Positions 1 through 64,000 of a stretch of DNA of 64,000 nucleotides are shown here, one piece after another. A program made the position numbers and the translations under genes. Each line of letters opens with the position of its first letter. The stretch's first letter is position 1. The stretch spans positions 62,001 through 126,000 of the forward strand of contig NZ_WACR01000001.1 in assembly GCF_008806325.1 (NCBI RefSeq), in the 5' to 3' direction. The notes beneath the pieces are model-generated. The model saw only the letters and a list, made by a program, of their open reading frames with translations, was not told the origin of the DNA and did no database searches. Source of the DNA: Salibacter halophilus. GTDB taxonomy: Bacteria; Bacteroidota; Bacteroidia; Flavobacteriales_G; Salibacteraceae.

Positions 1-1
1 T

Positions 2-1519
2 GTAGCCACCTCTTTACTGGTACTGGCATCTATTTTCAGTTATGCACAGTTAGATTACGTAAAACGTTTTGAAACAGAATTAAAAGATGACTACATCTCT
101 GAAGAGATTTACGACTTCAGTGAAAAAGGCGTTATACTATTAGCATTATCAAAAGATCAGAACCGCGGTGAACGAGAATGGAAAGTCGATCATTACGATA
201 CTGACTTCAATTTAATCAACACACATACATTCAATGTCGACAAAAGATATTACAGGAGTCACAGTAGCAAAAAAGACAATCAAATAAGCATATTGCTAAG
301 GCAAAAAAGGAAAGGTAAAATTGGAATATTAAGTATAGACCTATCCTCCGGATCTGTAGAGATGGATATAACAGAGGTGAAAGTACCTAAAAAGCTGGGC
401 ATTTACGAAATGTATTCTAATGGTAATATCACCTTTTTAAGAGGTCAAGTATTGAAATTTTTCAATTATGAGTATGTCAATATCAAGGTAGATCATAATA
501 AGGCCAGTGCAGATATTGAACCTGTTCAAATACCGGGAGTTAAATCAAGACACTTAAGAACTGAGAGTATTAGTGTAGACGATCTTAGTAACAATGTATT
601 ATTTCATGTAACAGAAAAAGACAGATCTACAAAAAGGATGATTTCTCATTTTATAGTGTACAATGAAAATGGGGAAAAACTCGACAGATTCGAACTCCCT
701 GATGAATCGGGAAAAAGTATCAAAGATTTATCTTCTACCCAATTGAGCAAAACAGAAAGAATCATAACCGGAACATTTGCAGAGGAATGGAAAGAATCAT
801 CTACCGGAATGTACATTGGGAAAATGAACAAACATGACATAGAATACATTAACTTTTACCCCTTCGTAGAATTAGAGAATTTCCTCAATTACCTACCTGA
901 AAGAAAACAGAAACGCCTCGAAAAGAGGAAAAAACGAAAAAAGAGAAAAGGTAAAGATTTTGACCTCAATTACCAAATAGCCTCTCATAGCGTCATCGAG
1001 GTCAATGATGGAAAAGAGGGCTTTATTTACATTGGCGAGGCTTATTTCCCAACGTATCGCAGTGAAATGTATACGACTACAGATGCCAACGGTAATGTAA
1101 CAACACATACTCGTTCAGTTTTTGATGGCTATCAATACACCCATGCAGTTATCGCAAGATTTGATGAGGAAGGAAATAAGCTGTGGGATCATATTGTAGA
1201 TCTGCATATAAGTAGGAAGCCTTTTTATGTTAAGCGATTTATTTCTATTGCTGAGGATAAGCAAGTCGGTATTAAAGCTACCTATTCATCTGATTTTAGA
1301 ATTTACGTGAAAAAGTTCTCCTTCGATGGTGAGATCACATTAGACCAGGAGTCTGAACAAATCGATTTTGGAGAGGGTAACAAAGTAAAAAGAGCAGCTG
1401 CTGATATAAGCTACTGGTATGATAACTACTTCATTGTTCACGGAACTCAAAAGATCAAAGAAGACGGTCTTTTCAACAACCGCAAAGTCTTTTTCATGAG
1501 TAAGATTAAAGTGGATTAG
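2..1519 (+). CDS. Secreted protein of unknown function, 5' end outside window
   Basis: The reading frame is open from base 2 to the stop at 1519 and encodes about 505 residues. The first visible residues are hydrophobic and end in SYAQ, a typical Bacteroidota signal peptidase I site, so the true start lies only a few codons upstream of the window. A very basic Lys/Arg-rich stretch (about bases 900-955) sits mid-protein. The later part contains short YIG/YFP-type beta-strand motifs that suggest a beta-rich fold. I recognise no enzyme motif. An internal start at 293 is possible but unnecessary because the frame continues upstream without a stop. Confidence 0.75.
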   Translation, partial: VATSLLVLASIFSYAQLDYVKRFETELKDDYISEEIYDFSEKGVILLALSKDQNRGEREWKVDHYDTDFNLINTHTFNVDKRYYRSHSSKKDNQISILLRQKRKGKIGILSIDLSSGSVEMDITEVKVPKKLGIYEMYSNGNITFLRGQVLKFFNYEYVNIKVDHNKASADIEPVQIPGVKSRHLRTESISVDDLSNNVLFHVTEKDRSTKRMISHFIVYNENGEKLDRFELPDESGKSIKDLSSTQLSKTERIITGTFAEEWKESSTGMYIGKMNKHDIEYINFYPFVELENFLNYLPERKQKRLEKRKKRKKRKGKDFDLNYQIASHSVIEVNDGKEGFIYIGEAYFPTYRSEMYTTTDANGNVTTHTRSVFDGYQYTHAVIARFDEEGNKLWDHIVDLHISRKPFYVKRFISIAEDKQVGIKATYSSDFRIYVKKFSFDGEITLDQESEQIDFGEGNKVKRAAADISYWYDNYFIVHGTQKIKEDGLFNNRKVFFMSKIKVD

Positions 1520-2179
1520 AAAACATCATTAAGTTCAAATAACAGGCATCGTTTGACACGAAACTACGAAGTGTAAATGGCTATTAAGATCTAAATACTC
1601 CTGCGATCATATACTGCTATCATTTATAGTGATAATAGGAAACAGATAAAAAAATTAACCTCATTTAAATAAACCCTTTTGAGGCCACAAATGACTCTAA
1701 GAACTCAAAATAGATACAGAGTTAATTGTACCTTCTTGCTTATGCTCAGTGAACAACTTTTAAATCATTATTACAACTTAACCCTACAGGAATTTGGTGG
1801 GTTTGAAAGTTAAAAACAAACCTCCTAACTTCCCAACTCCAAACCTTAGAGATTCTAGAAGCTCTTTGACCCTCGTGACACGAGGAACGGGGCTCTTAAC
1901 AACTAAATCATCAAGCAATCCCAATACATTATTAGAACTTCTCTCCTCCTAAACCTAAACCTCGACCTTCACAGCTAACAGTTAACATCATCATTTGCTA
2001 CTAGTTGGATTATCGAAATTTTTAGCACGTTATAAAATTCTCTATTTTTATGGTTTTCCTATTTCAAAATCAGTCATCCCACCACCGTCTTAATTTCATG
2101 GGACTGACCATGGCGAAGCCGTGTTTGGTGGGGAGTTTAAAATAGTCTTTTTTCTTAGCTTTAAGATGTTGGGAACAAT
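1520..2179. other. 660-bp non-coding spacer before the cassette array
   Basis: No convincing gene on either strand. It holds a 7-bp palindrome with one central base at 1871-1885 (CCTCGTG/CACGAGG), a GGTTTG/CAAACC inverted repeat near 1799-1830, and a larger nested hairpin at 2078-2132. The last 35 bases before the next gene (about 2141-2176) resemble the 3' half of the attC-like sites downstream (CTTAGCT ... GTTGGG). This may be the eroded left edge of the cassette array. Confidence 0.5.
2078..2132. repeat. Nested inverted repeat
   Basis: Outer arms CCCACCA (2078-2084) and TGGTGGG (2126-2132) enclose a second hairpin CATGG/CCATG (2098-2112). There is no T-tract, so it is not an obvious terminator. 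It could be a folded recombination site or a small structured repeat at the edge of the cassette array. Confidence 0.4.
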
Positions 2180-2935
2180 ATGAAAAAACTTATATACATA
2201 ATATCATTCACATTCCTCTTTGGCTGTTCTGACCCGAACAATATTAAAGTGATAGAAAAATATGCAGACGGATCTCCAAAGTCAGTTAAAGTCCTTTTTG
2301 ACAATAATGATAGTAACAATTATATTATCAAAAACTTTTATCCAGACGGAACACTTGACTTTGAAGGGAAAGTCAGCAACAACAAGTTTGTAGAATATAG
2401 AAAGGCATATTTTGAAAATGGAAATCCTAAAGAAATTGTCAAGTTATCAGACTCAACAAATTTAGATTATTGTTGCCCAGACGGATTTTACAAACACTAC
2501 TATAAACATGGTCAGCTTAAAGAAACATATTTCAAAAAAAATGGACTATTCAACGGTCTTGCCATAAAATATGATTCTCTTGGAAATAAAATTGCGGAGT
2601 ACCAAGTGACTAATGACCTGAAAAACGGAATAACAAAGAAATTCCACGATAATGGAGCAATAAAGTCAATTAAAGAATACAAAAATGATACTCTCGTAGG
2701 AACTGCTTACTATTTCACAGAGTCTGGTGATTCATTGAAAAGACACGGAACTAACAAAGGGAAGATAGATTTTCCAATAAAATACTGGAAAGACAATGGG
2801 AATAGTTTACTTGGAGTATATCACAACGACAACCATTACCAAGTTAAATGGACTTGGATTGACTCTGTCGGAAACATAACTAAGACTGAAATAGCTGATA
2901 CAGTAGATGGCCAATTTGTAACTCCAGACTATTAA
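2180..2935 (+). CDS. YwqK/MORN-like lipoprotein
   Basis: 251 residues. The N-terminus is a short hydrophobic signal ending in the lipobox FGCS, so the mature protein should be a lipoprotein. The body consists of repeated strands of the type YxxGxxK and F-H-D-N-G-A-I-K, typical of MORN-like YwqK repeats, with repeated D/N-G turns every 20-25 residues. Such proteins are common in Bacteroidota; their role is usually unknown and the 'antitoxin' label often attached to them is weakly supported. It is the first gene of the cassette array and is followed directly by the attC-like site at 2943. Confidence 0.7.
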   Translation: MKKLIYIISFTFLFGCSDPNNIKVIEKYADGSPKSVKVLFDNNDSNNYIIKNFYPDGTLDFEGKVSNNKFVEYRKAYFENGNPKEIVKLSDSTNLDYCCPDGFYKHYYKHGQLKETYFKKNGLFNGLAIKYDSLGNKIAEYQVTNDLKNGITKKFHDNGAIKSIKEYKNDTLVGTAYYFTESGDSLKRHGTNKGKIDFPIKYWKDNGNSLLGVYHNDNHYQVKWTWIDSVGNITKTEIADTVDGQFVTPDY

Positions 2936-2942
2936 GAAAAAA

Positions 2943-3084
2943 GCCCAGCAGCTAACAGCACCTAAGTAAACATGGGGCAGATAGTGGTAAACGCAAAGCA
3001 CTTCTCTCCTATCTAGCTTTTTAACTAGCAGATAGAAAATAACTTCATAGCGCCCTACGTTTTTTACCCGAGACCGTTATGGGC
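2943..3084 (+). repeat. attC-like site 1
   Basis: Opens with GCCCAGCAGCTAACAG and closes with GTTATGGGC at 3076-3084. The inner arms CATGGGGC and GCGCCCTACG partly pair. The centre contains an extra hairpin CTATCT/AGATAG, like a variable terminal structure. Its 5' word does not pair with its 3' word, as expected for a site between two different cassettes. Confidence 0.7.
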
Positions 3085-3104
3085 AAGCTTAAAAACAAAA
3101 ACAT

Positions 3105-3614
3105 ATGGACAAAATAAATTACGCCTTAGAGTCATTTAAAAACATTCAAGACTTAATAAAATTTGCTGACCAAAAAGCAGGAGCAGTTTTAATTGTAGTA
3201 GGATTAATTTTTACGGCTTTTGTCCAATACCTAGAAAAGTTGACTTTTTCAGCTGACAATATGACTATAATTGGAACGATTACCTTTATTACAGGACTTG
3301 CTACTTTAATTTGTATGATAGTAGTTCTGTACTATTCCGTTTTCAAAATTCTCAAACCAAGATTTGCAAAAAACTATCAAGAAGGTGAATTATCTACCTT
3401 TTACTTTGAGCATATTACTATAGTAAATAAAGAACTTCACGAAAAATATAAAAACATAAGTGATGAAAGTATGTTGAAAGACATTATTGACCAGCAGATT
3501 GAGGTTTCAAGTATTCTAAACGAGAAGAATGAAAATTTAGCAAAATCATTTATTTGGCTCTTTGCAGCACTTTTCGCTTCAATAGTTTTTATTATTCTTT
3601 CAATTCAGTTGTAA
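3105..3614 (+). CDS. PycTM-like membrane effector of a Pycsar defence system
   Basis: 169 residues. Membrane segments are at about residues 25-43, 54-79 and 148-167, with a helical, charged soluble stretch between the second and third. The motif ADQKAG just before the first membrane segment is typical of the Pycsar effector family (PF18967, formerly DUF5706). In that family, binding of a cyclic pyrimidine nucleotide triggers membrane disruption and abortive infection. Its stop codon abuts the start of the cyclase gene (TAA immediately before ATG), so the two are translationally coupled and lie in one cassette. The effector precedes the cyclase here. Activity is inferred from family resemblance and gene pairing. 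Confidence 0.75.
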   Translation: MDKINYALESFKNIQDLIKFADQKAGAVLIVVGLIFTAFVQYLEKLTFSADNMTIIGTITFITGLATLICMIVVLYYSVFKILKPRFAKNYQEGELSTFYFEHITIVNKELHEKYKNISDESMLKDIIDQQIEVSSILNEKNENLAKSFIWLFAALFASIVFIILSIQL

Positions 3615-4352
3615 ATGGCACTTATAGACGATATAAAATCAAAGGTAAAGGCAATCCTTGATGAAAGACTTGAAGTAACGGATGTGACATACGTTCCTAA
3701 ACTTGACGACCCAAAACTAACCTTTGGGAATACAGGATTGAAGTTCACAGGTTCTTCATTGTTCATTGACATTCGCGGTTCTACTTCCGTATTGAACACT
3801 CATAATAAGCCTGTTGTAGCTAAGCTTCATATGGCATTCTTTCACACCATTGTGAAAATAGCAAATAATCTTGATGGCAATGTAAGAAGTTTTAATGGAG
3901 ATAGTGCACTAATATTTTTTCAAGGAACATACAAGGAAACTGTTTCTAATGCTGTAAAATGTGCGATGCAAATAAAATTTATGATTGACAATTCGAAAGA
4001 TGGAATAAATGAATTGCTTAAAAAGTATTCTAAACTAGATTTTGGAATTGGGATTGACGATGGCAATATCGTTTGTACAAAAGTTGGAGTTGGTGGTGAA
4101 CATAATAGAGATATTTTTTGGATTGGAAACCCAGTAAATAAATCTACTGTATTAGGCGATAACAGCAAAAAACCTAATCACATAGCAATCTCAAAGTACG
4201 TTTATGACAATCTTTTAGATTGGGCTAAATATGGCAAGAAGAAAAATTATTTCGGACAGGAAGAAGATGTTGATATGTGGACGCGTGGCACATTTACTTA
4301 CAATGGGAAAATTGAATATTATTATTACACGGGTTGGCATTGGGTAGTGTAA
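3615..4352 (+). CDS. Class III nucleotidyl cyclase, PycC-like
   Basis: 245 residues. The class III cyclase core begins at about residue 45. The first metal-binding Asp lies in FIDIRGST (D52) and the second in SFNGDSALIFF (D96). The downstream GIGIDDGN and WIGNPVNKS blocks match the conserved beta-hairpin and nucleotide-binding segments of the family. There is no membrane, HAMP or receiver domain, so it is a minimal soluble cyclase as in Pycsar cyclases, which make cCMP or cUMP after phage infection. The adjacent PycTM-like effector supports this reading over an ordinary cAMP cyclase. The base specificity cannot be read from the sequence. Confidence 0.78.
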   Translation: MALIDDIKSKVKAILDERLEVTDVTYVPKLDDPKLTFGNTGLKFTGSSLFIDIRGSTSVLNTHNKPVVAKLHMAFFHTIVKIANNLDGNVRSFNGDSALIFFQGTYKETVSNAVKCAMQIKFMIDNSKDGINELLKKYSKLDFGIGIDDGNIVCTKVGVGGEHNRDIFWIGNPVNKSTVLGDNSKKPNHIAISKYVYDNLLDWAKYGKKKNYFGQEEDVDMWTRGTFTYNGKIEYYYYTGWHWVV

Positions 4353-4359
4353 AAAGCCA

Positions 4360-4494
4360 GCCCATAACAGCGTATATAACTTATGCCGGGGAAAGTGGTA
4401 AATTCAAGCTTTGTACTTTTAAGTAAATTTGGTGTAAGCCGACAAGAAAGTGTTTCGAAAACCGCCACAAGCCATATGCAAAACGTTGTGCCAC
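4360..4494 (+). repeat. attC-like site 2
   Basis: Opens with GCCCATAAC (4360-4368), the exact reverse complement of the GTTATGGGC that starts the Pycsar cassette at 3076. Closes with GTTGTGCCAC (4485-4494). Inner arms ATAACTTATGCCGG and CCGCCACAAGCCATAT pair with a few mismatches and differ in sequence from the arms of sites 3-5, which is compensatory variation. Confidence 0.8.
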
Positions 4495-4507
4495 ATATAA
4501 AACGACA

Positions 4508-5404
4508 ATGAGACAGATTGCTCTGATATTGACTTTAATTCTTTCTTTCATTTCTTGTGGACAAACAAAAGACACTGAAATAGAATCAATTCTTCTTGAC
4601 TGTTTGGTTAAGAGTTATAAGGAACAGCAAGTCAATATTAACCAAGAACTTGACGAGCTCGAAAAGTATTTAATTGGTAGCAAATCACTTAAATCTTCCG
4701 CAGGACAATCATATTATGATTTCTACCAAGAAATAGCAGAACTCAACGATATTCCTGCGACTTTGGATTATGACAGATTTGAGAACATTTACAAATTGAC
4801 ACCAAACGAATTTTATTCAGCTAACTGCTTAGAACAGCTCAAACGGCTTGACTCTACAACTATTGCTAATTCTAAATACAGCCAAATGACGCTTGCGATA
4901 CAAAACGCAGCTCAAAACGAAGTTTCACCTTCAAGTATCGCAAAAGCAATAACAAGCGTCTTGACACCTTCAGACTTTGACAAGCAATATTTTAGAGCAG
5001 TTGCACTATTGACAATTGCATACACAGCCAATTCAGACGTTGGGCTACAAAGACAATTAAAACCAAATGACAACGAAGACAATGCGACCTATGAATCAAT
5101 ATTGGTGACATTGACAGAAGAAAACCAAATTACTCTGAATGAAAACGAGATAAGTCAAGAAGAACTAAAAACTACCTTAACTGAGTTTATTAAGGCTAAT
5201 GGGGCAAATCACGTAATTAACTTTCGAGCTGACAAAGGAACTTCCTACGACTTTTACTTAAAGATTCAAGACCAAATTGGGTCAGTCTATAACGAACTTA
5301 GAAATGAATTAGCAATAACAATGTATAACCAAATATTCAAAGAATTGACTGACGACCAACAGAATGAAATTAAAAGGACTTATCCGACAAGAATAAAAGA
5401 ATAA
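4508..5404 (+). CDS. Lipoprotein with C-terminal ExbD-like domain
   Basis: 298 residues. A hydrophobic leader ends in the lipobox SFISC (Cys 17). Residues to about 190 are helical and unrecognised. Residues from about 194 to the end closely resemble the periplasmic domain of Bacteroidota ExbD (biopolymer transport): the blocks ADKGTSYDFYLKIQDQI, YNELRNELA and the YPTRIKE ending follow the ExbD order. The usual N-terminal ExbD membrane helix with its functional Asp is absent, replaced by a lipid anchor and an extra domain. It occupies its own cassette. The role is unknown; interference with or docking to a TonB-ExbB-ExbD machine is a guess. Confidence 0.65.
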   Translation: MRQIALILTLILSFISCGQTKDTEIESILLDCLVKSYKEQQVNINQELDELEKYLIGSKSLKSSAGQSYYDFYQEIAELNDIPATLDYDRFENIYKLTPNEFYSANCLEQLKRLDSTTIANSKYSQMTLAIQNAAQNEVSPSSIAKAITSVLTPSDFDKQYFRAVALLTIAYTANSDVGLQRQLKPNDNEDNATYESILVTLTEENQITLNENEISQEELKTTLTEFIKANGANHVINFRADKGTSYDFYLKIQDQIGSVYNELRNELAITMYNQIFKELTDDQQNEIKRTYPTRIKE

Positions 5405-5412
5405 AAAAATAC

Positions 5413-5550
5413 GTGGCACAACAATGGGTATAAAACATAGGGCGGACAGTGGTTTCCGCAAGTTTGTAGCTCTTATCCAAGTTCGTTTCGGGCGGACAGT
5501 TAAGTGCTTCGAAATGCCCCACGTTTCTTAGCTGCAAAACGTTGTGCAAC
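5413..5550 (+). repeat. attC-like site 3
   Basis: Opens with GTGGCACAAC (5413-5422), the exact reverse complement of the GTTGTGCCAC starting the preceding cassette. Closes with GTTGTGCAAC (5541-5550). Inner blocks CATAGGGCGGACAGTGG and GGGCGGACAG ... GCCCCACG are shared with sites 4 and 5. Confidence 0.8.
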
Positions 5551-5556
5551 ATTGAA

Positions 5557-6471
5557 ATGAAACCAATCCAGATATTCATATCGTCATTGACTTTTATTAT
5601 TCTCTTTTCTTCCTGTTCAGATAAGAAGGGACTAAAATCTGTCTATGGACTTCAGAACGACACTATTGTCAGTATCAAGAACTACGACAGAGATGGACGA
5701 GTAATATTTGACAGGACAACCCAAATAATTGAGAGTTGGGACAACGGATTAATGACTTGGATGACAGCGAAAGAGTTTAAAGGGAATAGGCAAACCTATG
5801 AGTATTACGCCCACTCCAATTCAGGTTTGAGAATTACGATTTTCGATTATGACCAAAATGGAGAATTAAATGGTGAATTCTCCAAGTACTATAGTTCTTC
5901 TAATGAAAAAGGTCGAAATCCTTTTGGAGAAATTTACGCAATAGAATCTAGGGACTCATTAAAATCCTACCTACAAAGCTCCATACCTGACAGTGTCCTT
6001 TTTTCAAATCACCAAGGAGCAAATAATGAAAACACCGAATATTTCAAATCATACACTGATTCACTTAGTCTTAAAGTGAAAGAATATTGGACAATTGTTG
6101 AGGGTTCAGAAACAAGAAAAACGATCAAGAAATTTGATGCAAAAGGAAATCTTATTTACAAGTACAACAAAACACAATGGAATGAAGGAATTGAAAAGTT
6201 TCAGTACAACCAAAACGGAGAATTAATTGAAGAACTTAAGATTTGGGATCCTGAGAATAATCGGTTTCAAAAAAAGGAACACTACTACTCAAACGGACTT
6301 TTACAAAAGACTCTGTTTTATCACGACACAGCATTGGCATTCAAGTACGAGTATTTCTATAACGATACACTTCTAGACAAAGAAATTAAGACGAGAGTAA
6401 CAGAAGCTGAACATTTCAAAGACAGGAAGAAAATTGAGACAACTGAATATCGATACGAATATTTTGAATAA
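5557..6471 (+). CDS. YwqK/MORN-like lipoprotein
   Basis: 304 residues from the ATG at 5557. A TTG further upstream would lie inside the attC-like core, so I prefer the ATG. The leader ends in the lipobox LFSSC. The body carries YwqK-like repeats (DRDGRV, YDQNGEL, DAKGNL, YNQNGELIEE, YYSNGLL), each a turn between short strands. It is the second protein of this kind in the array. The sequences are not close copies, so this is independent capture rather than recent duplication. Function unknown. Confidence 0.7.
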   Translation: MKPIQIFISSLTFIILFSSCSDKKGLKSVYGLQNDTIVSIKNYDRDGRVIFDRTTQIIESWDNGLMTWMTAKEFKGNRQTYEYYAHSNSGLRITIFDYDQNGELNGEFSKYYSSSNEKGRNPFGEIYAIESRDSLKSYLQSSIPDSVLFSNHQGANNENTEYFKSYTDSLSLKVKEYWTIVEGSETRKTIKKFDAKGNLIYKYNKTQWNEGIEKFQYNQNGELIEELKIWDPENNRFQKKEHYYSNGLLQKTLFYHDTALAFKYEYFYNDTLLDKEIKTRVTEAEHFKDRKKIETTEYRYEYFE

Positions 6472-6476
6472 AAAAC

Positions 6477-6615
6477 GTTGCACAACAGCACCTAAAAAAA
6501 CATGGGGCGGACAGTGGGTTCCGCAAGGTTCGTTCTTCGTGGCTACCTTTGTCACGGGCGGACAAGAAAGTGCTCCGAAAAGCCCCACGTTTCTTAGCTG
6601 CAATACGTTGGCGGT
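6477..6615 (+). repeat. attC-like site 4
   Basis: Opens with GTTGCACAAC (6477-6486), the reverse complement of the GTTGTGCAAC that starts its cassette. Closes with GTTGGCGGT (6607-6615). Inner arms CATGGGGCGGA and AGCCCCACG pair perfectly over the G/C core, where site 5 has AGGGCG/CGCCCT at the same place. Confidence 0.8.
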
Positions 6616-6625
6616 AATTTAAAAA

Positions 6626-7066
6626 ATGGACGACAAAACAGAAATAATTACCTTTCATGCTAATGACATTCGAGTCGGAGTTTTAACGAGTCGACTGGAC
6701 AGTTTAGATATTCAATACGACCTCAGGGAGACAACCACTTTCATGGAGCCTGCATATCAACTGAAAGTAAGTAAGGAAAATATTTCGACTGTCAACACCA
6801 TTTTGAACGAAATCACCGACTGGAACAGTTCCAACGAAAATGATTCAAGTTCAATATTTGGACAAATCAGAAAAGTTGGGGTTTATTTCACATGGTTTGC
6901 AATCATTTCGGCTATTGGACTTTTGATTTACATGACATGGTTAATCTTGAATGGTGAATTACCAAGAATTGCATGGACAGGAGTCGTATTTATGACTATT
7001 GCTATTGGTTTTATCGCTTATTTAGAACTGAGAAAAAAGAAAAAGACTACCGCCAACAATGGTTAA
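6626..7066 (+). CDS. Membrane protein with DUF2007-like N-terminal domain
   Basis: 146 residues. The first 70 resemble the DUF2007 'putative signal transducing protein' fold: an opening strand, a helix with LTSRLDSLDI, then a YQLKVS strand and a final helix. Two membrane helices follow at about residues 88-110 and 115-135, then a basic tail. The 3' end of the gene (TTANNG) overlaps the opening word of the next attC-like site, so the stop codon lies inside the recombination site. Function unknown. Confidence 0.55.
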   Translation: MDDKTEIITFHANDIRVGVLTSRLDSLDIQYDLRETTTFMEPAYQLKVSKENISTVNTILNEITDWNSSNENDSSSIFGQIRKVGVYFTWFAIISAIGLLIYMTWLILNGELPRIAWTGVVFMTIAIGFIAYLELRKKKKTTANNG

Positions 7067-7182
7067 AAAACATAGGGCGGACAGTGGTTTCCGCGAATTT
7101 CGGGTTCTCAGTAAGTTTGGTTTCGGCCAGACAGAAAAGTGCTTCGTAGCGCCCTACGTTTTTTTACCCGATACCGTGTGCC
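7049..7182 (+). repeat. attC-like site 5
   Basis: Opens with ACCGCCAAC (7049-7057), inside the end of the upstream gene, complementary to the GTTGGCGGT starting that cassette. Closes with GTGTGCC (7176-7182), where the canonical GTT is replaced by GTG. Inner arms ACATAGGGCG and CGCCCTACGT pair over ten bases apart from one mismatch. Confidence 0.78.
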
Positions 7183-7209
7183 ATATAAAAAGACTACAAC
7201 TGAAAAAGA

Positions 7210-7941
7210 ATGATTAGATCACTCATCATATTATATCTTTTGTCATTTAACCTGACCAACGGACAAGAGCTTCAGAATGGACTTATTTTACCTGAACAGA
7301 ATGAGGACGAAGAAATCTGCTGCATTTATTCGCCTGAGAATGGTTTTACAGTTTATGACCGGCCAGACGGAGAAAAAATCGGTCGTTTAACAAGAAATGT
7401 AGACCAAAACGTTGGAGACCAATCTTTTTATCGTATTTACTTTGTCAATCATAGGACTAAAACAGAAACACAAATTGGATTAGAACACTTTCAAGAAATC
7501 GCTTATGAAATATGGGCATTGACCTATTCAGAAAGAAAAGACGGATTTGTTAAAATCACATATGCCAATCAGGATTTTTGGTTAAAGCAAAGCGATATTG
7601 AAAATGTTGGGTTTGAATTAGTTGAGTGGCAGTCTTTTCTTGCAGACAATGTTAATAATCTATTGGGCTATTATGCCAATGACCCAGGACTAAATCTAAG
7701 AGAAAAACCAAATACAGATTCAGGAATAATAAGAACTTTGAAAGGTGACACTAACCAAATTTCACCGACAAATGAACATCACGGACTTTGGACAAAGGTT
7801 AAAGTAATTATTAGTAAAGAACATCCTTGCGCTACCGACTTGACAGAAGAAGAAAATATCATTGAAGAATTAGAAGGGTGGATAAAGATTGTGGATGATA
7901 ATGGACTTCCGAATTTATGGTACTATTCACGTGGATGTTAA
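7210..7941 (+). CDS. Secreted SH3-domain protein
   Basis: 243 residues with an N-terminal signal peptide (SLIILYLLSFNLTNGQ). Around residues 155-210 there is a bacterial SH3-like segment: PGLNLREKPN, then a turn and GLWTKVKV. This is the usual LNLRxxPxxxS...W.KV signature of cell-wall or ligand-binding SH3b domains. The N-terminal half contains a second, weaker, related region (FTVYDRPDGEKIG). It sits alone in its cassette, closed by the attC-like site at 7949. The ligand is unknown. Confidence 0.65.
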   Translation: MIRSLIILYLLSFNLTNGQELQNGLILPEQNEDEEICCIYSPENGFTVYDRPDGEKIGRLTRNVDQNVGDQSFYRIYFVNHRTKTETQIGLEHFQEIAYEIWALTYSERKDGFVKITYANQDFWLKQSDIENVGFELVEWQSFLADNVNNLLGYYANDPGLNLREKPNTDSGIIRTLKGDTNQISPTNEHHGLWTKVKVIISKEHPCATDLTEEENIIEELEGWIKIVDDNGLPNLWYYSRGC

Positions 7942-7948
7942 AAAATAC

Positions 7949-8087
7949 GGCACACAACATTACATATAGCTTATGGCGGGTAAAGTGGTAAAATCAAAGT
8001 TTTCGGCTCTTAGTGAAGTTCGTCTCAGTCGGACAGCAAAGTGCTTTGAAAAACGCCACAAGCCATATTCGAGACCGTTGTACTGCA
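7949..8087 (+). repeat. attC-like site 6
   Basis: Opens with GGCACACAAC (7949-7958), complementary to the GTGTGCC starting its cassette. Closes with GTTGTACTGCA (8077-8087). Inner arms ATAGCTTATGGCG and CGCCACAAGCCATAT resemble those of site 2, so sites 2 and 6 form one subtype and sites 3-5 another. Confidence 0.78.
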
Positions 8088-8097
8088 TTAAACTAAC

Positions 8098-8973
8098 ATG
8101 AAAAGAATTCTTGTAACAGGAGCGACAGGAAACATTGGACATGAAGTTGTCTACTATCTGAGTGAGTTGAAATATGGCTCAGAGATTTTCGCTGCTGTCC
8201 GGAACATTGAAAAAGCAAAAAAGACTTTTGAAAAGCATCCTAATGTTCATTATCGACTTTTTGATTTTGAAAATGAAGACGCTTACTCAAAAGCATTCCA
8301 CCAAATCGACATTCTTTTTCTGTTGCGACCTCCTCATATATCAAACGTTGAAAAGATCTTTCGGCCATTGTTAATCTCAGCAAAGGAAAATGGAATAAAA
8401 AGAATAGTGTTCTTATCTGTACAAGGAGCAGAAAAAAGTAAAGTAATCCCTCACAACAAAATTGAACGATTAATCCTGGAGCTTCAATTCAACTACATTT
8501 TTGTTCGACCCAGCTATTTTATGCAAAACCTGACGACTACCTTGCTTCCTGAAATTGTAAATAGAAAATGTATCACACTACCTTCAGGTAAAGCAAAATT
8601 CAATTGGATTGATGTTAAAAATATTGCTGAGGCTACAGCAATTCTTATCACACAATTTGAGACCTATCAAAATCGAGCCTACGATATAACAAGCAACCAA
8701 AACAAAAACTTCGGTGATGTTGCTGATTTAATGTCTAAATTAACAGGAGAAAGAATACGCTTTAAAAGCATCAACCCTATCAGCTTTTACTTCCTAAAGA
8801 AAAAAGAAGGAATGAAAGGTGGATTTGCGATGGTCATGACAATCCTTCATTTCTTACCAAGACTTCAATCAGAACCTGAAATTTCTGATAATTATCAAAA
8901 GCTAACAGAAAAAGCCCCAACCACATTACAAGATTTCATTGAACGAGAAAAAGATAAGTTTAGCTCCCCGTAA
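8098..8973 (+). CDS. NmrA-like NAD(P)-binding protein
   Basis: 291 residues. The N-terminal Rossmann motif is VTGATGNIGHEVV, and FLSVQGAE and FVRPSYFMQNL match the active-site region of atypical short-chain dehydrogenases of the NmrA/HSCARG type, which often lack the catalytic Tyr-Lys pair and act as redox sensors or quinone/flavin reductases. It begins 11 bases after the GTTGTACTGC cassette start, but no matching GCAGTACAAC word follows it. The downstream site of this last cassette has therefore been lost, and the gene is now fused to the core genome. Confidence 0.75.
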   Translation: MKRILVTGATGNIGHEVVYYLSELKYGSEIFAAVRNIEKAKKTFEKHPNVHYRLFDFENEDAYSKAFHQIDILFLLRPPHISNVEKIFRPLLISAKENGIKRIVFLSVQGAEKSKVIPHNKIERLILELQFNYIFVRPSYFMQNLTTTLLPEIVNRKCITLPSGKAKFNWIDVKNIAEATAILITQFETYQNRAYDITSNQNKNFGDVADLMSKLTGERIRFKSINPISFYFLKKKEGMKGGFAMVMTILHFLPRLQSEPEISDNYQKLTEKAPTTLQDFIEREKDKFSSP

Positions 8974-9008
8974 CAACTGATAAAAATTTTTTACAATCAC
9001 AACACCAC

Positions 9009-9491
9009 ATGAAAATTCACCCTCAACAAAACCTGGTCTTCACTTACGGAACGCTAAAACGCGGTTTCCCAAATAACTCTATCATGAAGGACATTCAGGC
9101 TTCCTTCATTGCCGATGCAAATACCAAATCCAAATACCCTCTATTACAGGCGGGCAAATGGAATGCTCCTTTTCTCATTCATCATGAGAATTATCCGGGT
9201 AGTTTTCACGTTCAGGGTGAGTTGTTTGAGGTTGATGAAAAAGGCATGTCTGTTCTCGATGAATTTGAAGGCGTAAACAATTCCTATTACAAAAGATTGA
9301 GGATTGAAGTTTACACCCAAAACAAGGACGGATTTCAAATCTCCAAAAACGCCTGGTGCTATTTCCGTTATCAAAAATCTGCACAATTACTGGCTAACAC
9401 TTCCGGCTTTCTTCCGTTCTTTGGAAATGAAGAATTGAAAAAATATACGCCCGTGCACCTCCGGCCATCAAACTGGAGAGAAAACAAGTAA
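9009..9491 (+). CDS. Gamma-glutamylcyclotransferase-like protein
   Basis: 160 residues. The opening motif VFTYGTLKRG is the YGTL substrate-binding loop of the GGCT/AIG2-like family, and LDEFEGV supplies the conserved catalytic Glu region. The family releases 5-oxoproline from gamma-glutamyl amino acids, peptides or amines. Directly downstream lie three genes for converting 5-oxoproline to glutamate, which supports a real cyclotransferase activity. The pair of inverted GGTCAGATCC words between them (9527-9549) could terminate or attenuate transcription. Confidence 0.75.
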   Translation: MKIHPQQNLVFTYGTLKRGFPNNSIMKDIQASFIADANTKSKYPLLQAGKWNAPFLIHHENYPGSFHVQGELFEVDEKGMSVLDEFEGVNNSYYKRLRIEVYTQNKDGFQISKNAWCYFRYQKSAQLLANTSGFLPFFGNEELKKYTPVHLRPSNWRENK

Positions 9492-9526
9492 TCGTGCTTG
9501 TGCGGTAGTTGAAACACTCTATTTTT

Positions 9527-9549
9527 GGTCAGATCCAGTGGATCTGACC
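9527..9549. repeat. Inverted pair of GGTCAGATCC words
   Basis: GGTCAGATCC (9527-9536) and its reverse complement GGATCTGACC (9540-9549) are separated by AGT, giving a perfect 10-bp stem with a 3-base loop. A T-run precedes and AT-rich DNA follows. Both arms are members of the window-wide 10-mer family. Uptake-sequence pairs in Neisseria and Haemophilus commonly double as terminators in this way. Confidence 0.8.
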
Positions 9550-9572
9550 ATTAAAGTTGACATTCATTTTTC

Positions 9573-10295
9573 ATGAACAAAAACACGAAAATCGATTTCA
9601 ATTGTGACCTCGGTGAGGGGCTCGATAACGAGCATTTGCTCATGCCGTATCTCTCATCCTGCAACATTGCTTGCGGAGCGCATGCCGGTTCTGTCGAGGT
9701 AATAGACAAAGTGATTGAATTAGCGCTTTCGCACGGTGTGAAAATCGGGGTGCACCCCTCCTATCCCGATAAGGAAAATTTTGGTCGCGTTGTCCTGGAA
9801 ATGACGGATGTCGAGTTACACGAAAGTCTGAAAGATCAACTCCAGCTTTTCAAGGAACGAGCCGCTATGCAGGATGCCACAATTCATCACGTGAAGCCGC
9901 ACGGAGCCCTGTACAACTTGATTGCCGTTGATGAAGAAAAGGCTGTGATAGTCAGCAAGGCCGTAAAGGCTATTTTTGATGACGTAAAACTCTATGTGCC
10001 CTTTAATTCAAAAATCGAAAAAGTGGCCCGGGATCAAGGAATTGAAATCATTTACGAAGCTTTTGCTGATCGCAATTACAACGATGATTTAACACTGGTT
10101 TCTCGGTCAGAACCGGACGCCACAATAACCGATAAGGAGCAAGTCGTAACGCACGTGAAGCGCATGTTTGAGGAGTCGAAAGTGAAAACAATTCAGGACA
10201 ATGAACGTGACATCAAAGCTGAGACTTTTTGCCTGCACGGAGACAACGAAAAAGCAATTGAGATTTTAAAAACACTACATCAGGAGTTTCTGTAA
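9573..10295 (+). CDS. pxpA: 5-oxoprolinase subunit A (LamB/YcsF family)
   Basis: 240 residues, close to the usual 245-255. The N-terminal DFNCDLGEG and NIACGAHAG motifs and the later HHVKPHGALYN and EAFADRNY blocks are diagnostic of the LamB/YcsF family. With PxpB and PxpC it catalyses ATP-dependent opening of 5-oxo-L-proline to L-glutamate in the cytoplasm. It starts an operon with pxpB (22-bp gap) and pxpC (4-bp overlap). Confidence 0.92.
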   Translation: MNKNTKIDFNCDLGEGLDNEHLLMPYLSSCNIACGAHAGSVEVIDKVIELALSHGVKIGVHPSYPDKENFGRVVLEMTDVELHESLKDQLQLFKERAAMQDATIHHVKPHGALYNLIAVDEEKAVIVSKAVKAIFDDVKLYVPFNSKIEKVARDQGIEIIYEAFADRNYNDDLTLVSRSEPDATITDKEQVVTHVKRMFEESKVKTIQDNERDIKAETFCLHGDNEKAIEILKTLHQEFL

Positions 10296-10317
10296 ATCAC
10301 TGATTAAATAAGTAGAA

Positions 10318-11037
10318 TTGAACCAGTACGAGCTCACATACAAACCTTTTGGGACATCAGCCATTTTGGTTGAGTGGCCTTCGAAAATCGATGAAAACAT
10401 CATTCAGGATATTGTCGCTTTTGAAAACAGTATGGAGAAAGGAAAAGGTATTCTCGATACGGTTATCGCTTACAACTCCCTCACAATCCGGTACGATCAC
10501 AAGATCGATTATAAATCTGAAGTCGCTAAGTTGAAAGAACAGTATAAAGCGAAAAACAAGCCTGCCGAGCAGAACTCGAAATGCTGGCAAATTCCGGTTT
10601 GCTACGACACGGAGTTTGGGCTGGACCTGACCGAAATAGCCGAAACAAAAAAACTCTCAGTCGAAAAAGTGATTGAACTGCACACGAACCCTTCTTACCT
10701 GATTTATTTTCTCGGGTTTCAACCCGGATTCTTGTACCTTGGCGGCTTAGATGATCAGATCCACACGCCACGCAGAGCATCTCCAAGATTGCGTGTAGCC
10801 AAAGGTTCGGTTGGAATTGGAGGCGCGCAAACGGGCGTGTATCCGCAACAAACATCAGGAGGTTGGAACATTCTTGGAAAATCGCCCATCAATTTCTTTG
10901 ACATCACTAAAGAGCAACCCTGTTTTGCGAAAGCGGGAGACAGAATTCAGTTCGTATCGATTGACAGAGAAACATTTCATGAAATAGCTGCGGAGGAAGA
11001 AAAAGGGAATTACGAACTCAAATTTCAATCACTGTGA
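10318..11037 (+). CDS. pxpB: 5-oxoprolinase subunit B
   Basis: 239 residues. It is related to the N-terminal half of allophanate hydrolase subunit 1/KipI: GFQPGFLYLGG, PRRASPRLRVAKGSVGIGG and GGWNILGKSP are the family signature. The start is a TTG; the next in-frame Met is about 37 codons downstream, past conserved sequence, so TTG is accepted. It ends with TGA overlapping the GTG of pxpC. Confidence 0.9.
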   Translation: MNQYELTYKPFGTSAILVEWPSKIDENIIQDIVAFENSMEKGKGILDTVIAYNSLTIRYDHKIDYKSEVAKLKEQYKAKNKPAEQNSKCWQIPVCYDTEFGLDLTEIAETKKLSVEKVIELHTNPSYLIYFLGFQPGFLYLGGLDDQIHTPRRASPRLRVAKGSVGIGGAQTGVYPQQTSGGWNILGKSPINFFDITKEQPCFAKAGDRIQFVSIDRETFHEIAAEEEKGNYELKFQSL

Positions 11038-11885
11038 TCAAGGTACTCCACGAAGGAATTTACAATACTATTCAGGATCAGGGCCGTTTTGGATATGCTA
11101 AAATGGGAATTCCAACATCGGGCTATTTAGATGCTTATTCTGCAGAATTGGGAAATGCTCTATTGAACAATCAAAAGAGCGATGCAGTCGTTGAAATCAC
11201 TTTTGGACAAGGTAAATTTCAGTTCAAAAAACCCACCGTTTTTTGCCTCACAGGCGGAGATTTTTCGCCAAAGCTCGATGGAAATTTGCTCGAAATGAAT
11301 CAGGTTTACAAAGCCCAGCCCGATGCTGTTTTATCGTTCGGTAAACGAAACTCCGGAGCCAGGACATATTTGACTGTACAGGGCGGTATTCAATCAAAAG
11401 AGGTGTTGAACAGCCGCAGTTTCTCAAAAGGAATTACACAAATCCGACTACAGAAAAATGACGAGCTGAGGATCCAAAAACAACAGCCTATAAGTGATAC
11501 AGGGCATTCGAGAGTCAAAGAGCATGAGAAGCATTTTGAATCTGAAGATTTAGCGTGTTTTGCCGGTCCCGAGTTTGACCGATTAAATGACAAACAAAAA
11601 AAGCGACTGTCAGAACCGTTTACACTTTCGTCAGACAACAACCGGGTTGGGTACCGCCTCAATGAAGAGCTTGAAAATGATTTACACCCCATCCTCACCT
11701 CATCAGTCCTGCCCGGAACTGTGCAGCTCACTCCATCAGGAAAACTCATCGCATTGATGAACGATTGCCAGGTATCGGGCGGTTACCCCAGAGTCTTACA
11801 GCTATCAGAATACGCTATCTCCAGAATGAGCCAGAAAATGGCCGGTGAAGAAGTTCGGTTTACGATGCAGGATTTTAATTTGTAG
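11034..11885 (+). CDS. pxpC: 5-oxoprolinase subunit C
   Basis: 283 residues, starting with GTG that overlaps the pxpB stop (GTGA). Motifs GIYNTIQDQGRFGY, AVVEITFGQG, GPEFDRL and NRVGYRL match the KipA/allophanate hydrolase subunit 2 family. The last gene of the PxpABC operon, it completes the heteromeric 5-oxoprolinase. The gamma-glutamylcyclotransferase gene upstream supplies the likely source of 5-oxoproline. Confidence 0.9.
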   Translation: MIKVLHEGIYNTIQDQGRFGYAKMGIPTSGYLDAYSAELGNALLNNQKSDAVVEITFGQGKFQFKKPTVFCLTGGDFSPKLDGNLLEMNQVYKAQPDAVLSFGKRNSGARTYLTVQGGIQSKEVLNSRSFSKGITQIRLQKNDELRIQKQQPISDTGHSRVKEHEKHFESEDLACFAGPEFDRLNDKQKKRLSEPFTLSSDNNRVGYRLNEELENDLHPILTSSVLPGTVQLTPSGKLIALMNDCQVSGGYPRVLQLSEYAISRMSQKMAGEEVRFTMQDFNL

Positions 11886-11993
11886 GAATGCGCGACAATC
11901 CGCAAATCGAAATGCAATAATGCATACTTCCATATTCAAGAAATAGTCAGCAGACCGCTATATTAATCAACATATAATTAGCGATATTATGCT

Positions 11994-12845
11994 ATGACGC
12001 GAATATTTTGTAATTATGGGGACAGAAATCAAAAAAACGAATACATTTTGAATAAAAGTCAAAGTTACGGAGATGCTCCAACCAAGGTTAGAAAAACAGA
12101 TCATTACAAAAAAGAGTACATCCAAAGTTTTGTAGAAAAATGGGATGAATTGATCGACTGGGAGGCCCGACAAAAAGGAGAAGGAAAGTTTTTTTTGACA
12201 GAACTCAAAAAGCGCAACAAGCACAAAATCCTTGACGTAGCAACCGGTACAGGTTACCATTCTGTAGCACTGATGAAAAATGGTTTTGAAGTGCGAAGCG
12301 CTGACGGCAGCCCTGAGATGCTGGCCAAAGCCTTTGAAAACGGTAAAAATGCTGGTCAGATCCTCACGACTATCCAGGCCGATTGGAGATGGCTAAACCG
12401 CGATGTCCACAGCCGTTTTGACGCTGCCATTTGCCTGGGTAACTCCTTTACCCACTTGTTTTCAGAAAACGATCGAAGAAAAGCTCTGGCAGAATTTTAC
12501 TCAGCCCTAAAACACGATGGCATCTTAATCATCGATCATCGTAATTACGATGCTATCCTCGATAACCAGGACTTTACCACAAAACATACTTACTACTATG
12601 CAGGCGATAACGTAAAAGCTGCTCCTGAGCATGTCGATAATGGTCTCGCAAGATTCCGCTACGAGTTTCCTGACGAATCAGTTTATCACCTGAATATGTT
12701 TCCATTAAGAGAACAGTACGTGAGAAAACTACTGAAAGAAGTAGGATTTCAAAAAATAACCACTTACGGAGATTTCCAGGAAACCCACAAAACCGATAAA
12801 CCCGATTTTTTCATTCACATTGCAGAAAAAAGTTACAATCAATAA
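11994..12845 (+). CDS. Glycine/sarcosine N-methyltransferase
   Basis: 283 residues as drawn from ATG 11994; a TTG at 12048 starting LNKSQSYGDAP is an equally good start, because the first 18 residues look non-conserved. It is a Rossmann methyltransferase with SAM motif ILDVATGTGYHSVAL and an N-terminal WDELIDWEARQKGEG block characteristic of GSMT enzymes of halophiles, plus IDHRNYD. It converts glycine to sarcosine and dimethylglycine with SAM. The next gene, 19 bp downstream, completes the route to glycine betaine, an osmoprotectant. Confidence 0.85.
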   Translation: MTRIFCNYGDRNQKNEYILNKSQSYGDAPTKVRKTDHYKKEYIQSFVEKWDELIDWEARQKGEGKFFLTELKKRNKHKILDVATGTGYHSVALMKNGFEVRSADGSPEMLAKAFENGKNAGQILTTIQADWRWLNRDVHSRFDAAICLGNSFTHLFSENDRRKALAEFYSALKHDGILIIDHRNYDAILDNQDFTTKHTYYYAGDNVKAAPEHVDNGLARFRYEFPDESVYHLNMFPLREQYVRKLLKEVGFQKITTYGDFQETHKTDKPDFFIHIAEKSYNQ

Positions 12846-12864
12846 ACATTAAAAGATACAGTTC

Positions 12865-13695
12865 ATGGCATCACAAGATCTCGTAAAAACAACAAAAGAC
12901 TATTACGACAGCACAGACGCTGATGAATTTTATTACCGTGTTTGGGGAGGCGAAGATATTCACATCGGGATTTATGAATCGCCCGATGAAGACATCTTTA
13001 CAGCCAGCGCGAGAACGGTTAAAAAGATGACCTCACTCCTGCCCGCCATCGATGAAAACACAAAAGTGCTGGACATGGGCTCAGGTTATGGCGGTTCTGC
13101 AAGATATCTCGTGTCTCAATTTGGTTGCCATGTCACCTGCATAAACCTGAGTGATACAGAAAACGAAAGAAACAAGGTCAGAACCAAAGAGAAAGGACTT
13201 GAAGAGTACATTGACATACACTCAGATAATTTCGAGAAAATGCCCTATGATGATGAATCTTTTGATTTAATCTGGATGCAGGACGCCATTCTACACAGCG
13301 GAAATAAAGAACAGGTATTCAAAGAAATTCAGCGGGTATTAAAACCAGGAGGTCATTTTATTTTTACTGATCCCATGCAGAGTGATGATTGCCCTGATGG
13401 TGTATTAGAACCAATTTTAAAACGTATTCACCTCGGTGAACTCGGTTCAGTAAAAAGGTACAGGCAATTAGCCGCAGCAAACAACCTGGAAGCAGTCAAC
13501 ATTCTTGAAATGCCCGATCAACTTCGCCAACATTACACGAATGTTTTAAAAGGATTGAACAATCAGAGAGAAGAGTTAACTGAAGTATGCAGCGAAACCT
13601 ATCTTGAAAACATGGAAAGCGGCTTGAACCATTGGATTGAAGGCGCCAAAAAAGGCTACCTAAACTGGGGCATTATTCATTTACGAAAGAAATGA
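12865..13695 (+). CDS. Sarcosine/dimethylglycine N-methyltransferase
   Basis: 276 residues. A SAM-binding motif VLDMGSGYGGSARYL, the acceptor-side block YYRVWGGEDIHIGIY near the N-terminus and WMQDAILHSGNKE are typical of SDMT enzymes, as is ITDPMQSDD-like FTDPMQSDD. It performs the second and third methylations from sarcosine to dimethylglycine to glycine betaine. It forms a two-gene operon with the GSMT gene. Together they allow de novo betaine synthesis from glycine without choline, a trait of salt-adapted bacteria. Confidence 0.87.
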   Translation: MASQDLVKTTKDYYDSTDADEFYYRVWGGEDIHIGIYESPDEDIFTASARTVKKMTSLLPAIDENTKVLDMGSGYGGSARYLVSQFGCHVTCINLSDTENERNKVRTKEKGLEEYIDIHSDNFEKMPYDDESFDLIWMQDAILHSGNKEQVFKEIQRVLKPGGHFIFTDPMQSDDCPDGVLEPILKRIHLGELGSVKRYRQLAAANNLEAVNILEMPDQLRQHYTNVLKGLNNQREELTEVCSETYLENMESGLNHWIEGAKKGYLNWGIIHLRKK

Positions 13696-13793
13696 TTTGG
13701 GTATTAGTTTTTAGTAGTCCCGCATATTAAAGTGAGGAAAGTTGGGTAAAGTTTAGGATATTTACTCATTGAGAACTAAATAAAAATAATGTT

Positions 13794-14198
13794 ATGGAAA
13801 GAAATAAATACGACACCCTTTACAGTGACGATAACGTAGTAAAGTATAACGACTGGTCAGGGAGGCATTTTAAATCTGAGAATGGAAAACTTATAGTTGG
13901 AATCTTCTTTACTCATAGAGAATACCCGGAAAATTACTCAGGATTTCCTCAACGAAGAATAGTATTAACTGTTTTTTCATTTGAAAACTTGAATATAGAT
14001 ATACCACTTTATCAAGCCAAAAATAACTTCCTTATACTGACAAATAAGGACTTTCCAGACTTAGCCTTTACTTACCGGGTAAAAATTGATGAAGATGCAA
14101 AATCAGCAACTATAATAGTTGAAGATTATCCTGAACTAGAAAAATCACTAATGACAGAAGATGAAGAAAATGGCTTAACTGTAGATTACGACAACTAA
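13794..14198 (+). CDS. Hypothetical protein
   Basis: 134 residues, acidic, with no signal peptide or membrane helix. The order of strands (IVGIFFTHREYPENY, RRIVLTVFSF, NFLILTNKDF) suggests a small beta-rich fold. I do not recognise the family. It stands alone after the betaine operon, with its start supported by coding-like composition and an AT-rich upstream region. The 44-bp palindrome follows about 160 bp downstream. Confidence 0.5.
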   Translation: MERNKYDTLYSDDNVVKYNDWSGRHFKSENGKLIVGIFFTHREYPENYSGFPQRRIVLTVFSFENLNIDIPLYQAKNNFLILTNKDFPDLAFTYRVKIDEDAKSATIIVEDYPELEKSLMTEDEENGLTVDYDN

Positions 14199-14357
14199 TA
14201 TCGGGTACAAATAGCTCCTTTTATGAAAAAGAAGACATAAAAAGTTAGCGTCCCCGCTACCACACAATTTCATAACATCCCCTTGAGATTTCCATCGAAA
14301 TTTAATGATCAAGAACTACCAAACTTTGAAAATAAAAGGAATTAATAAATCCTGAAT

Positions 14358-14401
14358 TTCAATATATAGGTATGCGATGCATCGCATACCTATATATTGA
14401 A
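14358..14401. repeat. Perfect 44-bp palindrome
   Basis: Twenty-two base pairs pair on each side of the centre between 14379 and 14380 without mismatch or spacer; the centre reads GCGATGCATCGC. It lies in a 284-bp spacer between convergent genes. Long spacerless palindromes are unstable in bacteria, so retention suggests recent origin or a role such as a bidirectional terminator or protein-binding site. No T-tract flanks it. Confidence 0.9.
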
Positions 14402-14451
14402 CTAATGACAAGTAGATTCACATTCTCAATAAGGCTTAACCATAGCGCTAC

Positions 14452-14470
14452 CGCGCGATTTTATCGCGTG
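14452..14470. repeat. Short GC-rich hairpin
   Basis: CGCGAT (14454-14459), a TTT loop and ATCGCG (14463-14468) with two further outer pairs. It lies just past the stop codon of the minus-strand gene ending at 14482. It may act as a terminator or mRNA 3'-end hairpin, although it has no U-run on that strand. Confidence 0.4.
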
Positions 14471-14481
14471 GGTCATGCTTC

Positions 14482-14808
14482 TTACCCCACCTCCTTCTCC
14501 AATCTTTCCTTCACGCCCGTTTCATCATCCGCGATGTCGCGATCTTCGATGAAGATCACTTTTTTATTTTGGGCTTTTAGGTCTGCCTGCATTTTCGCTT
14601 CAAGGTGATAGCTATCAGTGTGATCGTGGCTGTCTTCAATGAGGTAGATCGCTACCTGTTGATCAGGAAAATAGAAATTGAGGAGGTACTCGCCCATTTG
14701 AACGAACTCCTCAACCGGTTCTGGAGGGAGCAACTCGCGCAGCTTCACGTGAGCCGCGCTCTGGTGTTGCATCCAGTAATCGTCTTCTAAATAAAAGCTG
14801 TCCATCAT
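14482..14808 (-). CDS. Small protein with DUF559/VSR-like nuclease resemblance
   Basis: 108 residues. The central block EYLLNFYFPDQQVAIYLIED followed by a helix and KVIFIEDRDI resembles the core of the DUF559/very-short-patch-repair nuclease fold, where the pattern is a strand, an acidic residue and a strand. The expected IELDG motif is altered to IYLIED, so activity is doubtful. Its ATG overlaps the stop of the MBL-fold gene by 4 bp, so the two are coupled. The family call is tentative. Confidence 0.45.
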   Translation of the reverse strand: MMDSFYLEDDYWMQHQSAAHVKLRELLPPEPVEEFVQMGEYLLNFYFPDQQVAIYLIEDSHDHTDSYHLEAKMQADLKAQNKKVIFIEDRDIADDETGVKERLEKEVG

Positions 14809-15662
14809 TCACCAAACACTTCGCGGAAAGCAAAAACCTCATCCAGTCGAACACCTTTCTCAGTGTGTTTGACCGTACACAATTCGTTTTGTGAATCGTG
14901 CTCGAGGAACAGCACGTAATTCTCATCGGCTGCTTTTTTCAAAAACTTATCCTTCTCATCGAGCGTGAGTAGCGGACGCGTATCATAGCCCATGACAAAA
15001 GGCAACGGAATGTGCCCTACTGATGGCAACAGATCGGCCATAAAAACGAGCTTTTTTCCTTTGTAATTGATGTGCGGAATCATCTGCTTATCGGTGTGGC
15101 CGTTTACGTACAACACGTCAAATCCCAGCGGAGTATCCGTTAACATATCACCATTCGGTACATCAAGGTGATTGAGCTGTCCGCTCTCTTCAATCGGTAA
15201 AATATTTTCTTTCAGGAACGATGCTTTTTCTCTCTGATTTGGTTCAGTGGCCCATTTCCAGTGATTCTCGTTACTCCAGTATTTCGCATTCTTGAAAGTG
15301 GGTAGCAACTTTTCGTCCTTTGTTCGCTCAATCGCACCACCACAGTGATCAAAGTGAAGGTGCGTCAAAAACACATCCGTAATATCATCGCGGTGATAAC
15401 CTTGCTCCTTAAGCGATTCGTCCAGTGTGGGTCCGTGCGGATGGTAATGACCAAAGAACTTTTCGCTCTGCTTGTCACCCAGTCCGGTGTCGAGCAAAAT
15501 CAGCCTGTCACCATCCTCAATAATCATGGAACGCATCGCCCACGTACACAAATTCTTTTCATCAGCCGGATTTGTGCGGCTCCACAGTTGTTTTGGCACA
15601 ACGCCAAACATCGCTCCGCCATCCAGCTTAAATTTTCCTGCTAAAAGTGGTGTAATTTTCAT
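14805..15662 (-). CDS. MBL-fold metallohydrolase
   Basis: 285 residues. The zinc motif THLHFDHCGG (HxHxDH) and the later GHTDKQMIPHI block place it in the metallo-beta-lactamase fold. LLDTGLGDK precedes the zinc motif, as in the lactonase-like subgroup (AHL lactonases and relatives). There is no signal peptide, so it should be cytoplasmic. The substrate is not predictable. It is transcribed with the small gene at 14482. Confidence 0.85.
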   Translation of the reverse strand: MKITPLLAGKFKLDGGAMFGVVPKQLWSRTNPADEKNLCTWAMRSMIIEDGDRLILLDTGLGDKQSEKFFGHYHPHGPTLDESLKEQGYHRDDITDVFLTHLHFDHCGGAIERTKDEKLLPTFKNAKYWSNENHWKWATEPNQREKASFLKENILPIEESGQLNHLDVPNGDMLTDTPLGFDVLYVNGHTDKQMIPHINYKGKKLVFMADLLPSVGHIPLPFVMGYDTRPLLTLDEKDKFLKKAADENYVLFLEHDSQNELCTVKHTEKGVRLDEVFAFREVFGE

Positions 15663-15719
15663 AATCGCTAATTTTTCGGTCAGAACCTCTATAGCCGGCT
15701 TTCCGGGCGGTTCTGACTG

Positions 15720-16280
15720 TTAATTTTGTTGTGGCTTTGGCAAAACCATTTTTCCTTCGCGCACATCCTGGTAACGCTTGCCGAGGTAAGTGAGCAAGTT
15801 CGAGAATTTTTTCACTTCCTCCAGCGTTTCATCTGTGATTTTCTTCTTTTTCATGCGCAGTACCATCACTCCATAAATTCCGTTGAAACAAAGCTCAATA
15901 GGGTTCTCGACAGAGTTATCAGACTTCTTCTTCAACTCCACGATTCCCGGATAAGCCTCCTCAAATAGCTTTTGATAGTCCTTGTCGTTGAGCGTTGTCA
16001 TGAGCGCGTTGTGGACATAGGAAAGCTCCCCGATTACCTGGTAAACTTCCTCCACGTGGCCTTTCTCAGCCATGTTCTGGCTCTCCATTTCGTGGAGCAT
16101 ATCTTCGTACCAGCGCATGAGCTTGCCGCGATCTCGTCCTTTGATGCCCTGCTTCTCGATGAGCATCTCCTCTACCAGCTCCTTGTTGAGCGATAGAGAT
16201 CTGAGTAAATCCTCAGTGTGATAGAGATACAGCACGTACTCTATAATATTTTCCTGCAGCTTTTTTTCGTGTTCAAGCAT
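15720..16280 (-). CDS. DUF4924 family protein
   Basis: 186 residues, almost entirely helical and charged. The start (KKLQENIIEYVLYLYHTEDLLR) and the motif NPIELCFNGIYG match DUF4924, a conserved Bacteroidota family of unknown function. Its start overlaps the end of the OmpH-like gene by one base, so they form an operon, a linkage usual in the phylum. The spacer behind it (15663-15719) carries an inverted pair of the window-wide 10-mer (15678 and 15709). Confidence 0.8.
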   Translation of the reverse strand: MLEHEKKLQENIIEYVLYLYHTEDLLRSLSLNKELVEEMLIEKQGIKGRDRGKLMRWYEDMLHEMESQNMAEKGHVEEVYQVIGELSYVHNALMTTLNDKDYQKLFEEAYPGIVELKKKSDNSVENPIELCFNGIYGVMVLRMKKKKITDETLEEVKKFSNLLTYLGKRYQDVREGKMVLPKPQQN

Positions 16281-16909
16281 TATTGTTGATTGCTTAGTTC
16301 TGCTTCACCATCGTAGCGGTCATTGAGTCCTTTGATCACCTGATCAGTGATATCTACCTGCTCACTGGACCACAAAATGTTACTCGATATACTTTTACTC
16401 AACACTACTTTGTAATTGTGTTGTTTGGATATTTCATCCATGTAGAGCGTAACAGAATCGGTTACGCGCTGCGTGAATTCCGTTTCAGCTTTAGCGAGCG
16501 AGCGGGAAAGGTTGTCCTGTAATTCGTAGAGTTTTTGTTCGCGTTTTTGAAGTTCCTGCTGGCGAGCCTGTCCTTCAAATCTGCCTAGAGTTGGTGCATC
16601 ACGCTTCAGTTTCTCGTAATCATCCATCAACTCACCCTCTTTGGTTTTGATGCGCGACTCAAATCTCGCCTGTTGTTTGCTGAGTTTCCCTTCCAGCTCA
16701 ATGGCGAGTTCGTACTGTTTCATGAGGCTATCGGTATTGACGATGGCTACGACAGGATCTGACTGTTTTGAGCTGTCTTTTTCTTTTTTACCTGATTCTT
16801 CTTCAACGATAGGATCTACATCTGCGAGGTAGAGTCCGCCAAATACGATTGCAGCTAAAAGTGCAATTGTGCTAAAAATGAGAGATACTTGTTGCTTCAC
16901 GGTTTTCAA
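16280..16909 (-). CDS. OmpH/Skp-like periplasmic chaperone
   Basis: 209 residues. An N-terminal membrane anchor (about residues 9-28) is followed by an acidic linker. The Skp-like domain then starts with AIVNTDSLMKQYELA, contains a long coiled coil (about residues 75-150) and ends with the VVLSKS...ILWSSEQVDITDQVI strand typical of OmpH. It probably holds unfolded outer-membrane proteins in the periplasm, remaining anchored to the inner membrane. A TAnnTTTG element lies just upstream at 16918-16925. Confidence 0.85.
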   Translation of the reverse strand: MKTVKQQVSLIFSTIALLAAIVFGGLYLADVDPIVEEESGKKEKDSSKQSDPVVAIVNTDSLMKQYELAIELEGKLSKQQARFESRIKTKEGELMDDYEKLKRDAPTLGRFEGQARQQELQKREQKLYELQDNLSRSLAKAETEFTQRVTDSVTLYMDEISKQHNYKVVLSKSISSNILWSSEQVDITDQVIKGLNDRYDGEAELSNQQ

Positions 16910-16917
16910 ATTTTAAA

Positions 16918-16925
16918 CAAAGGTA
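16918..16925 (-). promoter_or_regulatory. Putative Bacteroidota -7 element
   Basis: TACCTTTG on the minus strand fits the Bacteroidota sigma consensus TAnnTTTG. It is only about 9 bp upstream of the OmpH-like start, so a transcript from it would have almost no leader. A CAA (TTG on minus) lies about 23 bp further upstream. Confidence 0.4.
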
Positions 16926-16936
16926 TAAATGCAAAA

Positions 16937-16965
16937 AAACTCCTGCCACAATGTGACAGGAGTTT
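16937..16965 (-). terminator. Rho-independent terminator
   Basis: AAACTCCTG (16937-16945) and CAGGAGTTT (16957-16965) form a stem, extended inward by CACA/TGTG. On the minus strand the stem is followed by a run of T. It lies directly past the stop codon of the small secreted protein gene at 16990. Confidence 0.8.
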
Positions 16966-16989
16966 CAGGTAAGTCTATTTTAATTCTTT

Positions 16990-17328
16990 TTATTCTCCTT
17001 TAGAAAAGCTGAGTTGCTTTGGAAAACTGTAATCTGAAGAAGTGTTGACAGTTTTCATTTCATATTGCCCATTGGCATTCTCAGTTAACTGGATGTTAGC
17101 TACTTGCTTTTCGCCATCTAAAACAACCATGTGAGCTGTTGACTGATCGATTTTTCCATCGAGCTTGTAAGTTTCACCACCAATCATGATGTTTCCTTTA
17201 ACGTAAATATCGTTCTGGTTCAGTTCAATTGTTGCCTTGCCTGATTTCAGCTTACCGTTGAAGTCGCTCGCCATAATGGAAACTGAAAATGCAAAAATGA
17301 ATGTAAGTGCTAAAAATATGCGTTTCAT
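16990..17328 (-). CDS. Small secreted protein of unknown function
   Basis: 112 residues from the ATG at 17328, which starts a clear signal peptide (KRIFLALTFIFAFSVSIMA). An earlier ATG at 17385 would put 19 charged residues before the signal. The mature part is a series of short alternating strands (GKATIELNQNDIYVKGNI, YKLDGKI, VANIQLTEN), probably a small beta-sandwich or barrel. A TATATTTG -7-like element is 18 bp upstream. Confidence 0.65.
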   Translation of the reverse strand: MKRIFLALTFIFAFSVSIMASDFNGKLKSGKATIELNQNDIYVKGNIMIGGETYKLDGKIDQSTAHMVVLDGEKQVANIQLTENANGQYEMKTVNTSSDYSFPKQLSFSKGE

Positions 17329-17345
17329 AATCTTTGGATTTGAGT

Positions 17346-17353
17346 CAAATATA
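17346..17353 (-). promoter_or_regulatory. Putative Bacteroidota -7 element
   Basis: TATATTTG on the minus strand, matching TAnnTTTG, 18 bp before the signal-peptide start at 17328. This also supports that start over the upstream ATG, which would lie outside the transcript. Confidence 0.45.
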
Positions 17354-17384
17354 AGTGAATTTCCTTTTCTATGACGTATGGGCA

Positions 17385-18002
17385 CTAAAGAATGTTGTCT
17401 GGATCAATGTAGAAAACATGATCGATTAACTCTTCAAATGATTCTGCATTTTGATAGCTTCGGTCGCTGTACGTGTTAGCCATCAGCTTGACATAACTGG
17501 GAATATCATTTATTGCCACATATTCGATGTGTACATTCCCAAAAGATTGTGAGGCTCTTTCATTTTCGTTCAGATGCCTGCGCGGTTTGAGATAATAAAC
17601 CTGCTTTTCTTTTACGAACTCATTGATTTCACTCAGCGAGCGATGAGAGCTTTGCACTTTGTACTCATCGAGATCGGTTACTTTGTCTTTAATGTACTCG
17701 AATAAATGAAAGAAGTTGTCAAATCCAAAAATATCACTGTAAGTGAAATAAAAGCCGTTTGAAGCCTGGGAGTTGAAGATGTGTAACCTGACAGTTCCCT
17801 CGATATCCTGCTTGCGCAATTCGTAGTTGTTGCGCAACATTTTGATGTAGGGAACATACTTCTTGTTGTACAACCAATCGCTGTACTGGAATTTTTGACG
17901 AGGAGTGCGTTCAATTACTTCGCGAAGAATTTCAACTTCTCCCTTTTCCTCGTCACGAACTCTACCTTTGAGCAGGTTATTTAGTAGCTTCTTAAAATTC
18001 AT
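17385..18002 (-). CDS. Hypothetical protein
   Basis: 205 residues, charged, with no signal peptide or membrane segment. It begins with an amphipathic basic helix (NFKKLLNNLLKGRVRDEEKG). I do not recognise the family. The aromatic-rich centre (GFYFTYSDIFGFDNFFHLFEYI) suggests a compact globular protein. It is divergent from the DUF1853 gene, with only about 56 bp between the likely starts. Confidence 0.55.
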   Translation of the reverse strand: MNFKKLLNNLLKGRVRDEEKGEVEILREVIERTPRQKFQYSDWLYNKKYVPYIKMLRNNYELRKQDIEGTVRLHIFNSQASNGFYFTYSDIFGFDNFFHLFEYIKDKVTDLDEYKVQSSHRSLSEINEFVKEKQVYYLKPRRHLNENERASQSFGNVHIEYVAINDIPSYVKLMANTYSDRSYQNAESFEELIDHVFYIDPDNIL

Positions 18003-18058
18003 TTCGGTGGGGATTGAATGACAAAGTTGGGCTTTTTTATCTGTATATTAGTATCAGG

Positions 18059-18820
18059 ATGTTTCAAAATAGAATCAAAGATTATATTTACTGGATGATT
18101 TCCAACCCGTTTTTATTAACGGTAAAGGGAAAAAACAACCTTCAAAATGAAATTACTCATGATTGGTCAGAGCGCTTTCATGACGAATCAAAAACTCTAA
18201 CATCACGAAAAAGGCTCGGATTCCTCTATGAGGACCTCATCTCACACCTCATCACTCAACACCCTGGCTACGAAATTATTGACCGCAATATTCAGATCAT
18301 TGAAAACGGAAAGACTCACGGAGAAATAGACTTTGTGGTTCTGAACAAAACCACCGATCAACTCATACAACTCGAAAGTGCCGTCAAGTTTTACCTCTTC
18401 CATCCGCAATCGGGAATGTGGATCGGACCAAACGCAAATGATAAATTGCATCTCAAATACAACAAGCTGATCAACAAACAGCTCAATTTGTACCGCGACT
18501 TTGAAGAGTTGATTCCGTATAACATCTCAGAAAGTCAGCTGTGGACGAACGGAATGCTTTTCGTTCCACCGGGATCTGACTATCAACTACCGGAATACGT
18601 CAATAAAGATGTTGCGATTGAAAACTGGTTCTTTGAAAGTGATGAGGAAAAACCCAAAGGTGTTCCCCTCAACAAAAACGAGTGGATTATACCTACTGAT
18701 AAAATCCACTCGCAATTAGCTATGAAAAGAAAATCTACTTTGGAAAAATCTTCAATGTTACTCAACACAGAGAGCAACAAAAAGTTTTTCTCAGTTCCTG
18801 ATAATTGGCCTACTTCTTGA
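18059..18820 (+). CDS. DUF1853 family protein
   Basis: 253 residues from the ATG at 18059 (MFQNRIKDY); an in-frame ATG at 18014 would add 15 residues. The blocks RKRLGFLYEDLISHLI, THGEIDFVVLN, LESAVKFYLFH and WIGPNANDKLHLKYNKL follow the DUF1853 order. The E...D...ExxxK pattern resembles a PD-(D/E)XK nuclease-like core, although no biochemical role is known to me. It converges with the glutathione peroxidase gene, and the two 3' ends overlap by 11 bp. Confidence 0.75.
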   Translation: MFQNRIKDYIYWMISNPFLLTVKGKNNLQNEITHDWSERFHDESKTLTSRKRLGFLYEDLISHLITQHPGYEIIDRNIQIIENGKTHGEIDFVVLNKTTDQLIQLESAVKFYLFHPQSGMWIGPNANDKLHLKYNKLINKQLNLYRDFEELIPYNISESQLWTNGMLFVPPGSDYQLPEYVNKDVAIENWFFESDEEKPKGVPLNKNEWIIPTDKIHSQLAMKRKSTLEKSSMLLNTESNKKFFSVPDNWPTS

Positions 18821-19292
18821 TGAAATTAATGATTTCATCTGTTGCCGGAGTTTCCTGTGGATGAACATGACCTACATATTGACCGTTTTCATCGATCATG
18901 AACTTTTGAAAATTCCACTCTACCGGAGCATCTTCCACACCGTTTTCATCTTTTTGTGTGAGCCATTGATAAACTTCGTGTTGATCGTCACCTTTCACTG
19001 ATACTTTCGACATCATTGGGAAGGTCACATTGAAGTTCGACTCACAAAAAGTCTTGATTTCATCTTCAGTACCGGGCTCCTGATTGCCAAAGTTGTTAGC
19101 TGGGAAGCCCACTATTTGAAAGCCGTCTCCACCATATTCTTCGTACAATTCCTGGAGTACGCTGTACTGAGGAGTGAGTCCGCACTGTGATGCCGTGTTC
19201 ACTACCAACAACTTTTTTCCTTTGAAATCAGATAGTTGAACATCTTTCCCTTCTATATCTTTAACCGTAAAATCATGAAATGTTTTTGCCAT
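18810..19292 (-). CDS. Glutathione peroxidase-like thiol peroxidase
   Basis: 160 residues. VVNTASQCGLTPQYS contains the peroxidatic Cys, NNFGNQEPG the conserved Gln region and VEWNFQKFMID the Trp-Asn pair of the catalytic tetrad. It is a Cys (not selenocysteine) enzyme of usual length, and in bacteria these generally use thioredoxin. Cytoplasmic peroxide removal is the expected role. Confidence 0.9.
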   Translation of the reverse strand: MAKTFHDFTVKDIEGKDVQLSDFKGKKLLVVNTASQCGLTPQYSVLQELYEEYGGDGFQIVGFPANNFGNQEPGTEDEIKTFCESNFNVTFPMMSKVSVKGDDQHEVYQWLTQKDENGVEDAPVEWNFQKFMIDENGQYVGHVHPQETPATDEIINFIKK

Positions 19293-19299
19293 ACTTTTG
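19292..19299 (+). promoter_or_regulatory. Possible -7 element for the ccm operon
   Basis: TACTTTTG on the plus strand, matching TAnnTTTG, 40 bp before the TTG start of ccmB. It overlaps the start codon region of the divergent peroxidase gene. There is no clear -33 TTG at the proper distance, so support is modest. Confidence 0.3.
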
Positions 19300-19338
19300 C
19301 GTTTTGATTGTACCTAATATTACAAAACTTTAGTCTCT

Positions 19339-19995
19339 TTGTTCAACGAATTTACAGCCTTATTGTCAAAAGAAGTTAAACTGGAGTGGCGCAATAAATT
19401 TGCCCTTGGCGGATTGTTGCTCTACGTGGTTTCTACGGCTTTTGTCGCCTACCTCAGTTTCAAGAAGATTGTTGACATTCCGGTTTGGAACGCGTTATTC
19501 TGGATTATTTTCCTGTTTGGCGCTACCAATGCTGTAGCCAAAGCTTTCGTGCAGGACTCCAAAGAAAAGCAGCTCTACCTCTACACGTTGGCGAGCCCCC
19601 AAGCTATCATATTGAGTAAAATGGTTTACAATGGACTCTTGCTGTTTGTTATTTCGGTTCTGACCTACATTGTATTTGGTGTTTTAGTGGGAAATCCCGT
19701 TCAGAACCCAACCATGTACCTCACCGCTTTGATTTTGGGTTCAACAGGGTTTTCGGGAACGCTTTCTTTGCTATCAGCAATCGCCTCCCAAACGCAAAAT
19801 AACGTTTCACTTTTGTCGATTTTAGGCTTCCCCATACTACTCCCCCTCCTAATGACTTTGTTAAGACTTTCTAAAAATGCTGCCGATGGTATTTCGTGGA
19901 CTATGAGTCTCAACTATGTATGGATTCTACTGGCGCTTAACGCAATCGTTTTCGCATTATCCTATCTATTATTTCCATACCTTTGGCGCGAATAA
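19339..19995 (+). CDS. ccmB: Cytochrome c maturation heme exporter subunit CcmB
   Basis: 218 residues with six predicted membrane helices and the CcmB order: a short N-terminal ALLSKEVKLEWRNK segment, FGATNAVAKAFVQDSKEKQLYLYTLAS, then helices. The start is TTG. With CcmA (not in this window) it forms the ABC module that releases heme-loaded CcmE. It is first of five consecutive ccm genes on the plus strand. Confidence 0.85.
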   Translation: MFNEFTALLSKEVKLEWRNKFALGGLLLYVVSTAFVAYLSFKKIVDIPVWNALFWIIFLFGATNAVAKAFVQDSKEKQLYLYTLASPQAIILSKMVYNGLLLFVISVLTYIVFGVLVGNPVQNPTMYLTALILGSTGFSGTLSLLSAIASQTQNNVSLLSILGFPILLPLLMTLLRLSKNAADGISWTMSLNYVWILLALNAIVFALSYLLFPYLWRE

Positions 19996-20007
19996 AATCA
20001 ACTCGTT

Positions 20008-20676
20008 TTGGCAAAGAACTGGTGGAAAGCAGTTGCGGTAATTTTGGTCCTTTTTGCATTGATAGGCGGGCTTTTAATTGATGTCCCCCGACTGCCGATT
20101 CTCAACGAAACAATTCGGAATCTCTTTTATCACGTAACCATGTGGTTTGCCATGATGATTCTCATGACGGCATCCGTAGTTTACAGCATAAAATATTTAA
20201 GATCAGGGAAAGAGCTGGATGATGCCAAAGCCAAAATTGCAGCTGAAATAGGTTTATTCCTGGGTGTACTGGGAATTGCCACCGGATCAATTTGGGCCAA
20301 ATTCACCTGGGGAGCGTACTGGATCAACGATCCCAAACTCAACGGAGCGGCCGTAACCATCCTGGCTTATTTCGCTTACATGATTCTGCGCAACTCGTTT
20401 GACGATGAAGAAAAGCGTGCTAAAATATCAGCCGTTTACAACATTTTCGCCTACGTATTGCTCATCGTTTTTCTCATGATCTTACCCCGCATGACTGATT
20501 CACTCCACCCCGGGAATGGCGGCAACCCTGCCTTTAGCCAGTACGATCTGGATAATACGATGCGCATAATTTTCTACCCCGCTATTATCGGATGGACGCT
20601 CATTGGAGTTTGGCTGGGTGAACTCAAACTTCGCCTGCATAAATTACGTATAAAAAAGCTCGAAGATGAACTTTAA
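20008..20676 (+). CDS. ccmC: Heme-handling protein CcmC
   Basis: 222 residues, six membrane helices. It contains the WWD-type motif (GSIWAKFTWGAYWINDPK) and the flanking His residues (NLFYHVTMWF and SLHPG) expected for heme binding at the membrane surface. It loads heme onto CcmE. The start is TTG, 12 bp after ccmB. Its end overlaps the start of the next small gene by 11 bp. Confidence 0.88.
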   Translation: MAKNWWKAVAVILVLFALIGGLLIDVPRLPILNETIRNLFYHVTMWFAMMILMTASVVYSIKYLRSGKELDDAKAKIAAEIGLFLGVLGIATGSIWAKFTWGAYWINDPKLNGAAVTILAYFAYMILRNSFDDEEKRAKISAVYNIFAYVLLIVFLMILPRMTDSLHPGNGGNPAFSQYDLDNTMRIIFYPAIIGWTLIGVWLGELKLRLHKLRIKKLEDEL

Positions 20677-20887
20677 AGGAACTGCTATACTCGCATTGAT
20701 ACTTTCTTTATTTTCTGCTGTTTCGGTCAGAGCCCAGCAAGGCGTAGAAATGGCTGATACCATGCGTTCTGAAGGAAAGATCTATATCGTGGTGGCGGTT
20801 ATAGCCATCATTTTCATCGGGATTGTGATTTACATGATCTCGCTTGACAGGAAATTATCGAAACTCGAGAAAGAACTAAGAGATTAA
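20666..20887 (+). CDS. CcmD-like small membrane protein
   Basis: 73 residues: signal-like N-terminus ending VRAQ, then a membrane helix (about residues 37-56) and a charged coiled C-terminus (SLDRKLSKLEKELRD). Position between ccmC and ccmE and the topology match CcmD, which stabilises the CcmC-heme-CcmE complex. It is longer than proteobacterial CcmD because of the leader. A window-wide 10-mer lies in it (20725). Confidence 0.7.
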   Translation: MNFKGTAILALILSLFSAVSVRAQQGVEMADTMRSEGKIYIVVAVIAIIFIGIVIYMISLDRKLSKLEKELRD

Positions 20888-20892
20888 AAAAG

Positions 20893-21336
20893 ATGAAGAA
20901 AGCTCATATACTCGGCATTATTATTATTGCAATCGCAATCGGTGCTATTCTCACCACATTGTCTGATTCAAGCACTTATGTTGCCTTTGATGAAGCCTTT
21001 TCCAATCCCGGTGAAGAATACCACGTTGTGGGAAAGCTGAACAAGGAAAAAGACCTCAATTACGATCCGCAAACAGATCCCAATAAATTTACCTTTCACA
21101 TGATCGATAACGAAGGAAAGGAAAAGGAAGTGGTATTGCACAAAAGTAAACCGCAGGATTTTGAGCGATCAGAGCAAATTGTACTCATCGGCAAGGCACA
21201 GGGTGATGAATTTCACGCCAAGGAAGTGCTCATGAAGTGCCCATCGAAATACAACGATGGAACTGAAGGGTTCAAGACTGAGGAAGAAATGGAACAAATA
21301 AGAGCTGAGGAAGAATCGAGTAAAGCGAGCATTTAA
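20893..21336 (+). CDS. ccmE: Heme chaperone CcmE, Cys-type
   Basis: 147 residues with an N-terminal membrane anchor and an OB-fold domain (VVGKLNKE, VVLHKSKP, VLIGKAQGDEFHAKEVLMK). In most bacteria the heme is bound covalently by His in HxxxY; here the site reads CPSKY, that is CxxxY. Cys-type CcmE proteins are known from some archaea and sulfate reducers. The acidic tail contains EEEMEQIRAEEES. It sits 2 bp before ccmF. Confidence 0.87.
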   Translation: MKKAHILGIIIIAIAIGAILTTLSDSSTYVAFDEAFSNPGEEYHVVGKLNKEKDLNYDPQTDPNKFTFHMIDNEGKEKEVVLHKSKPQDFERSEQIVLIGKAQGDEFHAKEVLMKCPSKYNDGTEGFKTEEEMEQIRAEEESSKASI

Positions 21337-21338
21337 TC

Positions 21339-23762
21339 ATGATAGAATACGTGGGCGAAAGACTGTGGGCCGGATACCTCGGCAACACATTTGTTATTTT
21401 GGCTTTTGTTGCGGCCTTACTGGCAACTGTTTCTTACGCATTAGGAGCTATAAAAGGTGATAAAAACCACAGTTGGAGAAAAATAGCGCGGTCGGCATTT
21501 TTTGTGCACACCTTCTCGGCAATCGGGATTGTTGTTACGCTACTCATTATGCTCGCCAACAACATGTTTGAGTACCACTACATTTGGCAGCACTCAAACA
21601 GCGATATGCAAATGCGCTACATCTTTTCGGCCTTTTGGGAAGGACAGGAAGGAAGTACCATTCTTTGGGTCTTTTGGCACAGTATCGTTGGTCTGATCCT
21701 TCTCTACACCTCAAAGAAATGGGAATACCGCGTGATGGCTGTTTTCAGCTCGGCACAGGTGATGCTACTCACCATGATTTTGGGTGTCTTCATCTTTGAA
21801 AAGCAATTCGGGAGCAACCCATTTACCATGCTCCTCCGCCATCATCCTGATTTTGCCAATCTCCCTTTTCTTCAGAACCCAAACTACATTCAAACTATTG
21901 ACGGTAGCGGACTCAATCCACTACTCAAGAACTACTGGATGACCATTCACCCGCCAACACTGTTTCTCGGGTTTGCACTCACGCTCGTTCCTTTTTCCTA
22001 TGCTGTTGCAGCACTTTGGAAAGGGAGTTATAAAAAGTGGGTAAAACCAACAATTCCGTGGGCTTATGCAGGAGTTGCTGTGCTCGGACTAGGAATTTTA
22101 ATGGGTGGTGCCTGGGCTTATGAATCGCTTTCTTTTGGCGGCTTTTGGGCATGGGACCCGGTTGAAAATGCATCACTCGTACCGTGGCTCACCTTAGTTG
22201 GCGGAGCACACCTGTTGCTCATTCAACGCAACAAAGGTGCTTCACTGGTGTGGAGTTTCCTGCTTTTGATCCTTACATTCTTCATGATCCTCTACTCTAC
22301 TTTCCTCACAAAAAGTGGAGTGTTGGGTGATACATCCGTTCACGCCTTTACCGACCTCGGACTTTCAGGTCAGCTCGTGTTTTACTTTGCCTTTTACGGA
22401 ATAATCGGGTTTGGATTACTGATTTACAGACTCAAAGACATACCCAAGAAAAAAGAGGAAGACGCTCTTTGGTCGAGAGAGTTCTGGATGTTCGTGGGCG
22501 CTCTCATTCTGCTCCTTGCCGGATTCCAGATTACTTTCTCAACGAGCATTCCGGTTTGGAACAAGTTGTTCGGAACCGAAATGGCTCCACCGGCCGATCC
22601 GATCGAGCACTACAACAGCTTTCAACTGCCGTTTGCCATCGTGATCGCATTTGTGATCGGCTTTACGCAGTACCTGAACTACCGCAAAACAAATTTCCGC
22701 AACTTCATCAGCAAAGTATTGCGCGATGTGATCATCGGATTGGCGTTCACCATCGCGATCGGATTGGGAATGGGCATGAAAGACCCGCTTCTACTCCTCT
22801 TGTTATTCGCCACACTTTTTGCATTGGCAGCTAATGTCGATTACCTGTTCAGATCCACTCGCGTTCAGCGTGTAAAATCAGGTTCGGCAATTGCGCACAT
22901 CGGTTTTCTTTTGGTTCTGATGGGAGCACTGATCTCAAACGGAAATAAAGAAATTATCTCTGAAAACACTTCACAGTACGATCTCACGTCACTCGACACC
23001 AACTACAGCAACAAGGAAAATATCCTTTTAATGCTTGATGACACGATGGAAATGGCACAGTACAACGTGGTATTCCGCGGGAAGGAAAAAGAAGGGATTC
23101 ACGTCCACTACAATGTCGATTACCTCGACAAGGAAACGAACGAGAAGAAGTTTACGCTGCGTCCGTTTGTTCAGCTCAACGAGCGAATGGGAAATGTAGC
23201 CGAGCCATCTACGCGTCACTACTGGAACAAGGATATTTTCACGTACATCAAGTATGCTGAATTAGAAGACCGTAAAGAACCACAAAGCGACAGCTACGAG
23301 GAGCCGCAGGAATTCAAAGTGTCAATTGGTGACACTATTTATGCCAACAGTGCAATTTTTGTTTTCGACACGTTGAAGGTGGTTCAGAACAAGGAACTCC
23401 GCGACAGCCTTGAGCTGCACAATCACGACTTGCTCGTAAAAGCTGAGCTCACAGCATTTGATTTTGACACAAAAAGCCACAAGCTGGAAACGTATTTTGG
23501 TACGCGCGGCAGCAAAATCGTTACCATTCCTGATGTTGACGACAACCTGTACGTAAAAGTGGAACTCTTCAACATCGATCCCGATGAAGAGCAAATGGAG
23601 TTCCGCATCTTTGAGAAAAAGAACAAGATCAAGGAATTCATCATCATGCAGGCCATGATCTTCCCGTATATCAATATTCTTTGGATCGGGGCAATTTTGA
23701 TGGTGATCGGTACCGTAATCGCTATTGTTTCGCGCCTTGTGAAAAAACGCAAATCGTCATGA
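21339..23762 (+). CDS. ccmF: Cytochrome c heme lyase subunit CcmF
   Basis: 807 residues, more than ten membrane helices. The WWD domain WGGAWAYESLSFGGFWAWD is diagnostic, and WMTIHPPTLFLGF is the flanking conserved His loop. A large periplasmic domain (about residues 550-760) precedes the last helix; it is longer than in proteobacterial CcmF. It ligates heme to apocytochrome c. CcmG, CcmH and CcmA are not in this window. The stop overlaps the next gene (ATGA). Confidence 0.92.
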   Translation: MIEYVGERLWAGYLGNTFVILAFVAALLATVSYALGAIKGDKNHSWRKIARSAFFVHTFSAIGIVVTLLIMLANNMFEYHYIWQHSNSDMQMRYIFSAFWEGQEGSTILWVFWHSIVGLILLYTSKKWEYRVMAVFSSAQVMLLTMILGVFIFEKQFGSNPFTMLLRHHPDFANLPFLQNPNYIQTIDGSGLNPLLKNYWMTIHPPTLFLGFALTLVPFSYAVAALWKGSYKKWVKPTIPWAYAGVAVLGLGILMGGAWAYESLSFGGFWAWDPVENASLVPWLTLVGGAHLLLIQRNKGASLVWSFLLLILTFFMILYSTFLTKSGVLGDTSVHAFTDLGLSGQLVFYFAFYGIIGFGLLIYRLKDIPKKKEEDALWSREFWMFVGALILLLAGFQITFSTSIPVWNKLFGTEMAPPADPIEHYNSFQLPFAIVIAFVIGFTQYLNYRKTNFRNFISKVLRDVIIGLAFTIAIGLGMGMKDPLLLLLLFATLFALAANVDYLFRSTRVQRVKSGSAIAHIGFLLVLMGALISNGNKEIISENTSQYDLTSLDTNYSNKENILLMLDDTMEMAQYNVVFRGKEKEGIHVHYNVDYLDKETNEKKFTLRPFVQLNERMGNVAEPSTRHYWNKDIFTYIKYAELEDRKEPQSDSYEEPQEFKVSIGDTIYANSAIFVFDTLKVVQNKELRDSLELHNHDLLVKAELTAFDFDTKSHKLETYFGTRGSKIVTIPDVDDNLYVKVELFNIDPDEEQMEFRIFEKKNKIKEFIIMQAMIFPYINILWIGAILMVIGTVIAIVSRLVKKRKSS

Positions 23763-24520
23763 TGCGCATTGCCATCATCGGTACAGGAAATGTAGCGTGG
23801 CAGTTTGCAAATGCTTTTCGCGAAAAGCACAACGTTGAATTCATTTATGGTCGGAACGCTAAGAAAGCCGAACAGCTAGCTCAATCGGTTGAAGCTGCAT
23901 TTTCGACTTCTTTCAATCAAATTCCACGAGATCTGGATCTCTACCTCATTGCAATCTCTGACGACCAAATTGAATCGGTTGCTGGTCAGATCCCTGAAGT
24001 GAGCGGAATCGTTGCACATACTTCGGGAAGTGTGGATCTGACCGTGATACCACACGAAAAAAGTGGCGTTTTTTATCCGCTTCAAACACTTTCAAAGGAA
24101 AAAGTTGTCGATTGGAAAAAGGTGCCGCTCTGCGTGGAATCTCAGCATGCGGAATCGCTGAAAGCTTTGACCGAGCTCGGATCTGACCTGAGTAAAAATG
24201 TGCAACAAATCGATTCACAACAGCGCAGAGCTATTCACCTGGCGGCTGTTTTTGCCTGTAATTTTTCCAATCACATGATGGCCAATGCACAGGAACTTTT
24301 GCGGGAATCGGAACTGGATTTTTCAATCCTAAAACCGCTCATCGAGGAAACGGTTGAAAAGGCACTTGAAGTAGGTCCTGATAACGCGCAGACTGGTCCA
24401 GCTATTCGTGGTGACGAAAAGACGCTGGAAAAACACCAGAATTTACTGGAAAACCACGCCCGACTACTGGAAATTTATAATTTGGTCAGCCAAAGTATTC
24501 AAGACACGCGGCATGAGTGA
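23759..24520 (+). CDS. DUF2520 protein (Rossmann plus C-terminal helical domain)
   Basis: 253 residues from the ATG overlapping the ccmF stop (ATGA). IAIIGTGNVAWQFANAF is a dinucleotide-binding loop, and the C-terminal half (RRAIHLAAVFACNFSNHMM, GPAIRGDEKTLEKH) is the DUF2520 domain. It resembles 6-phosphogluconate dehydrogenase-like proteins; the substrate is unknown. In Bacteroidota it is usually followed by the KdsC-like phosphatase, as here. Three window-wide 10-mers lie inside it (23984, 24034, 24179). Confidence 0.85.
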   Translation: MMRIAIIGTGNVAWQFANAFREKHNVEFIYGRNAKKAEQLAQSVEAAFSTSFNQIPRDLDLYLIAISDDQIESVAGQIPEVSGIVAHTSGSVDLTVIPHEKSGVFYPLQTLSKEKVVDWKKVPLCVESQHAESLKALTELGSDLSKNVQQIDSQQRRAIHLAAVFACNFSNHMMANAQELLRESELDFSILKPLIEETVEKALEVGPDNAQTGPAIRGDEKTLEKHQNLLENHARLLEIYNLVSQSIQDTRHE

Positions 24521-25016
24521 GCATTATCTCAAGAAACTTCCCCAAATCACGACTTTAGTATTTGATGTTGACGGTGTCCTCACCGATGGATCTGTCACGT
24601 TAATGCCTGATGGTGAAATGATAAGGACACTCAACACGAAAGACGGGTTTGCCATGAAGCAGGCTGCTAAGGCTGGATTACGCATGATCGCAATAACGCG
24701 CGGCAGCTCACAAATCGTGAAGGACAGTCTGCTCCGTTTGGGATTTGAAGATGTGGCGCTCAACATCATCGACAAGTTAGACAAGTACGATGAATACCGT
24801 CACATTTACGACTTGCAGGAAGATGAAGTCCTCTACATGGGTGACGACCTGCCGGATTTGGAAGTGATGCGCGAGGTTGGACTCCCAACCTGCCCAAAAG
24901 ATGCAGTAAAAGAGGTACGCGATGAATGCGTGTACATTTCACCGTTTGATGGCGGGCGAGGTTGCGTTCGCGATGTTATTGAAAAAGTCATGCGTGCAAA
25001 AGAATTGTGGTCATGA
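24513..25016 (+). CDS. kdsC: KdsC-like HAD phosphatase
   Basis: 167 residues from ATG 24513; the start overlaps the DUF2520 stop by 8 bp. HAD motif I is FDVDGVLTDGSV, motif II AITRGS, and motif IV YMGDDLPDLEVM. Length, the DGVLTDG signature and the lack of a cap domain match 3-deoxy-D-manno-octulosonate 8-phosphate phosphatase, which acts in lipopolysaccharide Kdo synthesis. Related non-Kdo members exist, so the substrate is likely but not certain. Confidence 0.8.
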   Translation: MSEHYLKKLPQITTLVFDVDGVLTDGSVTLMPDGEMIRTLNTKDGFAMKQAAKAGLRMIAITRGSSQIVKDSLLRLGFEDVALNIIDKLDKYDEYRHIYDLQEDEVLYMGDDLPDLEVMREVGLPTCPKDAVKEVRDECVYISPFDGGRGCVRDVIEKVMRAKELWS

Positions 25017-25987
25017 AAAACTGGTTGAAAACAATACGCCCGATCAATTTACTGATTATCATCATCACGATGTTGTCTTTGCGCTACCTCGTGATAGAAC
25101 CTGTACTGGTTCAGCTATCAGCAATGCTCAAAACCGAGCTCGTTCTGCAAATGACCGTACTACAGTTTTCTCTTCTCGTACTCTCAGTCATTTTAATTGC
25201 AGCAGGTGGTTACATCATCAACGATGTTTATGATGTAGAAATAGATCGCAAAAACAAGCCTGGAAAGAACAAAGTAGGGCAACAAATAAGCGAAAGTCTG
25301 GGACTCAACGTCTATTACATTTTGACAGCTACCGGAATTATTACAGCGCTCTCACTCGGTTTTTGGCTAGGCAATTATAACCTGGCATTACTGCACATAG
25401 CAGTAGCTGCTTCACTTTGGTTTTACGCAACAAACTTTAAAAAGTCATTCCTGATCGGGAACCTAATTATCAGCTTGTGTGTAGGTTTGATTCCGATTGT
25501 TGTCGGGTTTTACGAAATTGTACCATTACAGGAAGAATATTTCCACCTCAGCGAAAAGTATAAAAACTTCAACCTCAACTTTTTGTCTTACTGGATGATC
25601 GGGTTTGCCGTATTCGGATTCTTGGCAACGCTCGCCCGCGAGATCACCAAAGACATGGAAGACAAAAAAGGTGATATTAGTCAGAACGCGAAGACATTGC
25701 CCATCGTAGCCGGGAACGCCATTGCTAAAATCGTGGTCGTGTTGGTATACGGAGCCATGATCTACGGGCTCTACCACATTTACGTGACCCACTTAACCGA
25801 TAGCTGGACATTCTGGTATTTTAGTCTGCTCGCGTTACTCCTCACCGTTATGCTCATCCTAACCGTACTGGCCAAAACCAAAGGACATTACCACAAAGTG
25901 AGCAACCTCAACAAGGTTACGTCAATCCTGGCGATCCTCTATCCTATTGGTGTAGCGTATATGCTTTATAACAGTAATTTGCTGTAG
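25013..25987 (+). CDS. UbiA-family prenyltransferase
   Basis: 324 residues from ATG 25013, overlapping the previous stop (ATGA). It has eight to nine membrane helices and the two Asp-rich motifs of the family: INDVYDVEIDRKNKPG and REITKDMEDKKGD. In Bacteroidota this position is commonly annotated as geranylgeranylglycerol-phosphate geranylgeranyltransferase; the acceptor cannot be decided here. It normally precedes maf, but about 1.6 kb of toxin-antitoxin DNA intervenes. Confidence 0.82.
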   Translation: MKNWLKTIRPINLLIIIITMLSLRYLVIEPVLVQLSAMLKTELVLQMTVLQFSLLVLSVILIAAGGYIINDVYDVEIDRKNKPGKNKVGQQISESLGLNVYYILTATGIITALSLGFWLGNYNLALLHIAVAASLWFYATNFKKSFLIGNLIISLCVGLIPIVVGFYEIVPLQEEYFHLSEKYKNFNLNFLSYWMIGFAVFGFLATLAREITKDMEDKKGDISQNAKTLPIVAGNAIAKIVVVLVYGAMIYGLYHIYVTHLTDSWTFWYFSLLALLLTVMLILTVLAKTKGHYHKVSNLNKVTSILAILYPIGVAYMLYNSNLL

Positions 25988-26190
25988 ACCTTAATGATTC
26001 TACATGTCTTAATGGTTTTAAAAGCTAAACATTAAGTAATTAAGGTTCATTAAGAGGATTCTTCGAAATAGGGGGAAATAGACCCTCCCTTTTGGTCGAG
26101 CGAAATAAGGAGATATAGGTATTTCTCATAATAAATAAGGGTTGATGATTTCAACCAAAAAAAAATAAATAATTCCCTTTTGTCTTATCT

Positions 26191-26227
26191 AAGACCTGAA
26201 ACAGGTTTTGGAAACCTGTCAGGTCTT
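26191..26227. repeat. Inverted repeat of the AGACCTGACAGGTTT type
   Basis: AGACCTGAAACAGGTTT and AAACCTGTCAGGTCT pair over 15 bp with a two-base bulge and a TGG loop. Similar AGGTTT/AAACCT palindromes are, to my knowledge, scattered through many Bacteroidota genomes as terminator-like or MITE-like elements. It lies between the UbiA gene and hicA and may mark an insertion boundary. Confidence 0.75.
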
Positions 26228-26317
26228 TACTCAGTTGCTTTTTTATACATTTCTTCTACCACACTCAAATTTTAAAAGTTGAAAGCCACCATTATTTATG
26301 GAAAGTAAATAATTATT

Positions 26318-26325
26318 TACTTTTG
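26318..26325 (+). promoter_or_regulatory. Putative -7 element of the hicAB operon
   Basis: TACTTTTG matching TAnnTTTG, 20 bp before the hicA ATG. There is no clear TTG at -33. Confidence 0.45.
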
Positions 26326-26344
26326 TAAGGAGTTAGTATTACAG

Positions 26345-26533
26345 ATGAAGTGTTCAAAGCTATATCGTATTCTGACAAAAGATGGTTGGTACCCCTACTC
26401 TCAAAAAGGATCTCATGTGAAAATGAAGCATGAAACAAAACCTGGAATTATTATATTTCCGAACCACGGCAGTAAAGAAATTGGAAAAGGATTAGAGAAA
26501 AAAATATTAAAAGACGCAGGCATCAATAAGTAA
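26345..26533 (+). CDS. hicA: HicA-type mRNA interferase toxin
   Basis: 62 residues. Motifs LTKDGWYPYSQKGSHVKM and IIFPNHG match the double-stranded RNA-binding-like HicA fold; the His in GSH is the catalytic residue. It would cleave mRNA when free. It is 4 bp upstream of the hicB-like gene, the usual order. Confidence 0.88.
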   Translation: MKCSKLYRILTKDGWYPYSQKGSHVKMKHETKPGIIIFPNHGSKEIGKGLEKKILKDAGINK

Positions 26534-26537
26534 TAGC

Positions 26538-26939
26538 ATGAGGAGGAAAAAAGAAATAATAATGACAGTTGAAAAAACTGATACGGGTTTTTCAGCATTC
26601 TCTAATGACTATCCCATTTTCACAACCGGTGAGAATGTTCCTGAATTGATGAATAATGCATTTGAGGCTGCAGAATTGTACTTTGAAGATGAGGATATCA
26701 AGTTAGGTCATGAAGACATCAAATTTGAGATTGATTTCCAACAATTTTTTCAATTCTACAGAGTGTTAAATGCAAAGTATCTCGCTCAAAAGATAGGTAT
26801 GAATGCTACCCTGCTTTCTCAATATGTACAGGGACATAAAAAACCATCAGAAAAACAAACAGAAAAAATTTTAAAAGGAATTCATGACATTGGCCAGGAA
26901 TTATCAGGAATAAACCTGCTCCACAAAGTTAGAAAGTAG
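26538..26939 (+). CDS. hicB: HicB-type antitoxin with HTH domain
   Basis: 133 residues. The N-terminal half (MTVEKTDTGFSAFSNDYPIFTTG, then a helix) is the partial RNase H-like HicB fold. The C-terminal half (NAKYLAQKIGMNATLLSQYVQGHKKPS) is a helix-turn-helix that should bind the operon promoter. The first eight residues are basic (MRRKKEII) and an internal ATG eight codons in is a possible alternative start. It neutralises the HicA-like toxin. Confidence 0.85.
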   Translation: MRRKKEIIMTVEKTDTGFSAFSNDYPIFTTGENVPELMNNAFEAAELYFEDEDIKLGHEDIKFEIDFQQFFQFYRVLNAKYLAQKIGMNATLLSQYVQGHKKPSEKQTEKILKGIHDIGQELSGINLLHKVRK

Positions 26940-26954
26940 TCATTCTTAAGTAAT

Positions 26955-27311
26955 ATGAATTTAGCACCTATTAGAAATGAACAGGATTATCAAATTGCCC
27001 TCAACAGGCTCGAGGAAATTTTTGATGCTAAAAAAGGAACTGAGGAAGGTGATGAACTGGAAATTCTTTCCATACTCATCGATAAGTATGAAAATGAAAA
27101 CTTCCCTATTGAAATGCCTGATCCAATTGAGGCTATTAAATTCAGAATGGAGCAATTGGGAATTAAGCAGAAGGATCTAGCTGAAATAATAGGATTCAAA
27201 AGCAGGGTCAGTGAAATTCTCAGCAAGAAGCGAAAACTAACTTTGAAAATGATCAGAAAACTCAATACGGCACTCCACATTCCCACTGATGTTTTAATAC
27301 AGGACTATTAA
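26955..27311 (+). CDS. HigA-like HTH antitoxin/regulator
   Basis: 118 residues, 15 bp after hicB. The N-terminal EDYQIALNRLEEIFDAKKGTEEGDELE block and the XRE helix-turn-helix (KQKDLAEIIGFKSRVSEILSKKRKLT) match the HigA subfamily associated with HigB mRNA interferases. No HigB gene is next to it, so it is either an orphan antitoxin or a third regulator captured by the HicAB operon. Confidence 0.8.
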   Translation: MNLAPIRNEQDYQIALNRLEEIFDAKKGTEEGDELEILSILIDKYENENFPIEMPDPIEAIKFRMEQLGIKQKDLAEIIGFKSRVSEILSKKRKLTLKMIRKLNTALHIPTDVLIQDY

Positions 27312-27352
27312 TCAGATTAAATTTTCAACTCTTACTTTTCATGTAATATTTT

Positions 27353-27387
27353 AACACCATAATCGGCAAATTACCGATTAAGGTGTT
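27353..27387 (+). terminator. Rho-independent terminator of the toxin-antitoxin operon
   Basis: AACACCATAATCGG and CCGATTAAGGTGTT pair over 13 of 14 positions around a 7-base loop, followed by TTTT. It lies 42 bp after the HigA-like stop codon. Confidence 0.75.
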
Positions 27388-27551
27388 TTAAAATTACAGT
27401 TTTGATTCTTTCTTTTTGTTTTTTAAAACACCATATCTCGGCTCCGCTCGATAGACGGGAAGCTTTTTGTCAATCTTTTTTTCTTGACCTCGACCTCAGC
27501 CCTCCCTAAACATTAAACTCTCAAACTTTAAACAAAAAGACATTATTCCCA

Positions 27552-27559
27552 TACTTTTG
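27552..27559 (+). promoter_or_regulatory. Putative -7 element of maf
   Basis: TACTTTTG fits TAnnTTTG and lies 30 bp before the maf ATG, giving a normal leader length. It is needed here because the toxin-antitoxin insert separates maf from its usual upstream operon. Confidence 0.5.
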
Positions 27560-27588
27560 GCGCAACTCAAAATTTCTCTAAACAAGCA

Positions 27589-28161
27589 ATGTTCAACAAC
27601 TACAACATCATTTTGGCGAGTGGATCTCCGCGCAGAAAGGAACTGCTGGAAAAGATGGATATCGCTTTCGAGCAAACGTCTCTCGATATCGATGAGTCAT
27701 TTCCGCATGAATTGCCGGCCAATGAGGTGGCAGAATACCTGGCGGTGGAAAAGTCGATGGCTTTCCGGGATCTGACCGAAAAGGAGATTCTGATTACGGC
27801 CGATACTACGGTGATTCATCAAAACAAGGTGCTCAACAAGGCGGCTGACAAAGCTGAAGCGCGCGAAATGCTGGAAAGGTTATCGGGTAGTGAACACGAA
27901 GTGGTGAGCGGAGTTTGTGTGCGCACACGGGACAAAAAGATCTCGTTTTCTTCCACTACAAGTGTGAAATTTCACGAACTCACAGATGCGGAAATCGAAC
28001 ACTACATTGAACGGTATGAGCCGTTTGACAAAGCGGGTGCTTACGGCATCCAGGAATGGATCGGGTTGATAGGCATTGAGGAGATTGAAGGTTCGTACTT
28101 CACGGTGATGGGTTTACCAACTTTTGACCTCTACGGGGCGCTCAAAGAAATCACGAGCTGA
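27589..28161 (+). CDS. maf: Maf nucleotide pyrophosphatase
   Basis: 190 residues. IILASGSPRRKELL is the Maf phosphate-binding loop, ITADTTVIHQNKVLNK holds the catalytic Asp and Lys, and YEPFDKAGAYGIQEWIG is the C-terminal signature. The family hydrolyses dTTP/UTP or modified nucleotides to monophosphates. Its stop overlaps the convergent MutS-like gene by 11 bp. Confidence 0.92.
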   Translation: MFNNYNIILASGSPRRKELLEKMDIAFEQTSLDIDESFPHELPANEVAEYLAVEKSMAFRDLTEKEILITADTTVIHQNKVLNKAADKAEAREMLERLSGSEHEVVSGVCVRTRDKKISFSSTTSVKFHELTDAEIEHYIERYEPFDKAGAYGIQEWIGLIGIEEIEGSYFTVMGLPTFDLYGALKEITS

Positions 28162-29914
28162 CCTTATTCACCAACCCCATTTTTTCGAGTAAGAAGGAAG
28201 CATTCATGTTCTGGCAAACACCATCGCGGAGTTTGTAATCGAACTGTAGCTGGTCGTTGACGAACTCTACTTCAAAACTCTTGTTCACGATTTTTTGCAG
28301 GTGTTTTCCTTCCAGTTCGCACAGGCTGAGATCGTGCGTGGCGATGATTCCGCGCGAGTTGTACGACAGCAGTTTTTCCAAAAATGCCTCGCTCCCTTTC
28401 GCCTTATCGGCCGAGTTCGTTCCCTTGAGGATCTCATCCAGAATGATGAACAATTCCTGCCCTTTGTCAAGACTTTCCACAACAGCTTTGAGGCGTTTCA
28501 GTTCGGCAAAGAAATACGACTCGTGCTCTGCGAGTGAATCCTCTGTACGCATACTGGTAAACAGTGGTACGGGCCTGAATGCGAGCTCTTTCGCCACAAC
28601 GGGCGCTCCCAACATCCCGAGGACCATGTTGCTGGCAATGGTGCGCAAAAACGTACTCTTCCCGGCCATGTTGGCTCCTGTCACAATAGCGAATTGCTGA
28701 CTGTTGACGAGTGAAAAATCGCTGGAAACGCGTTCGTTATCAGGAATGAGCGGGTGACCGAGTTGCTTTGCTTCAAATCCGGTATCGGTCAGAGCCGGGT
28801 AAACGAATGATTCATTACGCATTGCAAAAGCTGCGATGCCGTTGTACGCGTCAAAATCGGTGACGGCTGTGAGCCAATCGCTGAGTGATGCGGCATTGTC
28901 GCAGTGCCAGTTGGCCAATCGGTGGATCAACAAAAAATCCCACAGAAAAAATCCGTTGAGTACGGTTCCCACGATCAGGTTGGCGCGGCTCTCCACGAGA
29001 TCGGTGATCTTTGAGAGTTTTTGCAAACGGTCAGAGCCCGAACCAGCAGGCATTTTGACTACTTTGCTATCGGTTCGGTTTTGTTCGAGTATCTCGATTG
29101 CTTGCTTTACAGCACTTAAATCGGAGACGAAATCGGTGAGGTCGCTGAATTTTGGGTTGTTCGTTTTGTACTGGCTCCCCACGATCATCATCCCGAGGAG
29201 AAACCAGTAGAGTGAATACACTTCAGGGATCTGACCAATAATGCTGAGAATTGCCACGATGAGTGATCCCACAGAAAAGATGATCATGAGCGGCAGGTAC
29301 CAGCTCGTTGATTTGATGCTCTCCCCGATCCAGCTTTTCAGTGAATCGTATTTTTTGGTGCTCAGCTCAGCCGATTTGAGGTGCGCAAAAAAGGCTGAAC
29401 GCATCTCGTGCTTTGGGGCGTATTCTTTGATGAACGACTGCCGGCCTGCTACATCGTTTGGCTCTGACCGAAAATTCATCAATAATTCCTGCAACCTCAA
29501 CTTGCCTTGTTCACTGGCCGAGGCGTTGAGTAAGGCAAACAGCGATTTTTGACCAAAGAGGTCGAGATCGGCTGCGTAAGGATGATCGAGTGAAATGGAT
29601 TTTACGGGTTTGCCATCGGTTTGTTGAAAGTTGTGTTCCAGGAGATCGAGTTCTCGCTGGTTGTAGCGGATGAGTTCTTCAGCAAATGTGATTCTGCGCC
29701 TTAGTTTTTCATCCACTTTCACGAGGGCAAAAAAGCCGATGAGCAGCAATAGGCCAACGGGAATGGTGGCTGCGCTGTACCACGAAAAGTACATCCACAA
29801 GACGAGTGCGATAAATATAAGGAGCCGGGACAGGGAGACGAATCGTTTGCGTTTGCGGTGACTGGCAATATGTGCCTGTGCTTTTTGAACTTGTTCGCGG
29901 TAGTTTTGTTTCAT
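28151..29914 (-). CDS. Membrane-anchored MutS-family ATPase
   Basis: 587 residues. Two membrane helices lie at about residues 25-62. The middle is the MutS lever/core region (SLDHPYAADLDLFG onward) with another hydrophobic pair at about 203-250. The C-terminal ATPase has Walker A TGANMAGKSTFLRTI (about residue 412), Walker B FIILDEILKGTNS and the H-loop ATHDLSL. The N-terminal mismatch-recognition domain of MutS is missing. It is probably not classical mismatch repair. Four window-wide 10-mers lie in it. Confidence 0.85.
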   Translation of the reverse strand: MKQNYREQVQKAQAHIASHRKRKRFVSLSRLLIFIALVLWMYFSWYSAATIPVGLLLLIGFFALVKVDEKLRRRITFAEELIRYNQRELDLLEHNFQQTDGKPVKSISLDHPYAADLDLFGQKSLFALLNASASEQGKLRLQELLMNFRSEPNDVAGRQSFIKEYAPKHEMRSAFFAHLKSAELSTKKYDSLKSWIGESIKSTSWYLPLMIIFSVGSLIVAILSIIGQIPEVYSLYWFLLGMMIVGSQYKTNNPKFSDLTDFVSDLSAVKQAIEILEQNRTDSKVVKMPAGSGSDRLQKLSKITDLVESRANLIVGTVLNGFFLWDFLLIHRLANWHCDNAASLSDWLTAVTDFDAYNGIAAFAMRNESFVYPALTDTGFEAKQLGHPLIPDNERVSSDFSLVNSQQFAIVTGANMAGKSTFLRTIASNMVLGMLGAPVVAKELAFRPVPLFTSMRTEDSLAEHESYFFAELKRLKAVVESLDKGQELFIILDEILKGTNSADKAKGSEAFLEKLLSYNSRGIIATHDLSLCELEGKHLQKIVNKSFEVEFVNDQLQFDYKLRDGVCQNMNASFLLEKMGLVNKVSS

Positions 29915-29998
29915 GTATTCATCATTACTTCATCACAAAAATGAGATAAGTTCTGTCGCTACAAAGATGCTTTTACGAAAATTTAACTTTTAACGCGA

Positions 29999-30028
29999 TT
30001 GTTATTTATATGTATATACATACATTTG
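29999..30028 (+). promoter_or_regulatory. Putative promoter of the YceI gene
   Basis: TTG at 29999-30001 and TACATTTG at 30021-30028, separated by 19 bp, match the Bacteroidota -33/-7 pattern. The start codon is 29 bp further on. Confidence 0.6.
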
Positions 30029-30056
30029 TAATCTCATTAATTAAACTAAAGACAAA

Positions 30057-30656
30057 ATGAAAAAATTAGCACTGACATTAAGTATGGCCGCTTTTGCGCT
30101 TACAACATTTGCGGGCGGACCTGCTAAGAAAGAAGCGAAGATCAACACTGAGGAGAGTAAACTACAGTGGATTGGCGAGAAGGTAACCGGAACGCACAAC
30201 GGAATTGTAAAAATTGAAGAGGGAACGCTTGAAGTTGCAGACGGCAACCTCACTGGCGGAACTGTAAAAGTTGACATGCGCACGATTGAAGTGCACGATT
30301 TGGAAGGTGAATACAAAGGCAAGTTGGAAGGTCACCTGAAGAGTGAAGACTTCTTCTCTGCCGAGAAACACCAGTACGTGACTTTTAAGATCAATAAGTC
30401 TGTAGAGAAAGATTTGGAAGACGGTAATACGCACATGGTAACTGGTGATTTAACGATTAAGGGAATTACGAAAGAAATTTCTTTCCCTGCTCGTATCACG
30501 ATGGAAGAAGGAACATTGAAAGCTTACGCGAGTTTTGAATTGGACAGAACGAAATGGAAAATCAAATACGGATCTGGCTCATTTTTCGATGACCTTGGCG
30601 ACAAAACAATTTACGATGATTTCCAGGTGAAATTCAACATCACCGCTTCAATGTAA
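30057..30656 (+). CDS. YceI-family periplasmic protein
   Basis: 199 residues with a signal peptide (LTLSMAAFALTTFAGG). The YceI lipocalin-like barrel follows: KLQWIGEKVTGTHNG, VDMRTIEVHDL, LKSEDFFSAEKHQYVTF and the C-terminal ELDRTKWKIKYGSGSFFDDLGD. Members bind polyisoprenoids or other amphiphiles in the periplasm. The gene has its own promoter and a strong terminator, so it is monocistronic. Confidence 0.93.
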   Translation: MKKLALTLSMAAFALTTFAGGPAKKEAKINTEESKLQWIGEKVTGTHNGIVKIEEGTLEVADGNLTGGTVKVDMRTIEVHDLEGEYKGKLEGHLKSEDFFSAEKHQYVTFKINKSVEKDLEDGNTHMVTGDLTIKGITKEISFPARITMEEGTLKAYASFELDRTKWKIKYGSGSFFDDLGDKTIYDDFQVKFNITASM

Positions 30657-30692
30657 GATACTGAAGACTTTTTTAGAGTTAGGATAAATGGG

Positions 30693-30716
30693 AAGACCAC
30701 CTGGAAGGGTGGTCTT
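30693..30716 (+). terminator. Rho-independent terminator after the YceI gene
   Basis: AAGACCACC and GGTGGTCTT around TGGAAG, followed by TTTTTAATTTTT. The T-tract overlaps the last codons of the small minus-strand gene at 30718. Confidence 0.88.
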
Positions 30717-30717
30717 T

Positions 30718-30867
30718 TTAATTTTTACAGCCTCTTTTTTCACAAGTTAATCTTTCACTTGTGTTTACCCAGTGACTGGGATTATCATTAGTATCAAATC
30801 CACATCCTGTGGTTCCACCTTTTTGTCCTTTATGGACTTCTCCTGTAGGTTTATGTTTTACTGCCAT
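30718..30867 (-). CDS. 49-residue Cys/Gly-rich small protein
   Basis: A complete frame from ATG 30867 to TAA 30718. The product is basic, with HKPTGEVHKGQKGG followed by TGCGFDTNDNP, then SHWVNTSERLTCEKRGCKN. Three Cys (GC, TC, GC) could form a minimal metal site or disulfides. It is transcribed like the next two small genes and the ABC-3C genes upstream. Composition looks coding (acidic/basic balance, Trp, regular codon use), but it is short. Function unknown. Confidence 0.55.
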   Translation of the reverse strand: MAVKHKPTGEVHKGQKGGTTGCGFDTNDNPSHWVNTSERLTCEKRGCKN

Positions 30868-30942
30868 AATTAATGATTTTTAGAAATTTAATTTGCTTAA
30901 AGATAAATAATAAGATTTTATAGCCAAAGAATCAATATTCAA

Positions 30943-31365
30943 TTACTTAGGTAAATCCTCCTCCAAAACATAAATACTATCTTCGATTTTCACATAATCA
31001 TTTCTACTTTTAAAGTAAAAGTAAAACCTAGTTGTATCATATTTACCGTTGTAAGCCTTATGAGTTTTCTTAACCAAGTCCTTTGATACTGCAAATTGAT
31101 AAATAATCTTTGAGCCAACAATTCCCTCTAAAATTATCATGTTATCTACAGTAAAGCTTTTAGAACTCCCTTCCCTTGATTTTGCTATAAGCTTTATTGT
31201 CCCTTTTTGATTAATTGATATCTTTTCTACTTCTTTTGGACACTTTAATCCCTCAGACCAATTATCTTTCCAATTACCGTCACTTCCCTTACCAAAATGA
31301 TATTCATCAGCATATTCTTTATTAAAATCCGGATTTTGCTGTTTAAATGTCACAAATAATCTCAT
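30943..31365 (-). CDS. Hypothetical protein
   Basis: 140 residues, basic, no leader or membrane helix. The order of strands (TIKLIAKSREGSSKSFTV, MIILEGIVGSKIIYQFAVSKD, RFYFYFKSRNDYVKIEDSIYVL) predicts a beta-rich fold. It lies 22 bp downstream of the zinc-ribbon gene and is probably co-transcribed with it. I do not recognise the family. Its place next to the ABC-3C genes suggests cargo of the same island. Confidence 0.55.
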   Translation of the reverse strand: MRLFVTFKQQNPDFNKEYADEYHFGKGSDGNWKDNWSEGLKCPKEVEKISINQKGTIKLIAKSREGSSKSFTVDNMIILEGIVGSKIIYQFAVSKDLVKKTHKAYNGKYDTTRFYFYFKSRNDYVKIEDSIYVLEEDLPK

Positions 31366-31387
31366 GATGAAATTTTCAATCTAAATT

Positions 31388-31618
31388 TTATTTTTTCACT
31401 GTAATCCAATCAATAATAGTCCCATCACAATCTGGAGCATTTGGACAACTGATATACTCATCTCCATATTTATCTTTAAAAACCTTGAAATCTCCTACAG
31501 TTATTACTTTGCCACAGTGGATACATTCTCTCTTATCAGCAAGATTGGGAGGATTATTACCAAATGGGTAATTCTCGGTTAGATATCTTTGTTTATCATT
31601 AATTTCTATTTCTTTCAT
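31388..31618 (-). CDS. Zinc-ribbon small protein
   Basis: 76 residues. Two Cys pairs, ECIHCGK and SCPNAPDCDG, separated by a short charged segment, make a zinc ribbon; DCDGTIIDW is a recurrent ending of bacterial small zinc-ribbon proteins. No enzymatic domain. It is followed by the 140-residue protein and preceded, about 125 bp away, by the end of the ABC-3C ATPase gene. Confidence 0.65.
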   Translation of the reverse strand: MKEIEINDKQRYLTENYPFGNNPPNLADKRECIHCGKVITVGDFKVFKDKYGDEYISCPNAPDCDGTIIDWITVKK

Positions 31619-31743
31619 GACAATCTAGTTTTTTCTTTGCTGTACTGATGAAATGTGTTTAACATTAAAAAAGTCATATACCTGATAGTCAAGGATCAAT
31701 AACAAGCTTAGATTGCGGAAATCGTTGATTGTCCTATATCTTT

Positions 31744-33678
31744 TTAGTTTTCTATTTTTAAAGTCTTATTAGTTTCTGTATAAAACTCTCCTACACATAA
31801 CTCAGAGTCATTTAATTCTGGTGAAATCATTGATGTTGTAATAATAATCTGGTGATTCACTTCCAACTCCTTTGAGATTTTGACAAGCTCTTCCTGAAAA
31901 CTTTGACTTCGGTCAGGTTGCATACCCTTATCTTCAATATTATCACAAAGAATAAATCTTGGTAGTCGAAAGAATTCTTTCTCCAATGAAGCAAAAAAGA
32001 TTGCAAAACGCACGCTGTTCTTTAAATATACATTGGAACTTTCCGAGAAATTGTTTTCCCCATCTAATGAAAATGTATTTCTGTCGAAATCTAGTTCTAT
32101 TTTGCTGCCCGTTTTAAACTCATCTTGACGCCCCAAATCACTATGCAATAATCTTAAAGCATAAGATTGTATTTTTTGATAGGCACTTTGCAGTCTATTT
32201 CGTTGATGTGATTCTTTGGATTTAATACTGGCAGTTAAAGCTTCAATCTTTGAACGAAGACCTGCGAGTTCCTTTCTCAATACTTCAATTTGTTCTAAGG
32301 CACTTAATTGTTTTATTAAATATTCATTTTTTGATTTGAGCTCACCTTTTTTAATGAGTAAGTCATCAAATTCTTGATTTCTTTGAGTTTTAGTTGTTGA
32401 TAGGGCTTCGTTCAGGTCTTCTTGAAGTGCTCTTACTTTTTGTTCGAGAGTAGGGTAGTTAGATTTAAGTTCAAGAAGTTTGTGTTCTTTCTCTAAATAC
32501 AACTTTTTAGACTCTCTAATTTGATTGTCTATTTCTTGTTGCATTCGTTTTATTTGAGAAGAGCCTTTGTCTTCTGGTAATTGCTGTTTGCAAAGCTCAC
32601 AATGATTTTCATCGATTACAGGTTCGAGAGGTGATAGACAATTTGGACAATGATTCATTTTAAGATCATCAAAAGTTTCTCGAGTTAAAAGAGAATCAGA
32701 TAATGCTGCGGCTCTTTTTTCTAAACTTCTCAAAAAGTCTTTAGAATCAAGCAGCTCAAATTCGTAGTTGTTAATCTGTGATTGAAGAACCGATAATTTT
32801 TTTCGGGTTGCAAGAAGATTAGTTTTAATTGTTACTACTTTCAGTTCCGTCTCTTCGCTTTCACTTTTTAACGTGTCTTCGTTATTCGAAAGCTTTTCTA
32901 GATAATTATCAATACTCTTAACCTGTGTATTGTTTTCTTCAATTAGTGCCTTAATTGTTTCTACATTGGTTTCATTATCACTTGATTTGAAGATTTGTTC
33001 TATTCCTTCAAATTGTTTCTTTTTTACTTCTTGATCTTTTATTGATTCTCTCAACTCAATTTTCTCAGAGTACAAAGTGTCATCATAGACCCCAAATAAC
33101 AAATCTGCGATTGTTTTTCTCGTAATTGACGAATCAAAAGTTTCAGTCATTAAGAGGTCCAATGTCATACTCTTTTGGTCGACATATAACATTCTTAATA
33201 TCTGATGCATAGTTATATTGCTATCAACATCTCCCCTTAGTTCAGGAAATCCAAGTGCAGTAAATAGAGCGTTTGAGAAGCTTTTTTTGCCCGTTGATTC
33301 AACTCGTCTATATGGGAAAATCTGCCACCCTTCACTACCTGCTTTTGATGCTTCTTCATAATTGCCCCAAAAAATTGACATTGGCTGGTTTCCTGATTCA
33401 CTTACCGTTCGCTTTACAGTAATTGGCTCAGAATTGATAAAAATCTCCGCATAAACATCCTTGCAATATAGTGCTGCGGTAGTCCATTTTTTAAAATCAC
33501 CTCCTAAGACAAAAAATATGAAATTACCAATGGTTGATTTCCCTGCACTATTGTTACCACGAATTATGTTTATCCCATCGTGGAAGGTCTCATTATATGC
33601 AACTTTACCGTCATGAGTAAAGATGACGAGTTTATTCAGCTTTAAAAATGGATTATACTGCGTCATACTTGAATTCAA
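31744..33678 (-). CDS. ABC-3C system ATPase (Rad50/SMC-like)
   Basis: 644 residues. Walker A is RGNNSAGKSTI (about residues 41-49). Two long coiled-coil arms (about 205-340 and 370-500) meet at a zinc hook with CPNC and CELC (about 345-365). The Walker B region near residue 577 reads RFILCDNIEDKGMQPDRS, a variant shared by ATPases of ABC three-component conflict systems. It should act on DNA or nucleoprotein as the sensor. Its start overlaps the end of the middle-component gene by 26 bp. Confidence 0.82.
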   Translation of the reverse strand: MNSSMTQYNPFLKLNKLVIFTHDGKVAYNETFHDGINIIRGNNSAGKSTIGNFIFFVLGGDFKKWTTAALYCKDVYAEIFINSEPITVKRTVSESGNQPMSIFWGNYEEASKAGSEGWQIFPYRRVESTGKKSFSNALFTALGFPELRGDVDSNITMHQILRMLYVDQKSMTLDLLMTETFDSSITRKTIADLLFGVYDDTLYSEKIELRESIKDQEVKKKQFEGIEQIFKSSDNETNVETIKALIEENNTQVKSIDNYLEKLSNNEDTLKSESEETELKVVTIKTNLLATRKKLSVLQSQINNYEFELLDSKDFLRSLEKRAAALSDSLLTRETFDDLKMNHCPNCLSPLEPVIDENHCELCKQQLPEDKGSSQIKRMQQEIDNQIRESKKLYLEKEHKLLELKSNYPTLEQKVRALQEDLNEALSTTKTQRNQEFDDLLIKKGELKSKNEYLIKQLSALEQIEVLRKELAGLRSKIEALTASIKSKESHQRNRLQSAYQKIQSYALRLLHSDLGRQDEFKTGSKIELDFDRNTFSLDGENNFSESSNVYLKNSVRFAIFFASLEKEFFRLPRFILCDNIEDKGMQPDRSQSFQEELVKISKELEVNHQIIITTSMISPELNDSELCVGEFYTETNKTLKIEN

Positions 33679-34156
33679 TTAGGTTAGTTTTTACTTTAAG
33701 ACCTAAATGACCATAGAGATTAAGCGATGCAAGCGGTCCTGTTATTAGGGTAAGTAAATTTTGATTTGACTTAAATTCTTCTTGAATCCTAAGAGATAGT
33801 TGCTCAGTTAAAGGAATGTCTGTTCTTTTAATTTTGCCATTCTTGAATTCTCTTGCGTCCAAGAGTGAATAAGATACTAGGGCTTTCATCGCAGAAATTT
33901 GAATTTGCTCCATTTTGAAAAAAAGGCGTTTACGATCTATGACTCTTTCATATTGATTCATTTCTGCTTTCAAGTATTTTCTATATTTCTTGAATCCCCG
34001 AAAGCTTTGTATTTCTAAAAGCTCTGCTGGAAAGGCTAGATAAAAATCAAGAATCCTAAGCTTATCTACTTCCATAATTTGTTCAGTTTTTTCAGTTATT
34101 TGAAGGATTCTGAACATAGTATGGTACAAATCATATGCAGGGCTGTAGATTAACAT
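33653..34156 (-). CDS. ABC-3C middle component
   Basis: 167 residues. The opening IYSPAYDLYHTMFRIL and DKLRILDFYLAFPAELLEI are typical of the family catalogued as middle component 5 (the number is from memory), and the C-terminal part carries the ITGPLASLNLYGHLGLK ending. In these systems the middle component links the ABC ATPase to the effector-bearing subunit. It is only 1 bp downstream of the C-terminal-domain gene and overlaps the ATPase gene, so all are one operon. Confidence 0.75.
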   Translation of the reverse strand: MLIYSPAYDLYHTMFRILQITEKTEQIMEVDKLRILDFYLAFPAELLEIQSFRGFKKYRKYLKAEMNQYERVIDRKRLFFKMEQIQISAMKALVSYSLLDAREFKNGKIKRTDIPLTEQLSLRIQEEFKSNQNLLTLITGPLASLNLYGHLGLKVKTNLIEFKYDAV

Positions 34157-34157
34157 T

Positions 34158-34748
34158 TTAGTTCCATTTTATATGACAGTTACCCATTAGAAAATATATC
34201 ATTCCACTTATCTCATCTTCATATAGTTTAAGTAGATTTTCGCCTAAAAGGTCTTCCATAGGGTTAATTATGAATTCATCAACTAATTGGTTGATGAAGC
34301 TTTCAGGGTGCTCTTCTGATAGCCTTGGATATATGTGGTCTTCAAACCTTCTATACACTTTGGCAAGCAAGAAGGCATAAATTTCTTGTGCTGTTTCAGA
34401 GTGCTCATTTTTAAGAAGTTTTTTGCTGAATTTTTCTTTTGATCTTTCTGCAAAATTTAGATAGTTCAACCTGTTTCCATTTTCGAGCTTCTTCTCTAGA
34501 CCGATCACTTCTTCATCTTTTGCATATGATTTGAAGTGTTGAAGTTCTTCAATCATCTCGGTAATCCCTTTAGTATTCTTTTTCTCCTCTTCTAGTTTGT
34601 CATAAAGTATTTGGAGTTGAGATTTTCCACCAAAGGACATCCGTCCAATATTTATGGTTTGTTTATTGACATCGCGACCTGCCATATCGCCATTTTCAAC
34701 ATTATTACCTGATTGAGTTACTTCGTTTGTATTATCAGTGTCAGCCAT
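34158..34748 (-). CDS. ABC-3C C-terminal-domain component
   Basis: 196 residues. The N-terminal 35 are a Gly/Asn/Asp-rich segment containing NGDMAGRDVNKQT. Then comes a short coiled coil and, from about residue 75, a helical domain ending EISGMIYFLMGNCHIKW. This matches the C-terminal domains that anchor effectors in ABC-3C systems. It lacks an obvious nuclease, protease or membrane domain of its own; the membrane helix is in the preceding 60-residue frame. The two are in the same phase, separated only by TGA and two sense codons. Confidence 0.72.
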   Translation of the reverse strand: MADTDNTNEVTQSGNNVENGDMAGRDVNKQTINIGRMSFGGKSQLQILYDKLEEEKKNTKGITEMIEELQHFKSYAKDEEVIGLEKKLENGNRLNYLNFAERSKEKFSKKLLKNEHSETAQEIYAFLLAKVYRRFEDHIYPRLSEEHPESFINQLVDEFIINPMEDLLGENLLKLYEDEISGMIYFLMGNCHIKWN

Positions 34749-34792
34749 TTGAGATCATTTATTGACATCACGACCTGCCATATCGCCATTTT
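34662..34792 (-). repeat. 35-bp direct repeat, 96 bp apart, inside the ABC-3C effector genes
   Basis: Unit A is 34662-34696 and unit B 34758-34792, with one mismatch in 35 (34 identical). Each encodes NGDMAGRDVNK; similarity continues upstream at the protein level (TN-V-QS-N-V pattern). The 96-bp offset equals 32 codons, and unit B is followed by a stop codon, unit A by the C-terminal-domain frame. Confidence 0.9.
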
Positions 34793-34937
34793 TCACTTTG
34801 TTTTTGCTTTGCTTAACCTTATTGGTTGAATTATCATTGATTGTCTTCTTAATCGTTATTACCTTATTTGCAACAAACAATGCAATCAGCAGTCCCAAAA
34901 TTGAGCATATGCCGGCAATTATATTAAAAGTCTCCAT
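34755..34937 (-). CDS. 60-residue single-pass membrane component of the ABC-3C locus
   Basis: One membrane helix at about residues 6-28 (IIAGICSILGLLIALFVANKV), then a basic, Lys/Asn-rich linker and the terminal NGDMAGRDVNK before TGA. It shares that motif and the preceding spacing with the next protein. It is likely the effector or membrane anchor of the system, since many ABC-3C effectors are membrane proteins. It may equally be the first part of a 259-residue fusion now split by the stop codon. Confidence 0.65.
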   Translation of the reverse strand: METFNIIAGICSILGLLIALFVANKVITIKKTINDNSTNKVKQSKNKVKNGDMAGRDVNK

Positions 34938-35043
34938 TTTTAAATGTCTTTCTTTGGGTTAATTGTTGTCGACTCACACGTGCAATAGACATACTCTACT
35001 TCTCTGTAAAAATAACAAACTCAAACAAAACATACCACCCCAG

Positions 35044-35087
35044 GTCAAAATTATTTTTTGACTGGTAGGTTATTTAAGGAACTTTTT
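35044..35087. repeat. 3'-flank repeat, copy 1
   Basis: Starts GTCAAAATTATTTTTTG and ends AAGGAACTTTT. It resembles copy 2 at 37509-37551 over about 44 bp (first 17 identical). Both copies lie just past the stop codon of a minus-strand secreted-protein gene. Confidence 0.6.
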
Positions 35088-35117
35088 GGAGTTATAGAAT
35101 TTGAAAAGAAAAAGCAA

Positions 35118-35825
35118 TTAAAGGGTATTCCTCCTTATGTATTTCCGCTTTATGTTTTTATTGCTGTCTGATAAGCCAGACATAAGAAGCTCTTTGTGAT
35201 CTACTTCTATTTTCCAGCTTTCAGATTTCCCTCCTCCCACGTGAGGAATTAAGGTGACCTCAGGTCTGTGGCCGTGGATGTGCCAATAGCCTGTCAACCG
35301 TTCCCCTTCAGGACTGAAGTTGATGTAAACTCTATCCCAACGGATGAATAACTTGTGTTTATCCTTACTATCGAAATCTGACAAAACAGATTGCCCTTCC
35401 TTCGTAATTTCAACTAAATCCCAAACACCTTTCAGGTAGTCGGCAGGAGACATTGGTAACTCTTTAATTGGCATCAAGGTCACCTTGACGTGCATACCTT
35501 CTTCCTCGCGCTCCCAAAACATTTTCTCAGCTCCAAACGAAACAGTAAACCCACCAAACTCATCAGTTATATCTAATGAGTCAGTAGCTGTGTACATGTT
35601 GCTTTCGGCATCGTAACTCCAATTGCCTTTTCCATTTTGAAGCCAACCGTTCCCGGCCTGGTATTTCCCATCAGGGTTTATTCTAAACCACTTGGCTACT
35701 GGGGTCATGTTTTTTTCACCGACTGAAACTTTCTCCACTTCCCATAAACCTGTTAGGTTTTCTTTTTGAGCGTAAGTGTGAAGGGACAGGAGTACCAACA
35801 AAAAGAACGTTATATTTTTCTTCAT
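35118..35825 (-). CDS. Secreted protein with two lipocalin-like domains
   Basis: 235 residues with a signal peptide ending SLHTYAQ. Two copies of a lipocalin-like unit are visible: LTGLWEVEKVSVGEK at residue 24 and LKGVWDLVEITKEGQS at about residue 135. Each starts with the G-x-W strand and continues through Phe/Trp-rich strands. This tandem arrangement is found in Bacteroidota lipocalin-like families. The ligand is unknown. A 10-mer GGTTCTGACC lies in the upstream spacer (35877). Confidence 0.65.
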   Translation of the reverse strand: MKKNITFFLLVLLSLHTYAQKENLTGLWEVEKVSVGEKNMTPVAKWFRINPDGKYQAGNGWLQNGKGNWSYDAESNMYTATDSLDITDEFGGFTVSFGAEKMFWEREEEGMHVKVTLMPIKELPMSPADYLKGVWDLVEITKEGQSVLSDFDSKDKHKLFIRWDRVYINFSPEGERLTGYWHIHGHRPEVTLIPHVGGGKSESWKIEVDHKELLMSGLSDSNKNIKRKYIRRNTL

Positions 35826-35969
35826 TTTATGGATTTTATTTTAATGTAAGCATTTTCAATGTTCTCCTTACACCAGGGTTCTGACCAATAATTAGCATTT
35901 CAATCTTTTAGCAAATGCATTTTCTACTTATTAAGCAAGTGTGCAGATAAGCGAACATGAGAGTATGCC

Positions 35970-37418
35970 TCATTCTATTTTTTTCGCTAGATAAAGCGGA
36001 AGTTCCTCAACAGCTTTTTCTAATTTGTCTGCGTTATCCTTCCTTTTGGTTTCATCCTCAAGGTGGTAATTGTAATTCAGAAACAAATAATACATTACCA
36101 TTCTATTGTAATCATCCAGGCTGTTATCGCTTATCATTTCAAGCATTCTCGTTTCAATTTCATTTGAGAATTTTGTTTCAGAAAGTGCCCTTCCGAGTCT
36201 GCCAATGCTACCATAATAATGATTTTGACTTGGGTTTTCTATTCTAAAAGAAATACCAAATAACAAATCAGTTACATCTATATCCAACTCTTCCAGTTCT
36301 TTTATATACGTCTTCCTTCCATCCCAGGCATAACTTCCATCACTTGCCCTTTCAAAGCGGTCATTCATGATATCGAGGTGTGAACGAAGAAATGTTTCCC
36401 AGTTTACTGTTTGAGCTGACAAAACAGCAATATTCATTGCGTGAACTCTCGGTCTGTTATCCATGCTACAACCTCCAACGACTATTCTGCCTCTTTTCAA
36501 TTCGAGTTCAGCTTCCTTAGAATGATATCTACCTACATACTCTTCGAACTCATCGTCAGAACCTCCCTTCTCAAGGGCCTCTTCAACTGCATCATCTAGT
36601 AGAGAGGAAAACTTCTTTTGTTTTGATATTGAACTATCGATTAAAGGTATTCTCAATGAATCCCACACATCATATCTCGCCCAGTAATCACTGTAATCCT
36701 CATCTTCACTGCGTTCAGGCCTATTCGTCTCTCTATGAACATACTTCATGAATTTTGAGACTTTAGAGGGGTGTTTTGATTCATACCTAACTCCAGTTCT
36801 CTCAGCATCTTCCCTAAAAACCTGAGAAGATGTATCTACCATACAATCTGAATACTGAATCATTCGCGCATAAACTTCAGGAATTGGTTGTTTTTCAAAT
36901 TCTGATGTAAAATAAAATCCTCTGATAGATTCATCCGAGTAACTATCACCTTCCCAATAATTGAACACCCATGACCCTTTAAAAGATCGGGCATTGATCT
37001 CAGGACTTTCTTCCAACTGTATCTCATAATTTTCAACAGTGCTACTAAAGTCAACTATATTTTTGTCTTGATAATTTTTGTACTTGAACTTTACGACCAG
37101 CAAGTCTTTATCAATCGTGGATTCTGAATATTTCTCAATGAAGTCCTCAAAAGACATATTATTTTCCATATCCTTTTGAGCTTCTCTTATATTGCCTTCA
37201 TCTAAATCAACATAGTGAGCTTTTGCCTGGTACTTTGAGTAATAAGTTTTGTTTAGATCACAGGCTCTGAATTTGATATTGAGCGAATCCACAATGAATT
37301 CAAGCTGATCCATTGTATTACTGCTGTACATAAGGCCATTTGAATAAATCTTAAACTCCTGTCCGTAAGAAAGTAGACCGGAGGCGATAATTAGCATAAT
37401 AATTGTCAATCGTTTCAT
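35970..37418 (-). CDS. Large secreted protein of unknown function
   Basis: 482 residues with signal peptide IIMLIIASGLLSYGQ. The body is charged and helical with many aromatic residues; motifs RGFYFTSEFEKQP, GRYHSKEAELELKRGRIVVGGCSMDN and YHLEDETKRKDNADKLEKA can be seen but match no family I know. There are no repeats or membrane helices beyond the leader. It stands in a run of lineage-specific minus-strand genes. Confidence 0.6.
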   Translation of the reverse strand: MKRLTIIMLIIASGLLSYGQEFKIYSNGLMYSSNTMDQLEFIVDSLNIKFRACDLNKTYYSKYQAKAHYVDLDEGNIREAQKDMENNMSFEDFIEKYSESTIDKDLLVVKFKYKNYQDKNIVDFSSTVENYEIQLEESPEINARSFKGSWVFNYWEGDSYSDESIRGFYFTSEFEKQPIPEVYARMIQYSDCMVDTSSQVFREDAERTGVRYESKHPSKVSKFMKYVHRETNRPERSEDEDYSDYWARYDVWDSLRIPLIDSSISKQKKFSSLLDDAVEEALEKGGSDDEFEEYVGRYHSKEAELELKRGRIVVGGCSMDNRPRVHAMNIAVLSAQTVNWETFLRSHLDIMNDRFERASDGSYAWDGRKTYIKELEELDIDVTDLLFGISFRIENPSQNHYYGSIGRLGRALSETKFSNEIETRMLEMISDNSLDDYNRMVMYYLFLNYNYHLEDETKRKDNADKLEKAVEELPLYLAKKIE

Positions 37419-37508
37419 AGTATTGAATTTTAAATTGGTGTAACTATTATTATCACGCTAAAATCACCTGTACTCCTATGTGTGAATTTAACAAATCACT
37501 CCTTACGA

Positions 37509-37551
37509 GTCAAAATTATTTTTTGGCCATTAGGTCTTTTCAAGAACTTTT
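37509..37551. repeat. 3'-flank repeat, copy 2
   Basis: Same 17-bp opening as copy 1 (GTCAAAATTATTTTTTG), then TTAGGT and CAAGAACTTTT. It lies immediately beyond the stop of the beta-barrel gene at 37554. Confidence 0.6.
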
Positions 37552-37553
37552 AT

Positions 37554-38174
37554 TTACCCAAGGAAACTAAACACCAATGAGATATTGTGGAAATAAAGTG
37601 TTTGAAGTTCGGGGTGTCCGTTGACATTATGTAGTCCGAAAGAATACCTCAACTCAGGTGCGAAATTGAAATGCTTTAAGGGTTTATCGACTCCAACACC
37701 AAAGTCGATGGCAAAATCGTAACGAGTGGGAAACTCTGTTTTGCCAGGTTCTTTCAACAAAAGCGGGAGCTTGACATTTGGACCTACATAGAAATAAGGA
37801 CTTAGCTTTTCTTTATTGTCTTTGAAAAGAAAATGAGTCATAAACTCGAGGCTAACCGGCATTACCTCGTAATCTAGTTGTGAGCCGTCAGCTCTGTCAA
37901 GTTCAACTTTGCTATTGTTAAAAGACAACTCAGCTTTTGGAGATATGTGGAACAATTCAGAAACGCTGTAATCTGCCAGGACTCCTAATCTAAAACCGAA
38001 GTTGTTGGTCACAGATGCGTTTTCCGGCAGTTTATCATCATCGAGCAGATTGGAATAATTGAGTCCGAGGTTAAAACCGTACTTCAATCGCTTTTCATCG
38101 ATTGAATCTGAAGACTGAGAGAAAATTGTTGAACTACAAAACAGCAATGCGATGGCTAAAACTACTTTTTCCAT
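37554..38174 (-). CDS. PorT-like outer-membrane beta-barrel protein
   Basis: 206 residues from ATG 38174, which begins the signal peptide VVLAIALLFCSSTIFSQ; an upstream in-frame ATG would add 40 charged residues. Alternating amphipathic strands (YGFNLGLNYSNLL, FGFRLGVLADYSV, FHISPKAELSFNN, FAPELRYSFGLHN) and a C-terminal strand ending in LVFSFLG are typical of eight-stranded barrels with the outer-membrane-beta-barrel domain. Function unknown. Confidence 0.75.
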   Translation of the reverse strand: MEKVVLAIALLFCSSTIFSQSSDSIDEKRLKYGFNLGLNYSNLLDDDKLPENASVTNNFGFRLGVLADYSVSELFHISPKAELSFNNSKVELDRADGSQLDYEVMPVSLEFMTHFLFKDNKEKLSPYFYVGPNVKLPLLLKEPGKTEFPTRYDFAIDFGVGVDKPLKHFNFAPELRYSFGLHNVNGHPELQTLYFHNISLVFSFLG

Positions 38175-38331
38175 AATTTTTCTATTTACGAGTTGAGTAG
38201 CGTTTTGCCATTGAATTCGTTTAAATAAGCTAACGGACTCGTTTCGTTTATATTGTAGCAATTCCGGATTGAAACAACCGTTCGGTTCTGACAAAAAAAT
38301 GATGTGAAGCTAATTTTTGACCGAACCGGTT

Positions 38332-38880
38332 TTATTCCGTTTTACGATTTAGGTAATGATAGAACTCCACTACCCTGTTCCTGGTCAGATCCAGGGTTCT
38401 CAAAGCCGCAAATACTCGTTGGTTTGTTCCGCCACCGGAGTAGTAGTCGCTCATGAGAAGTACATTCAACTCGCGTTCAGAATCCCTGAACTCTATCCAG
38501 TTCTTTTGTGATTGACTCAGTACTTTTTTGTCTTTCTCGTTTAAACTTCCCTGTAGTTGTTGATAGTATTTGTTCATCAGCTCGTCATACTTTTCATTGG
38601 CATCGAGAACAGAGAGTACCATTCCGTTTATTGAGTGGTCGAGATTTGTAATGAGCCTTCTTCGCTCTTCGATTTTGAAAGTATCGACAGTAAACTCAAT
38701 TTGCAAAAGGGTATGTTGATGCCGAACATCGCTCTCTAGTGAATCTCTCAATCTTTGGGCCGATGCCTTCACTTTATTTTCAACTTTGAGAGAGTTCGCA
38801 TCTCTCAACTTGCCCGATGTTTGTCCAACGCAAGCAACACCAACTATCATCAGTGATACGGTAAGTAGAATTGTTTTCAT
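38332..38880 (-). CDS. LprI-like (DUF1311) secreted protein
   Basis: 182 residues. A signal peptide with a possible lipobox (GVACVG) precedes a helical domain. YDELMNKYYQQLQGSLNEKD, VLSQSQKNWIEFRDSE match the lysozyme-inhibitor LprI/DUF1311 pattern: helix, then Q-x-x-W-x-x-x-R-D. The two family Cys residues of that domain are absent. A 10-mer (38383) lies near its end. Lysozyme inhibition is a family-based possibility only. Confidence 0.65.
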   Translation of the reverse strand: MKTILLTVSLMIVGVACVGQTSGKLRDANSLKVENKVKASAQRLRDSLESDVRHQHTLLQIEFTVDTFKIEERRRLITNLDHSINGMVLSVLDANEKYDELMNKYYQQLQGSLNEKDKKVLSQSQKNWIEFRDSERELNVLLMSDYYSGGGTNQRVFAALRTLDLTRNRVVEFYHYLNRKTE

Positions 38881-38969
38881 TGTTCAGTTGTTTGGTTTGC
38901 AGTTGAGCGAATATAGTGAAAAGTTCAACTGTCGTTTTGATACATTGCTGAGAATTGGGCTAAACAAAA

Positions 38970-38995
38970 AAGCCCGTCATTTTCAAGACGGGCTT
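38970..38995 (-). terminator. Rho-independent terminator
   Basis: AAGCCCGTC and GACGGGCTT around an 8-base loop; on the minus strand it is followed by TTTTTTGTTT. It terminates the small membrane-protein gene at 39020. Confidence 0.9.
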
Positions 38996-39019
38996 AAATT
39001 CGTTTAAGAATTATTTGAC

Positions 39020-39193
39020 TCAGCTTTTACCATATCGATATACTGCATAAACAGGAATGAAAATCAATGCTAGTCCGCCTACTCCAAATACAAGACCAAT
39101 TGTAGCTCCTGGCCAATGCATGAATTTGAATAGCAATCCCAGTAGTGTTAAACTGGAAAACAATGCGCCAAAAATATAAGCTGCCTTTTTCAT
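39020..39193 (-). CDS. 57-residue membrane protein, GldL-like N-terminal motif
   Basis: Complete frame from ATG 39193 to TGA 39020. It has two membrane helices (about residues 5-22 and 30-50) around the loop KFMHWPGA, a motif found in the N-terminal hairpin of GldL and in short Bacteroidota membrane proteins. Followed by a strong terminator, which supports a real gene. Function unknown; a proton-channel-like hairpin is a speculation. Confidence 0.7.
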   Translation of the reverse strand: MKKAAYIFGALFSSLTLLGLLFKFMHWPGATIGLVFGVGGLALIFIPVYAVYRYGKS

Positions 39194-39362
39194 AAATATA
39201 GTGTTAAGTTGTCCTACTCTTAAGGCTTTTCAGATACTCCCCGTTTATTCTTGTGGTTGAACGGCTCCACTTACTATTAAAATGCATTTTGATTAAATAT
39301 TAAACTCATGATTCACTTTTGTAAATAAGTTGAGTTAAAAACTTATCATTTCATAGAAAATC

Positions 39363-40031
39363 TCAATCATCTTTTATGCAGCGTATGGATAAGCCATTCT
39401 CCTTATCTCCTCTGTACATATAAAAAGTACTCTCTACAGATGACAAACTCGAATACCAGGCATCATAATCGTTATAGGAGGTACTACTCCAAAAATCTGC
39501 ACCATTACCTTTACCGTTAAAACCATCTGAAAAACCGTCTTCAGTTCTTGAACCTGCAGCAATACCAGTAAAGCCGCTTTTATTAGTCCCATTACCGTCA
39601 TCTTCCCATCCACTTTCACTTTTCAATGAGTTTCCGGCAACACCTTCACCCCCTAAAAAACCAGCTAATTCTTTCCATTCTGAATAACTGGGAACATGCC
39701 ATCCCTCCGGAGCAATTCCCCGAGGATCATTAACCGCATACCAATTGTACAATTTCCCATACTCTTCTTCATTAGCTGAATCGTTCTCGTAATAGCACCA
39801 AGCTGCTGTGCCATCTTCTTTTGCTTTGTTCCATTCCTCATCAGTTACCGCCTGAGGAATAAGGTCTCCATTGCGAAACTTGTGAACGTTTAAATTTTTC
39901 GTCATCCACACCTGTTCACCAATTACAACCTCATCAATGGGTTTGATCTTATGGTCATGTATCGACACACCAAAACTCATCAGAATTAGTAGAGTTAATA
40001 GTGCAGTAAAAGTTTTAATTTGCTGTTTCAT
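39363..40031 (-). CDS. FISUMP-domain secreted protein
   Basis: 222 residues from ATG 40031, which opens a signal peptide (TFTALLTLLILMSFG); a longer frame upstream adds 27 residues that look non-coding. The mature part follows the Fibrobacter succinogenes major paralogous domain: IGEQVWMTKNLNV, YGKLYNWYAV, PEGWHVPSYSEW, FTGIAAGSR, FWSSTSYND and NGLSIRCIKDD. Such domains are beta-rich carbohydrate- or surface-associated modules. No sorting domain follows. Confidence 0.85.
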   Translation of the reverse strand: MKQQIKTFTALLTLLILMSFGVSIHDHKIKPIDEVVIGEQVWMTKNLNVHKFRNGDLIPQAVTDEEWNKAKEDGTAAWCYYENDSANEEEYGKLYNWYAVNDPRGIAPEGWHVPSYSEWKELAGFLGGEGVAGNSLKSESGWEDDGNGTNKSGFTGIAAGSRTEDGFSDGFNGKGNGADFWSSTSYNDYDAWYSSLSSVESTFYMYRGDKENGLSIRCIKDD

Positions 40032-40062
40032 AGCGCAAAATTTCAAAGTTGAATTTCCTAAC

Positions 40063-40845
40063 TCATTCGTTTTGGTCAGATCCACTAATGACGTATTCCC
40101 ACGACTCCTCATTTATGAATTCAAAACTGAAAGTACTCGAATAAACTTCACGATATCTCTTCGTGTCCCAGTCTCTCCTGGTAACCGAATAGTTGATTTC
40201 ACCTTTCTCTCCGTCAAGCTCATATTGGGTTTCACAGCCGCAAATAAAAGTAGTTAAGCCATCCTCAGAATCTTCCCAAATCATTTCAGGTTCGCTGGTA
40301 ATATTGAGTTTATTATCGATGATCAAATTCACGCTATCACTTCGTAATGAAACAATAGAATCCAATCTTTTTAAAGAAGCATAATAGAGCTTTTTGTACT
40401 CCTCTTTTAGACTATCAACTATTCTATGAGAGCTATTCCGCGGTCTGACTGTATGCACAGCATCGAGTTCTGACCGTAAAACATCCAGAGAATCCTGTAC
40501 TCTAAATTCAGCATTGTTTTTCCAGGTTTCAATATTCAGCTTTAGCCGATTTGAATCAGTAATTTCACCGTTTTTTTCAATGTGCCTTTTCATACTTTCT
40601 CTCCAGTCAAATTCTTTTGATTGAATGAGTTCTTCATAATAAGGCTCGAGTACTGCTTCTCTGAAGTAAATCTTGAGTGAATCCTGCAACTTTAATTTGG
40701 TTCTATCGAAATGATCAATGATATGCACATAGAGTGCTCCTTTAACATCGTTTGAGGAAATATCATCACATTCAGGTGTGCCGCTAAAGCAAGAATGCAA
40801 AAGCAAAGAAAGAGAAAAGAGGACGAGAGTTAGGTTGTGTTTCAT
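40063..40845 (-). CDS. Lipoprotein of unknown function
   Basis: 260 residues. The leader ends in the lipobox LLHSC. The body is strongly charged and helical, with repeated Asp-Ser-Leu patterns (LKLQDSLKIYF, RVQDSLDVL, RIVDSLKEEY, KRLDSIVSL) about 25-40 residues apart, suggesting a coiled or helical-repeat domain. The C-terminal third is strand-rich. Its last codons overlap the 10-mer at 40074. Confidence 0.6.
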   Translation of the reverse strand: MKHNLTLVLFSLSLLLHSCFSGTPECDDISSNDVKGALYVHIIDHFDRTKLKLQDSLKIYFREAVLEPYYEELIQSKEFDWRESMKRHIEKNGEITDSNRLKLNIETWKNNAEFRVQDSLDVLRSELDAVHTVRPRNSSHRIVDSLKEEYKKLYYASLKRLDSIVSLRSDSVNLIIDNKLNITSEPEMIWEDSEDGLTTFICGCETQYELDGEKGEINYSVTRRDWDTKRYREVYSSTFSFEFINEESWEYVISGSDQNE

Positions 40846-41044
40846 CCAGTGCTATCATTTATCAATCATAAATGAAGTAGGAAGCTGTAAAACTCGCATT
40901 CTGTTTATATTGAATCAACTAATCAACACATGAATGCTATTGAATGTACAATATATGAAAAATAACCTATATAAAGTGTAGAAAACCAATGGAATCTGAT
41001 AAAAATAGTGAGAGAGACCAATTCAATGATCATGCAATCCGCTG

Positions 41045-41995
41045 TTAGAATTTATACTTTGTTTTTTTCTTATCCCCGGTTTTGTTGAAAATATCGAGTT
41101 CAACACCTTTCCTCAAGTCTCGGCTGGCTGTAGCTGCTGAAATATCTTTAAAGACTTCCATATAGTCTTTCCTTGTAAACTCTCTTTTATTGAGTGAAAC
41201 GAAATACTCTAATCGATCCTGTTGAGTAACTATTCTATTTTTAAAGTTCAATACTTGGTCTAAGGACTGATCTAAAACCCCCAGCATATATTCGATAAAT
41301 GAAGTTGAATTGCCTGCTTTATCACTATCAGAGAGAGCTTTATAGTATCTATCCTGATCATTGCTGATCAACGTTTCAAAAGGTAAGTATTCAAATAAAG
41401 GGTATTTCTGCATGAGAATTAATGTTTGCCACAACCGTCCCATTCTGCCGTTTCCATCTGTAAACGGATGAATAAATTCCATTTCATAGTGAAATACACA
41501 GCTTTTTACTAATTCGATTTCTTTAGATAATTTTAAATAATTGAAAAGCTCTTTCATGAGAAATGGTACATTTTCATGAGGCGGTGCGTAGTGTTCAACA
41601 TCAGACCCTTTAACTATTCCAACCCCCTTTTTTCTATATTTACCTGCATCATCAACTAATCCCTGCATTAGTTTTTTATGACAAGCCAAATAGGACTTTT
41701 CATCCAGCGGGTTGTAACTTTTGATTTGTTCATAAACCTGAATCGCATTCATCACTTCTTCTACATCCATTTGTGGACCAACTACTCTCTTATTATCAAT
41801 CAGAGCTGTTATCTGCTCACCGGACAATGTATTTCCTTCAATCCTCAATGAAGACTGAATCGTTTTCACTTTGTTTTCCTTCCTTAACTTAGGAGAAGGT
41901 TTATCAAGATGTGCTTCATTGATGGCTCCTATTTTTTCAGAAATAGAAGTTATAATCTGTAATGTTTTAGGTGTAATGTCGTAAAGAGGCTTCAT
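41045..41995 (-). CDS. Fic-family AMP-transferase with wHTH domain
   Basis: 316 residues. The Fic motif is HPFTDGNGRMGR (about residue 175) and the flap is KGSDVEHYAPP. The inhibitory helix SSLRIEGN near residue 50 is of the (S/T)xxxE(G/N) type, so it is a class II auto-inhibited Fic protein. A C-terminal winged-helix segment (FTRKDYMEVFKDISAATASRDL) could bind DNA. Two palindromes lie directly upstream of its start, suggesting autoregulation. Confidence 0.9.
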   Translation of the reverse strand: MKPLYDITPKTLQIITSISEKIGAINEAHLDKPSPKLRKENKVKTIQSSLRIEGNTLSGEQITALIDNKRVVGPQMDVEEVMNAIQVYEQIKSYNPLDEKSYLACHKKLMQGLVDDAGKYRKKGVGIVKGSDVEHYAPPHENVPFLMKELFNYLKLSKEIELVKSCVFHYEMEFIHPFTDGNGRMGRLWQTLILMQKYPLFEYLPFETLISNDQDRYYKALSDSDKAGNSTSFIEYMLGVLDQSLDQVLNFKNRIVTQQDRLEYFVSLNKREFTRKDYMEVFKDISAATASRDLRKGVELDIFNKTGDKKKTKYKF

Positions 41996-41996
41996 C

Positions 41997-42026
41997 TGAT
42001 AGTATCATTTGATAGTATCAAAGATA
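41997..42026 (-). promoter_or_regulatory. Putative Fic promoter with paired operators
   Basis: Two copies of the perfect palindrome TGATAGTATCA lie at 41997-42007 and 42010-42020. The second overlaps TATCTTTG (minus strand, 42019-42026), which fits the TAnnTTTG -7 element. The arrangement, between promoter and start codon, is what an autorepressor site looks like. Confidence 0.6.
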
Positions 42027-42029
42027 AGA

Positions 42030-42404
42030 TCATTCTGTACAAATAGAAAGAATTTGCAAAATGATGATCAGGGTAAAGATCACGAATTGAGGGATCGTAA
42101 TTTTGAAAATTTCTCTGTGAATGAAGGCTGCAATGAATAGGCTTGTGAGAAAATTGATCAGAACCAATCCAACTGGGAAATAGACTGAAATACCGGGTAA
42201 TTCGATAACTTCAGCAGATGTCAAAACCTGAACAACTCCAACAGCTAACAACAGGATTCCACCCTGAAAAATCATTATTCTCAGCGACCCGATCATGATA
42301 GGGTTGCTCGTCAACTTTTTCAATTCCGGTATTTGCTTCTTTTCCCCATAAACGTTGTGCGCAATACTCATAAGCACAATCAAAATACCTGCAGCTATTC
42401 CCAT
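42030..42404 (-). CDS. Four-helix membrane protein
   Basis: 124 residues, with four membrane helices at about 3-20, 42-62, 72-95 and 103-120 separated by short loops. Its start overlaps the DUF3703 gene by 10 bp. No family recognised. Tight coupling to DUF3703 suggests the two work together. Confidence 0.6.
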   Translation of the reverse strand: MGIAAGILIVLMSIAHNVYGEKKQIPELKKLTSNPIMIGSLRIMIFQGGILLLAVGVVQVLTSAEVIELPGISVYFPVGLVLINFLTSLFIAAFIHREIFKITIPQFVIFTLIIILQILSICTE

Positions 42405-42772
42405 CTTACTCCGGCTTTCATAAAAATATCCTTAATTTCATTTTCGATTGGGAATGGTTTTAAAAGAGGCACATTTGATCCTCCCGGATTTCCAACCGGC
42501 ACTTTTCCAACAAACGACTTAACTCCACCGAAAATCAGGCGCGGGATCTGACCAAAAACCTCATTTGTACTCTTGATCTTAAACCCGAATTGAAGCATTT
42601 TCAAATGCACAAATGAATGAGCGTAAGGATAACGCTGACCGATGATATGGGCTTTTTCCAGATGTCTCCAGGCCGTGGTCAGATCCCCAACAATATAGTT
42701 AGCTTCGTATTTCTCGAGTTCCTTATCAAAGTAAAGTTTTAGCGATTTAGGGAGTGATGTGTAGAGTTTCAT
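42395..42772 (-). CDS. DUF3703 family protein
   Basis: 125 residues. AWRHLEKAHIIGQRYPYAHSFVHLKML and GQIPRLIFGG, then PVGNPGGSNV, are the family signatures. The conserved His residues suggest metal binding; the function is unknown. Two window-wide 10-mers lie in it (42544, 42678). Confidence 0.85.
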   Translation of the reverse strand: MKLYTSLPKSLKLYFDKELEKYEANYIVGDLTTAWRHLEKAHIIGQRYPYAHSFVHLKMLQFGFKIKSTNEVFGQIPRLIFGGVKSFVGKVPVGNPGGSNVPLLKPFPIENEIKDIFMKAGVRWE

Positions 42773-42784
42773 AGCTCGATACGA

Positions 42785-43855
42785 TCAGTTTGTTTTGATG
42801 ATATAAACGAAGTTTGAAATCGATTCAACCTGCTCAGACAACTCTTTACCAGCTAGTTTAGCATCAGTTTTATTGAATTGAGTAACTCCCGATTCAAACA
42901 AGAAATCTTCGATATAATTCGATTTGATCGCATACCCGACCTGATCAGCAACATCTGAACTTATCTTAGCCGACACAATACCGATCAACTCTCCGTTTGA
43001 GTTGAAAAGCGGACCTCCACTATTCCCTTCCTGAACGGCAGCAGAAATCTGATATTCAGAGATACTATTCTTAAAACCAGTCAATGAGTTAATAATTCCG
43101 TCAGTGATTTTCACTTCAGAACCCATAGCGCTTTGCATGGGATAGCCGAGCGTGAAAACTCTTTCAGCTTTGATCACACTATCAGAATTAAGTAGATTGT
43201 AAGGTGGTTTTTCGAAACTAACAAGCTTAGACTCTACTCTCAGCAATGCTAAGTCAGATGACTCATCCACAGCTACAACTCTAGCTGTAACAGGAATTGA
43301 AAATTCTCCCTTAATCCCAATTACCTTAACAGATTCAGCTGTATCAACAACGTGATGATTTGTGAGAATATATCCTTCATTATTCACTAAAAAGCCTGTC
43401 CCCTGAGATGGACCTTTTTTATTTTGAACAATTGAACTTCTATTTATCGGAAACTCAAGACTTTCTTTATAACTAAATTTTCTTTTAATTTTATCAAAGG
43501 ACTTTTGAATTTCTTCTGGCCCTTCAACTTGACTAATATCTCCTTTATCAAAAAACAAATAATACTCTTTATTTGACTCGATATTCAGGGTAACTTGATC
43601 AATTCTATCTACCATAGTCCAATCACTGGTTACCATAATATTACCTGTTGAATAAATTTTATAATCTATTTGGGTTTTCCAAGGTAGATCAAGAGGCCTT
43701 TGATTCTGAAACTCAATTATAGCATCAGCTGCACATCCAATAATAGCATTACTTCTGATTATATGAATGATAGACGACTCCGGTTCATTTCCATTTTGAG
43801 AAAATCCAATACTCGAAAGGAGTATTAATAGCAATAATAAAACAGATCTTTTCAT
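42785..43855 (-). CDS. Secreted trypsin-like serine protease
   Basis: 356 residues with signal peptide ending SSIGFSQ. An N-terminal domain of about 140 residues is unrecognised. The S1 protease core has the triad: His in LTNHHVV (about 166), Asp in SSDLALLRV (about 198) and Ser in QEGNSGGPLF (about 277). There is no PDZ domain, unlike DegP. It probably cleaves periplasmic or surface proteins. Confidence 0.82.
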   Translation of the reverse strand: MKRSVLLLLLILLSSIGFSQNGNEPESSIIHIIRSNAIIGCAADAIIEFQNQRPLDLPWKTQIDYKIYSTGNIMVTSDWTMVDRIDQVTLNIESNKEYYLFFDKGDISQVEGPEEIQKSFDKIKRKFSYKESLEFPINRSSIVQNKKGPSQGTGFLVNNEGYILTNHHVVDTAESVKVIGIKGEFSIPVTARVVAVDESSDLALLRVESKLVSFEKPPYNLLNSDSVIKAERVFTLGYPMQSAMGSEVKITDGIINSLTGFKNSISEYQISAAVQEGNSGGPLFNSNGELIGIVSAKISSDVADQVGYAIKSNYIEDFLFESGVTQFNKTDAKLAGKELSEQVESISNFVYIIKTN

Positions 43856-43967
43856 AGTTTGGTTGTTTTGATTATTGAATATCCGTTATTTTAAATCACG
43901 GTTATTTACAAGGGATAAAACTAACAAAGTCAGGAAAAAGAACGCTTTTTTATCTGAAATTTGTAAT

Positions 43968-44531
43968 TCACATCTTCTCTTTATTTAAGCTATCAATGAT
44001 GATTGCGGCTTTTTGACAGGACTTTTCATGTTGCTCACAGAGCATTTGATAAGAAAGGATTAATTTATCAATCGCCAATTCATCATTTGGTCTTACTTCG
44101 AGAGCATTATTAAAATGCCCAATTGCTATGAAAGGCTTTTTCCGGTTTAAGCTTGAAAGCCCTTTATTGATACTTTCATCATAGATTTTGACTTCTGATT
44201 TATGGTGCTTAACCGTAGTATTGGACTCTGACTGAAAAGCTAACAGTGAAAAAGCTAAATACCCAATAACTGTTACAACTATCAAAACAGAAAAAAGTAA
44301 GACTACTCTCAATCTGTTTTGACGCTTAATCTCATTACGGAGTCTTGATCTTATTTCTTTTCTCTCTTTATCAGAAAGAGGTTTTTCTGGAGTTTTTAAT
44401 TTTTTCGAGTAGAGTCCTTTTAATTCTTTTTGACTGCGCTTTTGATCAAAAAATCCCTTTCGCCTATTCAATAACTGCCTGTTATTCTTCAGGGTATTGA
44501 TCATTGTATGTATAGATCCTTCGCCTCCCAC
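43968..44531 (-). CDS. Membrane protein with TPR-like tail
   Basis: 187 residues. A highly basic N-terminus (about residues 1-70) is followed by one membrane helix (LRVVLLFSVLIVVTVIGYLAF) and a C-terminal helical pair (AIGHFNNALEVRPNDELAIDKLILSYQ) that looks like one TPR unit. The basic region would be cytoplasmic and the TPR periplasmic. Function unknown. One of several orphan membrane proteins in a row. Confidence 0.55.
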   Translation of the reverse strand: MGGEGSIHTMINTLKNNRQLLNRRKGFFDQKRSQKELKGLYSKKLKTPEKPLSDKERKEIRSRLRNEIKRQNRLRVVLLFSVLIVVTVIGYLAFSLLAFQSESNTTVKHHKSEVKIYDESINKGLSSLNRKKPFIAIGHFNNALEVRPNDELAIDKLILSYQMLCEQHEKSCQKAAIIIDSLNKEKM

Positions 44532-44561
44532 TCTAGTTTAATTATGATTGGTTATTACAAC

Positions 44562-44984
44562 TTAATCCACTAATAATAAGCCATTAATAAATACGACATA
44601 AACACCTAAAATTGCTGTCACAATAAATCCAATTATTGCCAAGCGAAAATAAGTTTGATAGTAGGAAAAGCTTATTTTAAGATCAGCAGATAAATCCTCA
44701 ATTTTCTTTCTTTTTTGAAATAGCGCAAACATATCCACTGTCTTTTTGAAACTGTTATCGTGATAGCTTATATTTAAATCTTTTAATTCAGATCGGTGTT
44801 CATCTATTAATTTTCTACTCAATCCCAACCATGTATTAAAAAACAAAAACCAGTAAAGAACGAAACCTAAAAATCCCCAAATAATTGGTATGAAGTTTCT
44901 AGATGGCGGATTGAGCGTTAATATCAAATAAATACACCCGAAGAATAGCAACAAGAATAATATATTATGCTGGTTCGTAGTCAT
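44562..44984 (-). CDS. Membrane protein of unknown function
   Basis: 140 residues with three membrane helices (about 9-24, 32-52 and 112-135) and a charged cytoplasmic loop between the second and third. I know no family. It lies 30 bp from the TPR-like gene and may be coupled to it. Confidence 0.5.
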   Translation of the reverse strand: MTTNQHNILFLLLFFGCIYLILTLNPPSRNFIPIIWGFLGFVLYWFLFFNTWLGLSRKLIDEHRSELKDLNISYHDNSFKKTVDMFALFQKRKKIEDLSADLKISFSYYQTYFRLAIIGFIVTAILGVYVVFINGLLLVD

Positions 44985-45063
44985 TTCTGTATAAGTTAGG
45001 ACTATATAGAGTTCTGAGATTTATTAACTGTTTAACTCTAAATTATTCTTCAACGTATAACAC

Positions 45064-45498
45064 TTAACTCTTCCTTGTCACTTTCAATATCTTCCTCGGC
45101 TCTTTACCAAGGCCCTCAGAAAAATGAAAAATATTTATTTCATCAACTTCATCCAGCCCCTTAAAAAGTTCTTTAGTTGTTATTGTCAAACGCGGATTAC
45201 CGATATACTTAATTTCTTTTTCAATCTTTCCTGAGTGATCATCAACGACATAAAATTCTTCTATAGCTCCGGGGTAAATGGAACATCTGTGTCGGTATAT
45301 TTTGATTGTATCAGAACTCTTTAAACTATCTATCTCTAGATGGTGATAATCCCAAAAGGAAAAGTTTTCAATTTCACGAGAATCATAAATGACTTCCTGA
45401 TTAAGCTTAATCAACCAATAAGAAGCAGAGTCTGCAACACTGATAGTGATGAAACAAAGATTAAAAATGGCAATTAGTAAGTATTTCATTCTACTCAA
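45064..45498 (-). CDS. Secreted hypothetical protein
   Basis: 144 residues with a leader (YLLIAIFNLCFITISVADS). The mature part is strand-rich (YWLIKLNQEVIYDSRE, FYVVDDHSGKIEKEIKYIG). No recognised domain. Neighbours on both sides are membrane proteins. Confidence 0.5.
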   Translation of the reverse strand: MSRMKYLLIAIFNLCFITISVADSASYWLIKLNQEVIYDSREIENFSFWDYHHLEIDSLKSSDTIKIYRHRCSIYPGAIEEFYVVDDHSGKIEKEIKYIGNPRLTITTKELFKGLDEVDEINIFHFSEGLGKEPRKILKVTRKS

Positions 45499-45587
45499 AT
45501 TGTAATTATCAGTCTATCCTTATCCCCTTATGTCTCTATACATTAAGCGTATAACTACCGATAAAAACTAATTATAAAAATAGATTC

Positions 45588-46136
45588 TTACCATAAAAGC
45601 ATACTTATACCCTTTACTCCAAATTGCAATGCCAAGATGGCGAACATAAATCCTACTCCAATCATCAAAGCAATAATTATTTGGTTAACTCTTAATTCAG
45701 TCTTCAGATTATTGTCGTCCGGTATTACTTTTGTTCCAGCTATATAATCTCCGATTCTGCGTTCTGGAGAGAAAAGTGAAAAAATCACTTCTACAGGCCA
45801 AAAAACCAATGTAACATTCCTAAGAACTGACCTAATTGGGTTTGCTATCTCGCCTGTCTTATTATTCACAACCACAAACCCCAGAATTCTTTTAGCTGGG
45901 CTTTTCCCTTTGATTGCGTCTTTATTAAAGTAGATTGAGAAAATCGTTAGACCAAAAAAGAGTGGAATGACAACAAGCCATTCAGGTAAGTTTGAATCAG
46001 AAGGATTTCCTACTATCAAATAACCTATTCCCATTAGAGTACAGCCTATTATTGCAATCCCAAAAGTCATAATGATATGGTCTAAAAGCATTGAGACTAT
46101 TCGAATTCCTGTTTTTTTATTCTTCTCGTTTGCCAT
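45588..46136 (-). CDS. RDD-family membrane protein
   Basis: 182 residues. The N-terminal GIRIVSMLLDHIIMTF contains the R...D of the RDD domain, and the central KSPAKRILGFVVVNNKTG is the conserved loop; SVLRNVTLVFWPVEVIFSL completes it. About five membrane helices. Family members are implicated in small-solute or ion transport, but the substrate here is unknown. Confidence 0.8.
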   Translation of the reverse strand: MANEKNKKTGIRIVSMLLDHIIMTFGIAIIGCTLMGIGYLIVGNPSDSNLPEWLVVIPLFFGLTIFSIYFNKDAIKGKSPAKRILGFVVVNNKTGEIANPIRSVLRNVTLVFWPVEVIFSLFSPERRIGDYIAGTKVIPDDNNLKTELRVNQIIIALMIGVGFMFAILALQFGVKGISMLLW

Positions 46137-46223
46137 TTTTTGAAATTTTCCCAGCGGTCTTCGTATGAAACGTAGGTCATTTGCTCGCTAATTTAACAAA
46201 ATTCAAATTGCATCTTCAACTCT

Positions 46224-47053
46224 TCACTCCTCCCCCGAATCAAACAGTTTTTCAAACGCGTGGTACACGGCAATGTGCAATGCATCTCCGTGCGTTTTGT
46301 CTTCTAAAAACTCGTAGTACAGCTTTGTGTTTTCCTCCTTATTCTTTTCCAACTTATTGAAAAGCTCGAGGGCTGTCCGTTCCATGACTTCGCCTTCTTT
46401 TCCGACTGCTATGTAAATCGATTTATCAGCATTATAGCCGACAGGTTTTTCCGCTAACAGACTTTCATCATTCCACCACAAACTGGGACTCACGATAATG
46501 TAGTTGTCAAATAGCTCCGGTTTTTGAATAAGATTTCTGTGGCTAGTAGTCCACCGAGTGATTGCCCTATGATCGTTCTTGTTCCGCTGGTTCTTAAGTT
46601 TGCCCCGATAAACGGTTGCAGTTCTTTTTCCAGAAATGCGATGAAATTTGCCGACTCACCCGAACTCGGGAGTTCTTTTATATCCTGTTCATTTTGAGAA
46701 GGAAAAGTGAAATCTCTTTTCCTGTCCACATTGCTTATTCCGACAACGATTGACTCCGGAATCATGTTTATCCAGGAGAACGAACCGAACTGAACAATTC
46801 CCGAAATATGAATAAAATCTTCATCCTTTGAACCGTCAAGCAAGTAAATCACCGGGTAATTCTTCAAGCTGTCCCCCGAATAACGCAAAGGCAAATAGAT
46901 ATTCAACTCCCTTGTTTCGTTCAATAACGCAGACTCAATCTCAATCGTTTTGCCGATTGAAAAATCGGTTTCACTGATCTTTTTGGGCAACGACTGGCTG
47001 TGCGATATGCCGGTGATTAATAATACGATTAGCGTTAATATGTGCTTTTTCAT
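46224..47053 (-). pseudogene. Frameshifted alpha/beta-hydrolase esterase
   Basis: Two frames make up one secreted Fes/IroE-like esterase. The first (46490-47053) has a signal peptide, YPVIYLLDGSKDEDFIH and the nucleophile GQSLGGLLATE, then runs out after FKNRS. The second (46224-46493) continues with PELFDNYIIVSPSLWWNDE and ends with the catalytic His region DKTHGDALH. The shift falls near an A-run at about 46528-46545, where one base appears missing. Either a real inactivation or a sequencing error. Confidence 0.8.
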
Positions 47054-47150
47054 TTATTCTGGTTAATGAGTTTTGGTAAGCATTAACCAGCTAATTTATG
47101 ATTTATAATGAGATCTTTTAGACTATAACCTTCCCTAAGCGTAGCTTTGG

Positions 47151-47699
47151 TCAGCTACAGCTTTTAATTTTCTGAACCTTCCTTTTATTCTTGTTAGGTT
47201 CTGATACCGGAAATGTTTTATATAGTCGAGTTTTAAAACTAAACTCTCCCTGGTAATAGGTATTCAACCAATTGCTGTATTCGTGTTTTGGATATTTTGA
47301 GGATTCATCAAAAAACAATTCATCCTTGTAATTTGCCCATTTAGCTTCATTAAAAAATGAAATACTGGTATTTGTATCAGTTGAAAGCTTGGAATCAATT
47401 TGACAAATTACTTGTTTGATTCTCTCATAATCAAACACTATCGAGCTATCAACAACTATAAAGTATCGGTTATTATCATTATCAAACTGAACAACTGATG
47501 CATTTTTAATTTTTGGAAAGGTTCTTTTTTCTGTTTTTTCACTGACTCCGTTTTCTTCCTCTATTGATGGCTTCTCTGAAATAGACTTTTCTGCTTTATT
47601 TGACTCTGAGCTTTCAAAACCTGAACAAGAAACGAAACCTATGATAACTATTAACAACAAAGTTCTTTTCACAGATAACATGTTGATGGTAATACTCAT
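47151..47699 (-). CDS. Lipoprotein of unknown function
   Basis: 182 residues; an internal ATG six codons in (MLSVKRTLLL) is the better start. The lipobox is GFVSC. After an acidic Ser/Glu-rich linker (about residues 30-60) comes a compact domain (IKNASVVQFDNDNNRYFIVVD onward). No known family. It is 38 bp from the lipocalin-like gene and probably monocistronic. Confidence 0.55.
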   Translation of the reverse strand: MSITINMLSVKRTLLLIVIIGFVSCSGFESSESNKAEKSISEKPSIEEENGVSEKTEKRTFPKIKNASVVQFDNDNNRYFIVVDSSIVFDYERIKQVICQIDSKLSTDTNTSISFFNEAKWANYKDELFFDESSKYPKHEYSNWLNTYYQGEFSFKTRLYKTFPVSEPNKNKRKVQKIKSCS

Positions 47700-47737
47700 A
47701 ACCCTTTAATCTCTACGAGAAACTCTTACTTGTTCTT

Positions 47738-48118
47738 TTACTCTTTTTTGAAAACAATGTCAATACTTCCACATTCGTATTTAACATTTAGAATCATAGT
47801 TGTGTTATTTACACTCTTTAGACGAAACTGTGTTGATCCTTCCTGTTTTTGACCATTTTCAATGAGGTCATACAGCTTGATAGTATTTTGATCTACTCTG
47901 TAACTTGCTTCTGCAATACCTTCTGCAGATTTAAACTCTGCCTTGCCATTTTCTTTAAACTGAAAAGTATTTATTGGAAAATAATCTACGCTTTTACAAC
48001 TCTGATCTGTTGTAGTTACAGATTGAAACTTCCAGGTACCAACAATTTCATTTTTGTTTTGGGCAAAACCTATTCTCAAAATGAATAACAAAACGATTAT
48101 TGAAATGAGCTTTTTCAT
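47738..48118 (-). CDS. Secreted lipocalin-like protein
   Basis: 126 residues with signal peptide ending RIGFAQ. The opening IVGTWKFQSV is the lipocalin G-x-W strand, followed by FQFKENGKAEF and a C-terminal strand pair around a Cys (KYECGSIDIVF). It is a single lipocalin-like domain, unlike the tandem one at 35118. Ligand unknown. Confidence 0.65.
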   Translation of the reverse strand: MKKLISIIVLLFILRIGFAQNKNEIVGTWKFQSVTTTDQSCKSVDYFPINTFQFKENGKAEFKSAEGIAEASYRVDQNTIKLYDLIENGQKQEGSTQFRLKSVNNTTMILNVKYECGSIDIVFKKE

Positions 48119-48210
48119 TATGGCTAGTATTATTTTGATTGACTTTAATCAGGAATTAACGGATTAACGATGTGAAAGTACAAAAAAGGAGGTTTGGCTT
48201 GCAGATGAAA

Positions 48211-48903
48211 TTATGCTTTCCCCTCAAAAACCCTCGAGTTCATTTCCTGAATATCTTTAGCTGATATTTTCCTTTCAGAAACATAAAATGAGCTGATAAT
48301 GGCTGCTACATAAAAGAAAATCATGGGCAAACTAAAGCTTGCAAAATAACCTATCACCAGGCCGGTAAAACCCAAAGAAGATAGAACCTCAAGAACTGAG
48401 AGATCTGACTGGCTTGCTGTAAAAAAAACAATAGCGAGCATGTGTCCTATAATCAAACTGATGAGTGAAAATGCAATTGAGAGATAAGTGAACTTTTTTT
48501 CTATTCCTTTTCCAAACTTACGTACTGTTAAACTGATCAGGAATCCTATCACTGCTGCAGTAATACTCAACATCATCCCGAATGCATACGCAAAAACACC
48601 CCATAAAACACTTCCTAACAGTGCAACAACGGCTCCGGCTATTACTGCCTTGTCCCAGTTCTGTTCATCGATAAGTCTGTCGTATTCCTCAGCCGGAATT
48701 TTTGATTTCAAATCTTTTGATGAATAGCCGATGTGTTCATCATCAACTCTGTCTTTTACTGAAGTATCTTTTTTGAAATCAGGGCAGGTTTCATCAAAAG
48801 TCGGTTTCTCGTCAGTTAGTCCGCAAACAACACCTGTTTTAGTATCGAATTTTCTGTTCAGGCATTTCTTGCATAATTCGAGTCTTTGTCTTTCTGTAAG
48901 CAT
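48211..48903 (-). CDS. Membrane protein with N-terminal Cys-rich zinc-like motif
   Basis: 230 residues. The N-terminus has CKKCLNRKFD and VVCGLTDEKPTFDETC, four or five Cys that could bind zinc. Four or five membrane helices follow from about residue 85. The arrangement (cysteine motif, charged spacer, DUF-like membrane region) is known from Bacteroidota hypothetical proteins. Function unknown. Confidence 0.6.
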   Translation of the reverse strand: MLTERQRLELCKKCLNRKFDTKTGVVCGLTDEKPTFDETCPDFKKDTSVKDRVDDEHIGYSSKDLKSKIPAEEYDRLIDEQNWDKAVIAGAVVALLGSVLWGVFAYAFGMMLSITAAVIGFLISLTVRKFGKGIEKKFTYLSIAFSLISLIIGHMLAIVFFTASQSDLSVLEVLSSLGFTGLVIGYFASFSLPMIFFYVAAIISSFYVSERKISAKDIQEMNSRVFEGKA

Positions 48904-48980
48904 AGGGTTTCAAATTTGAACCCGAAAACTACGAAGAACTCATTTAATAATGATGTGAATATTTATCAGGATTACTCGCG

Positions 48981-49198
48981 TGATCCTTTGCGGTCGAAAT
49001 TCTGAATGGAAAGCCTCATTCTATGAAAGCTTTTAAAGTGCCGTTAGGCACGACTTAAAACTAACTCTGGGTTTTAGCCCAGAGTTCATGAATCTGCATA
49101 TCTGGTAATGAGAGTTTTAGGCGCGGGGCACATCAACCAAAGTAAGGATTATTTCATGATCCTTTGCGATCGAAATTCCGAAAGGAAAGCCTCATTCT
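48981..49198. repeat. Pair of 42-bp direct repeats
   Basis: Copy 1 is 48981-49022, copy 2 49157-49198, starting TGATCCTTTGCG and ending AAGCCTCATTCT. About 39 of 42 bases agree. The copies are 176 bp apart. Confidence 0.85.
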
Positions 49199-49210
49199 CC
49201 GAATGAGAAC

Positions 49211-49267
49211 CTTTTTTTATGAGCAAATAATATCATGCGAGCATGGATTATTTGCTCATAAAAAAAG
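49211..49267. repeat. Large inverted repeat (21-bp arms)
   Basis: A perfect 21-bp stem (ATGAGCAAATAAT plus T/A runs on each outer side) encloses 15 bases, themselves containing CATGCGAGCATG. T-runs on both sides make it a candidate bidirectional terminator or a transposon-like remnant. Confidence 0.85.
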
Positions 49268-49293
49268 CCTTTGAATCAAGATTCAAAGGCTTT
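49264..49293 (-). terminator. Terminator after tRNA-Arg
   Basis: AAAGCCTTTGAATC and GATTCAAAGGCTTT form a perfect 14-bp stem with a two-base loop. On the minus strand it is followed by TTTTTT from the neighbouring inverted repeat, 15 bp past the tRNA 3' end. Confidence 0.88.
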
Positions 49294-49308
49294 CCTTTCT
49301 TGTGCTTG

Positions 49309-49382
49309 TGATCGCGGCAGGATTCGAACCTGCGACCGTCTGCTTAGAAGGCAGATGCTCTATCCAACTGAGCTACGCGACC
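49309..49382 (-). tRNA. tRNA-Arg (anticodon TCT)
   Basis: 74 nt. On the minus strand the acceptor stem is GGTCGCG/CGCGATC, the D arm has AGCTCAGTTGGATAGAGC, the anticodon loop reads CTTCTAA (anticodon TCT) and the T arm has GGTTCGAATCC. The discriminator base is A; no CCA is encoded. It reads AGA codons, common in this AT-rich genome. Confidence 0.97.
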
Positions 49383-49527
49383 AGTTGTTGCCGTTTTCAA
49401 ACGGAGTGCAAATTTAGATATTTTGAGCATACTCGAAAGCCTTTTGTTTCAAAAATGGATTCGATTCCAAAAACTTCGCATTATGTTCCTCCCGCTTAGC
49501 TCTCTTTTTTTACTTATTTTTCGCGGT

Positions 49528-50217
49528 ATGGAACAGCCTCCCATTCATTTGTTCGACATAAAAATCCAGGAACCGGTTACTAGTCTCACCGATATTATTG
49601 TGGGAGTCGCCTGCCTGATAGCCTTCCAACTACTCCGCTCAAAAACTCCTGAAAACAGAATGTTTTTCTACTTCCGCATGTTTTTTCTACTCACCGGAAT
49701 TGGCACAATACTGGGCGGATTACTCGGCCATGCTTTTCTCTATACTATCGAAAACGACTGGCTCAAAACTCCCGGATGGCTCATCAGTATGGTGGGCGTT
49801 ACCATGATAGAACGCGGCTGTATTGAGCACTCAAAAAATCTGCTCAAGCCAAATTTATTGCGCTTTTTTAAGGTTCTGAATATTGTAGAATTGCTCGTTT
49901 TTATGGCGCTCTCTTTCTACTACCTCGATTTCTTTTATGTGCAGGTGCATTCAACATACGGACTCGTAGTCGTGGTTTTTGCGTTCGAACTCTACGTTTA
50001 CCTCAAGACGAAACAACGTGAAATAATTTATATTCTCTTAGCTGTTCTCTCAATGGTGATTTGCGCAGTTGTTTACTCGGCAAAAGTGGCGATTCATCCG
50101 TTTTTCAATCATGCCGATTTAGCTCACGTGTTTATGCTTATCTCTGCCATTCTGTGCTATAAGGGAATTTCCAGGATGCAAAAAATCAGTTACGGTCAGA
50201 GCCAGCAGACCTCTTGA
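49528..50217 (+). CDS. DUF6962-like membrane protein
   Basis: 229 residues from ATG 49528; an upstream in-frame ATG at 49423 would add a hydrophobic 35-residue segment. Seven or so membrane helices, with EPVTSLTDIIVGVACLIAF at the start and a set of His residues (GHAF, HPFFNHADLAHVFM) at membrane surfaces. This pattern is seen in Bacteroidota proteins labelled DUF6962. Role unknown. Its end overlaps the convergent TlpA-like gene by 32 bp. Confidence 0.65.
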   Translation: MEQPPIHLFDIKIQEPVTSLTDIIVGVACLIAFQLLRSKTPENRMFFYFRMFFLLTGIGTILGGLLGHAFLYTIENDWLKTPGWLISMVGVTMIERGCIEHSKNLLKPNLLRFFKVLNIVELLVFMALSFYYLDFFYVQVHSTYGLVVVVFAFELYVYLKTKQREIIYILLAVLSMVICAVVYSAKVAIHPFFNHADLAHVFMLISAILCYKGISRMQKISYGQSQQTS

Positions 50218-50983
50218 GTTCCTCGATGTGGCGCGGCAGACTATGCGTCACCATGGTTTCGTTCGAGCCCAAAACATAACGGACAATACCTTTCTCATCG
50301 ATCAAATAAGTTCGCGGATATCCCAAAACAAAAAAGCTCCTGGCTCCCGATTTAGTAATTGTGTAATGCTCAAAATCGAAATCTGAAGTTCCCTTTAATT
50401 TCTCATCCACAGAAAGCGCTACAAACTGGATAGTAGAATCATTTTTATACTTCTCTTTAACTTCATTGAGCCAGGGTTTCTCCAGCCTGCAGGGTAAGCA
50501 GTTGTTAAACCAAAAGTTCAAAACTGTAATTTTCCCCTCTAAATTTGAAGGAGTAAACGTTTTTGAACTATCTCCGGAATAAGCTGTGAAGTCAGGTGAC
50601 TTTTCGTTGATCATTTTTAAATTACAGTAAGTACTGTAAGCCTCGACTGTTTTTTCTTTACCGGTTGATAGGTAAAAGCAAGATTTGTTTGTACTCTCCC
50701 ATTCCTGTTTGAAATACGGGTTCGGTTCTGACCGATAAACATATTCTCCATTATCAGTGGTGATTTTCACAATTCCATCATTTGGAACTTCAACTTCAAT
50801 GCTGTCTTCAAAATAGTGAACGATTCCTTTTGGATCAAAACTTACAGAGTTGATGATGGAATCGTTTATCTTGAAATATTCAAATGAGTAACTCTCGAAA
50901 CCTTTGGTTGGCTCCGGATCTGACTGTGAAAAAGAGAAAAGACTAAAAGAGAGAAAGAAAATTAGAAAAGTAGATTTGAGCAT
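50186..50983 (-). CDS. TlpA-like thioredoxin-fold protein
   Basis: 265 residues with a signal peptide ending LFSFSQ. The N-terminal half is unknown. From about residue 135 it is thioredoxin-like: KITVLNFWFNNCLPCRLEKPWL holds the CLPC redox pair, FVALSVDE and GYPRTYLIDEKGIV are the family strands. It is probably a periplasmic thiol-disulfide reductase for cytochrome c maturation or stress. The overlap with the convergent gene carries a 10-mer at 50194. Confidence 0.85.
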   Translation of the reverse strand: MLKSTFLIFFLSFSLFSFSQSDPEPTKGFESYSFEYFKINDSIINSVSFDPKGIVHYFEDSIEVEVPNDGIVKITTDNGEYVYRSEPNPYFKQEWESTNKSCFYLSTGKEKTVEAYSTYCNLKMINEKSPDFTAYSGDSSKTFTPSNLEGKITVLNFWFNNCLPCRLEKPWLNEVKEKYKNDSTIQFVALSVDEKLKGTSDFDFEHYTITKSGARSFFVLGYPRTYLIDEKGIVRYVLGSNETMVTHSLPRHIEELKRSAGSDRN

Positions 50984-51012
50984 AGTTCAGGTTTTGCTCA
51001 AAACTATAAAAA

Positions 51013-51390
51013 CTAGAGTTTAGCTAAAAGCTTCTCAATATCATCGCGTTGTAGAGGCTTTGTAAAATAGTCGAGCACATTATTATACTGTTCTGCTCTT
51101 GAGAAATCCTCAGGACTGGTACTGGATGATAGAATAACGACAGGCAATTCTATTTTTTGAGACTTCATTCTGTCTAAAAACTCCCATCCATTAAGTCGTG
51201 GCATCATAAGGTCCAGGAAAATGATATCAGGATTATGATTATCTAATTCTCTAAAAGCAATTTCAGGATCGGTGTAATCAATTGTTTGATTTTCTACCGA
51301 TACCATTTCAAAAACTTTTAAATTGATAAAGTTTGTGATCTTTTGATCATCGACCAGCAAAACTTTCAATACGTTTGATCCCCTATTCAT
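51013..51390 (-). CDS. Stand-alone response regulator receiver
   Basis: 125 residues, a single receiver domain: LLVDDQKITNF (acidic pair), IIFLDLMMPRLNGWEF (phosphoacceptor Asp), VVILSSSTS (Thr/Ser) and DYFTKPLQRDD (Lys). No output domain. It lies 15 bp downstream of the histidine-kinase-like gene, so the two form one signalling unit. The partner may be a phosphotransfer or scaffold function. Confidence 0.9.
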   Translation of the reverse strand: MNRGSNVLKVLLVDDQKITNFINLKVFEMVSVENQTIDYTDPEIAFRELDNHNPDIIFLDLMMPRLNGWEFLDRMKSQKIELPVVILSSSTSPEDFSRAEQYNNVLDYFTKPLQRDDIEKLLAKL

Positions 51391-51405
51391 AATTAAAAAC
51401 CGAAA

Positions 51406-52275
51406 CTACATTTTATCTGAATTGATATCAAATACATTGACAATCTCTTCAATGCTTTTGTTTATAACAACCTGTAATGCTTCATCCAAATCTTTAGCAG
51501 ATTCTTTCATTTTTGGTAGAATTTCTTCCTCAAACTCATCACCTTCAACAAACGAAATTAAGTCAAGGAGCCCCATCACTCTACTTAACGGCTCTCGCAC
51601 CTGGTGAGCGTTTAACACTGACAACTGCATCAATTGCTCATTTTGGTATCGTAGCTGTTTAGTGCGTTCATCAATGACATTCTGTTGATCACTAATGATT
51701 TGATTAATCCAGTTATTCTTTTGTTTGATAATATCAACAGCTTCTTCGAGTAGTTTGTTTTTTTCTACCAGTTGCGCTTTGGTGATGAGTTCGTAATATT
51801 TCAATGTAAAAAGATCGACAACTAAACCCAGTATTTCTGTCTCTTTAGAAGAAAATTGATTGTTCTCATCAGCTATCAATGATGTTACCGCACAGTAGTC
51901 TTCGTACTGAAAATTCCAACCCCATAATACAGGATTTTGAACATCATCTCCAATTAAGGAATTAGCCTGCTCAGCATTCAAATTTTGACAAATTGGAACT
52001 CCGTTCTCTAATAAACCTTCTTCAAAATTGAGAACTTCATTTTCCCAAAATTCAGTTTCATTTTCATCTTTTAAAGGAAAGACAAAATAGTAATGGTCAG
52101 ATCCAACTACAATATGAACTCGCAGAGCATTGAAATTGAATAAATACTTGAGATACTGATCAAAAACAGAAGATAACTCATCAATATTTTTTGCCGCATT
52201 GAGTTTACGGGAAAGCTTGGAGACAGACTCATAAGCCACTCTGTAAACTGCGTTGGATGTATTGCGAAGCATCAT
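51406..52275 (-). CDS. GAF-DHp histidine-kinase-like protein without ATPase domain
   Basis: 289 residues. A GAF-like sensor domain (about 20-155) is followed by a coiled coil (about 160-205, KAQLVEKNKLLEEAVDIIKQ) and a HisKA-type dimerisation helix with the phosphoacceptor His in NAHQVREPLSRVMGLL. The protein ends about 60 residues later, before any N, G1 or G2 box, so it cannot phosphorylate itself by the usual route. It may be a phosphotransfer or phosphatase partner of the response regulator. Confidence 0.8.
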   Translation of the reverse strand: MMLRNTSNAVYRVAYESVSKLSRKLNAAKNIDELSSVFDQYLKYLFNFNALRVHIVVGSDHYYFVFPLKDENETEFWENEVLNFEEGLLENGVPICQNLNAEQANSLIGDDVQNPVLWGWNFQYEDYCAVTSLIADENNQFSSKETEILGLVVDLFTLKYYELITKAQLVEKNKLLEEAVDIIKQKNNWINQIISDQQNVIDERTKQLRYQNEQLMQLSVLNAHQVREPLSRVMGLLDLISFVEGDEFEEEILPKMKESAKDLDEALQVVINKSIEEIVNVFDINSDKM

Positions 52276-52406
52276 TATGCCTGCACCTCCATTAATTCGT
52301 TATCGATCTTAATTCCTGATATAAAAGTTTTTTTAGTGTCATCATAAATAGCTTTTACTTCCTCGGTAGCATCTTTGTATTCAACAATTTCACATCTGCT
52401 CATCAT
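52275..52406 (-). CDS. 43-residue protein, possible remnant of a CMD-family peroxidase
   Basis: A complete frame from ATG 52406 to TAA; the stop overlaps the next ATG (TAATG), so it is coupled to the kinase-like gene. CEIVEYKDATEEVKAIYDDTKKTFI resembles the N-terminal segment of carboxymuconolactone decarboxylase/alkylhydroperoxidase-like proteins (V-x-Y-x-D-A-x-P-E-V-x-x-V-Y-D-D), but the catalytic Cys-rich helix is missing. A truncated remnant or a small leader peptide. Confidence 0.45.
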   Translation of the reverse strand: MMSRCEIVEYKDATEEVKAIYDDTKKTFISGIKIDNELMEVQA

Positions 52407-52600
52407 CAATCTATTTAAATGTATCTACACTAATTTAGTTAATGCAACAATACAAACAGGGAATGTTAAAAAGTGTTTAGCTCATATTTATTTAATTTTC
52501 AAACTTTACTGAAAATAAAAAGGGATTAGTTGATAAAAAATAAATTGCATCAAACAATTTCACTACTTAGATTCGTTTAGTAAAGACAAGAAAAAGCAAT

Positions 52601-53191
52601 ATGAAATTAGACGCTGATTTTTTCGACAACATAAATTACGAACTCCAAGAGCCTAAAGCTGGAAATATCCTTATATCAGATCCATTTTTACCTGATCCAA
52701 ACTTCAGCCGAACAGTTGTACTGCTCACTGAACACAACGAAGAAGGCAGCCTTGGTTTTGTCCTCAACCGCGAGTCAGATTTCAAACTGAGCTCTATCAT
52801 AGATGACATAACCGATTTTGATGCCAACATTTATGTAGGTGGTCCGGTTGGACTCAACCAGCTCTTCTACATTCATAGAATGGGTGATGTGCTGCAAAAC
52901 AGCAAGAAAATCATCGATGGTGTTCACTGGGGCGGAGACTTTGATCAACTCAAGTTTTACATTGAAACAAAGCAGGTAAAACCGGGAGATATTCGCTTTT
53001 TTGCAGGTTACAGCGGTTGGTCTCCGGGTCAGCTCGAAGCCGAGATCAAGGAAAAAACATGGATTGTGGCTCCGATCGAAAAAGAGCAAATCATGAAAGA
53101 AAGCGAAGACTATTGGAAAGAGATTCTCTCAGGACTGGGTAATAAATTCAAGGTCATGAGTAATTTTCCTGAGGATCCGAATCTGAATTGA
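52601..53191 (+). CDS. yqgE: YqgE/AlgH family protein
   Basis: 196 residues. GNILISDPFLPDPNFSRTVVLL, GSLGFVLNRES, YVGGPV and FFAGYSGWSPGQLEAEI are the family blocks. The role is not defined biochemically. Its end overlaps the convergent aminotransferase gene by 38 bp. Confidence 0.92.
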   Translation: MKLDADFFDNINYELQEPKAGNILISDPFLPDPNFSRTVVLLTEHNEEGSLGFVLNRESDFKLSSIIDDITDFDANIYVGGPVGLNQLFYIHRMGDVLQNSKKIIDGVHWGGDFDQLKFYIETKQVKPGDIRFFAGYSGWSPGQLEAEIKEKTWIVAPIEKEQIMKESEDYWKEILSGLGNKFKVMSNFPEDPNLN

Positions 53192-54041
53192 TTCGTTCCA
53201 CTTCGGCATCAGCAAACTGGTTTAGATAGTCAACAAGCTGGCACGAAAACTTGTTAAAGAAGCGCTTGTTTCTATAAGCTAACGCCCAGCGAATTCCCGA
53301 ACTGCAATTTGTGAAAAACACCTCATCAGCCATATTCAGTGTTTCGGGATGGATAGGTGACTGAATTACTTCTACCCCGCCTTTTTGAGCAATTTCGATT
53401 ACCTGTTTTCTCATGACTCCGGGTACACAACCCTGCGTCACACCTGGTGTAATCAATTTCTTTTTCATGAGTACAAACACATTGCTGCTCGTACCTTCGC
53501 ATACGTGACCAGATTCATTCACGATAATTGCCTCATCAAGACCTTTCAACCGCTTGTAATTAGAAGCCATCACGTAAAACAAAGCATTGCTAGATTTTAA
53601 GCTTCCAAGTTGTGTGATCGGTTTTAAATGTTCAGTGTAAACATCAACTCTTAGCCCTTTTTGATTTAAAGAAAAACTACCCTGAGCTTCATCAATTGAA
53701 ATGACAACATCGGTTTCATTTGTAACCGGAGTGTACCTGCCGCCATCTTTGCGAAAAAGAGCCAATCGAACAACAGCATCTTTGAGTCTGGATCGTTGCA
53801 TCAGTTTTTTGGCCTCATCATAAAGCCATGATGAGTTGAGGAATTGCGGAATCTTCAGTCCAATCATTTCAGCTCCCTTTTCAAGTCGCCTCAAGTGATC
53901 ATTGAGAAAAAGTAGCGTGTAATCATGAGCTTTGATCGTTTCAAACAGACCATCACCATAGCGAAAAGCGCGGTTTTTAACGGTCAGAACCGGCTTATCC
54001 TCCATCATTAACTCTCCGTTGAAGCTTATATATTTACTCAT
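53154..54041 (-). CDS. Class IV PLP-dependent aminotransferase
   Basis: 295 residues. RYGDGLFETIKAH is the opening signature, the PLP Lys is in ITQLGSLKSSNAL, and VNESGHVCEGTSSNVFV is the active-site Glu block. Length and motifs fit 4-amino-4-deoxychorismate lyase, branched-chain or D-amino-acid aminotransferases; motifs do not separate these. Its start overlaps the HAD phosphatase gene by 4 bp. Confidence 0.88.
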   Translation of the reverse strand: MSKYISFNGELMMEDKPVLTVKNRAFRYGDGLFETIKAHDYTLLFLNDHLRRLEKGAEMIGLKIPQFLNSSWLYDEAKKLMQRSRLKDAVVRLALFRKDGGRYTPVTNETDVVISIDEAQGSFSLNQKGLRVDVYTEHLKPITQLGSLKSSNALFYVMASNYKRLKGLDEAIIVNESGHVCEGTSSNVFVLMKKKLITPGVTQGCVPGVMRKQVIEIAQKGGVEVIQSPIHPETLNMADEVFFTNCSSGIRWALAYRNKRFFNKFSCQLVDYLNQFADAEVERINSDSDPQENYS

Positions 54042-54523
54042 GAAAGGTGATCTAAAATAAACGAAATTGAAGAATTCGACTCAATTTTAAAACATTTCAC
54101 TCCCACTTTGCTCGCTGCTTCACAATCGCGATCGCTGTCGCCAATCATGAATGACCTTGATGGGTCTATGTTGTGCAAATAAATAGCTTTCTCTAAAAGT
54201 ATCGAATCCGGTTTTCTATCCAGCGACTTGCTCACGATATCGTGGTTGGGCGAATAGAAAAACGCATCGATCTCTACACCCTGCTCACTCATTTGGTTCT
54301 GAAAGTAATCGTGAACCTTTTTGACATCATCGTGACCGTAAAGACCCTTTGCAATTCCGCCCTGATTCGTGATAACAATAAGCTTATAACCGAGCTCCTG
54401 AGCTTTTTTGAGAGTTTCACCTACACTGGGCAAAATATCAAAATCTTCAACCCGAAATGTGTATTCGCCACGCTCGCGGTTGAGCACACCGTCACGATCT
54501 AAAAAAAGCGCTTTGTTACTCAT
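54038..54523 (-). CDS. GmhB/HisB-like HAD phosphatase
   Basis: 161 residues. LFLDRDGVLNRERG is HAD motif I of the histidinol/heptose bisphosphatase subgroup, VITNQGGIAKG motif II, and FMIGDSDRDCEAA motif IV. True GmhB enzymes have a zinc loop with C-x-H ... C-x-C before RKP; here the loop reads YSPNHDIVSKSLDRKPD with no Cys, so the metal is lost. Probably a heptose or sugar phosphatase with altered loop. It is between the aminotransferase and rhomboid genes in a coupled operon. Confidence 0.82.
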   Translation of the reverse strand: MSNKALFLDRDGVLNRERGEYTFRVEDFDILPSVGETLKKAQELGYKLIVITNQGGIAKGLYGHDDVKKVHDYFQNQMSEQGVEIDAFFYSPNHDIVSKSLDRKPDSILLEKAIYLHNIDPSRSFMIGDSDRDCEAASKVGVKCFKIESNSSISFILDHLS

Positions 54524-55146
54524 TAAAATAATCCGCTTACAGTATTCACAATTTGATTGACAAAATCCATCGCCAGGACTGGCTTGAATAGAATTGTAAC
54601 AACTGCTCCGTAAACTGCTCCCCAGTAGTGAGCGTCATGAGCTATATTGTCCTGTGAGTTTTCCATCCTGTTTTCGTACCACAAGTATAGAATTCCCACG
54701 AGAAAAGCCGGAATTGGAATAATGAAAAACAAGTACAATAAGTTCACCGGATGCATGATAATATAGCTGAAAAGGACAGATGCTACTGCTCCACTCGCGC
54801 CAACTGCTGCGTAGTTGTAATCATCGCGGTGTTTTTTGAGTGCTGGTAATGAAGCTACTAAAACTCCACCCAAATACAACACGATATAATACAGCGTCCC
54901 TTTAGCTCCGAACATCGCAGCGAAGTTTCTTTCAACTACTCCTCCAAACTGCCAAAAGACAAACATATTGATGAACAAGTGGGCCCAACTTCCGTGGATA
55001 AAGGCATGAGTAATAAGTCGGTACTGTTCTTTTGCGTGAACAACATGATAAGCACTGAACTTCCACTTCTCGAATTTTGAGAAGTCATTGAAAGCTGCCA
55101 AACTCATAATAACACATGCTGCAATGATGACATAGGTTACAATCAT
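54523..55146 (-). CDS. Rhomboid-family intramembrane protease
   Basis: 207 residues with six membrane helices. HGSWAHLFINMFVFW is the conserved H-x-x-x-N loop, GASGAVASVLF contains the catalytic Ser, and HDAHYWGAVYG the catalytic His. Complete for the bacterial short form. It would cleave membrane proteins within the lipid bilayer. The stop shares its base with the next start. Confidence 0.92.
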   Translation of the reverse strand: MIVTYVIIAACVIMSLAAFNDFSKFEKWKFSAYHVVHAKEQYRLITHAFIHGSWAHLFINMFVFWQFGGVVERNFAAMFGAKGTLYYIVLYLGGVLVASLPALKKHRDDYNYAAVGASGAVASVLFSYIIMHPVNLLYLFFIIPIPAFLVGILYLWYENRMENSQDNIAHDAHYWGAVYGAVVTILFKPVLAMDFVNQIVNTVSGLF

Positions 55147-55230
55147 AGAGGCAAAGTTGAGTAAAAAAAAGGTACTGGTGAAGTGTGAACCATTTCGAAT
55201 AACATAGATTTATCAAGTCGAAAGCATTCC

Positions 55231-55238
55231 TATTTTTG
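55231..55238 (+). promoter_or_regulatory. Putative -7 element
   Basis: TATTTTTG fits TAnnTTTG, 47 bp before the ATG of the secreted protein at 55285. No clear -33 TTG. Confidence 0.4.
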
Positions 55239-55284
55239 TTATCAATACATTTTCAAGCTACTTTAGCTTACAATTCAACTTAGG

Positions 55285-56106
55285 ATGGTAAAGTCAGTAA
55301 TACCTGTATTAGTGTTTTTGTTCCTATTGCCAGTAGTAACCTTTTCACAATCCATCTCTAACTCATCAAAGTATCAAGGAACAAATCCAATATTAGAAGA
55401 TTCGGTTTATTCTTTTATGAGTATTGGATATTTAGGCTCTTTCAGACTGGGAAAACAGGGAGAAATGGGTCTTAAAAACACACAAAGTATACATATTGGT
55501 TTAAATCTATTTTATAAGCGCTTTTCTTTTTCTGTTCATGATAATATTTCATTTGGGATAATTGATAGAGAAGGATTTAGAAAATATGTCAATTCAGAGT
55601 TTTCAGGGGTAGTAATTGATGAAAAAGCAATTTACTCAATTGATAAACTCAAAGGAAATAGTTTTATGCTTGGAAATAAATTCGCTGCTGATGGTGGTTA
55701 CGCTTTTTTAGCATCAAAGAAGCAGCGGTTTGATTATTTGATTGGACTTAGTATTCACTTTAGCTTTTTCAGAATAAATGCTGATGAGGGATTTGAAGTC
55801 ACTTATTCTGACGGAACTAAATCAAGTAACTTAACATTCACCTCCAGACCAAACTTTGTTGTCAACACTGAATTATATACAGGTCTAGCTTATACTCGAT
55901 TCATCAATAAAAAAATAAGTTTCTCGAGTAGTTTAAAGATAGGTGGTGTTCAGTCCATCTGGTTTAATTATGCTTCTATTTCAAAGGAAAACGGAACGAA
56001 TGGAATGGAGTATGAAACTGAAAAATACTTCTTTCAAACACTTTCAAACCAGGCACAAGTCTCTCAAAAAGTAGCAGTATTATTGAATATAGACGAATTC
56101 TTTTAG
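55285..56106 (+). CDS. Secreted beta-rich protein, paralog 1
   Basis: 273 residues with signal peptide ending PVVTFSQ. The body is a series of amphipathic strands (YSFMSIGYLGSFRLG, FKLV-like segments, VNTELYTGLAYTRFINKKISFSSSLKIG), typical of a small beta-barrel. The last strands lack the usual C-terminal aromatic. Paralog 2 follows 38 bp later. Function unknown. Confidence 0.65.
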   Translation: MVKSVIPVLVFLFLLPVVTFSQSISNSSKYQGTNPILEDSVYSFMSIGYLGSFRLGKQGEMGLKNTQSIHIGLNLFYKRFSFSVHDNISFGIIDREGFRKYVNSEFSGVVIDEKAIYSIDKLKGNSFMLGNKFAADGGYAFLASKKQRFDYLIGLSIHFSFFRINADEGFEVTYSDGTKSSNLTFTSRPNFVVNTELYTGLAYTRFINKKISFSSSLKIGGVQSIWFNYASISKENGTNGMEYETEKYFFQTLSNQAQVSQKVAVLLNIDEFF

Positions 56107-56144
56107 ACTTGAACTATGACTGCCTCAATAAAAATAACCCATAT

Positions 56145-56939
56145 ATGCACAGATCACTTCTAACATTTTTTATTTCCTCCTTATTGTCGCTGTATTCATT
56201 TCAATCAAATGCCCAACAGAACTCAACTCAATTTATGGATAAATACAATTCTGTTGTTGGGGTCGGTTACATGGGTGCATTCAATTTGGGTTCATCAAAT
56301 AATATGAAAATCAGGTTGAGTAATGGTTTTGCTTTCAATTACATTTTCTCTGGAGAAAAATACATTTTCAATGTCTACGAATCGTTACAGTTTGGCTCAA
56401 TTGATGAAAACGGATACCAAAATGAACTTAGAGAATCATTCTCAGGAACTAACTTAGGTAACAAAACAATCTATACTTTATCTGACTTCGATATGAGCAA
56501 CAGCTTCGTACAATCAATGACTGGCGCTGATATTGGGTTTAAATTGGTAGAATCGCAAAAAACACGGCTCGACATTCTCCTGGGAGCCAAATTTTATTTT
56601 TTCTTTCCTGTATTTGGTGAATCAGAATTAACAGTTACTTATGAAGATGGATCGAGCTCAAGAGCTAAATTACACACGTTGATGAACTTCAATTTAACAG
56701 GTGAAATTTACACTGGTCTTCGATACGTGAAGTTTTTCAACGATGTAATTGGTTTTTCAAGTTGTCTTAGATTGGGTATGAATTACTCTTTTTGGGTTCA
56801 CAATCCATCGATAACTGATACAGAACAAAATCAGTTCTCTTATGACAAAACAACTGGTTACAAACTTTTCACAAACACTTCCTCTCAGGTAATGCTATCT
56901 CCCGGACTTGGTCTTGTTATTAATATCAGTAACATTTAA
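56145..56939 (+). CDS. Secreted beta-rich protein, paralog 2
   Basis: 264 residues from ATG 56145, which opens a signal peptide (LLTFFISSLLSLYSFQSNAQ); an upstream ATG at 56109 would add 12 residues. It shares the order of paralog 1: VVGVGYMGAFNLG, FAFNYIFSGEKYIFNVYESLQFG, LTVTYEDGSSS, LTGEIYTGLRYVKFFNDVIGFSSCLRLG. The pair are diverged tandem duplicates. Outer-membrane location is probable. Confidence 0.65.
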   Translation: MHRSLLTFFISSLLSLYSFQSNAQQNSTQFMDKYNSVVGVGYMGAFNLGSSNNMKIRLSNGFAFNYIFSGEKYIFNVYESLQFGSIDENGYQNELRESFSGTNLGNKTIYTLSDFDMSNSFVQSMTGADIGFKLVESQKTRLDILLGAKFYFFFPVFGESELTVTYEDGSSSRAKLHTLMNFNLTGEIYTGLRYVKFFNDVIGFSSCLRLGMNYSFWVHNPSITDTEQNQFSYDKTTGYKLFTNTSSQVMLSPGLGLVINISNI

Positions 56940-57006
56940 ACTGAGTACTGTTTATAATAGAACATGAAACTAATTTCTATATCTGTAGTTTGAATAACTT
57001 TGTAGC

Positions 57007-57315
57007 ATGATACAAAGAGTTTGGTCATCGATTCCATCGTGGTTGAAAAACCGCTATTCATTCACCATTTTAGTTTTTTTGGTGTGGATGTTATTCTTTG
57101 ATCAAAATGATATTATCAGTCAAATCGAGTTGAAGCAACAGCTCAACAGCGTTGAAAACAAACGCGAATACTACAAAACACAAATCAAGGAAACTCGCTC
57201 AGATCTCGAAAACCTGCTCAATGATAACGAGAAACTGGAACGTTTTGCTCGCGAACGCTACCTCATGAAAAAGCCAAATGAGGAAATCTTTGTCATTGTC
57301 GATGAAGAAAAGTGA
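57007..57315 (+). CDS. FtsB/DivIC-like septum protein
   Basis: 102 residues: a short cytoplasmic N-terminus, one membrane helix (YSFTILVFLVWMLFF), a coiled coil (about 38-75) and a C-terminal EKLERFARERYLMKKPNEEIFVI that is the FtsB/DivIC signature. It probably links the divisome. The gene precedes mutA as in other Bacteroidota. A TAACTTTG element (56995-57002) lies 5 bp before the ATG, so the transcript could be leaderless. Confidence 0.88.
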   Translation: MIQRVWSSIPSWLKNRYSFTILVFLVWMLFFDQNDIISQIELKQQLNSVENKREYYKTQIKETRSDLENLLNDNEKLERFARERYLMKKPNEEIFVIVDEEK

Positions 57316-57464
57316 TTTATCACGCCACACTAATGTTTAAGCTCCATTTCTTTTAAGATTACTCGAAACTCATCATCTTGATCACGATACTGAGTGAAAA
57401 AGGTTTTACATGACTCCTTTCATCAGTGTTTTTCTTAATTTCGTTTTCACAATTAAACAAACAT

Positions 57465-58901
57465 ATGAGCGAAACTCTCAGTTACGATTTTAAGGATGTT
57501 TCCTTTGATGAATGGGAAGCCAAAATCCTCAAAGATCTCAAAGGAAAAGATCTTTCAACAATAACAACTCAAACACTCGATGGAATCACCGTTCAACCTC
57601 ATTTCAATCGCGAAAAGGTTGCAGACAACAAAGGTGTTCCCGGTAAACCGCATTATTCAAGAGGAGCCAAAATTGACACCAATGACTGGTTCATCACTGA
57701 GATCATCGAGGGATCTGACCAAAAAAAACTCAATGAAGCTGCTCTTAAAGCACTTCTAAATGGAAGTAATGCGCTTCAAATCAAAACACAGTTTGAATCA
57801 CTTGACGGATTGCTCAACGATATTCAACTCCCTTACATTTCTGTATCGTTTGAAAATGAACAATCACTTTCAAAAAATATAGGTGCTCTCGAAAGCTTTG
57901 TGAAACAACACAAATTTACCTCAAATGAAATTAAAGGTTGCTACGGTGCAGATCCTATTGGAAAAGCCATTTTAAAAGGCTCCAATATCAACTACGAAAA
58001 TGTTTTTGAGCTCATCGCCAGGCATCATGAAAATCTGCCCCGCTACAGATTTCTCAATATCAATGCTCAGCATTATCACAATGCAGGAGCTTCACAAGCC
58101 CAGGAATTAGCTTATGCGTTGAGTCACGGACACGAGTATCTGGTAAAGGCACTCGAAGCCGGTATTCCGATTGACGAAATCACAGCCCGCTTGCAATTTA
58201 CGCTTGCTGCTGGTACAGAATACTTTACCGAAATCGCAAAATTCAAGGCTTTCAGAACACTTTGGAGCAAAATCGTAGCCGAATATAAACCGGAACACGA
58301 CTGCTCACATTCTACTTATGTTGTGGGGCAAACATCAGCCTGGCAAACCACTATTGCCGATGAGTACAACAATATGCTCAGAGCCACAATCCAGTCAATG
58401 GCCGCTGCAAATGGTGGAGCTGATGAAATAACGGTACTCCCGTTCAATTATGCTTATGATGATCCAACTCCGTTCTCGCGCAGAATTGCACGAAACGTCA
58501 ATCTCATCCTGCAGGAAGAATCTCACTTTGATAAAATTCTCGATGCTGCTGGTGGCTCTTATTACATCGATTACCTCACTGATCAACTCGCTCAAAAAGC
58601 CTGGAGGATTTTCCAGGACGTTGAGTCACTTGGTGGATTTGAAGAGGCACTGAAAAAGAATTTCGTTCAGAACCAAATCGAACAGATGGCTCAAAAGCAA
58701 CATCAGCAATTCAATGACGGTGAAAGGGTTTTAGTTGGCGTAAACAAGTTTGCTAAGGAAGATGAGGATCTGACCGAAAAGATCAAAAAAGAAGCTCGTG
58801 GTCAGAGCCAAACCAAACCGACTGATTTTATGCCCATCAAGCCATCACGACTCGCAGCGGAGTTTGAACTCAAAAAAGCGGAGGAAAAAAGCAATGCGTA
58901 A
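57465..58901 (+). CDS. mutA: Methylmalonyl-CoA mutase small subunit
   Basis: 478 residues from ATG 57465 (MSETLSYDF); an upstream frame adds 13 hydrophobic residues that do not match the family. Motifs [22 protein letters not shown] and [16 protein letters not shown] are the mutase barrel. It lacks the C-terminal cobalamin domain, as expected for the small subunit. With MutB it interconverts methylmalonyl- and succinyl-CoA. The end overlaps mutB by 8 bp. Confidence 0.92.
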
Positions 58902-61050
58902 AGACTTTAGCAAAATAGCATACTCACAGGATAATACAGACCAAAAACTTGCCGATTGGGAAAAGGAAAAAGGATTCAAAGCAGATCTTTCAACGCCTGA
59001 AAAAATCGCTCTGAAAAAAGTTTACGGTCCTAAAGATGCTGAAAAACTCAACCATTTAGGTTCTGTTGCCGGTATTCCTCCCTATTTGCGCGGACCTTAC
59101 AGCACGATGTATGCTAGTCGCCCGTGGACAATCAGGCAATACGCAGGATTCAGCACCGCTGAAGAATCAAATGCATTTTACCGCAGAAACCTCGCTGCCG
59201 GTCAAAAGGGACTGTCAGTTGCTTTTGACCTCGCTACTCACCGCGGTTATGACAGTGACCACGAACGCGTAGTAGGCGATGTAGGAAAAGCCGGTGTAGC
59301 CATTGACTCGGTTGAGGATATGAAAGTTCTCTTCGATCAAATTCCGCTCGATAAAATGTCGGTTTCCATGACCATGAACGGAGCAGTAATTCCGGTTATG
59401 GCCTTTTACATCGTAGCAGCCGAAGAACAGGGCGTTGAACCAAAAGCACTTTCTGGGACTATCCAAAATGATATTCTCAAAGAGTTCATGGTGCGCAATA
59501 CTTACATCTACCCGCCAAAACCATCGATGAAAATCATTTCAGACATTTTTGAGTACACCTCTCAAAAGATGCCGCGTTTCAACTCCATTAGTATCAGCGG
59601 CTACCATATGCACGAAGCAGGTGCTACAGCTGATATCGAACTGGCTTACACTTTGGCTGATGGATTGCAGTATGTGAGAACCGGAATTGAAGCCGGACTC
59701 AAAATTGACGACTTCGCCCCTCGCCTCTCTTTCTTTTGGGCAATAGGGATGAATCACTATATGGAAATCGCTAAAATGCGTGCCGGTAGACTGCTTTGGG
59801 CTAAAATGATAAAGGAGTTCAATCCTGAGAATGAAAAGTCAATGTCACTCAGAACCCATTGTCAAACATCGGGTTACAGCCTTACCGAGCAAGATCCTTT
59901 CAACAATGTGGCGCGTACCTGTATTGAAGCGATGGCCGCTGCGTTTGGCGGAACTCAGTCGCTTCACACCAATGCGCTGGATGAAGCCATCGCACTACCA
60001 ACAGATTTCAGCGCGAGAATTGCGCGCAATACTCAGCTCATTTTACAAAACGAAACGGGCATAACGAATGTCGTTGATCCGTGGGGCGGTTCTTATTACG
60101 TGGAAAAACTCACTCAGGAAATTGCAGACAGAGCCTGGGAACACATCCAGGAAGTTGAAAAACTGGGCGGAATGACCAAAGCAATTGAGAGTGGCGTCCC
60201 AAAAATGAGGATCGAGGAAGCTGCTGCCAGAAAGCAGGCTCGCATCGACTCAGGTAGAGATGTCATCGTTGGGGTCAACCGTTTTGAGACTGAAGACGAC
60301 ATGGATATCGACATCCTTGAAGTCGATAATACTAAAGTGCGCAATCAACAGTTTGAAAGACTCAAAGAGTTGCGCGAAAAACGCGACCAGGAAAAGGTTG
60401 ATAAGGCTCTGAAAAACCTCGAAGAAGCAGCTAAAAGTGGCAAAGAAAACTTACTCGAACTCTCTGTAGAAGCAGCTCGCCACAGAGCAACGTTAGGCGA
60501 AATATCGCTCGCTATGGAAAAAGCATTTGGCCGTTATACAGCAAACGTAAAATCAATTTCAGGCGTGTATTCATCAGAAGCAAAATCAGATAAAGAATTC
60601 GAGAAAGCGTGCAATTTGGCAGATAAATTTGCTAAAGTTGAAGGAAGAAGACCTCGAATCATGGTTGCAAAAATGGGACAAGACGGTCACGATCGCGGAG
60701 CAAAAGTGATTGCAACGAGCTTTGCCGATATCGGTTTTGACGTTGATATTGGCCCGTTATTCCAAACGCCAAAAGAAGCAGCTAAGCAAGCTGTTGAAAA
60801 TGACGTTCACATATTGGGTGTTTCTTCGTTAGCTGCAGGACACAAAACACTTGTCCCTGAAGTTATGCAGGCACTAAAAGAATTAGGCCGCGAGGATATC
60901 ATGGTCATTGTTGGTGGTGTCATTCCGCAACGCGATTACGACTTTCTCTACGACCAGGGAGTGATTGGCGTTTTTGGACCCGGGACTAAAATATCAAAAG
61001 CCGCTATCGACATCCTCAATATTTTGATTGAAACTGTACCCGAATCATGA
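58894..61050 (+). CDS. mutB: Methylmalonyl-CoA mutase large subunit
   Basis: 718 residues from ATG 58894 overlapping mutA. The barrel domain has [30 protein letters not shown] and [16 protein letters not shown]. The C-terminal B12 domain contains [13 protein letters not shown], whose DGHDRG provides the His axial ligand, and [14 protein letters not shown]. It needs adenosylcobalamin. Used for propionate or branched-chain catabolism. Confidence 0.96.
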
Positions 61051-61916
61051 ATGAAGTCATAAACTTTTTACACCAATACCAAACAGTAATAACTGTAATT
61101 GTTATAGCCGTTGTTGCTATTCTCTTTGATCGGTTATTGAGGCTGAGCATGAATAAATTCTTTGGTGACTCATCGAGAGCTCTTAGAGCCGATTTCACCA
61201 AATACATCCTGCTCAAAAATGCGGTTAGCTTTATCATTTTCATGGTAGCAACAGGGTTAATTGTTTATAACGTTCCCTCGTTGCGGAAAATAAGCCTCAC
61301 ACTTTTTGCCGGTGCCGGTATTTTTGCAGCCATTATAGGTTTTGCTTCTCAACAGGCTTTTTCAAATATCATAAGCGGTATTTTTATCGTCATCTTTAAA
61401 CCGTTTCGAGTTGGAGATGTCGTTAATATTGGCCCTGACAGGAGTGGTATTATTGAAGATATCACCCTTAGGCACACGGTCATCAGAAGCTGGCAAAACC
61501 GCAGAATTATCATTCCCAACTCGATCATTAGTGCTGAAACTATTGTGAATAGTTCTATCCTTGAAGAGTTGACTTGTGAGCATGCTGAAATCGGAATAAG
61601 TTATTATTCTGATATTGAAACTGCCTGCTCTACAATCGAGAAACTGGTTGCTGAACTACCTAACTACATTGACGCGAGAACTGATGAAGAAAAGAAGGAA
61701 GGAGATCCACTGGTCAGAACCAGAGTCATACGATACGATGACTCAGCCATCATTATCAGAGCCTATCTTTGGGCAAATGACCCTGTTGCTGCTTTCATTC
61801 TCAAGACTGAATACTACCGTGCAATCAAGAAAAGGTTTGATGAAGTTGGTGTTGAAATTCCATTCCCACATCGCACAATTGTGATGAAAGAACCAAAAGC
61901 TGATGAGAAAAAGTAG
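61047..61916 (+). CDS. MscS-family mechanosensitive channel
   Basis: 289 residues, start overlapping the mutB stop (ATGA). Three membrane helices (about 9-28, 46-70 and 77-107), the pore helix [21 protein letters not shown], then the beta domain [13 protein letters not shown] and [14 protein letters not shown]. The length matches the short MscS type. It protects against osmotic downshock, consistent with the betaine genes of the window. Confidence 0.92.
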
Positions 61917-62991
61917 AGTCAAAAAGAAAGCATCTCATTTTAGTCAGAGCTCCAAAAAAGTTGGTCTTGCTCCGGGCTCGCTCATTTACACAGGAGAGGA
62001 GCGAAACTGGGAGCCTGAAATATCTCTGATCACGTATGACAAAGAAAATCTCGACTTGCAAAAGATCGATCAGTTTTCCCATTTACCTGATTTAAATTCA
62101 AATAAAGTCAGTTGGATAAATATTGATGGAATTCACGATGTGGATTTAATTAAACAAGTTGGAAGTAGATTCGATCTTCATTCACTTGTCCTGGAAGATG
62201 TGGTAAACGCCAATCAACGCCCTAAAATTGAGGAGTTTGAGAATTATCTTTTTTTCACTGTTCGGGTAATTAGGGTCGAGGAAAAAGACACTAAAATTCA
62301 CGAAGAACAAATCAGCTTTGTACTGGGCGATCACTTCGTTTTGTCATTCCAGGAACACAAAGGAGATATCTTTAGTTACGTTCGCGAGCGTCTCAAAAAC
62401 AAACTGGGTCGGTTGAGATCTGCCGGATCTGACTATTTGGTTTACGCACTTCTCGATACTATCGTGGATCACTATTTTGTTGTAGAAGAAAATATTACGC
62501 TCCGTATAGAAAACCATGAGTTAGATATTATTCAGAACCAGGGCAGTAAAAATTTGAGTCAAATGATCCTGGGACTCAAAGATCAGGTATTGATCATGAG
62601 AAAAGCAGTTGTTCCATTGAGGGAAGCTGTTGCTAACTTGAAAAAAGGAACGTCATCGCTCATAGCTGATGAAACCATCAACTTCCTCAATGACCTGTAC
62701 GATCACATCAATCACCAAATCGATGGTGTTGAAATGTCGCGAGACTCTATCACCAACCTCATCGAACTCAACAGTATTTACCAAAACAACAAGCTGAATG
62801 AGATCATGAAAGTGCTCACCATGATTTCAACTATTTTTATTCCTCTGAGTTTTTTGGCCGGGCTGTACGGCATGAATTTCAACAATATGCCCGAACTGGA
62901 ATACCGGTACGGCTATTACTGGGTTCTGACCGTGATGGGAATTTTGATAATTTTGATGATTCTATTTTTTAAACGCAAAAAGTGGTTGTGA
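61903..62991 (+). CDS. corA: CorA-family Mg/Co transporter
   Basis: 362 residues. The N-terminal cytoplasmic domain (WINIDGIHDVDLI, LVLEDVVNANQRPKIEEFENYLFF) is followed by long helices and two C-terminal membrane helices with the selectivity motif GMN (LYGMNFNNMPE). The start overlaps the MscS stop by 14 bp. It should import Mg2+ or Co2+; Co2+ supply to the B12-dependent mutase upstream is a suggestive but unproved link. Confidence 0.93.
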   Translation: MRKSRVKKKASHFSQSSKKVGLAPGSLIYTGEERNWEPEISLITYDKENLDLQKIDQFSHLPDLNSNKVSWINIDGIHDVDLIKQVGSRFDLHSLVLEDVVNANQRPKIEEFENYLFFTVRVIRVEEKDTKIHEEQISFVLGDHFVLSFQEHKGDIFSYVRERLKNKLGRLRSAGSDYLVYALLDTIVDHYFVVEENITLRIENHELDIIQNQGSKNLSQMILGLKDQVLIMRKAVVPLREAVANLKKGTSSLIADETINFLNDLYDHINHQIDGVEMSRDSITNLIELNSIYQNNKLNEIMKVLTMISTIFIPLSFLAGLYGMNFNNMPELEYRYGYYWVLTVMGILIILMILFFKRKKWL

Positions 62992-62992
62992 T

Positions 62993-63304
62993 ATGTTTGG
63001 GGATATGATGAATAAAATCCAGGAAGCTAAAAAGCAGGTTGAACAAACGAAAAGTGAACTGGATAACAAGCAGATTGAGGTTGAGAAAAACGGTGTAAAG
63101 GTTGTGATAACAGGAAATGGAGCTGTGAAAGACATCCAGGTACCAACAAATTTTCAACAACTCGAAAAAGAGGAACTCGAGGATTTAATCACTCTTGCAG
63201 TTAGCGAAGCTGTTTCCAAATCAATCGATTTAAAAGAATCTTCATTAAAAGAGGCTGCTCAGGGGATGCTACCAAACATGCCGGGTATGGATAATTTGTT
63301 CTAA
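62993..63304 (+). CDS. YbaB/EbfC nucleoid-associated protein
   Basis: 103 residues: helices MFGDMMNKIQEAKKQVEQTK, a beta-hairpin with VEKNGVKVVITGNGAVKDIQVP and a C-terminal helix ending GMLPNMPGMDNLF. This is the YbaB family, a small DNA-binding dimer. It starts 1 bp after corA. Confidence 0.93.
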   Translation: MFGDMMNKIQEAKKQVEQTKSELDNKQIEVEKNGVKVVITGNGAVKDIQVPTNFQQLEKEELEDLITLAVSEAVSKSIDLKESSLKEAAQGMLPNMPGMDNLF

Positions 63305-63378
63305 AGGTCGCGTTTTTATAAACCGGGGATTCGTTCAGTTTTCTTATATTCGGAATGCACTTAAACTGATGAAACCCC

Positions 63379-63804
63379 ATGAAGTTGTTCCTTTTTATCC
63401 TATCCATTAATTTGGCTATTTCCTTTGATGCGTGTTGTCAAACAAATATTCTTGTGTTAAAAGGTTCTGTCTATTACAAGAATAACAGGCTGGCCGATGT
63501 TGCCATGAATGTGTACTCAAAAGGTGAATTGATTGAGACAGTTAAAACCAATAGTCGCGGTAAGTTTGTTCTAAAATTAACCGGAAAAGACAATTACACG
63601 GTTGAATTCAAAAAAGAAGGATATTTCGACAGGCAAATGATTTTTAGCGCTCATCCCAAAAATGACTTTGGACGGGAACGATTTTCATTTGAAATTGACA
63701 TGTTCAAATTCAAAGAGGACGAAACACCGGAGGAAGTGACTAAAGTTCCGCTAATCGAATACATTCCGAACGAAAAGCAGTTCAAGTTCACACAAAATCT
63801 CTAG
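63379..63804 (+). CDS. Secreted carboxypeptidase-regulatory-like protein
   Basis: 141 residues with a leader (LFLFILSINLAISFDACCQ). The domain LVLKGSVYYKNNRLADVAMNVYSKGELIETVKTNSRGKFVLKL is a CarboxypepD-regulatory-like beta-sandwich, the N-terminal module of many TonB-dependent receptors, here alone. Probably an outer-surface or periplasmic binding module. Its end overlaps the convergent partial gene by 4 bp. Confidence 0.75.
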   Translation: MKLFLFILSINLAISFDACCQTNILVLKGSVYYKNNRLADVAMNVYSKGELIETVKTNSRGKFVLKLTGKDNYTVEFKKEGYFDRQMIFSAHPKNDFGRERFSFEIDMFKFKEDETPEEVTKVPLIEYIPNEKQFKFTQNL

Positions 63805-64000
63805 CAATCTTTTCCTGATATCTTAAAGTTGTGTACCTCAGCTGGTGTTTGACTACTTCCTTTGAATACTGATAAGTTAAAAGAAACAGAATCATTTGGG
63901 ACGTACACATCGAGATAAGAGCACGTATCACACTGTAGTTTTACGGTTGAATACCACTGGAATCTTTCTCCTTCTTTTTTATCAAATCCTATCTCGATCG
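63801..64000 (-). CDS. C-terminal part of an unidentified gene, cut by window end
   Basis: The minus-strand frame is open from the window end to TAG at 63801, giving 65 residues: strand-rich with C-x-x-C (CDTC) and ending KISGKDC. A secreted or surface protein is possible. The family cannot be judged from the fragment. Confidence 0.55.
   Translation of the reverse strand, partial: IEIGFDKKEGERFQWYSTVKLQCDTCSYLDVYVPNDSVSFNLSVFKGSSQTPAEVHNFKISGKDC

What the first reader, a model, noticed from the sequence alone, without database searches (positions are those of the whole stretch)
14358..14401. Perfect, spacerless 44-bp palindrome
All 22 positions pair around a GATG|CATC centre. Spacerless palindromes of this size are prone to deletion or cleavage by SbcCD. 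It stands between the plus-strand hypothetical gene and a minus-strand operon, where it could stop transcription from both sides, but it lacks U-tracts.
Basis: seen in the sequence. Interest (0 to 1): 0.5.

Follow-up and report, generated by a model that had tools for sequence, protein, structure and literature searches.

The report
Copy of a small mobile palindrome
The perfect 44-letter mirror sequence is real and is one of five scattered copies of a small repeat of a kind thought to be spread by a transposase-like enzyme, so it is probably a worn relic of mobile DNA rather than an assembly error or a classic transcription stop signal.

Summary
The 44-bp spacerless palindrome (14358-14401) is real, the longest in the window and far beyond chance. 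It is not unique: the genome holds four relatives, three perfect (contigs C1, C4, C5) and one half decayed (C3); differences among the four perfect copies are mirrored in both arms over the inner 16 pairs. Its 28-bp core belongs to a family GTAGGnnnGCGATGCATCGCnnnCCTAC, found in 33 loci of 13 assemblies of Bacteroidota, Chloroflexi and Armatimonadetes, with the anatomy published as 'double-foot' REP. Elsewhere the repeat flanks a REP-associated transposase (RAYT) gene (Fluviicola) or lies in frame inside RAYT genes (Pollutibacter, a Chitinophagales MAG). The window genome has two RAYT-like genes, one in the same clade. The window copy has lost the GTAG motif (ATAG), so it is probably a relic. 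Unexpected: in Pollutibacter the core sits inside 8-nt arms that differ between loci yet are reverse-complementary (137 of 144 pairs), giving 22-bp arms, as here; in the window genome itself that signal is weaker. How those arms arise is open. A terminator role is secondary at best; artefact and SbcCD readings are not supported.

The parts
14358..14401 (.). 44-bp perfect spacerless palindrome (copy P1 of the repeat family)
14366..14393 (.). 28-bp core ATAGGTATGCGATG|CATCGCATACCTAT, aligned with the double-foot core GTAG...CTAC of the other copies; both feet here read ATAG/CTAT
14358..14365 (.). left 8-nt arm outside the core (TTCAATAT)
14394..14401 (.). right 8-nt arm outside the core, reverse complement of the left (ATATTGAA)
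13794..14198 (+). 134-aa reading frame, no Pfam match, ends 159 bp before the palindrome
14482..14808 (-). 108-aa reading frame, no Pfam match, its stop lies 80 bp from the palindrome
14805..15662 (-). metallo-beta-lactamase-fold protein gene (PF00753), upstream in the minus-strand run
14246..14259 (-). terminator-like hairpin with T-run for the minus strand, beyond the palindrome; consensus match only, 3 such sites found in 3 kb against 2.3 in shuffles

Best explanation
The palindrome is a diverged, probably immobile copy of a dispersed repeat family of the double-foot REP kind. Such repeats are thought to move as single-stranded DNA hairpins that a REP-associated tyrosine transposase (RAYT/TnpAREP, a HuH single-strand nuclease) recognises by the GTAG foot, nicks and rejoins elsewhere. 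Shown here: the copies, their mirrored variation, the cross-phylum family, its placement beside and inside RAYT genes elsewhere, and two RAYT-like genes in this genome, one in the same clade. Inferred: that RAYT activity placed this copy here, and that the lost GTAG makes it immobile. In place it sits, like the other copies, between genes near 3' ends, where transcripts would fold into a stable hairpin that may protect 3' ends or weakly stop transcription.
For: Five copies in the genome, 0 in 34 other genomes of the family. P1-P4 differ at 1 to 5 of the inner 16 pairs, always on both arms. Same core in 33 loci of 13 assemblies, 1-38 copies per genome at up to 2 mismatches against 0 for the reversed control in 13 of 13. 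Flanks a RAYT on both sides in Fluviicola; lies in frame between the HuH and tyrosine motifs of RAYT frames of Pollutibacter and G317, as published for subclass 2.4 (PMC6006769). Own RAYT C2 joins the RAYTs of repeat-bearing genomes with support 100/97, 45.7% identical to the Fluviicola one, and is itself flanked by repeats of the same geometry with another centre. All five copies lie between reading frames, 7 to 159 bp after the nearest stop codon (P5 measured from its core).
Against: The window copy lacks GTAG on both arms. Neither RAYT-like gene of this genome is flanked by repeats with the same centre, and both score below the model's curated cut-off (62 and 58 of 80 bits). Two genomes with 8 and 17 copies have no RAYT match. 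Only 3 of 60 RAYT-like loci carry this centre and 1 of 29 Y1 loci, the same Fluviicola gene. Copy number here is low. No empty site was found.
Confidence: 0.82

Rival explanations
1. A bidirectional transcription terminator or 3' mRNA-protecting hairpin kept by selection, whatever its origin (not exclusive with the REP origin).
For: Convergent genes; strong RNA hairpin; all five copies near 3' ends, P2 and P4 7 bp after a stop codon.
Against: No U-tract, whereas several hairpins in a 400-kb sample of the same genome end in A/T tracts; a separate terminator-like site lies 98 bp further for the minus strand. The repeat is absent from 34 other family genomes, and G001, which keeps the lactamase-fold gene and the 108-aa neighbour, lacks it there.
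Confidence: 0.25
2. A palindrome made perfect in place by template-switch copying, with no mobile origin.
For: The mechanism is known to create and mend perfect hairpins (PMC8794818, abstract); mirrored differences fit it.
Against: It cannot account for the same core at five places here and in 13 unrelated assemblies.
Confidence: 0.05
3. A binding or recombination site for a dimeric host protein.
For: Perfect two-fold symmetry; few copies.
Against: Placement behind genes rather than in front of them in the copies seen; stem letters vary freely as long as they pair.
Confidence: 0.04
4. Assembly or chimera artefact.
For: Fold-back chimeras give spacerless palindromes; no reads were available.
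Against: Four perfect copies with different letters inside contigs of 298-460 kb and the same core in unrelated assemblies.
Confidence: 0.01

Closest known systems
Double-foot REPs of TnpAREP subclass 2.4 (RAYT group 4), PMC6006769 (section 13 and passages read)
   Same: GT[AG]G at one end and its complement at the other; RAYT genes flanked by the repeat or carrying it in frame between HuH and tyrosine motifs; abundant in Cyanobacteria and Bacteroidetes.
   Different: The window copy has ATAG. In Pollutibacter and, more weakly, in the window genome the palindrome runs about 8 nt beyond the foot with locus-specific letters; I did not see this described in the parts read.
GTAG-tagged REPs, families GTAG-1 to -24, PMC3733652 (abstract, sections 5 and 16, passages)
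   Same: Dispersed palindromes between convergent and unidirectional genes, complementary stem changes, GTAG tag.
   Different: There the GTAG is an unpaired tag at one end and most stems are 6-9 bp; here it is paired at both ends and the palindrome has no loop.
REPINs, PMC3116915 (passages)
   Same: Inverted REP pair forming one hairpin, compensatory changes, thought to be moved in trans by a RAYT.
   Different: REPINs have a spacer between the two REPs; here there is none. PMC6006769 notes that a double-foot REP could come from central deletion of such a dimer.
Intrinsic transcription terminator
   Same: Stable hairpin near gene 3' ends.
   Different: No U-tract; dispersed homologous copies.

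Membership tests
Double-foot GTAG REP | Palindromic repeat in several dispersed copies in one genome | tested here: met
   Five copies; low number for a REP family
Double-foot GTAG REP | GT[AG]G foot with C[TC]AC at the other end, family level | tested here: met
   P2, P3, P4 and 33 loci elsewhere
Double-foot GTAG REP | GT[AG]G foot in the window copy itself | tested here: not met
   ATAG/CTAT at 14366-14369 and 14390-14393. So the window copy is filed only as a diverged copy of the family, not as a canonical REP
Double-foot GTAG REP | Cognate RAYT gene flanked by the repeat or carrying it | tested here: met
   In other genomes: Fluviicola L092, Pollutibacter L183, G317 L184; 3 of 60 RAYT-like loci
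Double-foot GTAG REP | Cognate RAYT flanked by the same repeat in the window genome | tested here: not met
   C2 and C5 RAYT-like genes have repeats with other centres
TnpAREP subclass 2.4 (for the window genome's RAYTs) | Motifs NH[IFV]H, WQ, YIxNNP (table in PMC6006769) | tested here: inconclusive
   own_C5 NHFH/WQ/YIRNNP fits; own_C2 DHVH/WQ/YIIDNP does not fit exactly
Double-foot GTAG REP | Recognition and cleavage by TnpAREP | not testable with these tools
   needs a biochemical assay
Intrinsic terminator | Hairpin followed by a U-tract | tested here: not met
Rfam RNA families | Score at or above a gathering threshold | tested here: not met
   10 matches at E up to 1, none near its threshold, best 32.1 of 100 bits, mostly microRNA models

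The most novel reading that the evidence does not exclude
The moving unit is the 28-bp double-foot core, and each insertion makes or requires an 8-nt reverse-complementary pair of locus-specific arms around it: either an inverted target duplication made by fold-back copying when a RAYT inserts the hairpin, or strict insertion at the centre of 16-bp palindromes. In Pollutibacter soli 137 of 144 flank pairs at positions 1-8 match, while positions 9-16 do not exceed shuffles (47 of 144 against 42.9), although arm letters differ between loci. The 22-bp arms of the window copy (14 + 8) would be the product of such an event. I recall no transposon that leaves an inverted target duplication (memory, no search settles it).
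Probability: 0.3. Interest if true: 0.7.

Novelty: new variant of a known kind. Interest (0 to 1): 0.45.

Why it matters
It turns an apparent oddity into a copy of a mobile-repeat family and shows this REP type in several phyla, with one RAYT clade in Bacteroidota genomes that carry it. If the mirrored 8-nt arms are made at insertion, they are a footprint of how RAYTs insert REPs, whose spread is called poorly understood in the abstract of PMC8266576 (passages read). A cleavage and strand-transfer assay and a few empty sites would test it.

Tried and rejected
Exact 22-mer arm in genome contigs: no match, since the window copy is diverged; a degenerate pattern then found 33 loci. The Y1 transposase on C9 as mobiliser: it is IS200-like (84.9 bits), has a different palindrome beside it and gave no tblastn match better than E 0.81 in the loci L037-L073. 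The text string GCGATGCATCGC in papers: 3 hits, by title unrelated, listing only. Rfam: nothing. The first RAYT tree had minus-strand loci in the wrong frame and is superseded; there 12 of 56 proteins without the HuH pattern were left out, and only loci returned for the best matches could enter. Empty-site search with the lactamase-fold protein: gene in 24 of 25 genomes, loci of 11 others read; G001 keeps the 108-aa neighbour (44% identity) without a palindrome but with other genes beyond, L187 has a 38-residue hit, the other 9 none. So no clean empty site.

Results against the mirrored-arm reading: G318 13 of 56 pairs (shuffles 16.4), Armatimonadetes MAG 30 of 64 (28.6), Fluviicola SJ411 19 of 32 (91 of 2000 shuffles reach it), window genome 30 of 40 (26 of 2000) with partly shared flanks; G317 55 of 72 (2 of 5000), but after collapsing near-identical flanks to 4 copies 377 of 5000 shuffles reach it; none of 3 IMG/VR loci has the arms, two of them being one place in opposite orientation. 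A paper on small cyanobacterial repeats (Elhai 2008) is not held, so a precedent there could not be checked.

Full report
Observation. The palindrome is at the stated coordinates with all 22 pairs and no spacer. Composition predicts 1e-8 such palindromes in the window, and a 400-kb sample of the same genome has none with a spacerless arm above 15 bp. It is not a chance object.

Further copies. The window is C1:62001-126000 of a 3.12-Mb genome in 32 contigs. A search with the palindrome and its flanks, a 32-mer of the P3 type and a core pattern together give five copies: P1 (window), P2 (C5:111728-111777, 50 bp perfect), P3 (C1:40915-40952, 38 bp perfect), P4 (C4:101875-101916, 42 bp perfect) and P5 (C3, perfect only over 213954-213973, one half decayed) (coordinates). 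Over the inner 16 pairs P1 to P4 differ from one another at 1 to 5 pairs, each time on both arms; comparisons with P5 show 4 unmirrored changes each. Of 35 genomes of the family only the window genome has the core pattern at up to 2 mismatches; of 295 genomes of the class only the window genome has the 32-mer at up to 3 mismatches.

Wider family. GTAGGnnnGCGATGCATCGCnnnCCTAC matches 33 loci in 13 assemblies of genome contigs, titled Chitinophagales, Chitinophagaceae, Pollutibacter soli, Sphingobacteriales, Saprospiraceae, Fluviicola, Flavobacteriales, Chloroflexi, Anaerolineales, Thermomicrobiales and Armatimonadetes, plus one IMG/VR contig. The 13 genomes hold 1 to 38 copies each at up to 2 mismatches; the reversed control has none in any of them. 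Stem letters outside the fixed core vary mostly in complementary fashion. The core is therefore GTAG, stem, GCGATG|CATCGC, stem, CTAC, 28 bp, with the foot paired at both ends.

Link to RAYTs. Of 29 Y1-type loci (28 from these genomes and the window genome's own on C9) one, in Fluviicola, has the repeat on both sides of the gene; its protein matches NCBI's REP-associated transposase model at 56.9 bits, below the cut-off of 80. Of 60 RAYT-like loci three carry this centre: the same Fluviicola gene, a Pollutibacter gene and a G317 gene. In G317 and in another gene copy of Pollutibacter the repeat lies in an open frame between the HuH and the tyrosine motif; one Pollutibacter copy is broken by stops. 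In-frame REPs at this place and double-foot REPs are reported for TnpAREP subclass 2.4 (PMC6006769, section 13 and passages). The window genome has two RAYT-like genes, C2:92185 and C5:66244 (62 and 58 bits, below cut-off). In a tree of 44 proteins own_C2 joins the Fluviicola C63, second Fluviicola, G319, Pollutibacter and G317 RAYTs (100/97); each of these genomes carries the repeat. RAYT-like proteins of other genomes of the family that entered the tree lie elsewhere, L140 beside own_C5 being the nearest. Own_C2 is flanked by repeats of the same geometry but another centre. Against a strict link, G316 and G320 carry 8 and 17 copies without a RAYT match; as MAGs they may lack pieces.

Loss of the foot. 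P1 reads ATAG where P2 to P4 read GTAG. In the E. coli system no change of GTAG was tolerated, in Stenotrophomonas a change of the first base lowered cleavage, and a Marinomonas enzyme was more flexible (PMC8266576, passages). That P1 is immobile is thus an inference.

Position. All five copies lie between reading frames: P1 159 and 80 bp from two convergent frames, P2 7 bp after an sbcC-like gene and convergent with a peptidase gene, P3 21 bp after a glycosyltransferase gene (next gene not settled), P4 7 bp after a DUF6992 gene with a HipA-like gene further on in the same direction, P5 150 bp (from its core) after a methylpurine-DNA glycosylase gene and convergent with a transpeptidase gene. 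This is the placement reported for GTAG REPs (PMC3733652, passages). It fits survival of insertions where they do least harm as well as a role at 3' ends.

An unexpected feature. Outside the foot the palindrome goes on, with letters that differ between loci. Among 34 matches of the family pattern 9 have at least 4 further pairs. In Pollutibacter soli 18 copies read from the fetched stretches have 137 of 144 pairs at positions 1-8 beyond the foot, against 82.2 (sd 5.7) when right flanks are shuffled among copies, and 0 of 5000 shuffles reach it; positions 9-16 show 47 of 144 against 42.9. After collapsing similar flanks to 8 copies it is 61 of 64 against 31.2, again 0 of 5000. In G317 it is 55 of 72 (2 of 5000) but not significant after collapse to 4; in the window genome 30 of 40 (26 of 2000 shuffles reach it); G318 and the Armatimonadetes MAG show none, nor do the IMG/VR loci. 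The typical Pollutibacter unit is thus about 28 + 2x8 = 44 bp with 22-bp arms, the size of the window palindrome. In some loci one side goes on as a heptamer array whose unit matches the arm (L229, L232). Three origins remain: insertion at the centre of existing 16-bp palindromes (about 19 per Mb expected by composition, so this needs strict targeting), an inverted duplication made at insertion, or later template-switch mending (mechanism: PMC8794818, abstract). The sharp limit near 8 nt speaks, in my view, for the first two. I saw no description of this in the papers found, of which I read parts of four (PMC6006769, PMC3733652, PMC3116915, PMC8266576).

Verdict. A diverged copy of a double-foot REP-type family.

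Noticed in passing
L023 (G000:C9:95615-98956) 1406-1447: An IS200-like transposase gene has a 42-bp perfect spacerless palindrome of unrelated sequence (GCCCCTCATAGCCCGCGGTTTAAACCGCGGGCTATGAGGGGC) just upstream and a shorter one downstream.
   Followed up: partly
L179 (G000:C5:64500-68500) 2261-2355; L140 1644; L152 1351 and 1943: The second RAYT-like gene of the window genome has hairpins of a GGGCGAAT..ATTCGCCC type; RAYT loci L140 and L152, in the same part of the tree, carry the same type, as if repeat type and enzyme travel together.
   Followed up: partly
L144 (G013:C179) 1740-1767: A 28-bp double-foot palindrome with another centre (GTAGAGACAGGGCATGCCCTGTCTCTAC) lies near a RAYT fragment in another genome of the same family.
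   Followed up: no
L224, L229, L230, L232 (Pollutibacter soli): Heptamer arrays such as (GAACAAC)n abut the repeats on one side only, the unit equalling or nearly equalling the arm.
   Followed up: no
L010 (G000:C5:110500-113000) 1221-1229: A 50-bp perfect palindrome begins 7 bp after the stop codon of an SbcC-like gene, the very enzyme family that cuts hairpins.
   Followed up: no
window 9526-9550: 25-bp palindrome with a 1-nt centre, TGGTCAGATCCAGTGGATCTGACCA, not of this family.
   Followed up: no
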